Part shown: in pieces, positions 1 to 37,362 of the stretch
Layout of the letters: each line of letters begins with the position of its first letter
Position numbering within the stretch: the stretch's first letter is position 1
Assembly (NCBI GenBank): GCA_007695365.1
Contig: REDV01000063.1
Location: forward strand, 1-37,362
Direction: 5' to 3'
DNA length: 37,362 bases
Source: Cryomorphaceae bacterium
Lineage (GTDB): Bacteria; Bacteroidota; Bacteroidia; Flavobacteriales_D; SKUL01
Notes under the pieces: model-generated
Database searches by the model: none
What the model was told of the DNA's origin: nothing
Seen by the model: the letters and a program-made list of their open reading frames with translations, nothing else
Translations under genes and position numbers: made by a program

Positions 1-1
1 G

Positions 2-55
2 AAAAAGTACCCGGAGCGGGAATCGAACCCGCACGGCCGCAATGGCCACAGGATT
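2..55. repeat. Left direct repeat (att-like), truncated tRNA-Leu copy
   Basis: This 54-bp sequence is identical to 2046-2099. Read on the minus strand, positions 55-8 match nucleotides 38-85 of the tRNA-Leu gene, from just after the anticodon to the discriminator base, and positions 7-2 match the six bases after the mature 3' end. The match stops at position 56 (g, against t at 2100) and at position 1 (g, against c at 2045). The following sequence cannot form an anticodon stem or D arm, so this is not a functional tRNA gene. It is best read as the distal attachment site left by integration. Confidence 0.85.
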
Positions 56-180
56 GTAGGCTTACGTCTCACAGCAAACGACTGAAAAAATATAAAAGAA
101 CACTACAGTCAAATAAGTTCTGTGAAAATTGTTTGACCTGCCTCTATACAACACATCTTACAACGAGATTTGCGCATGGT

Positions 181-207
181 TTCTTGATGACCGTTGCCGG
201 TCAAGAA
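181..207. other. Imperfect hairpin in the islet leader
   Basis: The arms are ttctt (181-185) with aagaa (203-207), and gaccg (189-193) with cggtc (198-202). There is a 3-nt bulge (186-188) and a 4-nt loop (194-197). No T-run follows on the plus strand. It lies between the left repeat and the cargo promoter, so it could be a recombinase or regulator binding site or a remnant of an upstream transcript. Its function is unknown. Confidence 0.4.
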
Positions 208-280
208 GCGAATACAGACATTTAGGCGGGCTAATATCATGTTCCATCGAACTTATCCTTAGTTTTAACCGAGATATCAG

Positions 281-288
281 TACATTTG
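281..288 (+). promoter_or_regulatory. Bacteroidota -7 box for the islet cargo
   Basis: TACATTTG matches the Bacteroidota -7 consensus TAnnTTTG at every specified position. The expected transcription start is about 5-8 nt downstream, leaving a leader of about 15-18 nt before the ATG at 311. No clear TTG -33 element is seen at the usual 17-23 nt spacing. The placement implies that the small ORF and the dGTPase share one transcript. Confidence 0.6.
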
Positions 289-310
289 CAAAAGAACAAA
301 ACGCAGCACT

Positions 311-448
311 ATGGACAAATCAGCTAAAACACTAGAAGCGGTAAGGAATATTGCTATGAAGAAGGCATACTTGCCAAAAGAAATTAAGAAGTATGTTGTC
401 AAATCAAAGAGTGGCGGTAGTCTGACGATTAAGGTGTCAAAAAAGTAA
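311..448 (+). CDS. Small basic protein coupled to dGTPase (45 aa, unknown)
   Basis: This 45-codon ORF begins at ATG 311, just downstream of a good -7 box, and ends in TAA at 446-448. Its last base is the first base of the dGTPase ATG (TAATG), an arrangement typical of translational coupling. The product has 12 Lys and 1 Arg against 3 acidic residues, so it is strongly basic. It contains a short lysine-rich helix-like stretch and ends in KVSKK. No signal peptide, membrane segment or known motif is recognised. It could be a regulator or partner of the dGTPase, a nucleic-acid-binding peptide, or simply a leader ORF that controls translation of the next gene. Its existence as a protein rests on position and coupling alone. 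Confidence 0.6.
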   Translation: MDKSAKTLEAVRNIAMKKAYLPKEIKKYVVKSKSGGSLTIKVSKK

Positions 449-1977
449 TGTCTTTGTCTTTTTACCAAGAACTTGACTATTCTAGAGCACTAGCAGAACC
501 CGAGTCGGATTTAGAGCCAGAATACTACCGCAGCCAGTTTAGTCGAGACTATGCGCGCATATTGCATTCTCCTTCCTTCAGGAGATTACAAGGGAAAACG
601 CAATTATTTCCTGGAATAGAAAATGATTTCTTCAGAAACCGTCTCACACATTCGCTTGAAGTGGCTCAGATTGCGCGAGCGATAACACGACGAATTAATG
701 CGACCTGTAATGTAGGAGTGGATAACACAGGCGAAAAGAAAACTGCACACAAACAGCTTGACATAGATGAAGATTTAGTGTGTTTAGCTGCGTTAGCGCA
801 CGACCTCGGGCATCCACCTTTTGGTCATCAGGGCGAAGAAATCTTAGATGAACTGATGGTTGATTACGGAGGCTTTGAGGGGAATGCCCAAACGTTTAGA
901 ATATTATCCGTACTGGAAAAGAAGGTCTCTACGGACATAGGACCATCAGTCGACGAAGACCAGAGAATAGGATTGAACCTATGCGCACGGACATTGGCGT
1001 CCGTATTGAAATATGACAAGGACATCCCTTTTGACACTCGCTCCAGATTGAAGAGAATGAAGGAGGAAAATGCGAAAAAACGTGCATTAAAAAAAAATAT
1101 TAGACCTTATAAGGGTTACTATCAATGTGATGCGCGGAGAGTAAATGAAATTAAAGACAAAGTGGACCCATATGGGGTGGCTAAGCCGGGAAAGTTCAAG
1201 ACAATTGAATGTCAGATAATGGACATTGCAGATGACATAGCATACAGCACATTTGATCTAGAAGACGCATTGAAGGCTAAATTCATAAGCCCGTTAGATT
1301 TCCTTTTCCCAAAAGAAGAAATTCGAGAGAAGATAAGAAAAAAAGTGAACGAAGCCTTGGTAAAAGATGGTAGGAGAGGTGATTTGAGTGAAAGAGAAAT
1401 TCATGAAAAACTCCCAGAATTGTTTGTGCCATTGATGCTACCGCAAGAGCCGTTCGATGAATTAACACAAATTTCTGACGGAACGGAGATGAAAAAAATC
1501 TTCAAATATCTTTTTGAAACGTTGTACATCGGTGCCCAAGAAGTGCAAAACAATGGATATCACAGAATGTCTGCAACTTCGGGCTGGATAGGCCGGGCCA
1601 TCCGTTCAATTGAGTTTGAACCTAATGAAGAAAACTTGGCTCTTTCAACTGTCCGGTTGAGTAGAGACATGCGCATAAAGGTCGAAATATTGAAGCAGTT
1701 TACATTTCTCTGGCTGATAGACTCTCCTCGATTAAAAATAGCTGAGTACAGAGGAAAAGAAATTGTGAAAACCATATTTGAATCATTAGAAAAGAAAGGA
1801 GTCGGTGAGAAACTACTACCTGCTGACGTTCAAGAAGTGTTATCAAAGATGAAAGAGAAACCCAGTCAACAAAGGGTAATATGTGACTATGTTGCCTCAA
1901 TGACCGACAGGTACGCTATTGAATTCTATGCACGTCTAAAGTCTGAAAGGCCGGAGACAATTTTCAAACCTTTCTGA
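448..1977 (+). CDS. dgt: Deoxyguanosinetriphosphate triphosphohydrolase (dGTPase), HD family
   Basis: The 509-aa product hydrolyses dGTP, and possibly other dNTPs, to the nucleoside plus triphosphate. The HD-domain metal ligands are visible: H68 in RLTHSLEVAQ, H118-D119 in AHDLGHPPFGH, and an Asp in the later DIADDIAYSTFDLEDA motif. The family motif GFEGNAQTFR also follows, near residues 142-151. Length is close to E. coli Dgt (about 505 aa) and longer than many type 2 dGTPases. Codons are AT-richer than in the surrounding genes. The start is fixed by the TAATG overlap with the upstream 45-aa ORF. Some dGTPases of this family protect bacteria from phages by draining dGTP on infection. Location in a tRNA-anchored islet with no metabolic neighbours favours defence over housekeeping, but that is an inference; the enzyme family assignment is firm. 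Confidence 0.92.
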   Translation: MSLSFYQELDYSRALAEPESDLEPEYYRSQFSRDYARILHSPSFRRLQGKTQLFPGIENDFFRNRLTHSLEVAQIARAITRRINATCNVGVDNTGEKKTAHKQLDIDEDLVCLAALAHDLGHPPFGHQGEEILDELMVDYGGFEGNAQTFRILSVLEKKVSTDIGPSVDEDQRIGLNLCARTLASVLKYDKDIPFDTRSRLKRMKEENAKKRALKKNIRPYKGYYQCDARRVNEIKDKVDPYGVAKPGKFKTIECQIMDIADDIAYSTFDLEDALKAKFISPLDFLFPKEEIREKIRKKVNEALVKDGRRGDLSEREIHEKLPELFVPLMLPQEPFDELTQISDGTEMKKIFKYLFETLYIGAQEVQNNGYHRMSATSGWIGRAIRSIEFEPNEENLALSTVRLSRDMRIKVEILKQFTFLWLIDSPRLKIAEYRGKEIVKTIFESLEKKGVGEKLLPADVQEVLSKMKEKPSQQRVICDYVASMTDRYAIEFYARLKSERPETIFKPF

Positions 1978-2045
1978 TAATATTACATTATTGGGCGGGG
2001 CACAAAACCAACAACCAAAAAGTCCACTCGTTTATTCGAAAATCC

Positions 2046-2099
2046 AAAAAGTACCCGGAGCGGGAATCGAACCCGCACGGCCGCAATGGCCACAGGATT
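2046..2099. repeat. Right direct repeat (att-like), within tRNA-Leu
   Basis: This is the second copy of the 54-bp direct repeat. It covers the 3' part of the intact tRNA-Leu gene (2052-2099) and six bases beyond its mature end, including an A-run (a T-run on the tRNA strand). Recombination with the copy at 2-55 would delete the intervening 2.04 kb and leave the tRNA gene whole. Confidence 0.85.
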
Positions 2100-2136
2100 T
2101 TAAGTCCTGCGTGTCTACCTATTCCACCATCCGGGC
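2052..2136 (-). tRNA. tRNA-Leu (anticodon UAA)
   Basis: This 85-nt gene lies on the minus strand. The acceptor stem is GCCCGGA with TCCGGGT (one G-U pair). The anticodon stem CAGGA/TCCTG encloses loop CTTAAAA, with anticodon TAA at 2102-2100. A long variable arm typical of leucine tRNAs and a T arm with GGTTCGATTCC are present. The discriminator is A, and the 3' CCA is not encoded. A short T-run follows directly and may act as a weak terminator. The gene is intact, which is why insertion at its 3' end is tolerated. Confidence 0.95.
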
Positions 2137-2148
2137 AAGAAAGGCGGC

Positions 2149-2156
2149 CAAAGGTA
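2149..2156 (-). promoter_or_regulatory. Bacteroidota -7 box for tRNA-Leu
   Basis: The minus strand reads TACCTTTG, a perfect TAnnTTTG match. It ends 12 nt before the mature tRNA 5' end at 2136, so the precursor would have only a short 5' leader for RNase P to remove. No -33 TTG is seen at the expected spacing. Confidence 0.6.
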
Positions 2157-2450
2157 ATATTTTCGGTGTAAAACCATCGGCCGTCGTTGTGCCATTGATG
2201 AGACGTTCGCGTTCAAAACTGGTGCGCTCGATAAATAACGAAATGGCAATCTGAGCCTCCCTTGCCCTATGCAAATGTCGGGATGCGCTGTCTGAGGCAA
2301 GGCAGACGGTTTAAAAGACTTTAGCGCAAAAAGCGTGAAGCAGGCCCGCCAACTGCAGGCTGCTTCGGCACCTTTCACAGAGATTCTAAATGCGTTTACC
2401 AGGGAACCATCGCGCCAGCTCCATCTCCGTGCAACACGGCCAAAAATAAC
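2157..2450. other. Non-coding interval between tRNA-Leu and hpt
   Basis: No gene is supported between the tRNA promoter and hpt. Open frames here lack family motifs and overlap the tRNA or hpt. Two hairpins can be drawn: GTCTG/CAGAC at 2290-2307 with an 8-nt loop, and GAAGCAG/CTGCTTC at 2337-2366 with a 16-nt loop. Neither is followed by a good T-run. They may be leader structure or chance. Confidence 0.5.
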
Positions 2451-2458
2451 TACCTTCG
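2451..2458 (+). promoter_or_regulatory. Probable -7 box for hpt-adk-obg
   Basis: TACCTTCG matches TAnnTTTG in all but one specified position (C for T). It lies 18 nt before the chosen GTG start of hpt and would give a leader of about 10-13 nt. Confidence 0.45.
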
Positions 2459-2476
2459 CAGCCTTAATTCAGCTTC

Positions 2477-3016
2477 GTGACAAACACCGTACAACTGCAC
2501 GACCGCACTTTTGCCATTCACATTTCGGACGATGCGATTGAAAAGGCAGTGCGCGAAGTAGCCGCAACCATCAACCGCGACCTCGAAGGATTGAACCCTC
2601 TTTTTGTGGGAGTGCTCAACGGCGCATTCATGTTTTTGGGCGACTTGCTCAAGCATGTTCACATTCCGTGTGAAGTGTCGTTTGTAAAGGTGGCCTCCTA
2701 CGAAGGAACCAGCAGCACCGGTCAGGTGAAGCAACTGGTGGGGCTGAACGAGAATATCAAGGATCGCACAGTGGTGATAGTGGAAGACATTGTTGACACC
2801 GGCAACACCATTGAACACCTTGTGGAAAGTCTCAAAACACAGCGTCCGGCCAGTATTCACATATGCACCTTGCTGTTTAAGCCAAAGGCATACACCCGCA
2901 ACATTCCCATTGAATATGCAGCCCTGCGCGTTCCCAACGATTTCCTGGTGGGTTATGGCCTCGATTACGACGGTTTGGGGCGCAACCTGAAGCACATTTA
3001 CAAAATCACAGAATAA
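2477..3016 (+). CDS. hpt: Hypoxanthine phosphoribosyltransferase
   Basis: This cytosolic purine-salvage enzyme transfers the phosphoribosyl group of PRPP to hypoxanthine or guanine, giving IMP or GMP. The 179-aa product has the usual length. The PRPP-binding signature VVIVEDIVDTGNT is at residues 99-111, and the C-terminal base-binding region includes FLVGYGLDYDG. The start is a GTG at 2477, placed shortly after a -7-like box; no ATG fits the family's N-terminus. The gene is followed after 9 nt by adk and then obg, a conserved order in Bacteroidota, so the three are probably co-transcribed. The assignment is firm. Confidence 0.93.
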   Translation: MTNTVQLHDRTFAIHISDDAIEKAVREVAATINRDLEGLNPLFVGVLNGAFMFLGDLLKHVHIPCEVSFVKVASYEGTSSTGQVKQLVGLNENIKDRTVVIVEDIVDTGNTIEHLVESLKTQRPASIHICTLLFKPKAYTRNIPIEYAALRVPNDFLVGYGLDYDGLGRNLKHIYKITE

Positions 3017-3025
3017 ACCATCGCT

Positions 3026-3598
3026 ATGTTAAACATTGTATTGTTCGGACCTCCCGGTGCAGGAAAAGGCACCCAAAGCGAGAATCTCATCACACGTTAC
3101 AGTCTTGTGCATCTCAGCACAGGTGATGTTTTTCGTGCCAATATCAAAGGCGGCACCGAGTTGGGTGAGCGCGCAAAAAGCTACATGGACAAAGGCGAGT
3201 TGGTTCCCGACGAGGTAACCATCAAGATGCTCGAAAGCGAAGTGGAGAAACACCCCGAGGCCCGTGGGTTTATTTTCGACGGCTTTCCACGTACACGGGC
3301 ACAGGCTGCGGCACTCGATGCATTTCTCGCATCGCGCAACACTGAAATATCGCTCATGCTAGGGCTGGAAGTGCCGGCCGATGAGCTGAAAAAACGCCTC
3401 GCGTTGCGCGCAGCTTCGAGTGGCCGACCCGATGATGCCGACCCCGAAATCATTGCCAACCGTATCGCCGTATATGAGCGTGAAACAGCTCCCGTGGCTG
3501 AGTTTTACCGCGAGCAGAATAAATACCACGGTATTGATGGCATCGGTACAATCGAAGAAATATCTGATCGCCTTTACGCTGTGATTGACAGCATCTAA
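3026..3598 (+). CDS. adk: Adenylate kinase
   Basis: The enzyme interconverts ATP + AMP and 2 ADP and keeps adenylate pools balanced. The 190-aa product has the P-loop GPPGAGKGT at residues 8-16, the AMP-site motif DGFPRT at 85-90, and an arginine-bearing lid region around residues 123-148. The length indicates the short-lid form without the zinc-binding cysteine cluster. It lies 9 nt after hpt and 15 nt before obg in an evident operon. Confidence 0.96.
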   Translation: MLNIVLFGPPGAGKGTQSENLITRYSLVHLSTGDVFRANIKGGTELGERAKSYMDKGELVPDEVTIKMLESEVEKHPEARGFIFDGFPRTRAQAAALDAFLASRNTEISLMLGLEVPADELKKRLALRAASSGRPDDADPEIIANRIAVYERETAPVAEFYREQNKYHGIDGIGTIEEISDRLYAVIDSI

Positions 3599-3613
3599 AC
3601 CCTACAACTGGCC

Positions 3614-4624
3614 ATGTCGGGCGCAAACTTTGTTGACTACGTAAAAATCTGCTGCCGCTCCGGAAAGGGCGGTGCAGGATCTGCCCATCTTCGTCGCGAC
3701 AGGCTGACCTCACGAGGTGGCCCCGACGGCGGGGATGGTGGGCGCGGCGGTCACATCATTCTGCGCGGAAACAAACAATTGTGGACGCTTCTGCACCTCA
3801 AGTACCAGAAGCATGTAATTGCGGGTGCCGGTGAATCTGGTGGCAGAAGCACCTCAACGGGCGCGAGCGGAAAAGACATCATTCTGGAAGTACCTCTCGG
3901 AACGGTAGCCCGCGACGCAGAATCCGGCGAGGTGGACGTTGAAATTACCGAAGACGGGCAGGAAGTGGTGCTCGTGGCCGGCGGTCGCGGTGGACTGGGA
4001 AACGTTCACTTTAAATCCGCTACGCGTCAAACCCCGCGCTTTGCCCAACCCGGTGAGGACGGGCAAAATATCTGGAAAATACTCGAGCTCAAAGTATTGG
4101 CCGACGTAGGTCTGGTAGGTTTTCCCAACGCCGGAAAATCCACCCTGCTCTCAGTGGTATCGGCAGCCAAGCCTGAAATTGCCAACTACCCTTTTACCAC
4201 GCTTGTTCCTAATCTCGGTATAGTGTCGTATCGCGACCATCGCTCTTTTGTGATGGCCGACATCCCCGGAATCATTGAAGGCGCGCATACGGGCAAAGGC
4301 ATAGGTCTGCGGTTTCTTCGCCACATTGAACGAAACAGCATTTTGCTTTTCCTTATCCCCGCCGATAGTGAGAACCACCGAAACGAATACGATATCCTGC
4401 TGAACGAATTAAAGGAATACAACCCCGAATTGCTCGATAAATCGCGCATCGTTACCATTTCGAAAAGTGATATGCTGGACACGGAGCTGAAGCGCGAAAT
4501 TTCTGCTACACTAAGCGATCTCCCGCACCTGTATTTTTCGTCGGTGAGCGGCGAGGGAATCACCGAATTGAAGGATTTGATCTGGAAGTCACTCAATCCT
4601 CCCGAAAGCAATGGAGTGGCTTAA
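3614..4624 (+). CDS. obgE: GTPase ObgE/CgtA
   Basis: This essential ribosome-associated GTPase acts in late 50S subunit assembly and in nutrient-stress responses. The 336-aa protein begins with the glycine-rich Obg domain (residues 1 to about 158, with [12 protein letters not shown]). The G domain follows, with G1 GFPNAGKST (169-177), G3 DIPGIIEGA, a G4-type SKSD and G5-like SSVSGEG. It lacks the variable C-terminal extension seen in some homologues. Its end overlaps the PAP2 gene by 14 nt, so the two are translationally linked. Confidence 0.95.
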
Positions 4625-5180
4625 AGAGCTGGATCAGGCATTGCTCCTGTGGATAAACGGACTGCACAAACCCTGGCTCGACAGCTTGATGTGGGCCTTC
4701 AGCGAAAAGCTTACATGGGTACCTTTGTACCTTTGGGTGGCCATCATTGCCTTCAAAAAGTGGGAGTTAAAGCCCTTCGGACTGTTGATTGCCGGAGCGC
4801 TTCTCACCGTAGCCCTGACCGATTTGGGCTCGGTGCACTTCTTCAAAAATGTGTTTATGCGCTACCGCCCCTGCCATCATCACGACATTGGTCCGCTGTT
4901 GCACATCGTAAACGACCATTGCGGAGGGCTGTACGGGTTTGTGTCTTCGCATGCAGCTAACCATGCGGGCATTGCGGTTTTTCTTTCGCTCACCTTGTTT
5001 AAAGGCAATGGCAAGTGGATGACAGCGCTCTTTGGCTGGGCATTTGTGGTTTCGCTGAGCCGTGTGTATCTGGGGGTTCACTACCCTTCTGACATTGCTG
5101 CGGGTGCCCTCTTTGGCGCTGCCGTTGCGCTGTTCACCTCCAGATTGTTTACCTTCATGGCCCAAAGACAAAGCACTTGA
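4611..5180 (+). CDS. PAP2-family membrane phosphatase
   Basis: This 189-aa multi-pass membrane protein belongs to the phosphatidic acid phosphatase type 2 family. The three catalytic signatures are present: K79 to R86-P87 (KX6RP), SSHAANH at 112-118 in place of the classic PSGH, and [12 protein letters not shown] at 150-161 (SRX5HX3D). About five hydrophobic segments are visible. The substrate is probably a lipid phosphate such as undecaprenyl pyrophosphate or phosphatidate, but the sequence does not settle which. ATG 4611 lies inside the end of obgE, and the stop overlaps the fluC start. Confidence 0.85.
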
Positions 5181-5542
5181 AAATTCTACTCGCCATATTT
5201 ATCGGAGGCGGATTGGGCAGCCTGAGCCGTTTTGGCATCAGCAGGTTGGTGGTGCAACTCTCAGACTCTAAGTTTCCGTGGGGAACGCTCAGTGCCAACA
5301 TTTTGGCTTGCGCCGTGCTTGCGCTGGTTTGGCTGTGGATGGGAAGGGATTTTTACCGATACCCCTTTTGGTCAGCGCTGGCAGTCATTGGATTTTGCGG
5401 TGGTTTCAGCACCTTTTCCACTTTCAGCCTCGAAACGCTCTTGCTGCTGGAAAGGCAAATGTACCTGTGGGCCGTTGCAAATGTTCTGGTCAGTGTGGCC
5501 TCGTGTTTGTTCGTTCTTTACGCCTTCATGAAATGGGCTTAA
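5177..5542 (+). CDS. crcB: Fluoride ion channel FluC/CrcB
   Basis: This small four-helix membrane protein (121 aa) exports fluoride as a dual-topology dimer. Family hallmarks are the N-terminal GGGLGSLSRF, the conserved Asn in GTLSANILA, and the phenylalanine-bearing track GGFSTFSTFS. The start is a TTG at 5177, overlapping the TGA of the PAP2 gene; no upstream ATG is available in frame, and this start gives a full-length N-terminus. No fluoride riboswitch is recognised upstream, consistent with expression from the preceding operon. Confidence 0.9.
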   Translation: MKILLAIFIGGGLGSLSRFGISRLVVQLSDSKFPWGTLSANILACAVLALVWLWMGRDFYRYPFWSALAVIGFCGGFSTFSTFSLETLLLLERQMYLWAVANVLVSVASCLFVLYAFMKWA

Positions 5543-5565
5543 CCTGCCAGCGAAACGCCTTAGCT

Positions 5566-5573
5566 TATCTTTA
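5566..5573 (+). promoter_or_regulatory. Near-consensus -7 box for the alkaline phosphatase
   Basis: TATCTTTA differs from TAnnTTTG only at the last position. It ends 7 nt before the ATG at 5581, so a transcript would start almost at the start codon. No -33 element is clear. Confidence 0.4.
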
Positions 5574-5580
5574 CCGCATC

Positions 5581-7203
5581 ATGTTCAGCAAAGTACTTCC
5601 CGCCCTTTTTTACGCTCTGTTTGCGATCTCAACAGCGCTTGTTGCTCAAAACGAATCACATCCGAAGCTCGTGATAGGAATGGTGGTAGATCAAATGCGC
5701 TACGACTACCTCACCCGGTACGAGGCGCACTATTCCGAAAACGGTTTTAAGCGCATTCTTCGAGATGGATTTGATTGCCGGAACCTGCACTACAACTACG
5801 GCCCCACATTTACCGGGCCAGGGCATGCATCCATCTTTACCGGGACCACGCCGCGTTACCATGGCATCATAGCCAATGATTGGTACATGCGCGACGAGGG
5901 TCGCACCATGTATTGCTCCGAAGACCGGTCGGTGCGCTCTGTGGGACAACAAAGCCCCAAAGGACAGATGTCGCCGCGCAACATGATTGCCACTACCGTA
6001 GCCGATGAGCTGAAACTTCACAGTGCAGGAAGATCCAAAACCATTGCTATTGCCATCAAAGACCGCGGCGCAACCCTTTCCGGAGGCCATACTGCGGACG
6101 CGGCCTACTGGATGACCGACCAATGGATTACCAGCTCCTTTTACATGGAATCCCTGCCTCAGTGGGTGCAGGATTTCAACGAAAAAATGATGGACTTTGT
6201 GCCCGACGTATGGGAACCCCTCAAACCTATTGAATTATACATAGAAAGCGCACCCGATGACAACCCCTGGGAGCATGCATTTCGCGGCAAAGACAAGCCT
6301 GTTTTTCCATACAATCTGAAAGAACTCAAGCAAGAAAACGGTGGAATCAACATGATTAAATCCACTCCATTTGGAAACACCATCACCACCGCCCTGGCCC
6401 GTGAAGCCATTCTGAACGAGCAACTCGGGAAAGGTGAAGTAACCGATTTTCTCACAGTGAGTTATTCATCGCCGGATTACCTTGGGCATATGCTCGGTCC
6501 TCAAGCTGTGGAAATTCAGGACAACTACATGCGCTTTGATTTGGAATTGGGAGAATTTCTGAACTTCCTGGACGAACAATTCGGAGAGGGTAACTACCTG
6601 TTTTTCCTTACTGCCGATCACGGTGGCGGTTGGGTGCCGGCTCAACTGAAGGAACTTGGAGTGCCGGCGGGATACATCTCCGGAAAACTCATTCTCAGTG
6701 CCGCAAGAGAGCACATCACCGAACGATTCGGGATTAAGAACGCCATTGACAACTACAGCAATGAGCAGTTCTTCCTGAATTTGGGAGCGATAGAAACGAG
6801 CGGACACAGCGCAGCGCAAATAGCCCGCGAGCTGGCCGATTTTGTGCGTCGCTTTGAAGGTATAGCGGAGGCTTATACGGCATGGGATTTTCGCACCCAC
6901 GAATACACGCAGGGCATGGTGCACCTCATGCAGAACGGCTACAACCACAAGCGCTCCGGCGATGTGATACTTATTACCGAGCCCGCTTGGATGGAATACG
7001 GCTCCAAAGGAACCACGCATGGCTCACCGTGGAATTACGACACCCACGTGCCGGCGCTGTTTTTCGGATGGGGTGTAAAACCGGGCCACACCGACGAGCG
7101 GCTTTCTATTACTGACATTGCACCCACCGTCTCGTCACTGCTGCGGATTTCTTTTCCGAACGCCGCTACCGGCAAACCCATTCGGGCCATTACCGAGCAT
7201 TAG
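5581..7203 (+). CDS. pafA: PafA-type alkaline phosphatase
   Basis: This is a secreted or periplasmic phosphate-monoester hydrolase of the alkaline phosphatase superfamily (540 aa). The frame is open upstream from 5278, but that would overlap fluC; ATG 5581 gives a normal signal peptide ending near VAQN (residues 21-24). Active-site residues align with Flavobacterium PafA: D37 in VVDQMRYDY, nucleophile T78 in PTFTGPGHASIF, N99 in IIANDWY, K160 and R162 in IKDRGATLSGGH, then later metal ligands in SSPDYLGHMLGP, TADHGGG and GTTHGSPWN. Unlike the classical PhoA enzymes, PafA is generally phosphate-insensitive and may be expressed constitutively. It starts 38 nt after fluC and probably has its own promoter. 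Confidence 0.9.
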   Translation: MFSKVLPALFYALFAISTALVAQNESHPKLVIGMVVDQMRYDYLTRYEAHYSENGFKRILRDGFDCRNLHYNYGPTFTGPGHASIFTGTTPRYHGIIANDWYMRDEGRTMYCSEDRSVRSVGQQSPKGQMSPRNMIATTVADELKLHSAGRSKTIAIAIKDRGATLSGGHTADAAYWMTDQWITSSFYMESLPQWVQDFNEKMMDFVPDVWEPLKPIELYIESAPDDNPWEHAFRGKDKPVFPYNLKELKQENGGINMIKSTPFGNTITTALAREAILNEQLGKGEVTDFLTVSYSSPDYLGHMLGPQAVEIQDNYMRFDLELGEFLNFLDEQFGEGNYLFFLTADHGGGWVPAQLKELGVPAGYISGKLILSAAREHITERFGIKNAIDNYSNEQFFLNLGAIETSGHSAAQIARELADFVRRFEGIAEAYTAWDFRTHEYTQGMVHLMQNGYNHKRSGDVILITEPAWMEYGSKGTTHGSPWNYDTHVPALFFGWGVKPGHTDERLSITDIAPTVSSLLRISFPNAATGKPIRAITEH

Positions 7204-7374
7204 TGTCAGTGATACTACTACCCCGTGGTTCTGGATGTTTACACTTTTTGTGTAACCAAAGCATCGCTGAGAAATGCTGCTGATATTACTTTGTATCGAA
7301 ATACTTAAAGCACCGAACTCCAGTATGAACAGGGTGCTGAACTAAAGCAAGTATAAAAACGTTTGCTCTGTGAA
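7204..7374. other. Intergenic interval with two small hairpins
   Basis: A 7-bp hairpin (7201-7217, TAGTGTC/GATACTA with one G-U pair) overlaps the pafA stop codon. A second (7239-7255, TTACAC/GTGTAA around TTTTT) lies further on. Either could end pafA transcription, though neither has a canonical T-tail. A weak -7-like sequence ending in ACTTTG lies near 7287-7293. Confidence 0.35.
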
Positions 7375-8790
7375 ATGAAGGACCTTTCTACATTCGTATC
7401 CAACAGGATTTTAACAGCCCTGCTGTTGGGCTTGTGCATAGTTCTTACAGGCGAAGCGGCTGGCCAATACGCTGTGTATTACGCCAACTATCAAGACAGG
7501 GAGCGAGACCGCGAGGTGAAGGCCGATGTTTTTTACCCGGCAACGGGTCTCGGAGCCAATGCGCCTCTTCGAGACGGCCCCTACCCTGTGGTGATTGTAG
7601 CGCATGCTATGGGCGTGCCGGTGTACTTTTACTCTTACCTGGTACGGAAATTTTGCAACGAAGGCTTTGTGGTGGTGCTGCCCAAAACCGAAATGAGTCT
7701 CAGCGCCGATTTCAGGGCCTTTGCCAAAGACATCGCCTTTCTGCCTGATGCGCTGCTGGCCGACAGCAAAAACAGTGAATCTCCCATTTACGGCGGAATT
7801 GAGGATTCTTTCGGGTTGATTGGCCACAGCATGGGCGGGAGCTGTTCTATTTTGGCGGCCGCGTGGAGCAATCGCTTCAAGGCTTTGGTAGCCCTCGCCC
7901 CGCCCGAGTGGGAGCCATCGCCGGCGGCAGCAGCGACGCAGCTTCAAATCCCCACACTCATTATTACAGGGGGAAGCGACGGTGTAACCTCCTTACAGGA
8001 GCATGTAATGCCCATTTACCAGTCTGTTGGCAGCGACTGTAAAAAACTGATGGTCATTCACGGAGGCACGCATTGTGGTTTTTCGAGTCATTTCTGGTTG
8101 TGCGAAATGGGCGAAACCATCCTTGCTTCGGTCAAAGAACCCATCCCCAGAAAGGAACAGCATGACGTGGTGAAAACATACGCCATGTACTGGATGCGTG
8201 CACACCTGCTCTCCGATTGTGAAGCCATGCCCGCCATGCACAACAAAGCCCTCAACGACAACCGAATTGTGTACACCAATGAATGCCAATCGCGCACATC
8301 TCCCTGCCTTATCGAAGAAGGTGACTACCTCATGGTAGAGCCATTTGCGAGTTTAAGAGCCGTGCGGTGGACCATCAACAATGAGCCTGTTTACAGGGAA
8401 ATGCTCCCGAAAATCAGCACAAATTACGGCAGCGGGGTGTACCAGGCCATTGTTACCCTTGCAAACGGCTGCGAACTGGCCACAGAAGAATGGTGGTTGC
8501 ACCGAAACAGCACTACTGCCGAAATGGGCGAGCCCCGGTTCAGGCTTTTTAAAGGTGCAGACGCGAAATGGCACGCCGAGCTTTTTGGCGCTGCTTTTCC
8601 TTCTGAGTTGATTTTCTTCGATACTTCCGGTAAACAGTTGCTCCGGCAGGAATTAAGCGGCCACCTTACCGACGTGTCACTACCGGATGGATACTCCGGG
8701 CTGATGCACTACGCAGTTTCACACCGCTTCAAAACACTGGTGCGAGGTAAGCTGTTGGTGACGCCGGACGCAGTGGTTCAGCAACCTTGA
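7375..8790 (+). CDS. Secreted alpha/beta hydrolase with a possible T9SS-like C-terminus
   Basis: The 471-aa protein has a signal peptide (about residues 1-30) and an alpha/beta-hydrolase domain of the chlorophyllase/PET-hydrolase-like type. The nucleophile elbow is GHSMGG (Ser152). Candidate Asp202 is in GGSDG and His233 in HGGTHCGF, in the right order. After the catalytic domain come a short beta-rich region and about 75 C-terminal residues that resemble a diverged type A T9SS sorting domain (FFDTSGKQLL, then a small sheet, ending VRGKLLVTP); this part is an inference. The substrate is unknown, perhaps an ester or polyester. An in-frame TTG at 7363 is possible, but ATG 7375 gives the cleaner signal peptide. 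The gene ends 17 nt from the convergent response-regulator gene. Confidence 0.75.
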   Translation: MKDLSTFVSNRILTALLLGLCIVLTGEAAGQYAVYYANYQDRERDREVKADVFYPATGLGANAPLRDGPYPVVIVAHAMGVPVYFYSYLVRKFCNEGFVVVLPKTEMSLSADFRAFAKDIAFLPDALLADSKNSESPIYGGIEDSFGLIGHSMGGSCSILAAAWSNRFKALVALAPPEWEPSPAAAATQLQIPTLIITGGSDGVTSLQEHVMPIYQSVGSDCKKLMVIHGGTHCGFSSHFWLCEMGETILASVKEPIPRKEQHDVVKTYAMYWMRAHLLSDCEAMPAMHNKALNDNRIVYTNECQSRTSPCLIEEGDYLMVEPFASLRAVRWTINNEPVYREMLPKISTNYGSGVYQAIVTLANGCELATEEWWLHRNSTTAEMGEPRFRLFKGADAKWHAELFGAAFPSELIFFDTSGKQLLRQELSGHLTDVSLPDGYSGLMHYAVSHRFKTLVRGKLLVTPDAVVQQP

Positions 8791-8807
8791 TTGAAACCCG
8801 TGGGTAA

Positions 8808-9980
8808 CTAGGCCACTGCCGGATTGGCGTAGGTTTTCACGTCGCTGGCAGACACTTCCTTACCGCCCAGTATCAGCAGGCGCTCAATGATGTTGCGCAG
8901 TTCGCGAATGTTTCCGGTCCAATTCACTTCCTGCAGCGCTTCGATGGCTTCGGGTGTAAAAGTCTTCTTCAGCAACCCTTGCTCTTCAACCAACTGATCC
9001 ACAAAATACTCGGTGAGTACCGGTATATCGTCCTTGCGCTCGTTGAGTGACGGAACGTGTATGAGAATCACACTCAAACGATGAAAGAGATCTTCGCGAA
9101 ACTTGCCATCGCTGATTTCCTTTCGGAGGTCTTTGTTGGTGGCGGCCAGTACGCGCACATTCACGGTAATGTCTTTGTCTCCCCCTACCCGATTGATTCT
9201 GTTTTCCTGCAAAGCGCGCAATACCTTGGCCTGGGCCGACAAGCTCATGTCGCCAATCTCATCCAGAAACAACGTGCCTCCATCGGCCTGTTCAAATTTT
9301 CCTTTGCGCTGTTTGATGGCAGAGGTAAAGGCGCCCTTTTCGTGACCAAAAAGCTCACTTTCTATAAGTTCAGACGGAATGGCTGCACAGTTTACTTCCA
9401 CAAAAGGTGCTTCGACGCGCGCACTTTGCTGGTGAATCTGACGGGCTACCAGTTCCTTTCCTGATCCGTTGCCGCCGGTAATCAGCACCCGCGCATCGGA
9501 GGGGGCCACCTTGGCAATCATTTCGCGAATGTCTGCTATGGCCTGCGACTCGCCAATAATGTCGAAGCCCTTGCTCTTGTTGATTTTTTTCTTGAGTACC
9601 TTGGTTTCCTCAACCAGCGTGGTGCGGTCAAATGCATTCCGCACCGATACCAGTATGCGATTGAGGTCAAATGGCTTTTCGATAAAATCGTAGGCCCCTT
9701 TTTTGAGGGCTTCTACGGCAGTCTCAATGTTGCCGTGGCCCGAAATCATGATAACCGGAATGTCATCCTCGCGCTCCAGAATTTTTTCCAACACCTCCAG
9801 CCCGTCCATTTTGGGCATCTTGATGTCGCATAGCACGAGGTCGTATTTCTTCTTGTTGAGTTGTTCCAGTCCGGCTTTGCCGTCCTCGGCCTCATCTACG
9901 TTGAATTTTTCATACTCAAGCATCTCGCGCAGCGCACTGCGAATGCTTCTTTCGTCGTCAATGATCAGTACTTCGGGCAT
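8808..9980 (-). CDS. Sigma-54-dependent response regulator lacking the DNA-binding domain
   Basis: The 390-aa protein joins a receiver domain (residues 1-120, phospho-acceptor D52 in LCDIKMPKMDG) to a sigma-54 AAA+ domain. The AAA+ part has Walker A GGNGSGKE (169-176), a GAFTGA-type loop reading GAFTSA (216-221) and Walker B LFLDE (near 237-241). The protein stops about 30 residues after the AAA+ C-terminal motif NIRELRNIIERL, with no Fis-type helix-turn-helix. It may activate RpoN holoenzyme from solution or use a partner for DNA binding; similar short forms are known in Bacteroidota. No cognate histidine kinase is in the window. It follows the ppx gene by 9 nt. Confidence 0.9.
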   Translation of the reverse strand: MPEVLIIDDERSIRSALREMLEYEKFNVDEAEDGKAGLEQLNKKKYDLVLCDIKMPKMDGLEVLEKILEREDDIPVIMISGHGNIETAVEALKKGAYDFIEKPFDLNRILVSVRNAFDRTTLVEETKVLKKKINKSKGFDIIGESQAIADIREMIAKVAPSDARVLITGGNGSGKELVARQIHQQSARVEAPFVEVNCAAIPSELIESELFGHEKGAFTSAIKQRKGKFEQADGGTLFLDEIGDMSLSAQAKVLRALQENRINRVGGDKDITVNVRVLAATNKDLRKEISDGKFREDLFHRLSVILIHVPSLNERKDDIPVLTEYFVDQLVEEQGLLKKTFTPEAIEALQEVNWTGNIRELRNIIERLLILGGKEVSASDVKTYANPAVA

Positions 9981-9989
9981 AACGTGTTT

Positions 9990-10925
9990 TTACAGGTTTC
10001 CTTCGAGTAAATCAAACAGTATTCCTTCTTTCAGCGAATAGGCCGACTGGCGCATACGCGAAACATCGCAACGCGCCATCACAAGGTCTATCATCACCAC
10101 GGCCATCACAATCAGATCCACCCTGATGCGATGAAGCCCTCTCATTTCCAGTCTTTTTTCCTTACTGGATGTGAGAATCATTTCCTTCACATGGTTGTAA
10201 TCCGACAATTCAAAGTCATAGAACTTTCGGTCGTCATCCGGCTCGTGCTTATGGAGGTTGATGCAAATCATGTCGGCCAGTGAATCAAACGATCCTGAGG
10301 AGCCAACCAGCGTTTTTACACCGTGCACTCGGCAGGCTTCAAAAAGATCAGCCATTTCGTCGGACAGCCTCGTTGTGAGCTTTTCAATCTCATCCCCGGT
10401 GATGGGGTCGGAGGGCTTCAGCCATTGAAGCAGACGCGATACGCCAAGACGGTAGCTCTTTTTCCAGAAAATCTCGTCCTGATTGGCAATGATAAACTCG
10501 TTGCTACCACCACCTATATCCATAATAAGGCATTTCTCCTGCCCCAGGTCGAGTGAGAGTTTCACGCCTTTGTAAATCATCTGGGCTTCGCGGTCGCCAT
10601 CAATTACCTCAATGTGCAAATCGAAGAGCTCGGCCACTTTGTCCACAAATTCTTTTCCGTTGGAGGCAGTGCGAAGTGCCGAAGTTCCGAAAGCGTAGGC
10701 TTGCTCACAACCCTCGCTTTTAAGCCGGATAATCTGATTTTTAAGCGCCAGCAACCCCCGTTCAAAAGCCTCTTCGGTAATGATGTTGTCGTTGATTCCT
10801 CCTTCGCCCAATCGCACCGGTACTTTAGATTGAAAGACGCGCTTGTAATAGCCTTTGTTGCGGTCTACATCGGCAATGAGCATGTTGAAGGTATTGGTTC
10901 CGAGGTCTAAAAGCGCTACTCTCAC
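9990..10925 (-). CDS. ppx: Ppx/GppA-family phosphatase (exopolyphosphatase)
   Basis: This 311-aa cytosolic ASKHA-fold enzyme hydrolyses polyphosphate or pppGpp. Motifs include the N-terminal DLGTNTFNMLIAD, the central FGTSALRTASNG and the phosphate-binding DIGGGSNEF. The length fits the short form without the C-terminal HD extension of E. coli Ppx. The start is GTG at 10925; the preceding 43 nt contain no TAnnTTTG box, so it is probably expressed from the ABC-transporter operon upstream. A link to ppGpp or polyphosphate signalling with the adjacent response regulator is possible but not shown. Confidence 0.88.
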   Translation of the reverse strand: MRVALLDLGTNTFNMLIADVDRNKGYYKRVFQSKVPVRLGEGGINDNIITEEAFERGLLALKNQIIRLKSEGCEQAYAFGTSALRTASNGKEFVDKVAELFDLHIEVIDGDREAQMIYKGVKLSLDLGQEKCLIMDIGGGSNEFIIANQDEIFWKKSYRLGVSRLLQWLKPSDPITGDEIEKLTTRLSDEMADLFEACRVHGVKTLVGSSGSFDSLADMICINLHKHEPDDDRKFYDFELSDYNHVKEMILTSSKEKRLEMRGLHRIRVDLIVMAVVMIDLVMARCDVSRMRQSAYSLKEGILFDLLEGNL

Positions 10926-10968
10926 GTCAGATTTTAGTTTTTGCGTTTGTTTTTGAATATGTTAAGCA

Positions 10969-12297
10969 TCAATGCTGAAAGCGAATCCATTTCCAAAGTT
11001 CGCGATAATTTACCTTTTTGCCATACATAAGAATTCCGGTTCGGTAAATTTTACCGGCTACCCAGGTGGCCAGCAGAAATCCTCCTACGAGCAGAAGCAT
11101 ACTCAAAACGGCCTCCATAACAGGCACGCCCATGGCTACGCGCACCATCATCACCACCGGCGAGGTTAGCGGAACCAACGAGAAAATAGTGGTTGCTGTT
11201 CCTTCGGGGTTGGCCAGCGACATCTCCGCCACGATAAATCCAAAAACCAGAGGAATGGTAATGGGCAGCATAAACTGCTGGGTATCGGCTTCGCTGTCAA
11301 CGGCTGCACCCACAGCGGCAAAGAGCGCAGCGTAAAGGAGGTATCCCGCGAGGAAGAAAAAGAGGAAGGAGCCGAGCATTACAAACCAGTTGATTTCATA
11401 AAAGAACAACTCGAAGTATTTGTTCATGGCTTCCTGCCCGGTGGCTTTGCCCACTTCGGAGGCCACGTCCTGCGTCATTTGCATTTGGGCCATGGCTGCC
11501 TGCTCGCCCATATCGGGGAGGAAAACCGCTTGCGCAACAGTAGTAAGCACGCCGGTAAGTACGATCCAAAGCATAAACTGCGTGAGGCCCACCAGCGCAA
11601 TTCCGATGATTTTGCCCATCATCAGTTCAAAGGGTTTTACCGACGAAATGATGACCTCAACGATGCGGTTGGTTTTCTCTTCGATGACACCACGCATCAC
11701 CTGCACCCCGTACAAAAAGATGAAGAAGTAAATTACCACAGCGAAGGCAAAGCCCACAATCGCTTTTTCCTGTTTGCGGCTGGCGCGGGTCATGTTGGTA
11801 ACGTCTACGTCAATCAAATCGAGGCTGGTAGAAATGCTTTTGTAGGTGTCGTAGCTGAGGCCGTGCTCGCGAACTTTTTCCTGCTCAATAATGCGCTCTA
11901 CCTGCTTACTTATGTTGCTTTTAACCCGCAAACTGGGCTGCTTTTTAGAGACCAGCTCTGCCACAGGATTGGTAACCACCTCCTCGTTCAGTATGAGCAT
12001 CAACGTAAAAGGGCTTTCCTTAAAATCCTCGTCCGACATGATTTGCGACGCATACTCAAACCTGATGGTTGGCGACTCTTTGAACCGCCCTTCAAATACC
12101 CGCATGTTGTTATCGAGCACCGGCGTTTCGTCCACCACCAACACCATGTGCTGGGTGTCGTCTGAAAGCCCGAGGTATATGGCGCCAATCATGAGCCCGG
12201 CGATGAGCAACGGACCGAGCAGGGTCATCAGCAGAAATGACTTTTTCTTTACGCGGGTACTGTACTCGCGGCTGATAATGAGTCCGATTTTATTCAT
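10969..12297 (-). CDS. ABC-2 type transporter permease (NatB/YhaP-like)
   Basis: The 442-aa membrane protein has one N-terminal helix after a short basic segment, a large extracytoplasmic domain (about residues 50-175), and a cluster of five to six helices in the C-terminal half. This is the layout of NatB-like exporters. It overlaps the upstream ATPase gene by 8 nt (ATGAATAA), so the two form one exporter. Homologues export sodium ions or act in envelope stress resistance; the substrate here is unknown. Confidence 0.85.
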   Translation of the reverse strand: MNKIGLIISREYSTRVKKKSFLLMTLLGPLLIAGLMIGAIYLGLSDDTQHMVLVVDETPVLDNNMRVFEGRFKESPTIRFEYASQIMSDEDFKESPFTLMLILNEEVVTNPVAELVSKKQPSLRVKSNISKQVERIIEQEKVREHGLSYDTYKSISTSLDLIDVDVTNMTRASRKQEKAIVGFAFAVVIYFFIFLYGVQVMRGVIEEKTNRIVEVIISSVKPFELMMGKIIGIALVGLTQFMLWIVLTGVLTTVAQAVFLPDMGEQAAMAQMQMTQDVASEVGKATGQEAMNKYFELFFYEINWFVMLGSFLFFFLAGYLLYAALFAAVGAAVDSEADTQQFMLPITIPLVFGFIVAEMSLANPEGTATTIFSLVPLTSPVVMMVRVAMGVPVMEAVLSMLLLVGGFLLATWVAGKIYRTGILMYGKKVNYRELWKWIRFQH

Positions 12298-13213
12298 GCT
12301 CTTCAGCGTTTTCGTTCACAACCTTGATAAAAATGTCGTTCATGGAGGGAATCAGCTCGCGTACCTCTATCACCTCGGTATGCTGAATGGCCACACCGAG
12401 CAAGTCGTTGAGCGTTCTGTTGTTGAGCAAGCGAATTTTGCAGCGCACCGCGTCTCCGTCGGGTTGGTTCTCCACCATCTCGAAATCGGTCCACAAGGCA
12501 TTGGCAAAACCAATCATGTTTCCACGCAGCAGCACTTCAAACATGTTTTCCTTATAGCGGTTGCGCACTTCTCCAACGGGGCCGCTTAATACCTTGCGCG
12601 ACTTGTTGATAAGGGCAATGTGGTCGCAAATCTCCTCTACTGAGCCCATGTTGTGGGTGGAGAGTATGATGGTGGTTCCTTTCTCTTTCAGCTCCAGAAT
12701 TTCGGCCTTGATCAGGTTTGCGTTAATAGGATCGAATCCGCTGAAAGGCTCATCGAGAATAAGCAACCGGGGCTCGTGCATCACCGTTGTGATAAACTGA
12801 ACCTTCTGAGCCATACCCTTGCTGAGTTCCTCTACTTTTTTGTGCCACCAATCACCAATGTTGAACTTATCGAACCAGTATTTCAACCTGTGCAAGGCCT
12901 CATTTTTGGTCATGCCTTTTAGCCGGGCCAGATAGAGTGCTTGCTCGCCCACTTTCATCTTTTTGTAAAGACCGCGCTCTTCGGGCAGGTAGCCTATGTT
13001 GTGCACATGATGGGGTGCCAGGGGCTCTCCGTTCAGAAATACCTTGCCCTCGTCGGGCCCCGTGATCTGATTGATGATGCGGATAAGCGTGGTTTTACCC
13101 GCTCCGTTGGGTCCGAGTAAACCAAACACGCAACCCTGCGGCACCTCAAAGCTCACGTCGTTGAGCGCACGGTGGTTGGCATACTGTTTTACAATGTGTT
13201 CTACTTTCAGCAT
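12290..13213 (-). CDS. ABC transporter ATP-binding protein (NatA-like)
   Basis: This is the 307-aa ATPase of a type 2 exporter. It has Walker A GPNGAGKTT near residues 34-42, signature LSKGMAQKV, Walker B LLILDEPFSGFDP, and a C-terminal beta-rich extension of the kind found on NatA-type subunits. An ATG at 13222 adds three residues (MLT); 13213 is preferred because the transcript predicted from the -7 box at 13234-13241 would leave only about 5 nt before 13222. It is the first gene of a likely four-gene operon: ATPase, permease, ppx, response regulator. Confidence 0.88.
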   Translation of the reverse strand: MLKVEHIVKQYANHRALNDVSFEVPQGCVFGLLGPNGAGKTTLIRIINQITGPDEGKVFLNGEPLAPHHVHNIGYLPEERGLYKKMKVGEQALYLARLKGMTKNEALHRLKYWFDKFNIGDWWHKKVEELSKGMAQKVQFITTVMHEPRLLILDEPFSGFDPINANLIKAEILELKEKGTTIILSTHNMGSVEEICDHIALINKSRKVLSGPVGEVRNRYKENMFEVLLRGNMIGFANALWTDFEMVENQPDGDAVRCKIRLLNNRTLNDLLGVAIQHTEVIEVRELIPSMNDIFIKVVNENAEEHE

Positions 13214-13233
13214 GGTAAGCATTCATTGGCGCT

Positions 13234-13241
13234 CAAAGGTA
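13234..13241 (-). promoter_or_regulatory. Bacteroidota -7 box for the ABC-ppx operon
   Basis: The minus strand reads TACCTTTG, a perfect TAnnTTTG match, 20 nt before the preferred ATG. A TTG lies 12 nt upstream of it, closer than the usual 17-23 nt, so the -33 element is uncertain. The box is back to back with the plus-strand promoter at 13327. Confidence 0.6.
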
Positions 13242-13326
13242 GATTGATTTTTACAAGTGACGTTGGGATTGTTACCAAAGGTGAGCATGGTTGATGAATG
13301 AGTGCAAAACCGCCCGATGAATTCGT

Positions 13327-13334
13327 TAACTTTG
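13327..13334 (+). promoter_or_regulatory. Bacteroidota -7 box for the AGMO-like gene
   Basis: TAACTTTG is a perfect TAnnTTTG match ending 5 nt before ATG 13340. Transcription would begin at or next to this ATG. This argues against the in-frame ATG at 13298, which lies upstream of the box. Confidence 0.6.
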
Positions 13335-13339
13335 TAGTT

Positions 13340-14569
13340 ATGGACGTAAATCCGGTTATATTATCCATCCCGGTTTTTCTTGTGTTGATTGGCGCCGAAG
13401 TGGTGTACGACCGCATAAAAAACCGCCATTTGTATCGTCTGAACGATGCTGTGACCAACATTTCCTGCGGGATTGTTGAACAGGTTACAGGGCTTTTTGC
13501 CAAGGTATTTACAGTGGCTGCTTACCACGTAATCTTCGTCAATTTTGCGCTGTTTGAAATCCCCAACACCTTGTACTACTGGCTGCTGGCATTTTTGGGG
13601 GTGGACTTTTTCTACTACTGGGCGCACCGCATGAGTCATCAGGTAAATTTTATGTGGCTCGGACACGTGGTACATCACCAAAGTGAAGATTACAACCTTT
13701 CGGTAGCACTGAGGCAAAGCACGTTTCAAAAAATCTTCACCTTTTACTTCTACTTCCCGATGGCACTGCTGGGTTTTCCTACCGAGTGGTTTTTGCTGCT
13801 GGGAGCCTACAACCTGCTGTACCAGTTCTGGATTCATACTGAAGTAATCGGCAATCTCGGCCCCTTTGAATACATCTTCAACACGCCTTCGCACCACAGG
13901 GTGCACCACGGCCGCGACCCAAAGTACATCGACAAAAACCACGGGGGCACGCTGATTATCTGGGATCGTATGTTCGGAACCTTTGCCAAAGAAGAAGAAA
14001 CCCCCACATACGGCATCACCAAGCCCACCGAGAGTTTCAATGCAGTATATGCCAACATTAAGCCCTTTAGGGAGTTGTGGGATGAAATGAAGCAACTTCC
14101 CGGCTGGCGAAACAAGGTAATGCTGGCCCTGAAACCGCCCGGATGGTGGCCTGATTCGATGGGAGGTTTCCGCAAGCCGCCGCCCGTGGTAAAAGCCACC
14201 TACAAAAAGTACGACGTGCAGCTTTCGCATCAGGAAAGCTATTACCTCTTTGCCCAATACCTTTTCATTTTGGGCGGAACGGCGTGGTTTCTTTTCGGGG
14301 TGGCCCATTTTTCGTGGCCGGTGATTACGGTGCTTGCGCTGGCGGTTATCTACTCGGTGATGTCGTTGGGCTTGATGTTCGAAAAGCGCTCCTACGCCAC
14401 CCGCGTTGAAGGCATTCGGCTCGTGATAACTGCAGCAGTGATGCTGTGGGCTTTGATGCCTCTCGCGGGTACTATGGCAGCTATCGGATTGGCCCTCGCC
14501 TACTTGCTGGCCTCAGCGGCCGGACTGTGGTACATCAGTGCTAAACCACCCTTGGCGCATGCAGCGTGA
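13340..14569 (+). CDS. Alkylglycerol monooxygenase-like membrane hydroxylase (sterol desaturase superfamily)
   Basis: The 409-aa membrane protein carries the histidine clusters of the fatty acid hydroxylase superfamily: HRMSH (96-100), HVVHH (109-113), H166, HHRVHH (185-190) and H201, which hold a di-iron centre. Beyond these, segments such as SEDYNLSVALRQS, LLYQFWIHTEVIGNLGP and NTPSHHRVHHGR closely match what I recall of animal AGMO (TMEM195), which cleaves the ether bond of alkylglycerols using tetrahydrobiopterin. The C-terminal part, about four helices with LMFEKRSYATRVEG, also resembles the AGMO C-terminus, so this is a full-length homologue and not a generic desaturase. An ATG at 13298 would add 14 residues but precedes the promoter box. 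The next gene is a lysoplasmalogenase homologue. Substrate and cofactor are inferred. Confidence 0.82.
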   Translation: MDVNPVILSIPVFLVLIGAEVVYDRIKNRHLYRLNDAVTNISCGIVEQVTGLFAKVFTVAAYHVIFVNFALFEIPNTLYYWLLAFLGVDFFYYWAHRMSHQVNFMWLGHVVHHQSEDYNLSVALRQSTFQKIFTFYFYFPMALLGFPTEWFLLLGAYNLLYQFWIHTEVIGNLGPFEYIFNTPSHHRVHHGRDPKYIDKNHGGTLIIWDRMFGTFAKEEETPTYGITKPTESFNAVYANIKPFRELWDEMKQLPGWRNKVMLALKPPGWWPDSMGGFRKPPPVVKATYKKYDVQLSHQESYYLFAQYLFILGGTAWFLFGVAHFSWPVITVLALAVIYSVMSLGLMFEKRSYATRVEGIRLVITAAVMLWALMPLAGTMAAIGLALAYLLASAAGLWYISAKPPLAHAA

Positions 14570-15269
14570 CCATGTGTTTATTGCTCTTTTTGGCGTGCTT
14601 GTGCTCAATGAGCGCCTGGCCTCAGGTTACCTCGACACCTGGCCGGAGTGGTACCTGATGAGCAAACCCGCTCTGCTGCTGAGTATTATTTTATACTTCA
14701 CGGCCGCCACCCGACGGGTAAAACACCCCATGCGGTACTTGTTACTCGCTGGTTTTGTAGCCTCTTGGCTGGGTGATATCTCGCTGATGTTTCAAAAGGA
14801 AGACGAGGTGTATTTCCTGATGGGACTGATTAGCTTTTTCCTGGCGCATGTGTTTTACATCCTGTCTTTCAGGTACTGGTTTCACGACAACCACCACATC
14901 CCCATGATTAAGAAGCAACCCTGGATGATGTTTTTGCTCGTGGCCTACGCGCTTGGTTTGTTTCGTCTGCTGGAGCCTGGTTTGGGAAGCATGAAGATTG
15001 CGGTGATTGCCTACATGGTCATCATCCTGCTGATGGTGGTGATGGCACTCAACCGCTTTGCCAAGGTGAGCCGAAAGGGGTTCGCCCTGGTTTTTGCCGG
15101 GGCCCTGCTCTTTTTGGTAAGCGACAGCTTTCTGGCGTACAACAAGTTTACAGAACCCGTACCGATGGCCGGGGCATGGATTATGTTGACCTACTCCGCC
15201 GCGCAACTGCTGATTATGCTGGGAGGTTTGCACGAGTTGAGGGTGCATGCGCGGTGGCGAGCAGCTTAG
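14559..15269 (+). CDS. YhhN/TMEM86-family lysoplasmalogenase
   Basis: This 236-aa integral membrane protein has about eight helices. It carries the conserved acidic motifs of the YhhN/TMEM86 family, WLGDISLMF (D73) and SDSFLAYNKF near residues 187-196. Family members hydrolyse the vinyl-ether bond of lysoplasmalogens. ATG 14559 overlaps the end of the AGMO-like gene by 11 nt, which implies coupled expression. The stop overlaps the stop of the convergent solute-binding gene by 4 nt, so no separate terminator fits between them. An upstream in-frame start at 14538 is unlikely. Confidence 0.82.
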   Translation: MQRDHVFIALFGVLVLNERLASGYLDTWPEWYLMSKPALLLSIILYFTAATRRVKHPMRYLLLAGFVASWLGDISLMFQKEDEVYFLMGLISFFLAHVFYILSFRYWFHDNHHIPMIKKQPWMMFLLVAYALGLFRLLEPGLGSMKIAVIAYMVIILLMVVMALNRFAKVSRKGFALVFAGALLFLVSDSFLAYNKFTEPVPMAGAWIMLTYSAAQLLIMLGGLHELRVHARWRAA

Positions 15270-16921
15270 CTCTCCTCCTCAAGCACACGCACCCTGCGTA
15301 AATCAAGAAGGTTCATGGCGTTGGACCTAAGTCCCTGCACGTTTTTCCGCACAAATCGCACCACCACATCGTAGTAGAGCGGCAGGATGGGAGCCTCTTC
15401 CATCATCAGGCTATCCATACGCTGGTAGAGGGCCAGGCGCTCTTCGAGGCTTTGGATCTCCATACTTTGCTCGTACCACTCGTCAAAAAGCTTGTTGCTA
15501 AATCGGGTGTAGTTCGGTCCGCCCGGAGCGTGGTTAGGGCTGTAGAACACCGAAAGAAAATTCTCCGCATCGCCGTAATCTGCCAACCACGATTTTCGGA
15601 AAAAGCTGAGTTTGCCCTCGGCTGTGTAGGTGGCATGGGTACCTGCAGGCAGCACATCTACCTTGATTTTTACGTCGAGGTCTTCCAGTTGCGATTGCAC
15701 AAACTCGCACAAATCCACATAATCCGAAGTGGTTGACAGCGTGATGGTGCCGAGCTCCTTGCCGCTGCTGTAGCCCGCTTCGCGCAACAAAGCCCTCGCT
15801 CTGTCGAGGTCGCGATCATAGCCTTTCACGCGGTTGGGGTCAAAACCGGGCATTCCGTAGGGAATAAATCCGGAGGTGGCCGGTCGGTAGATGTTATTCC
15901 GGAGGTGCTGCACCATCAAGCCACGATCAATTCCGAGGTTGAGTGACTGACGTACCAACTTGTTTCGCAGCGGGCTCTCCTTCACTGCGGGCAGGTTTTC
16001 GTCCACCAAAAAGCCCAAATAATCTGTTTTCAGAAAGGGTTGTTTCTGAAGGTAAAGGTGCTTTCGGTAGGCTGCATTGAGGTCGCCAAAGGGGTCGAGC
16101 AGCTCGTCTTTGTAGCTACTGTGCAAACCCGAAATCATATCAAAGCCCCCTTTGAGCAGTTCCAGAAATTCGGCGCCGGCGTCGCGGGTAAACGACACTG
16201 CCACACCGTCGAGGTAAGGCAGGGGCTGCCCCCTTTCATCGCGCTCAAAATATTGCTCGTTTCGTTTCATTACGAGCTTAGTATCCTCCACCCACGCCTG
16301 CAATTGAAACGGACCGGTTCCTACCGGGTGAACCCTGAAATCAGCTCCGTAGTGGTCGGCTACCTCGTGAGGCACTACCGAGCAGTACTTCATGCTGAGC
16401 ATACCCAAAAAAGGCGGAAAGGGAGCTTTGAGGTAGAGCACCAGGGTTCGATCCTCCGGAACTTCCACGCCACCGCTGGGCTGATCGGCCAACCAGCTCA
16501 GCACCCAGGCACCGGGCGAGGCCAGTTCCGGGCTGCGAAGGCGGTTAAAGCTGTAGGCGAAATCGTGGGCGGTTACTTTTCGGCCTTTGCCATCAGGAAA
16601 AAGTTGGTGGTTGTGGAAAAACACATCATCGCGGAGCCGAAAGGTATAAACCCGGCCATCCTCGCTGATTTCCCAGCTCTCGGCTACCGAAGGCTGAACC
16701 AACATGTTGCTGTCAAGTTCCACAAGGCTGTTGAAGAGTTGGTGCACGGCCCAGATGTTCTCGAGGCTGCGCGAAAAGGCGGGATCCAGCGATGAGATGC
16801 CGGCGCCTTCATTGTACCTGAAAATCATTCGGGAAGTATGATCCTGAACGGTATTGCAGGCAGAATGCGCCAGCAATGCGACCATCAGAAAAAACCCGCC
16901 CCTGTTTGCCAGGAAGGTCAT
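15266..16921 (-). CDS. Peptide-type solute-binding lipoprotein (SBP family 5)
   Basis: The 551-aa protein resembles OppA/DppA-type periplasmic binding proteins, with segments such as ISSLDPAF, VAESWEISEDGRVYTFRLR and GTGPFQL. A lipobox ending in HSAC places the lipidated cysteine at residue 22. No ABC permease or ATPase for peptide uptake is nearby, so it may work with a transporter elsewhere or have a non-transport role. It overlaps the HEAT-repeat gene by 4 nt (ATGA) and is the last gene of the gcvT operon. Confidence 0.88.
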   Translation of the reverse strand: MTFLANRGGFFLMVALLAHSACNTVQDHTSRMIFRYNEGAGISSLDPAFSRSLENIWAVHQLFNSLVELDSNMLVQPSVAESWEISEDGRVYTFRLRDDVFFHNHQLFPDGKGRKVTAHDFAYSFNRLRSPELASPGAWVLSWLADQPSGGVEVPEDRTLVLYLKAPFPPFLGMLSMKYCSVVPHEVADHYGADFRVHPVGTGPFQLQAWVEDTKLVMKRNEQYFERDERGQPLPYLDGVAVSFTRDAGAEFLELLKGGFDMISGLHSSYKDELLDPFGDLNAAYRKHLYLQKQPFLKTDYLGFLVDENLPAVKESPLRNKLVRQSLNLGIDRGLMVQHLRNNIYRPATSGFIPYGMPGFDPNRVKGYDRDLDRARALLREAGYSSGKELGTITLSTTSDYVDLCEFVQSQLEDLDVKIKVDVLPAGTHATYTAEGKLSFFRKSWLADYGDAENFLSVFYSPNHAPGGPNYTRFSNKLFDEWYEQSMEIQSLEERLALYQRMDSLMMEEAPILPLYYDVVVRFVRKNVQGLRSNAMNLLDLRRVRVLEEES

Positions 16922-17463
16922 CCGTTATGGGATTCGAGATTGGAGAGCGCCACCTGCAGCGATTCCATGATACCGTGGCAAGGGTGCGAATCATCATGAT
17001 GCATCAGAAACTCACGCACGGCCTCTTCGGCGGGCTCAAGTTCTGCGGGCTCAAGTTGCACATCCATGGCCTCAACGATGGTCAGCACCTCAAAGGCTTC
17101 CTCAAAATCGCCCTCGGCGGCGATGGCACAAAGCAGCGGAAGCTTATCAACCGGCATAATACCACTGTTCCAGAATGAAGCCAGAATGGTTTTCCGCACA
17201 GGAATGTATTTGGGATTTTCGAGTGCCTCCACGAGCGCCTGGGCTGCTTTTCGGTTTTTGAGTTGATAAAGCACAGAAGTTACAGCTTGTTGCGCATCAT
17301 CTGAGCCGTTGAGCAACACCTCCAGCAGCGGAAAAATAGCCTGATCGTCTCCGCTATCCGAAAGCTCCTTCACCGCCGCCATCACCTCTTCATCGCTTGC
17401 CGAGAACAGGTTTCGCAGCACCTTAGCGTACGCCGCCTGCGCCGATTTGTCTTTTGCGCTCAT
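16918..17463 (-). CDS. HEAT-repeat protein
   Basis: This 181-aa, acidic, soluble, alpha-helical protein has repeated helix pairs of HEAT type (for example AIFPLLEVLLNG and AAQALVEALENP). No catalytic motif or signal peptide is seen. HEAT repeats usually bind other proteins, and the partner is unknown. The gene overlaps both neighbours by 4 nt (ATGA), so it is made together with YggS and the solute-binding lipoprotein. Short HEAT proteins of this kind are widespread in Bacteroidota but poorly studied. Confidence 0.72.
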   Translation of the reverse strand: MSAKDKSAQAAYAKVLRNLFSASDEEVMAAVKELSDSGDDQAIFPLLEVLLNGSDDAQQAVTSVLYQLKNRKAAQALVEALENPKYIPVRKTILASFWNSGIMPVDKLPLLCAIAAEGDFEEAFEVLTIVEAMDVQLEPAELEPAEEAVREFLMHHDDSHPCHGIMESLQVALSNLESHNG

Positions 17464-18125
17464 GTGTATTTCCTTTCTCCAAAAATATCACTTCCCACTC
17501 TAACCATGGTGCTTCCCTCTTCCTGGGCCAGCAGAAAGTCGGCACTCATGCCCATACTGATTTCGCGAAAAGCCGTATTACCGCTCATCACGCCTTGTTT
17601 CAAGCCCTCAAAGGTGCTGCGCAATTTCCTGAACTCCTCCCGAATCAGGGTCTCATCGTCGGTAAAGGTTGCCATGCCCATCACGCCGCGAATTTCCACG
17701 TTTTTCATGATTTCCATGGAGCCATCCGTCAGAAACGAAGGCAAAGGTTCCTGAAGGCCGTGCTTGGAGTCTTCGCGCGCAATGTGAAATTGCAGCAAAA
17801 CCGGTATTACCCTGTTGTTCTGTGCAGCTTCTTTGTTGATTTCTTTGAGCAGCCGAAAAGAATCAACCGAATGAATCAGGTGTACAAAAGGTGCTATGTA
17901 TTTCACCTTGTTGCGCTGCAAATGGCCAATCATGTGCCATTGAATATCTCCGGGAAGTTCTTCAAATTTAGCGGCCATTTCCTGTGCGCGGTTTTCGCCA
18001 AACACGCGTTGCCCGGCGTTATAGGCCTGCATGATCTCCTCATTGGAGCGCGTTTTGGAAACAGCAACGAGGGTTACACCGGGATGCAATTTTTCACGAA
18101 TTTTCAAAAGCCTACTTGCTATCAT
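17460..18125 (-). CDS. yggS: YggS-family PLP homeostasis protein
   Basis: This single-domain PLP-binding TIM-barrel protein (PLPBP family) controls pyridoxal phosphate and amino-acid pools but has no known catalytic activity. The PLP lysine is K24 in LVAVSKTRS; further family motifs are FGENRAQE, WHMIGHLQRNK and GMSADF. ATG 18125 gives 221 aa and overlaps the upstream gene by 14 nt; the longer frame to 18173 would add 16 residues and overlap by 62 nt. Being in an operon with PLP-independent gcvT is still consistent with one-carbon and amino-acid metabolism. Confidence 0.9.
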   Translation of the reverse strand: MIASRLLKIREKLHPGVTLVAVSKTRSNEEIMQAYNAGQRVFGENRAQEMAAKFEELPGDIQWHMIGHLQRNKVKYIAPFVHLIHSVDSFRLLKEINKEAAQNNRVIPVLLQFHIAREDSKHGLQEPLPSFLTDGSMEIMKNVEIRGVMGMATFTDDETLIREEFRKLRSTFEGLKQGVMSGNTAFREISMGMSADFLLAQEEGSTMVRVGSDIFGERKYT

Positions 18126-18864
18126 CCCGTTCGAGCTTCTCAAGTGCACCGTTTCGGAGGATAGGAATGACATCAGTCTGGTTGGGTGTGAGGCAGTACT
18201 TGATGTCTTCGTTCAGGTTGAGCCTTTTAAGCCTGCGTCTGTGCGAGCTGTGCTTCAGGAAAGAGAAATAATTATCGCGTGCACTTTGGTACAGGAACAT
18301 GGCCGAAATGGTAGAGTCCTCGTCGGACTTGAATTTGTTCGTAGCGAGGAGACCTTCGGTAATGGCACCGGCACAAACGGTATCCTCAAGATTAAACTTA
18401 TCCTTCCAGCCCGAGCAAAGCAGCAATACATTTCTATCCTGCTCAATGAGCCATTGTATGATGGCGTCGAGATTCACCAATGCTCCTACCACCACCGTGT
18501 GCGTTTTGCTGGCCAGGTTAATGGCACGGGTACCATTGGTGGTAGTAAGTACCAGCGTTTTTCCTTTGAAAGCTTTGTTCATGTAGCTAAACGGCGAGTT
18601 CCCAAACGCAAAGCCCTCCACAATTTCTCCGTTTCGCTCAGCACCCACGATGTATCCTTTACGGCGGTATTCAAAAGCTTCCTCGAGTGTAGAAACGGGA
18701 ATGATTTTTTTCACACCAAAATCAAGACCGGTGCAAATGGCCGTGGTGGCACGCAATACGTCAATGGCTACAACAATATCGAAGTCCCACTGATACAACT
18801 CAAACTGCTTGGGTGAAGGACATACCTCCACCCGTTTTTTGTTGGGAAAATCGTCTTTCATCAT
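18112..18864 (-). CDS. comB: 2-phosphosulfolactate phosphatase family protein (ComB)
   Basis: The 250-aa protein shows the ComB-family motifs [10 protein letters not shown] (D35), [18 protein letters not shown] and [18 protein letters not shown]. In methanogens ComB dephosphorylates 2-phosphosulfolactate on the way to coenzyme M. In bacteria the family is linked to sulfolactate formation, but Bacteroidota make no coenzyme M. No sulfolactate synthase (ComA) or dehydrogenase (ComC) is in the window, so the true substrate is uncertain. Its ATG overlaps the gcvT stop (ATGA). Confidence 0.85.
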
Positions 18865-19934
18865 GGTTGTTGGTAAAAGGGGAATTTTACCACGCGGGCT
18901 TTGAGAAACTTGTTTCGCACCACCACGTTGATTTCAGTACCGGGTGAAGCCATGTGAGCAGGCACGTATCCCATCCCGATGGCTTTTTTGAGCGAGGGGC
19001 TCATGGTTCCGCTCGTTACGCGTCCGATAACGTTTTCATTGTCATCGGCAATGTCGTAGTCTTTGCGGGCAATTCCCCTGTCAACAAGCTCAAAACCGAC
19101 CAATTTCTTTTCCACGCCGTTTTCCTTTTGCTTGAGGAGCGCATCGGAGTTGATAAAGGTTTTGGTGAATTTGGTAATCCAACCCAGACCGGCTTCAAGC
19201 GGAGAGGTTGTGTCGTCAATGTCATTTCCGTAGAGACAGAAACCCATTTCCAAACGCAGTGTATCGCGAGCGGCAAGTCCGGCAGGTTGGGCTCCGGCTT
19301 TAATCACGGCATCCCACAGTGCTTCTGCCTGATCGGGTTTCACATAGAGCTCAAAACCACCGGCTCCTGTGTATCCGGTAGCGGAGATAATTACGTTGCT
19401 CAACCCGGCGAAATCACCCATTACAAAGGTGTAATAGCCCATAGAGGCGAGGTCAACATCCGTAAGAGGCTGTAGCGCCTTAACGGCATCGGGTCCCTGA
19501 ACTGCAAGCAGCGCATAGTCGTCCGACTCGTTGGTGAGCACCGCGCCGGTATCGTTGTGGCGATTGATCCAATCCCAGTCCTTGTCAATGTTGGCGCCGT
19601 TTACCACCAGAAAGTATTCCTCCTCGCTAATCCGGTACACGAGCAAATCATCCACAATACCGCCATTTTCATTCGGAAAACAAGAGTACTGCACCTTGCC
19701 ATCGTAAAGTTTGGAGGCATCGTTGGAACACACCTTTTGGATGAGGGCAAGAGCTCCGGGCCCCGAAGCGCGAAACTCGCCCATGTGCGAGACGTCAAAC
19801 ACGCCCAGTTTTTCGCGCACAGCGAGGTGCTCTTCGGTTACACCGGCGTATTGCACAGGCATTTCGAATCCGGCAAAAGGCACCATCTTGGCACCGAGTG
19901 CTACGTGTTTATGGTAGAGAGGAGTTTTTTTCAT
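18861..19934 (-). CDS. gcvT: Glycine cleavage system T protein (aminomethyltransferase)
   Basis: The enzyme releases ammonia from the aminomethyl-lipoyl H protein and passes the one-carbon unit to tetrahydrofolate. The 357-aa protein has the expected N-terminus ([10 protein letters not shown], then [11 protein letters not shown]), the [10 protein letters not shown] motif and [14 protein letters not shown]. The frame is open to 20066, but the extra 44 residues are unlike the family and run into the neighbouring gene, so ATG 19934 is used. A -7 box 48 nt upstream makes it the first gene of a five-gene operon. The other glycine cleavage genes are not in this window. Confidence 0.95.
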
Positions 19935-19981
19935 GTTGAGAGGTGATAAAATTGAAACAAGCGCCTTTTGGCAAAGTGCTG

Positions 19982-19989
19982 CAAAAGTA
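19982..19989 (-). promoter_or_regulatory. Bacteroidota -7 box for the gcvT operon
   Basis: The minus strand reads TACTTTTG, a perfect TAnnTTTG match, between the upstream gene's stop (20015) and the gcvT ATG (19934). The leader would be about 40 nt. No glycine riboswitch structure is recognised, and no well-spaced -33 TTG is seen. Confidence 0.6.
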
Positions 19990-20014
19990 GCACAATGGAG
20001 CAAAAGACCCCGAA

Positions 20015-20617
20015 TCAACCATCGTATCCTGCATCCTCGGGGCTGGCCAGCGCAATGCGAAAGCACAGATTTACAAAGTAGAGACCCTGGCTGAGTTCGT
20101 CAAAGCTGAGTTCCAGTTTCTGGCGGGATTTCAGCGCCATGGTGATGATGCCCAATCCAGCGCCGCCTTTGTCGGAAATCATACCATTGGTCATGGTTTC
20201 GAGATACCTGGCTTTCAACTGGGCGTTGTTCAGGCTATTGATTTGATCAATGCGATTTTGGAGAATCAATCGCGCGTTTTCGTCGGCGAGATTCATTACC
20301 CGTAGGGCGTAGAACTTGTCAGACCGGGTGACAATAATACCGGCAAGCTCTTCTTCAACGACTGTTTTATAGGAGTGGTGACGCACATTCTGCAGGCTTT
20401 CAATTAGAATACTGAAAATACGCTTGATGATATTCCTGGATGGTTCATGCCGCTCCAAAATTTGCTCCACCTTGTTAGAGAGGATAAATGTGAGGCTTTG
20501 ATCCAGGGTGCCGAAGTATGAAAGAAGTATCACCTCTTCGGATTGCCGATACCCTTCGTAGCGCTTGTTGAATAACGCTTCGCAGTTTGCCTTGATCTGT
20601 TCAGCTCTGGCGGTCAT
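20015..20617 (-). CDS. SiaB-like (DUF6272-type) histidine-kinase-fold protein
   Basis: The 200-aa soluble protein has a GHKL-like ATP-binding arrangement: an N-box-like [11 protein letters not shown] (residues 72-82) and a glycine-rich [14 protein letters not shown] (148-161). It matches the SiaB family, kinases that phosphorylate the small partner SiaC in threonine-phosphorylation switches controlling aggregation or biofilm in other bacteria. No SiaC, SiaA phosphatase or SpoIIE-like protein is in the window. It lies 92 nt downstream of porP on the same strand. A TAATTTAG sequence at 20636-20643 (5 of 6 consensus bases) might be its promoter. Confidence 0.72.
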
Positions 20618-20667
20618 GTAATGGTTTGCTGCCGCCTAAATTAAAGAAAGATTTGAGAAAAAGAACT

Positions 20668-20688
20668 TTCCGCAAACTCTCGCGGGAA
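20668..20688 (-). terminator. Possible terminator after the PorP-like gene
   Basis: On the minus strand TTCCCGC pairs with GCGGAA, with one bulged C, around an 8-nt loop. It is followed by an interrupted T-run (AGTTCTTTTTC). It sits 22 nt after the porP stop. The stem is short, so this is tentative. Confidence 0.35.
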
Positions 20689-20709
20689 TTTGGTCCGTCC
20701 GGACACTTG

Positions 20710-21720
20710 TCAGAACTTGGCGCATGGAATGAGCCGCTGACGGGTTTTTTTCTTCTTTCGCCGACTTGCAAATTGCGACACCAATGAAACCTCATGCGAG
20801 CCACCCGTGTTTACGGCGAGATTGCTGATGGTAATGTCGTATGAATAGCCGATGTAGATGTTTTTGACCTCAACACCAAGCATGAGGGCCAGGGCATCGT
20901 GGTTTACATAATTGGTGGTTTGTTTCACCCCTGGAAGTCCGCGGTACCAAACACCAAAAGTGATGGGCTCATACTCGTAATAAACACCAATATCCAATTG
21001 GTCGTAGTCGCCCTGTGAGCGGTAGTGAAAAGCTGTAACGATGTGCTGTTTCGGGCTGTTGTAATTGCGCTCATTTACGCGCATTCGCCACCCTCCGTGA
21101 ACAGAATATCGGATGGGAACCCTGCTTTCCTGCTGGAGGAGGCTCTCGTTGGGCCGGTTCAGGTGGTGAGCACTTACACCAAACCACAATTTTTCGGAGT
21201 ACAGCAACATCCCTGAACCAAAGTCGGGGTAAAACGCATTTTGTCCGGAGAACTGAATAATATCCGGGTCAATGGTTGATCCGGCGTTGTTGCGCAAAAG
21301 CTGATCACCAAAGGTTAGTCGGTTAAAATCCAGACTGCGCTGCGAAACCGACGCGTGTAAGGCCGGTCTGAACGACCATTTTCTGTTGAGCTGCACCTCG
21401 TAGGCGTATTGCAGGCCGATGTTGGTATGGGTCATGGCTCCGCTTCCTGCACGGTCGTGGGTTACCATCACTCCTATTCCGCTGTTGATACCACTAAAAA
21501 ACTGGTCAAAAGCCACATTGTGTGTAACAAAAGCCCCCGGGATGGAAGGCCACTGATGCCGGTAATTCATGGCAACCCTGCTCTGCGCCGTTGAACCCGC
21601 AAAAGCGGGATTCAGGTAAGTTGGTGCTGCATAAAACTGGGTAAAGTGGGCATCCTGAGCCGAGGCAAGGCTTGCCAGCAGCAAGCCAACCAGAAGTGCG
21701 ATATGTGCTTTAGCGCTCAT
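20710..21720 (-). CDS. PorP/SprF-family type IX secretion membrane protein
   Basis: The 336-aa outer-membrane beta-barrel protein has a signal peptide ending near SLASAQ. The family N-terminus follows (QDAHFTQFYAAPTYLNPAFAG), then alternating beta strands to the end. PorP/SprF proteins anchor or help export T9SS cargo with type B sorting domains; the cargo gene here is two genes upstream in the same operon. ATG 21720 overlaps the PorE-like gene by 11 nt and gives a clean signal peptide; an in-frame start at 21735 adds five residues. Confidence 0.9.
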   Translation of the reverse strand: MSAKAHIALLVGLLLASLASAQDAHFTQFYAAPTYLNPAFAGSTAQSRVAMNYRHQWPSIPGAFVTHNVAFDQFFSGINSGIGVMVTHDRAGSGAMTHTNIGLQYAYEVQLNRKWSFRPALHASVSQRSLDFNRLTFGDQLLRNNAGSTIDPDIIQFSGQNAFYPDFGSGMLLYSEKLWFGVSAHHLNRPNESLLQQESRVPIRYSVHGGWRMRVNERNYNSPKQHIVTAFHYRSQGDYDQLDIGVYYEYEPITFGVWYRGLPGVKQTTNYVNHDALALMLGVEVKNIYIGYSYDITISNLAVNTGGSHEVSLVSQFASRRKKKKTRQRLIPCAKF

Positions 21721-23296
21721 TGGAACTCTGCCCATGAATGGGTGTGAGGGTAAAATCGCGGTTCATTTCCGTGATTTGCTCTCTCCACTCCCCTTCATAC
21801 TGCATTTCGAGCTCCAGGGTTTCAAAATCCAATGCATTCATTTCAACGCGATACCTTGTGGCCGGATTCAGCACCATCAAGTATTTACCGGTTTGAGCGT
21901 TCGATACAAAAACCATCGGCTCGGCATCCAATTCATCTTGCTGATAAACATGTATTTCGGCGCGCAATGGATTGTTCTGATGATCACGCATCACTCCTTT
22001 TACCAGAATCTTGGGATCAGGAGCACCAAAATCTACCCGGTACAGGTCGTGCCCACCGTGGCCCCCCGCCTTATTGGTTGAGTAATAGCCTGATTTTCCG
22101 CTTGCATCCGTCACCAAATAAATGTCGTCGAATACGGTGTTAATAGGATAACCCAAATGCTCCGGGTTCTCAAAAAACCCGGTTTGCGGATTGTAAGAAG
22201 CCTTGTAGATGTCATAGCCGCCAATGCTGTTGTGCGATGTAGACGAAAAAAACAGGAACTTGCCGTCGGGCGAAACAAAGGGTGCGTCCTCATGGCCGCT
22301 TGTGTTGATGGACGGCCCGAGATTGAGCGGCTCGCTCCAGCTTCCATCGGGGAGTAACACAATGCGGTACAGATCTTTGCCCCCAAATCCACCTGGACGG
22401 TTAGACGAGAAGATGATGCTGCGCTCGTCGGGACTGAAGCATGCGCTTGGCTCGAAATGACGCGAATTGAGTTTGCCTGAAAAAAGTTCAGGTTCGGTCC
22501 ATCCTCCCGCTTTCAGTTCAGTGATGTATATGTCGCCACCAGTTTGTGCATCGTTGGTCCGATAAATGAGCATCTTGTTTCCCGAAGGAGACAAGGCTAC
22601 CGAGGCATCGTGAGAGGGTGTATTCACAGGCGGACCGATGTTTTCGGCGGGTGACCAGACTCCATCTACCCAGGTTGTGCGGTAAACGTCTTCAAAAAAG
22701 GCTCCATTCGGATCCAACCGCCCGCCGGTTCCACCTTTACGGCGCGATGTAAAGTAGAGCGTGGTTCCCGCAGCATCAATAACCGGCACGTAATCCGGCC
22801 AGGGTGAGTTTACATTCGGGCCCAGGTTTTCAATGCGAATATTGGCAGGCCGGCTGTAAAGCTCTTTCGCCCTGAGCGATCGCGCCTTTTCAGACTGAAC
22901 CTCAGGTGATGGAATGGCTCTGTCTGCGCTTTCAAGGTAGCGCTCAAAGGCCAACACAGCGTCATTGAACCGCTCCTGGTAATGCAAGGCACGTCCTGTG
23001 TAGTAATGAATCTCAGGAAAATCTGTGCTCTCCACCCTTTCGAGATACGTGAGTGCTTCTTTCTTCTTTTCGCGCGTGTGAAGCAGACAGACTCCGTAGC
23101 GAAGATTGGCCAGCGGATGCGCCGGATTTGCTTCAAGTATGCGGTGGTAAAGGATGGCTGCACCGTAATAATCCTCCTCCACAAATAGCAAATCCGCTTC
23201 ATTGAGCATGGAAAGATGAAAGTACCGGAGCCCTTGCTTCTGGGCTGTACACCCGGCCAAAACAAGTGCTAAAAAGAGTACAACAACGCGCATCAT
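21710..23296 (-). CDS. PorE-like lipoprotein with TPR and PD40 repeats, no OmpA domain
   Basis: The 528-aa lipoprotein has lipobox LVLAGC (lipidated Cys16). Tetratricopeptide-like helices follow (about 25-160), then a PD40/WD40-like beta-propeller (about 170-410, with repeats such as SPDGKFLFFSS and SPDERSIIFSSNRPGGFGGKDLY), and a carboxypeptidase-regulatory-like beta domain (about 415-515). The order matches T9SS protein PorE, but the C-terminal OmpA peptidoglycan-binding domain is absent and the protein ends naturally. It starts 1 nt inside the stop of the PKD gene (TGATG). It probably helps hold or sense the exported PKD protein at the outer membrane. Confidence 0.8.
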   Translation of the reverse strand: MMRVVVLFLALVLAGCTAQKQGLRYFHLSMLNEADLLFVEEDYYGAAILYHRILEANPAHPLANLRYGVCLLHTREKKKEALTYLERVESTDFPEIHYYTGRALHYQERFNDAVLAFERYLESADRAIPSPEVQSEKARSLRAKELYSRPANIRIENLGPNVNSPWPDYVPVIDAAGTTLYFTSRRKGGTGGRLDPNGAFFEDVYRTTWVDGVWSPAENIGPPVNTPSHDASVALSPSGNKMLIYRTNDAQTGGDIYITELKAGGWTEPELFSGKLNSRHFEPSACFSPDERSIIFSSNRPGGFGGKDLYRIVLLPDGSWSEPLNLGPSINTSGHEDAPFVSPDGKFLFFSSTSHNSIGGYDIYKASYNPQTGFFENPEHLGYPINTVFDDIYLVTDASGKSGYYSTNKAGGHGGHDLYRVDFGAPDPKILVKGVMRDHQNNPLRAEIHVYQQDELDAEPMVFVSNAQTGKYLMVLNPATRYRVEMNALDFETLELEMQYEGEWREQITEMNRDFTLTPIHGQSSNER

Positions 23297-26200
23297 CAGC
23301 GGATAAGGGTTACATCACCGGCCTGCTGTATCTGACGGCCATCTGAGAAACGCGCCCGCACCTTCCAGACGTACACGTCCTGCTTGCAGAGCTTGTCCTT
23401 GTAATAACCGTCCCAGCCGCGGTTCACCTCACGGCTTTCGAAAATCATTTCGCCCCAGCGGTTGTAAATCATCAACTGATATTCTTCAACCCCTTCTGTG
23501 AGCGGAAAGAAAATATCGTTGTTGTACAGATTGTCGCTCAGGTCGAAGTAACCACCCGAAGACCCGGCAGACGAAGGAGTGAACGCGTTCGGAAACACGA
23601 TGGATCCGGCGCCTTCAGCCACAATGGGATTGGTAAGCCTGAAGGTGTCTGCGCAGAGGTACTCGTTGGTGGCAATAAGCGTTACCCAGTATGAACCCAC
23701 CTCACCGTACATGTACTGCGGGTTTTCCTCGGTTGAATAGGTGCCGTCGCCAAAATCCCACAGGTAATCGGTGGCATTTTGCGACAGGTTGAAGAAGTTC
23801 ACCGGATTATTGGGAATAACCACATTGAGGGGGTTGGCCGCAAAAAAGGCAATGGCCTGGGGATACACTTCTATGATGTCTTGCTTTATCATCACATCGG
23901 TTTCGCCATTGTATCCTGTTACGGTGAGGGTAACTGTATAGGTGCCCGGCTGGAAATAGGTATGCGTGGGATTCTCGGCAGCAGAAGCGGCTCCATCGCC
24001 AAACTCCCAATAGTATTGAACGCCAAACTCAGATTCATTGACAAACTGCACGGTTACGGGCTGACACCCGCTGTTCTCGCCTGAGAAATTGGCAACCGGC
24101 AACGGCACATCAATGATTACCTCCTGGGTAAACTGGTCGGCACACATACCATTATCAGCAGTAAGAGTAATGGTAAAATTCCCCCATGCACCGTAAGTGT
24201 GCGGGTCGGGGTTTTCGCCAAACGAAACATTGCCATCTCCCCATTCCCAGAAGTATACTGACTGGTCAGCTTCGCTGGTATTGGTTACAGCGAAGGTTGC
24301 ATCAGGGAAGGTTTGCTGACCCGGTGTTACCTCAAAACTGGCTTGGGGCTGCGGCAATACAGTGAGCACCTGAGAAATAGAATCCAAACAACCTGTAAAA
24401 CTTTGAGCCACCAGCATCACGTTGTAATACATGGTTTGATTGCTGAAATTGTGAAAAGTGTGCGTGGGGTTGTTCTGGTCTGAGAACCACTCGCCGTTCG
24501 AGTACCAGTTGTAGGTTGCTCCTCCTACCGACTGGTTGAAGAACGTAGCCTGCAGCGGACTGCAATCAATGGTATCCACAGAAAACAAAGCCACCAATTC
24601 AGGAAGGATATTCACAGGCAGGGTGCTCTGATTGGAACATCCGTACTCCGAAATACCGTGCAGGTTCACATTGAAGGTGAGCGACTGCCCGGTTTGGTTC
24701 TCGTAAACTTGCGCATGCTCAAACGCCGATTCATTGGAAGTTGCACCATTGCCGTAATCCCATGTATAGGTTTCCACACCTGTTGACAGGTTCTGGAATG
24801 TAACTTCAAAAGGAGCGCAATTGGACACCTCCGATATATCAAACTGAACCTGTGGCAAGGGGTAAACCGTTACTACCTGCTCATTGTTGGCCGAGCAGCC
24901 AAAACTGTTGAAAGCAGTGAGTGTAACCGTGTACTCGGCAACCTCCGTTCCGCTGTTGTGAAAGACGTAGTTGGGGCTCTGGCCACTACCCATGTTACCA
25001 TCGCCGAAATCCCACATAAACGAAGTTGCGCCCTGCGAGTTGTTCTGGAATCCTGTTTGATACGGTGTGCATCCACCCTCGCCTGTTGTAAAGGCAGCGG
25101 TTACCTCGGGGAATACCGTAACCTCCTGCGACCATTGTGCGCTGCAGCCAAATTCATTGGAGGCGATAAGCGAAATAGAATACGAAGCAGGACTCAACCC
25201 ACCGTTCTCATACACATGCGTATGCACCGAATCAGCAACCTGCGAAGTAGCTCCGTTGCCGTAGTTCCAGGAAAAGAAATCAGCGTTCTCTGAAAGGTTG
25301 ATAAGCTCCATCTCAAAAGGTCCGCATCCTGCAAGGGCGCCCGGCTGCACCATGGCAGTGGGCTGAGGATGTACGGTAACAGATTCTTCGAAAGTATCTG
25401 AACAGCCAAAGCCGTTTTGCGCGGTAAGAACCACATTAAAACTCACAGGTGCTCCACTTGTGTTTTGATAGGTGTGCGACGGAGACGCTGTGTTGCCTAT
25501 AAAGCCGTCGCCAAAATCCCAAATGAAAGATGAAGCTCCTACAGAAGTGTTCTCAAACTGCGCATTCAGCGGAGCACAGGCTGTTTCAATAGGGTTGAAG
25601 CCGGCGCTTACTTCGGGGAATACGTTCACCTGCTGGCTAACTGTAGCCTGACATCCGAAGTAGTTGGTGGCGGTGAGCTGAACTTCGTAATTGGCAATGG
25701 CAGAACCAACATTGCTAAAGATATGCGCATGAGCCGCGTCGCTAACCCCGGAGGTATTTCCGTCGCCGTAGTTCCAATGAAAGGAGTCGGCAAACTGCGA
25801 TTCATTTTCGAATTCTACTTCGAGCGGACCACAACCGTTAAGGGTGCTGAGCGACATCGCGGCCACAGGAATCGGATGAATGGTAATTTGCTGCGACGCA
25901 CTGCTTACGCAACCAAATCCGGAAGCCACTTCCAGGCTTACCTCATAGGTGATACTGTCGCCGGGAACCCCGTTAAAAACATGCTCAGGGCTCTGGTTGA
26001 AGTCCACAAAGCCATTTCCAAAATCCCAGCTAAAAGTGGCTCCTCCTACCGACTGATTGTTGAACGCAACGGCCGTCTGGGCACAAACACCTTCGGGCAT
26101 GTCAAAAGCGGCAATCACATCGGGATACACCTGCACCACCATTTCACTGGTGTGCGAGCAACCGTCGTTGGTCTGGGCCGACAAAGAAACCGTGTAGCTG

Positions 26201-28848
26201 GTTAAGGCCGATCCTGTATTGTGAAAAGTATGCTCTACAACAGGTTCTTCTGTGGTTACGACCGTACCATCGCCAAAATTCCAGGTGAAGGTATGTGCGT
26301 TTTGCGAAAGGTTGCTGAAGCTGATATCCAACGGGCCACACCCTGACTCCACATCGGCAGTAAATTGCGAAATCGGCGCTGGATTAACGAGCACATCGCT
26401 GTAGGCTGTGTCAATGCAACCAAAAGGCGATGTGGCGATAAGCTGTGCCTCAAAATTAATGGGTACATTGGTATTGTTGTGATAGGTGTGTGCCGGCGAC
26501 TGACCCGTAGCAACGTTTCCATCACCAAAACTCCAGTTGAGCTGAATGGCTCCCAAAACATTAGGGAACTGCACGGTGAGCGGGCTGCAACCCGAATCGG
26601 GCAGTGTATTGAACGAGAAATTTGGCTCAGGATAAGCCGTTACGGTTGCGTAGGCCGTATCGTGGCAGCCGCTGCTGGCAAAGGCTACGAGCTGAACCAG
26701 GAAGTTCTCTACAAAGAGCCCCTGATTCTGGTAGGTATGTACCGGACTGTCTTCATCAGAAAAGGGTGAGCCATCTCCAAAATCCCACTGATAGCCAATG
26801 GCGCCCTGCGAGTTATTGAAAAACTCAGCATCGAAAGGAGCGCAACCGGGCAGGCTGTTGGAGGTAAACTGGGCCACAGCTCCCGGGTAAACGGTAATGA
26901 TCACGGAAGCGGTATCGGTACAGCCAAATTCGGTAGATGCCACAAGCTGCACCTCAAAGTCAATGTTATCGGAAGTGAAATTCATGAAAGTATGCTGTGG
27001 CGACACATTGCTACTCAGCGCGCCATCGCCAAAAACCCAAGTGTAGGAAAACGCTCCTTGCGACTGGTTGGTGAACTCCACTGTGAGCGGGCCACAGCCT
27101 TCGGTGACACTTGCGGTAAACGCCGCTTCGGGCACCGGTTCAACCTCAATTTCAAAATCTTCACTGGCAGAGCAATGAGGTGTGGCAACATCAAGTGTGA
27201 TGTTATAGGTACCGATGGCATTAAACGTTGGGTTCACCACGGAGCCGGTCAGTATGCTATCGCCGTTGATGTCCCAGATCCATGAAACAATACTGTCGCC
27301 TGGTGCAGCAACCGACTGGTCCACAAAGGTAGCAGGCACTCCTACGCACACGTTTTCGGGTAAAAATCCAACCTGTGGGGTTTGATAGACAAAAACTTCA
27401 GTGTGGTCGGTGTTGGAACAGCCGTTTGCTGAAGTTACTGTAAGCGTTGCGAGATGCGCCCCGGGAGTAGTGATAGTCATAGCCGGAGGAGTTGGCAAGC
27501 TGCTCAACTGCCCCTCAGGCAGTATCCACTCCCATGAAGTGATATTGCCCGCAGTACCGCTTGAAAACTGCACCGTAAGTTCGTCGCAGGCCGCAGGGTT
27601 ATCTACATTAATAATGGGCGTGGGAGCAGGAAGCACCACAACCGGAAAAGTAGCTGTGTCGGCGCAGCTTCCTGCGGCTCCGTCAATGGTGGCTACCAGT
27701 TGCACGAGGTATGTGCCCGGGTTGTTGAATGTTCGGGTGATGTTACCGGAGCCGGTATTGATCCAGGGATTGGTGCCGAAGTGCCATGAAAAAGAATTGG
27801 CGTTGGCCGATGATTGATTGACAAATACCACAGACTGTCCGGCGCAAATGGTATCGGCACTGGCAGTAAAAGCTGCCTGGGCAGGCTCAACAATCTGCAC
27901 GGTAATTACCGCAGTATCCTGTCCGCAGTAATTGCTGTCAATCATCATAATCTCGTAAGTACCAAGTCCGGGGTAAGCGATGGTCTTGGGGAAGGTGGGT
28001 GGCCACGGTGTCCAGTCAATGATAGAGTCCTGACCGGTACCCCAGTAATCACCAAAGTTCCAGTACTCCTGGCGCTGGAAGATATTACCTTGAAACAAAC
28101 AGTTTCGCTCGGTGGTGTTCAGAAAAGTGAAAACGGTATCTGGATAGCACTGCACAAAGTTGGACGGCGTGATGGCGGCGTCGTCCAAATCCCAAATACG
28201 AATGGGGTTAAAGGTAGCCTGACTGGGCCCTCCCTGAATGGTGTTACAATAGTTCTCGGCGGTGAGTGTCACCACCGTTTCGCAATCTACGGTACCCTGC
28301 TCATACAAATGACTGATGGTTTGGTTCCAGTTGGTGTGGTCAAAAACCAATGGCGGACTGCCATCGCCAAAATTCCAGGTAAAAACAGTGGTTTCGGAGA
28401 CGTTGGTGCTCGAGTTGATAAAATCCATAACCTGAGGCGCACAGGCCTGGGTAAGCCCTCCTACCGGGATCTGGATAGAAGCACTGGTAGCCTCCTCCAT
28501 CACCACAACCCCCTGTACTTCGCAGCCTGAAGCAATCTCGGTAAAAGTTACCACGAAAGTATCAACCGTGGCGGTGTACAGGTGGGTTACCGAAGCGGGA
28601 GGCACCAACGATGCGCCGCTTTGCACAGGTGATCCATCGCCCCAATTCACCTCCCACTCACCGATGGCGGCGGGTGATTGAAGTGTAAGCGTATAGTTCC
28701 CTCCGTTGCAGGAATACCAGTAGGGATTTGCTACCGGAGTTCCATTAAAATCGTAAAATGTAGGGCATTGCGCACTGGTATTCAGCACGCTGAAAAGTAT
28801 CGCAACCAGGAGGAGTCCGCTAAACCGAAGTGTTTTCCACGTTTCCAT
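23296..28848 (-). CDS. Giant PKD-repeat surface protein with T9SS type B sorting domain
   Basis: The 1850-aa secreted protein has a signal peptide ending near NTSAQ. About 20 tandem PKD or PKD-like domains follow (core motifs such as WDFGDG and SPxHTY), each about 80-85 aa. A C-terminal gliding-motility-type (CHU_C, type B) domain occupies about the last 105 residues (VFPNAFTPSS, YNRWGEMIF, KQDVYVWKVRA). Type B proteins exit through T9SS with a PorP/SprF partner, encoded two genes downstream. The role is probably adhesion, gliding or surface-layer structure. Most domains carry one Cys near the start (GCxP) and one near the end (fGC), suggesting an internal disulfide each. The frame extends to a GTG at 28872; ATG 28848 gives the better signal peptide. 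No convincing promoter match was found upstream. Confidence 0.9.
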   Translation of the reverse strand: METWKTLRFSGLLLVAILFSVLNTSAQCPTFYDFNGTPVANPYWYSCNGGNYTLTLQSPAAIGEWEVNWGDGSPVQSGASLVPPASVTHLYTATVDTFVVTFTEIASGCEVQGVVVMEEATSASIQIPVGGLTQACAPQVMDFINSSTNVSETTVFTWNFGDGSPPLVFDHTNWNQTISHLYEQGTVDCETVVTLTAENYCNTIQGGPSQATFNPIRIWDLDDAAITPSNFVQCYPDTVFTFLNTTERNCLFQGNIFQRQEYWNFGDYWGTGQDSIIDWTPWPPTFPKTIAYPGLGTYEIMMIDSNYCGQDTAVITVQIVEPAQAAFTASADTICAGQSVVFVNQSSANANSFSWHFGTNPWINTGSGNITRTFNNPGTYLVQLVATIDGAAGSCADTATFPVVVLPAPTPIINVDNPAACDELTVQFSSGTAGNITSWEWILPEGQLSSLPTPPAMTITTPGAHLATLTVTSANGCSNTDHTEVFVYQTPQVGFLPENVCVGVPATFVDQSVAAPGDSIVSWIWDINGDSILTGSVVNPTFNAIGTYNITLDVATPHCSASEDFEIEVEPVPEAAFTASVTEGCGPLTVEFTNQSQGAFSYTWVFGDGALSSNVSPQHTFMNFTSDNIDFEVQLVASTEFGCTDTASVIITVYPGAVAQFTSNSLPGCAPFDAEFFNNSQGAIGYQWDFGDGSPFSDEDSPVHTYQNQGLFVENFLVQLVAFASSGCHDTAYATVTAYPEPNFSFNTLPDSGCSPLTVQFPNVLGAIQLNWSFGDGNVATGQSPAHTYHNNTNVPINFEAQLIATSPFGCIDTAYSDVLVNPAPISQFTADVESGCGPLDISFSNLSQNAHTFTWNFGDGTVVTTEEPVVEHTFHNTGSALTSYTVSLSAQTNDGCSHTSEMVVQVYPDVIAAFDMPEGVCAQTAVAFNNQSVGGATFSWDFGNGFVDFNQSPEHVFNGVPGDSITYEVSLEVASGFGCVSSASQQITIHPIPVAAMSLSTLNGCGPLEVEFENESQFADSFHWNYGDGNTSGVSDAAHAHIFSNVGSAIANYEVQLTATNYFGCQATVSQQVNVFPEVSAGFNPIETACAPLNAQFENTSVGASSFIWDFGDGFIGNTASPSHTYQNTSGAPVSFNVVLTAQNGFGCSDTFEESVTVHPQPTAMVQPGALAGCGPFEMELINLSENADFFSWNYGNGATSQVADSVHTHVYENGGLSPASYSISLIASNEFGCSAQWSQEVTVFPEVTAAFTTGEGGCTPYQTGFQNNSQGATSFMWDFGDGNMGSGQSPNYVFHNSGTEVAEYTVTLTAFNSFGCSANNEQVVTVYPLPQVQFDISEVSNCAPFEVTFQNLSTGVETYTWDYGNGATSNESAFEHAQVYENQTGQSLTFNVNLHGISEYGCSNQSTLPVNILPELVALFSVDTIDCSPLQATFFNQSVGGATYNWYSNGEWFSDQNNPTHTFHNFSNQTMYYNVMLVAQSFTGCLDSISQVLTVLPQPQASFEVTPGQQTFPDATFAVTNTSEADQSVYFWEWGDGNVSFGENPDPHTYGAWGNFTITLTADNGMCADQFTQEVIIDVPLPVANFSGENSGCQPVTVQFVNESEFGVQYYWEFGDGAASAAENPTHTYFQPGTYTVTLTVTGYNGETDVMIKQDIIEVYPQAIAFFAANPLNVVIPNNPVNFFNLSQNATDYLWDFGDGTYSTEENPQYMYGEVGSYWVTLIATNEYLCADTFRLTNPIVAEGAGSIVFPNAFTPSSAGSSGGYFDLSDNLYNNDIFFPLTEGVEEYQLMIYNRWGEMIFESREVNRGWDGYYKDKLCKQDVYVWKVRARFSDGRQIQQAGDVTLIR
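24336..25865 (-). repeat. Three two-domain PKD super-repeats inside the giant protein
   Basis: Approximate blocks 25865-25355, 25355-24850 and 24850-24336 each encode a pair of unlike PKD domains. The first of each pair has WNYGDG/WNYGNG/WDYGNG, then xTS and an (A/E)H(A/T)(H/Q)(V/I)(F/Y) motif, and ends FPEV or LPEL. The second has the ordinary WDFGDG or a relative with a ProP-type end (HPQP, YPLP, LPQP). The unit is about 505-515 bp (about 170 aa). Boundaries were set by eye. Confidence 0.65.
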
Positions 28849-28981
28849 GACCTTTTTTACGCGAGAGAGCACTCAAAAGGTTCGGTTTTTTGGCACTTTT
28901 TTCAGCAACCCCGCAACATGATGGGTGTATTCAACGCCAAATCAGCGGCAAAGCGAAAAACAACATGAAATGGAGGAGACA

Positions 28982-29566
28982 TCATGCACCTGCCTGCACG
29001 AGCCTCCGCGCTTCTGAGCGCAACACCCGAAGGGCATTTTCGTTGGGTGCTCTTCCTACTTCACTCAAAATGCTAAAAACAAGGCGGCTCATCTCAAGCC
29101 CCGTAGCTTTTGCTCCCATCTTTTCATGGGCAATGTTGAAGAGTTGAAGGGTTTCCTCCTTTGCCTGCACCACGTGTTTCCAGGCCTCGTCTGACACGTA
29201 AATCTGCTGACTGAGATTGTGGTCAAACTCTTCCCGCACGGCCTTGGCCAAATCGTTGCGCAAAAGATCTGCCGACATCCCGCCCTGGTGCATGCGCATA
29301 ATCAATGCGTCGGGGGTGATGCGCTCAAGGTACAACACCAAACGCTCGTAGGCCTGCGCCCTCAGTGCCAGCATGCCGTTGGAGCTGCCTCCTGCCTGCG
29401 CTACTACCGCACCGGATTTTGAATGTGCCGCCTTGAAAAGCGTGAGTTCCTTATCGAGCAAAGTAGCCCGGTGATTGAGGTATTCACGGTAGATAAATGC
29501 ACTACCCAATACTGCAATCAATACCGGAACGGCAGTGTATGAGAGGGTTTCGACGTACTCGAGCAT
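28982..29566 (-). CDS. Conserved Bacteroidota membrane-anchored protein of unknown function
   Basis: The 194-aa protein has one N-terminal helix (about residues 8-28), a short basic turn and a mostly helical soluble region, so it is probably cytoplasmic with a membrane anchor. It resembles a family of unknown function widespread in Bacteroidota (recalled, not searched), with conserved-looking segments such as LRAQAYERLVLYLERITP and SDEAWKHVVQAKEE. No catalytic motif is seen. It has its own strong promoter at 29584-29613 and is followed, on the same strand, by the PKD gene cluster after 133 nt. Confidence 0.7.
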   Translation of the reverse strand: MLEYVETLSYTAVPVLIAVLGSAFIYREYLNHRATLLDKELTLFKAAHSKSGAVVAQAGGSSNGMLALRAQAYERLVLYLERITPDALIMRMHQGGMSADLLRNDLAKAVREEFDHNLSQQIYVSDEAWKHVVQAKEETLQLFNIAHEKMGAKATGLEMSRLVFSILSEVGRAPNENALRVLRSEARRLVQAGA

Positions 29567-29583
29567 AGGTGTTGATTTTGGTT

Positions 29584-29613
29584 CAAAGATAGCACCACGC
29601 CTACAACGACCAA
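29584..29613 (-). promoter_or_regulatory. Full Bacteroidota promoter (TTG-N19-TATCTTTG)
   Basis: On the minus strand a TTG at 29613-29611 is followed by exactly 19 nt and then TATCTTTG at 29591-29584. This is the best match in the window to the housekeeping consensus TTG-N19-TAnnTTTG. The start codon of the downstream gene (29566) would follow a leader of about 10-13 nt. Confidence 0.75.
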
Positions 29614-29626
29614 CCGCGTAGAAATG

Positions 29627-31309
29627 TTATCCCGCGTTGTGTTTCCGCTCTGATTTTTCGCGCAGATCAGACTCATCCTCGCCGGTGAGGGTAGATTTGA
29701 GTCCGCTAAAAATCAAACGCCACCAGTAATTGAAGATGAATTTCTCCGGGTCGCGTTCAGCATACACTACGCCCTCCCGAACCCTTCCTTTAGAATCGGG
29801 GTTGGCAGACGGAACCAGGGTTTTATTGAGCAGACCCGCCAATGCCTTGCGAAAAATGTTCTGCCTGTCCTGATAATCGCGGTCCATGATTTTGATTTTG
29901 AGACCGTCATATTCAAAAAGCACGTCGCCAGTTCCTTCTTTGGCGTTGGCAGCAATGTTCCAGGCAAGTTGCCTCAACATACCTGATTCCATTCCAATGC
30001 GAGCCTGCGGCTCTAAGAGGGGGTTCAAATCGGCAAGCGCCATTGGGCCGAGCCTGCCACGCATGGTGAATCCGCCCCGAAGGTCGGTTAAATCGTAGCG
30101 AAAAGTTCCTGTAATCTGACCTTTACCCATCAACCTGCCGGAAACATCGATGTGGAGATGATGGTCATCTTCGAGCTTGGCCGGTAAATTGGTAGCATTG
30201 GTAATCAACGCGTTCAAGTTGTCAAAAAACAGGTAAGAAGTTCTTTCGGATTGATTGTCGGGCCGCTCGCGATAACCCGCCCTTCCGTCCTCCAACACTA
30301 CGGTGCGCAAATCCAATCCCAGCGGCAATTCGCTCAAAATCTCATGCACCATTTTGGGGTATACATAATGCCTGTCATCAACGTGTTTATCGCGGTAAAC
30401 CTCAACCCTGGGCGAAATAATTCTCACGGTATCCGCGTGCAATTCGCTGGTTCGGGCAAAGTGGCGCACATCCAGACCAAGTATCTCCAGACTACTGTTT
30501 TCGAGCATGATCCAATCTACTTCGTGCGCAAACTGATGCACGTATACAGACGGAGCCAGCTTGTTGATGTACTTCAACTTTTCAGCAACAAGTCGCGCTT
30601 CATCAGTATCAAATCTGATATTCAGGCTCCGAACTTTGGCGCGGTCCTCATCAACATGTACCTCCACACTTGCCGCATTACCCGAAATACGCTGCACATA
30701 AAACAATTCCTTGTCACTCAAAATCATATCTTTACTTAGAGCAAATTCATCTGCCTGCACATTGAGTTCCTGAATATCAAAGCGCACTGAATCCGTTTTG
30801 GGATCCATATTCACAAACGACGCGTCGAGCACCCGGAGATGCTTTACCGAGATTAGGTCGTAATCATTGTCGCGTTTTTCATCAGCAAGATAGACCTTCT
30901 CAGACTTTGCACGTGAAATTTTCAAGGTTGCATGCCCCGGACCAACCAGAGCGCTGTCAAGCACAATTTCATTCCGAAATATGAGATGAAGCCAATTGAA
31001 TCCGGTGATGACTGCGTACTCTACGTTCAGGTTAAAATCCCATTCACCGTCCGCCGGTGCCAGCGCTACTTCTCGCCACATGCGAACATCCTCCATGCGC
31101 AGATTGGTACCGCGAAAGTCGTAGTCAAGCCATAGGTTGCCAAACTCCACCTCGTGGTTTTTAAACTCGGCAGTGCGTGTAAGCAAGCCTTTCACAATGC
31201 GATTTGCATTGGCATTGAGGTAGGCATTGATGGCAAGGGGCAAGGCCCAATACACCGCTATGGCCGCAAAAAACAAGACCAGCAAACGAAATAACCACCT
31301 GTTTTTCAT
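29627..31309 (-). CDS. AsmA/DUF748-like envelope protein
   Basis: The 560-aa protein has one N-terminal transmembrane helix (about residues 5-27) followed by a long beta-rich region with the texture of AsmA/DUF748 proteins: repeated strands such as VKHLRVLDASF, VRSLNIRFDTDEA and RTVVLEDGRAGYRE, then GQITGTFRYDLTDLRGGFTMRG. Such proteins form grooves that carry lipids between membranes; that role is inferred here from fold and topology only. ATG 31309 is preferred over an in-frame start at 31327, because the helix follows it directly. A TAATTTAG sequence just upstream matches the -7 box at 5 of 6 positions. The C-terminal 25 residues are highly charged. Confidence 0.62.
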   Translation of the reverse strand: MKNRWLFRLLVLFFAAIAVYWALPLAINAYLNANANRIVKGLLTRTAEFKNHEVEFGNLWLDYDFRGTNLRMEDVRMWREVALAPADGEWDFNLNVEYAVITGFNWLHLIFRNEIVLDSALVGPGHATLKISRAKSEKVYLADEKRDNDYDLISVKHLRVLDASFVNMDPKTDSVRFDIQELNVQADEFALSKDMILSDKELFYVQRISGNAASVEVHVDEDRAKVRSLNIRFDTDEARLVAEKLKYINKLAPSVYVHQFAHEVDWIMLENSSLEILGLDVRHFARTSELHADTVRIISPRVEVYRDKHVDDRHYVYPKMVHEILSELPLGLDLRTVVLEDGRAGYRERPDNQSERTSYLFFDNLNALITNATNLPAKLEDDHHLHIDVSGRLMGKGQITGTFRYDLTDLRGGFTMRGRLGPMALADLNPLLEPQARIGMESGMLRQLAWNIAANAKEGTGDVLFEYDGLKIKIMDRDYQDRQNIFRKALAGLLNKTLVPSANPDSKGRVREGVVYAERDPEKFIFNYWWRLIFSGLKSTLTGEDESDLREKSERKHNAG

Positions 31310-31504
31310 CGTGCCTAAATTAAGCAAGATTGTTAAAGCAGCACCTTAAAAGCCAAATATATAAACGAACACGCCACCGAAACACGGCGAAGTGCGGAAC
31401 TCCGGATAAGTCGTGCGGCTGGTTATGTCGGTTTTCCACAATTTTGTTGTCTGTTACCCCTTTTTCGTTCACAAGTATTAAGACCCTGACCCCGAAAAGA
31501 ACCG

Positions 31505-31512
31505 TATCTTTG
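31505..31512 (+). promoter_or_regulatory. Bacteroidota -7 box for the mutL operon
   Basis: TATCTTTG is a perfect TAnnTTTG match ending 7 nt before ATG 31520, so the mRNA would begin within a few bases of the start codon. The remaining 195-nt divergent interval (31310-31504) shows no further clear element and no -33 TTG at normal spacing. Confidence 0.6.
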
Positions 31513-31519
31513 CGTTGCT

Positions 31520-31855
31520 ATGAAAGCCCCCAAATTACCGATGCTTTTTAAGGCCGGGCGTCAGGAGCCCCGCCGCTTTCGCTATGCGCCGCGCGTGTAC
31601 GACGAACGCAAAGAGCGATTGGAAAAACGCAAGAAAGAGATTGAGGAAGAATTGAAACTGGAAGAGAAAATAAAAACCGACCATCGCTACCAGAAATTAG
31701 AAGAAGACCGAAGCAGCTACCTGCGATTTGAGCGCCGCCGTCAAACCAGGCAATCCAACCTGAGGCTGGTGGTAATCCTTGTGGCCCTTCTGTTTGGAAC
31801 CTATTTGCTGCTCAGGCGGCTGGATATTCTGGGTAGCGCCGAAAAGCTTTTCTGA
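31520..31855 (+). CDS. Small charged coiled-coil membrane protein upstream of mutL
   Basis: The 111-aa protein has a basic N-terminus and a highly charged helical middle (ERLEKRKKEIEEELKLEEK, about residues 34-52, coiled-coil-like). A single transmembrane helix follows at about 82-98, with a short C-terminal tail. The topology is probably N-in. Its function is unknown; small proteins of this layout precede mutL in other Bacteroidota. The mutL start follows the stop after 11 nt, so the two are in one transcript. Confidence 0.75.
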   Translation: MKAPKLPMLFKAGRQEPRRFRYAPRVYDERKERLEKRKKEIEEELKLEEKIKTDHRYQKLEEDRSSYLRFERRRQTRQSNLRLVVILVALLFGTYLLLRRLDILGSAEKLF

Positions 31856-31866
31856 AGCCGAAGCCC

Positions 31867-33693
31867 ATGAGTGATATCATCAAACTGCTGCCCGATTCGG
31901 TGGCCAACCAGATAGCCGCCGGCGAAGTAATTCAACGCCCCGCATCAGCTGTAAAAGAGCTGATTGAAAACGCGGTTGATGCCAATTCAACCCGTATTCA
32001 ACTTGCCGTAAAAGATGCAGGCCGCACCTTGATTCGAGTGATTGACAACGGCAGCGGCATGAGCGAAACCGACGCCCGTATGAGCTTTGAGCGTCACGCG
32101 ACCTCCAAAATCAACGATGCGCAACAGCTTTTTTCTATTACCACCAAAGGTTTTAGAGGCGAAGCGCTGGCATCCATTGCCGCAGTGGCTCAAGTGGATA
32201 TGCAAACGCGCTCACACCATCAGGATGTAGGTACGCGCATCCTGATTGAAGGCTCCAGGGTTAAATCTCAAAATCCGGAGGCCTGCCCGGTAGGCACCTC
32301 CATTGCCGTCCGAAACCTGTTTTTTAACGTTCCGGCACGACGCAACTTCCTCAAGTCCGACCCCGTTGAACTGCGCCATATCATTGAAGAATTTCACCGC
32401 GTGGCACTGGCCCATCCCGATATTGCCTTCAGCCTCACCCACAACGACAACGCATTATTTGACTTACCGGCCGGAAAGCGCAAGCAACGCATTGTGGGCA
32501 TTTTTGGCGAAAAATTCAACGAGCGCATAGTACCCGTTGAAGAAGAAACACCGGTGCTCAAAATTGAAGGATTTGTGGGCAAACCTGAGTTTTCGCGCAA
32601 AACGCGGGGCGAACAGTACTTTTTTGTAAACAACAGGTTTATCAAGAGCGGCTACCTCAATCACGCTGTTAATATTGCCTATCAGGAATTGCTGCAAAGC
32701 AGTGATTACCCGGCTTACTTTCTCTACCTTCAAATAGATCCGGCGGAGATTGACATCAACATTCACCCCACCAAAACCGAAATCAAATTTAAAGATGAAA
32801 AGCTGGTGTATGCCATGCTCAATTCGGCCGTAAAACGTGCGCTGGGCCGCTTTAACCTCACGCCAACCCTTGATTTTGAGCGAGAAACAAGTTTTGATTT
32901 TCCCGAACAGCCCAACAGCCGCGAAGTGCGCCCGCCTACCATCGATATCAACCCCGATTACAACCCTTTTCGGCAGCCAGGGGGAAATCAGGGCGTAAAG
33001 AGTGGTCACAGCGAAGCTTTTCGGAAGCTGCGTGATATGTACGAAGGTGTTCAGAATGATGTGCAAACCATTCAGCAGGATTCAACGGTACCCGGAACAG
33101 CAGCGCTATTTAACTCCGACGAGGAAAAAAATGAGTACCCGTGCTTTCAGATGCACCAAAAGTACATTGTAACGAGCATTCGATCAGGCATACTTTGGAT
33201 TCACCAGCAGCGCGCCCACGAAAGGGTACTTTACGAGCAACTGGTGGCCAATATGGCGCACAACAAACAGGCTACCCAGCAGGCGCTCTTCCCCGACACA
33301 CTGCGTTTTACCGCTGCCGAAAGCGAGCTCCTACGATCTATGCTTCCCGAAGTAAGGCAATTGGGCTTTGACCTTGAAGAGATGGGCAATCAAGGTTTTG
33401 TGGTGAACGGACTACCTGTGGATGCCGCCCATCGCGACCCGCGCTCCCTCATTGAAGAACTGCTGGAGCAATACCAGTTGCACGGTGCTAAAGAAACGCT
33501 GCGAACAAGTGACCGCCTGGCGCGTTCATTGGCTGCAACACTGGCCATTAAAACAGGCCAGCGGCTGCAACAGGAAGAAATGCGCGATTTGCTCGACAGG
33601 CTCTTCGGCTGCGAGGTTCCGGGTCGCTCACCTTCCGGCAAACCGACAATTGTTAGTTTTACCCTCGATGAAATTGACGCTAAATTCGATTAA
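31867..33693 (+). CDS. mutL: DNA mismatch repair protein MutL
   Basis: The 608-aa mismatch-repair ATPase links MutS to strand incision. The N-terminal GHKL domain is intact: VANQIAAGEVIQRPASAVKE, ELIENAVDANST, VIDNGSGM, RHATSKI and TKGFRGEALASIAAV. A linker of about 70 residues leads to the C-terminal dimerisation/endonuclease domain. Its metal motif is unusual: where the endonuclease consensus is DQHA(X)2E, this reads HQQRAHE (H446 to E452), so the usual Asp and His are replaced. The terminal motif GKPTIVSF is present. Nicking may therefore be weakened or use other ligands. The gene is followed after 3 nt by two rhomboid genes. Confidence 0.95.
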   Translation: MSDIIKLLPDSVANQIAAGEVIQRPASAVKELIENAVDANSTRIQLAVKDAGRTLIRVIDNGSGMSETDARMSFERHATSKINDAQQLFSITTKGFRGEALASIAAVAQVDMQTRSHHQDVGTRILIEGSRVKSQNPEACPVGTSIAVRNLFFNVPARRNFLKSDPVELRHIIEEFHRVALAHPDIAFSLTHNDNALFDLPAGKRKQRIVGIFGEKFNERIVPVEEETPVLKIEGFVGKPEFSRKTRGEQYFFVNNRFIKSGYLNHAVNIAYQELLQSSDYPAYFLYLQIDPAEIDINIHPTKTEIKFKDEKLVYAMLNSAVKRALGRFNLTPTLDFERETSFDFPEQPNSREVRPPTIDINPDYNPFRQPGGNQGVKSGHSEAFRKLRDMYEGVQNDVQTIQQDSTVPGTAALFNSDEEKNEYPCFQMHQKYIVTSIRSGILWIHQQRAHERVLYEQLVANMAHNKQATQQALFPDTLRFTAAESELLRSMLPEVRQLGFDLEEMGNQGFVVNGLPVDAAHRDPRSLIEELLEQYQLHGAKETLRTSDRLARSLAATLAIKTGQRLQQEEMRDLLDRLFGCEVPGRSPSGKPTIVSFTLDEIDAKFD

Positions 33694-33696
33694 CGC

Positions 33697-34458
33697 ATGA
33701 GCTACTACCAGGGCGGTGGAGGAATGTTTGCCAATATGCCTCCGGTTGTAAAAAACCTTCTCATCATCAATGCACTGGCATTTTTGGTTTCGCTCTCTCT
33801 GGGCGCAGACCAATGGGGCTACATCCTCAATCGAACGCTCGGTGTGTACTACTTCGGCTCGCCGCGCTTCGAGCCCTACCAGATTATCACCTACATGTTT
33901 ATGCATGGAAACTTCATGCACATCTTCTTCAATATGTTTGCGTTGTGGATGTTCGGCACAAGCATCGAAAGGGCACTGGGCTCCCAGCGCTTTCTGATTT
34001 ACTACTTCGTAACCGGAATCGGAGCGCTGGTGCTTCATTTAGGCGTGCTTCACTATGAGTACATCAAAATCACCGCGGAGCTCACCCCGGCACAAATTGA
34101 AATGGTGAAGCAGGAGGGGCAACAATTGTTGGAATCGGGCAAAAACTACACCCATTATGCTCAAGGCCAGCTGAATTACTTACTCAACATACCGACAGTC
34201 GGAGCCTCTGGTGCAGTGTTCGGAATCCTGCTGGCCTTTGGCTTGCTGTTTCCCAATGTGGAACTGATTTTGATTTTTCTCCCGATCCCCATCAAAGCCA
34301 AGTACTTCGTGATCTTTTACGGGGTAGCCGAGCTTTTTGCTGCCATTGCCGACCGGCCCGGAGACAATGTAGCCCATTACGCCCACCTTGGCGGAATGCT
34401 TTTTGGGTGGATTTTGTTGAAATTCTGGGGTAAATCCTCGTCCAATCCGTACATGTAA
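33697..34458 (+). CDS. Rhomboid family intramembrane serine protease
   Basis: The 253-aa protein has six to seven transmembrane helices. The catalytic Ser is S171 in GASGAVFG and the His is H230 in YAHLGG; the family HGNFMHIFFNMFALWMFG segment in the second helix supplies the oxyanion region. It would cleave membrane proteins within the bilayer; substrates are unknown. A loop of about 35 polar residues separates two of the helices. The gene lies 3 nt after mutL and shares TAATG with the second rhomboid gene. Confidence 0.92.
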   Translation: MSYYQGGGGMFANMPPVVKNLLIINALAFLVSLSLGADQWGYILNRTLGVYYFGSPRFEPYQIITYMFMHGNFMHIFFNMFALWMFGTSIERALGSQRFLIYYFVTGIGALVLHLGVLHYEYIKITAELTPAQIEMVKQEGQQLLESGKNYTHYAQGQLNYLLNIPTVGASGAVFGILLAFGLLFPNVELILIFLPIPIKAKYFVIFYGVAELFAAIADRPGDNVAHYAHLGGMLFGWILLKFWGKSSSNPYM

Positions 34459-35348
34459 TGGGTATTGCCGACGATATCAAAAAGATGTACCGCGAGAGCA
34501 ACATGGTGGGTCGCTTCATCATGGTGAACGTAGCGGTGTTTCTGGCTGTGAACCTCGTCGGACTGATTGAAGTACTGACCCAAACCTCCATTTTCAATGT
34601 GGTGAAGTGGTTTGCCGCTCCGTCCGACCCCATTGATCTCGCTATGCGTCCGTGGACAGTGATCACCTACATGTTTCTACACGAGCGCTTCTGGCACCTG
34701 TTCTGGAACATGGTGATGCTCTACTTTTCGGGCCGCATCTTCTTCGACCTGCTCGGAGCGCGGCGGTTTGTGAACACCTATTTTGTGGGTGGACTGGCCG
34801 GATTGGCACTTTTCATCCTGTTTTACAATATCTTTCCGGCATTTGAGGCCCAACGCGGTGCGCCCATCATGGGAGCTTCAGCGTCGGTGCTGGCCATTCT
34901 GGTTGCCGTAGCTACCTACACTCCAAACTACACGATTTTCCTGCCCATTATTGGGGCGGTAAGGCTTAAGTGGATTGCCCTGCTTTTTGTGGTGCTCGAC
35001 TTTATCAGCATCCGCACAGGAGTGAATGCCGGCGGTCATATTGCGCATTTGGGCGGAGCGCTCTGGGGGTTTTTGTGGGCGCGGCAACTTGGTCGTGGCA
35101 GAGACATCAGCGCGTGGTTCGATACTGTGGTGGGCATTGCCCTGGCCCTTATTCCACGTCGCAAAATGCGGGTAGTGCACAGCAAAACCAAGCCGGCGGG
35201 AAACACAGGCCCGTCGCGCGGCAGCTCCTCCAAAGTCCGAAACGAAGACGAAGTGATTGACGAAATACTCGACAAGATTTCCAAATCGGGTTACGACAGC
35301 CTCACCGAACGCGAAAAAGAAATCCTCTTTCGCGCAAGTAAAAAATAA
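34458..35348 (+). CDS. Second rhomboid protease with C-terminal cytoplasmic domain
   Basis: The 296-aa protein has a rhomboid domain (residues about 1-210) with catalytic S141 in GASASVLA, where the usual Gly after Ser is Ala, and H197 in IAHLGGALWG. A soluble C-terminal tail of about 85 residues follows, ending in the small helical motif EVIDEILDKISKSGYDSLT (DUF6576-like). The start overlaps the first rhomboid gene by 1 nt (TAATG), so the pair is translationally coupled and may act as a hetero-complex or on related substrates. Confidence 0.9.
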   Translation: MGIADDIKKMYRESNMVGRFIMVNVAVFLAVNLVGLIEVLTQTSIFNVVKWFAAPSDPIDLAMRPWTVITYMFLHERFWHLFWNMVMLYFSGRIFFDLLGARRFVNTYFVGGLAGLALFILFYNIFPAFEAQRGAPIMGASASVLAILVAVATYTPNYTIFLPIIGAVRLKWIALLFVVLDFISIRTGVNAGGHIAHLGGALWGFLWARQLGRGRDISAWFDTVVGIALALIPRRKMRVVHSKTKPAGNTGPSRGSSSKVRNEDEVIDEILDKISKSGYDSLTEREKEILFRASKK

Positions 35349-35351
35349 AGC

Positions 35352-36455
35352 GTGAAAAAAGTCGGTGGCATCCTCAAAGCCATGCTCTGTGCAGCCACGG
35401 TGGTGTTCAGTGCGGCCTTGCTGATGAGCTACCTCGCAATGAGGGTGAGCCCAGTTCAATGGCCCGACCTCGCGCTGTTCGGACTAGCCTACCCTCTTTT
35501 CCTTCTCGGCACCTTCGCCACATTTTTACCCCTGCTCATCAAGCGCTCCCGTTGGTTGTGGTTGCCACTAGGGGTACTGGTGATAGGGCTTCCTGTACAC
35601 ACAGGTTTTTTTGCCCCGGGTTTGCAGGCCGCACGTCCGGATAACGAAAAATCCGTGCTGCGAATCATGAGCTATAACGTGGAACTGTTTGGCTTTTACC
35701 AGTTCAAAGTCAAGCTTCAACGACGTAACGCGGTTTTTGAGCAGCTATCCAGTAACCCCGCTGATGTTTACTGCTTTCAGGAGTTTTTCTACACACACAA
35801 AACAGATCGTTTCGCCACGACTGACACGCTGGTAACCCTGCTCAACGCCCCCCACTACCACAGCCATTTTACGCACGAGGTGCTGGGAATCCAGTATTTC
35901 GGGATCGCCACATTTTCGCGCTACCCCATGGTAAACAGGGGGGTAATAGAATTCCCCAACGACAAAAACAACATCTGTATTTTCAGCGATTTGCTCATTG
36001 ACGACCAGGTAGTGAGGGTGTACAACAGCCACCTGAGTTCCATTCGTTTCTCGGGCGATGAACACGAGTACGCAGCAGGGCTTACGGCCGGTGATGCCCC
36101 GGTTGAAAAGCGACGGCTTCTGAAAATGTACCGCAAAATCCGCTCGGCATTTGTAAAGCGCGCATGGCAAGCCGAGCTTATCCGCGACCACATGGCCTCC
36201 TGCCCTTTTCCCATCATTTTGTGCGGCGACTTTAACGACACGCCGGTTTCCTATACTTACCGTGTTTTTAACCGCATTTTGAACGACACTTTCCGAATGG
36301 CCGGCCGGGGAATTGGAAACACCTACATTGGAAATTTTCCCTCGTTCAGAATTGATTACGTTTTTACGTCTGATGAATTTGAGCCGCTCAGCGCCCGCGT
36401 ATTACCCGAAAAACTCTCCGATCACCACGCGCTGCGGGTGGATGTGCAATACTGA
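35352..36455 (+). CDS. Endonuclease/exonuclease/phosphatase (EEP) family protein with membrane helices
   Basis: The 367-aa protein begins with about three hydrophobic helices (residues about 8-95), followed by an EEP domain. Motifs in order are MSYNVELFG, VYCFQEFF, GIATFSRYPM, VYNSHLSS, LCGDFNDTP, RIDYVF and SDHHALRVDV, which supply the metal and catalytic residues. The substrate may be a phospholipid head group or nucleic acid, and the membrane anchor favours the former. The start is a GTG at 35352, 3 nt after the rhomboid stop; this four-gene block with mutL is a familiar Bacteroidota arrangement. Confidence 0.87.
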   Translation: MKKVGGILKAMLCAATVVFSAALLMSYLAMRVSPVQWPDLALFGLAYPLFLLGTFATFLPLLIKRSRWLWLPLGVLVIGLPVHTGFFAPGLQAARPDNEKSVLRIMSYNVELFGFYQFKVKLQRRNAVFEQLSSNPADVYCFQEFFYTHKTDRFATTDTLVTLLNAPHYHSHFTHEVLGIQYFGIATFSRYPMVNRGVIEFPNDKNNICIFSDLLIDDQVVRVYNSHLSSIRFSGDEHEYAAGLTAGDAPVEKRRLLKMYRKIRSAFVKRAWQAELIRDHMASCPFPIILCGDFNDTPVSYTYRVFNRILNDTFRMAGRGIGNTYIGNFPSFRIDYVFTSDEFEPLSARVLPEKLSDHHALRVDVQY

Positions 36456-36482
36456 CATACACTCCACACCACAGAGATGCCC

Positions 36483-36490
36483 TAACTTTG
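36483..36490 (+). promoter_or_regulatory. Bacteroidota -7 box for the final hydrolase gene
   Basis: TAACTTTG is a perfect TAnnTTTG match 13 nt before the TTG start at 36504. It follows the EEP stop (36455), so the hydrolase gene can be transcribed on its own. Confidence 0.55.
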
Positions 36491-36503
36491 GCGCAGCAAG
36501 ATT

Positions 36504-37362
36504 TTGAAAGCGGAAACCTTCCATATCAGCCTCGGCGATTACTCAGCAGCGGTGCACCATTTTGGCCGCAATCCGCAGCATTCTTGCGTAATACTGATTC
36601 ACGGCTCTATTGAAAACGCGCGCATTTTCTTCTCGCGCTCGGGTAAAGGTTTTGCGCCGTGGCTGGCCAAACAGGGCTATGATGTGTACGCGGTTGACCT
36701 GCCGGGAAAAGGAGCAAGCGAACCACGTATTGGCCGCTCTTTCAAGCACAGCCAAACGCGGTTTATCACGGAGGATTTACCCGCTATTACGAAGAATATT
36801 CTTGAACGAAACAAGAGCGGAGCCTTGCATTTTGCCACCCACTCATGGGGAGGCGTGTTGGTTCCGGCGATGCTTGCGCGACAAGATTTCCCGGTGAAAT
36901 CCATGGTGTTTTTCGGAAGTAAGAGGCGCATTTCGGTGATGAACCTACGCAGGATTTTTATGGTAGATGTTATCTGGGCCATGGGTGGACTGGGGATTTC
37001 GGCTCTGTTGGGCTACCTGCCTGCGCGTGCCATGCGTATGGGCTCAGACAACGAACCGCTACCGTTTTTCCGGCAAACCAACCGTTGGGTGTACAGTCGC
37101 CGCTGGACCGACCCCGAAGACGGATTTGATTACGGCGCCGCTCTGCGCAGTAAAGCCCTCCCTCCTACGCTGTTTTTTGCGGGTATCCGCGACCACACCC
37201 TGGGCAATCCGGTGGATGTGGAGCGGCTGATGCACGAAATGCCCAATCCGCGGCACGAGTTGCAAATCCTCGGCAAAAACTACGGCAACGTGCACGATTA
37301 TGGCCATATTGATATGCTCACGCACCACCGCGCCCACGAAGATCATTTTCCACTCGCAGCAG
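36504..37362 (+). CDS. Alpha/beta-fold hydrolase (partial, runs off the window)
   Basis: The frame is open from a TTG at 36504 to the end of the window (286 codons, no stop). The in-frame TAA at 36483 leaves only ATT or TTG as early starts, so TTG is chosen; this non-ATG start makes the gene easy to miss. The fold is recognisable: VILIHGS (oxyanion strand), AVDLPGKGASE, nucleophile elbow THSWGG (S114), a candidate Asp in FFAGIRDHTLG and a His in DYGHIDML. No signal peptide is seen, so it is probably cytosolic. The elbow THSWGG has Trp after the serine, as in some lysophospholipase-like hydrolases. The substrate is unknown. Confidence 0.8.
   Translation, partial: MKAETFHISLGDYSAAVHHFGRNPQHSCVILIHGSIENARIFFSRSGKGFAPWLAKQGYDVYAVDLPGKGASEPRIGRSFKHSQTRFITEDLPAITKNILERNKSGALHFATHSWGGVLVPAMLARQDFPVKSMVFFGSKRRISVMNLRRIFMVDVIWAMGGLGISALLGYLPARAMRMGSDNEPLPFFRQTNRWVYSRRWTDPEDGFDYGAALRSKALPPTLFFAGIRDHTLGNPVDVERLMHEMPNPRHELQILGKNYGNVHDYGHIDMLTHHRAHEDHFPLAA

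Follow-up and report, generated by a model that had tools for sequence, protein, structure and literature searches.

The window, that is, the whole 37,362-nucleotide stretch of DNA analysed here, is an entire contig (C63) of a 3.52-Mb Cryomorphaceae genome assembled in 154 contigs. It opens on a small AT-rich islet enclosed by two copies of a 54-bp direct repeat, the right one lying in an intact tRNA-Leu(UAA) gene. The features of the islet and its borders are as follows.

Position 1: left chromosomal flank, final base.
Positions 2-55: left repeat copy, att-like, 54 bp; a non-functional 3' part of tRNA-Leu, matching 2046-2099 exactly and also forming the end of contig C154.
Positions 22-28: first arm (ATCGAAC) of the 7-bp microhomology at which the congener's islet lost ~220 bp; the second arm lies at 246-252 (alignment with congener contig C355).
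Positions 56-2045: islet DNA, 40.6% GC, with integrase and transfer genes absent (composition, ORF list and integrase HMM scan).
Positions 246-310, plus strand: operon upstream region, 77% identical (50/65) to the congener.
Positions 311-448, plus strand: small protein ORF, 45 aa, candidate dGTPase partner (dN 0.019 and dS 1.19 against the congener; relatives located upstream of dGTPases).
Positions 448-1977, plus strand: dGTPase, an HD-domain dNTP triphosphohydrolase of 509 aa (TIGR01353, PF01966, PF13286, PADLOC, residues and fold).
Positions 2046-2099: right repeat copy, 54 bp, within the functional tRNA gene.
Positions 2051-2136, minus strand: intact tRNA-Leu(UAA), the putative insertion target (ARAGORN and Rfam RF00005).

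The repeat is exact over 54 nt, and the bases bordering its two copies differ (g at 1 and c at 2045; G at 56 and T at 2100), giving 98% identity over 57 nt. The tRNA gene is called by ARAGORN and recognised by Rfam RF00005 at 60.7 bits. In the orientation of the tRNA, the base immediately 3' of the anticodon is the first of the repeat, which extends beyond the tRNA 3' end. When its 36-bp core was searched with up to three mismatches, the 3.5-Mb genome returned solely the two islet copies and the overlapping end of C154, with no additional att copy, and a reversed-pattern control gave 0 matches; the repeat is therefore not a product of chance.

The window begins at a contig end that lies on the repeat, a place where an assembler might join unrelated sequences. 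Such an artefact is extremely unlikely here, because the islet was assembled independently in the congener, where a single contig has the same gene order. Moreover, the first 55 bases of C63 are identical to the end of C154 (10 kb), which brings the left flank and whose last gene, encoding 165 aa, is the left neighbour of the islet. Contigs of this assembly overlap by 55 bases, and another such overlap is found at the right end of C63. The overlap and the left flank thus make the islet complete, at ~2.0 kb. A larger island clipped by the window edge was also considered and rejected, the left flank being given directly by C154 and by the congener. The vertex at which the contig breaks is precisely g plus the 54-bp repeat. 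With 55-base overlaps, a 54-bp repeat falls one base short of splitting the assembly graph by itself, so the reads may have contained a further junction, for example an empty site, an argument that is no more than suggestive.

The GC content of the islet is 40.6%, against 51% in its neighbourhood, and its gene content is limited to the 45-aa ORF and the dGTPase, coupled through the overlapping stop and start codons TAATG. The integrase HMM scan of the window was empty, and the three tyrosine recombinases of the source genome are all encoded on contigs other than C63. Genes of phage satellites or tycheposons, including an integrase of their own, are likewise absent from the islet according to the ORF list and the integrase HMM, and its left 255 bp showed no match to plasmids. 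The earlier note had described an integrase-less, AT-rich islet of ~2 kb with one two-gene unit, bracketed by an exact att-like repeat starting next to the anticodon of an intact tRNA-Leu(UAA), and on all these points the description is borne out.

The larger gene is readily assigned. TIGR01353 matches its product with 350.4 bits against a cut-off of 152.35, PF01966 and PF13286 score above their cut-offs, and the PADLOC dGTPase model gives a value of about 6.6e-122. The catalytic residues H68, H118, D119, D259, D262 and D263 are invariant in 22 relatives. In the AlphaFold model (pLDDT 82), the nearest folds are those of V. cholerae VC1979 and of the anti-phage dGTPase of Shewanella putrefaciens, followed by CloA, so the predicted structure agrees with the anti-phage type proposed in the earlier note. 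Furthermore, the neighbours of the gene in relatives are of the defence type, comprising type I restriction-modification (R-M) genes, an abortive-infection protein and a restriction endonuclease. The scores, the invariant residues, the fold and these neighbours make phage defence by dGTP depletion the most likely function, as judged from the family; no assay of any family member was found in the literature searched. A metabolic enzyme of the dNTP pool would be compatible with a superfamily that includes many housekeeping dGTPases, and with a score of 385.3 bits for the NCBIfam anti-phage dGTPase NF041026, which falls 15 bits below the strict cut-off of 400. This role is nevertheless quite unlikely in view of the defence-type neighbours, the PADLOC value and a distribution that is accessory and sporadic, over plasmids, prophages and islands.

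Regarding the small ORF, it is found directly upstream of the dGTPase in nearly all relatives. Counting ATG-started ORFs of 42-90 aa only, it is present in 72 of 77 loci of the dGTPase subfamily, spanning many phyla; shuffled controls give 26% and displaced ones 29%. A blind HMM iteration started from the ORF of the window, run over the 10,199 ORFs of the loci (155 of which occupy the position upstream of a dGTPase), recovered nine matches, all nine directly upstream of a dGTPase. The family thus delineated, group A, occurs in Bacteroidota, Planctomycetota, Ignavibacteriota and Omnitrophota. The small ORF matched no family when searched in Pfam, NCBIfam, PADLOC, PHROGs, PDB and plasmids, and AlphaFold predicts a helix and a beta hairpin with low confidence (pLDDT 66, pTM 0.37). 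In the upstream region, the sequence TAnnTTTG at ~282-289 fits a Bacteroidota -7 element.

An ORF placed immediately before the dGTPase, with overlapping stop and start and with a sequence that varies widely among lineages, might be a mere leader peptide tuning dGTPase translation. This is unlikely, since the protein is strongly conserved in the lineage of the window (dN/dS ~0.02), forms a recognisable family across the four phyla of group A, and is predicted to fold into the helix and hairpin, though at a pLDDT of just 66; distant anti-phage dGTPases, in turn, have no annotated small ORF. From its fixed position, its coupling and purifying selection, the small protein is instead regarded as a probable dedicated partner and, by analogy with CloB of the Clover system, it may restrain the dGTPase. 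No publication on a small dGTPase partner was found in a search that missed many subscription papers. A single origin of all the small-ORF groups was considered and set aside: groups B and C are related to each other (E ~1e-4), and a relationship of group A to the others was not demonstrable in sequence comparison. The small upstream ORF is absent from the annotation of three more distant plasmid dGTPases. Among viral contigs, five more distant dGTPases (L125, L131, L134, L135 and L140) are preceded by a different small ORF with a motif like A..AIQ..FERGRI, perhaps a second partner family.

Within the order, a full-length orthologue of the dGTPase was found in only two of 399 genomes, both of this genus, with weak partial matches in seven others. 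Relatives at 42-49% identity occur in Bacteroidota, Pseudomonadota, Planctomycetota, Spirochaetota, Ignavibacteriota, Acidobacteriota and other phyla, and are also found on plasmids and in viral contigs; in the dGTPase tree, the phyla are intermixed. The genus-restricted orthologue, the low GC content and the mixing of phyla in the tree together indicate a horizontal origin. The earlier note had named a pair conserved as a core locus as the contrary case: the pair is indeed widespread, but it is accessory, and the full-length orthologue is confined to this genus among the 399 genomes. On Rhizobium plasmids (L026:4930-7885 and L027:1-1482), the pair lies near genes for a PfkB-type kinase and a 7-cyano-7-deazaguanine synthase-like protein and near restriction genes, which perhaps constitute a further defence system.

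Within the family, the comparison was made with one other genome, that of the congener (G001). Its contig C355 carries the 165-aa gene, the islet, tRNA-Leu and hpt in the same order as in the window, and only 27 bp of its left repeat remain, because ~220 bp have been deleted between two ATCGAAC copies; the deletion stops right in front of the operon's upstream region. The dGTPases are 87% and the small proteins 96% identical between the two species. For the dGTPase, dS is 0.81, and for the small ORF 1.19, while three neighbouring genes have values of 0.42, 0.55 and 0.74; the islet genes are thus as diverged as core genes (0.81 vs 0.42-0.74). The dN/dS ratios, ~0.09 for the dGTPase and ~0.02 for the small ORF, indicate that both are working protein genes. 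The GC3 of the pair is 0.40, compared with 0.61-0.65 for the neighbours, in both species. In the window, ~250 bp between tRNA-Leu and hpt (2188-2420) are missing in the congener, and in other families of the order hpt is found without a tRNA neighbour.

The left repeat behaves differently from what is expected of a static islet. Lying outside a tRNA gene, it should have decayed if the islet had remained in place since the species split; however, none of its 54 bases in the window, and none of the 27 left in the congener, has changed. Non-coding identity between the species is 77% in the adjoining left-flank intergenic DNA and 62% at the right end of the islet. The probability of 0 changes in 54 ranges from 1e-5 to 1e-10 when derived from the dS values, and is ~6e-4 if the 23% difference of the left flank is used as the rate. 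The unmutated left repeats thus suggest that the islet integrated, or the repeat was homogenised, after the two species had separated, pointing to re-insertion or gene conversion; judged from sequence, the repeat appears too young for simple vertical descent since that split.

An old, single insertion in the ancestor of the genus, decayed to its cargo and inherited vertically, with gene conversion maintaining the left repeat, would account for the identical islet, position and flanks in the congener and for a dGTPase dS (0.81) resembling that of the neighbours. We regard this fixed state as doubtful, because the unchanged 54 and 27 bases would require efficient conversion limited to the repeat (otherwise P <=1e-5), and the GC3 of the pair is still distinct from that of its neighbours in both species. 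The contig break at base 1, with a repeat one base too short to cause it, is a further hint that the sample contained another junction. The earlier note had opposed to mobility the same dGTPase at the same place in all relatives with matching composition and phylogeny: the place is the same, in the one congener compared, whereas the composition is unlike that of the chromosome.

The gene pair is also found at other tRNA genes. Within the fetched flanks of 100 loci, exact direct repeats of at least 20 bp bracket the operon only in the congener and in three further loci (L051, L087 and L092), and all are tRNA-derived. In the latter three, the repeats are exact, 46-47 bp long, and start in the anticodon loop. 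The L051 element (Methylotenera), 5.6 kb long and located at tRNA-His, encodes a tyrosine integrase and a Rep_trans replication protein. That of L092 (Ramlibacter) measures 6.5 kb, lies at tRNA-Met and lacks an integrase, but carries HsdM, HsdS and an HsdR-like gene. In L087 (a Comamonadaceae MAG), the pair is the sole cargo of a 2.6-kb islet next to tRNA-Arg. For L087, the empty site is present in a relative (G415), where tRNA-Arg, with a single 3' end, runs directly into the same right flank. At 5599-5703 of L087 there is, in addition, a fossil tRNA-Phe 3' end with its terminator, 92% identical over 97 bp to Polaromonas L066, in which the pair lies directly beside tRNA-Phe; this fossil end suggests that the unit has moved between tRNA genes. 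In relatives of L092, the left flank and tRNA-Met are kept without the cargo, and the right flank is not conserved. It is also observed that the type I R-M genes of L092 (1177-5430) are enclosed together with the dGTPase pair by the 47-bp tRNA-Met repeats.

Across the loci, 16 of 17 tRNAs have their 3' end toward the pair (p 1.4e-4) and seven of 17 lie at most 700 bp from it (p 0.004), both p-values being approximate because some loci are related. About 75% of the relatives of the pair have no tRNA within 6 kb, and an integrase is found near the pair in only six of the 100 loci. No larger ancestor of the window islet was found; an integrase-bearing form of the pair is known in Methylotenera (L051). 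The mobility put forward in the earlier note is therefore supported for this type of unit, by the empty site of L087 in G415, the use of several tRNAs and the unmutated repeats; at the tRNA-Leu locus of the window itself, neither an empty site nor an excised circle was seen.

Taken together, the islet is probably an att-flanked, integrase-less element, similar to a cis-mobilizable element (CIME), integrated site-specifically at tRNA-Leu(UAA) and carrying a two-gene dGTPase defence unit. A tyrosine recombinase would cross over in the anticodon loop, restoring the tRNA and leaving the 54-bp repeat; it may act in trans, or a former integrase may have been lost later, both fitting equally well. 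The cargo would be expressed as one operon, with translation of the 45-aa protein passing into that of the HD-domain dGTPase via the overlapping stop and start. In infected cells, as judged from its family, the enzyme would split dGTP into deoxyguanosine and triphosphate and starve phage DNA replication, the small protein most likely holding it off or tuning its triggering. Frequent re-integration could then explain a left repeat that postdates the separation of the two species. More tentatively, and at somewhat less than even chances, the pair may represent a hitherto undescribed defence system of two genes, in which the small protein would inhibit the dGTPase or sense infection, and which would spread across phyla partly as integrase-less tRNA islets, passing from one tRNA gene to the next with recombinases borrowed from other elements.

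The control that keeps anti-phage dGTPases harmless before infection is known only for Clover (PMC12265719), and the fast-evolving small protein encoded just upstream in >90% of one dGTPase subfamily offers itself as an easily testable candidate for such control. As for the islets, they show that a defence operon can sit between att repeats without a recombinase of its own, and the empty site, together with the trace of hopping between tRNAs, offers a compact model for the travel of minimal defence cargo.

Compared with known systems, the dGTPase shares the HD domain, catalytic residues and fold with anti-phage dGTPases (Tal et al. 2022 as cited in PMC12265719; NF041026; PDB 9p8w), and like them it is accessory and often close to other defence genes. 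It is, however, only ~30% identical to those with annotated plasmid context, lies under the NF041026 cut-off, and has a small upstream partner ORF, which is not annotated for the three distant anti-phage dGTPases inspected. Clover consists of the dGTPase CloA and the nucleotidyltransferase CloB, which restrains the toxic CloA (PMC12265719). The pair resembles it as a two-gene unit of a dGTPase effector and a second gene, but has no nucleotidyltransferase, its partner measuring 45-75 aa, and CloA is 20-22% identical in the structural match.

CIMEs have lost their integration and transfer genes and kept attL and attR (PMC5704250). The islet likewise keeps att-like repeats at a tRNA target and has neither type of gene; unlike CIMEs, it is just 2 kb long with a single defence operon. 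CIMEs derive from an ICE or IME and are mobilised in cis after accretion; the likeness of the islet to them is one of anatomy. The Bacteroidota IMEs NBU1 and MTnPi4 also reside at tRNA-Leu (PMC5704250) and, judging from the repeat, share with the islet insertion at the tRNA-Leu 3' end by a tyrosine recombinase, but they carry their own recombinase, whereas the islet has none. With the defence hotspots of P2-like prophages and P4-like satellites (PMC9122126), the islet shares exchangeable defence cargo on integrated elements, and differs in that its att-bracketed unit is the cargo alone. Since CIMEs and Bacteroidota IMEs at tRNA-Leu are described (PMC5704250), the mobile form is already known; what is new, as far as the literature searched shows, is that this dGTPase subfamily has a small partner ORF and that it recurs in minimal islets at tRNA genes.
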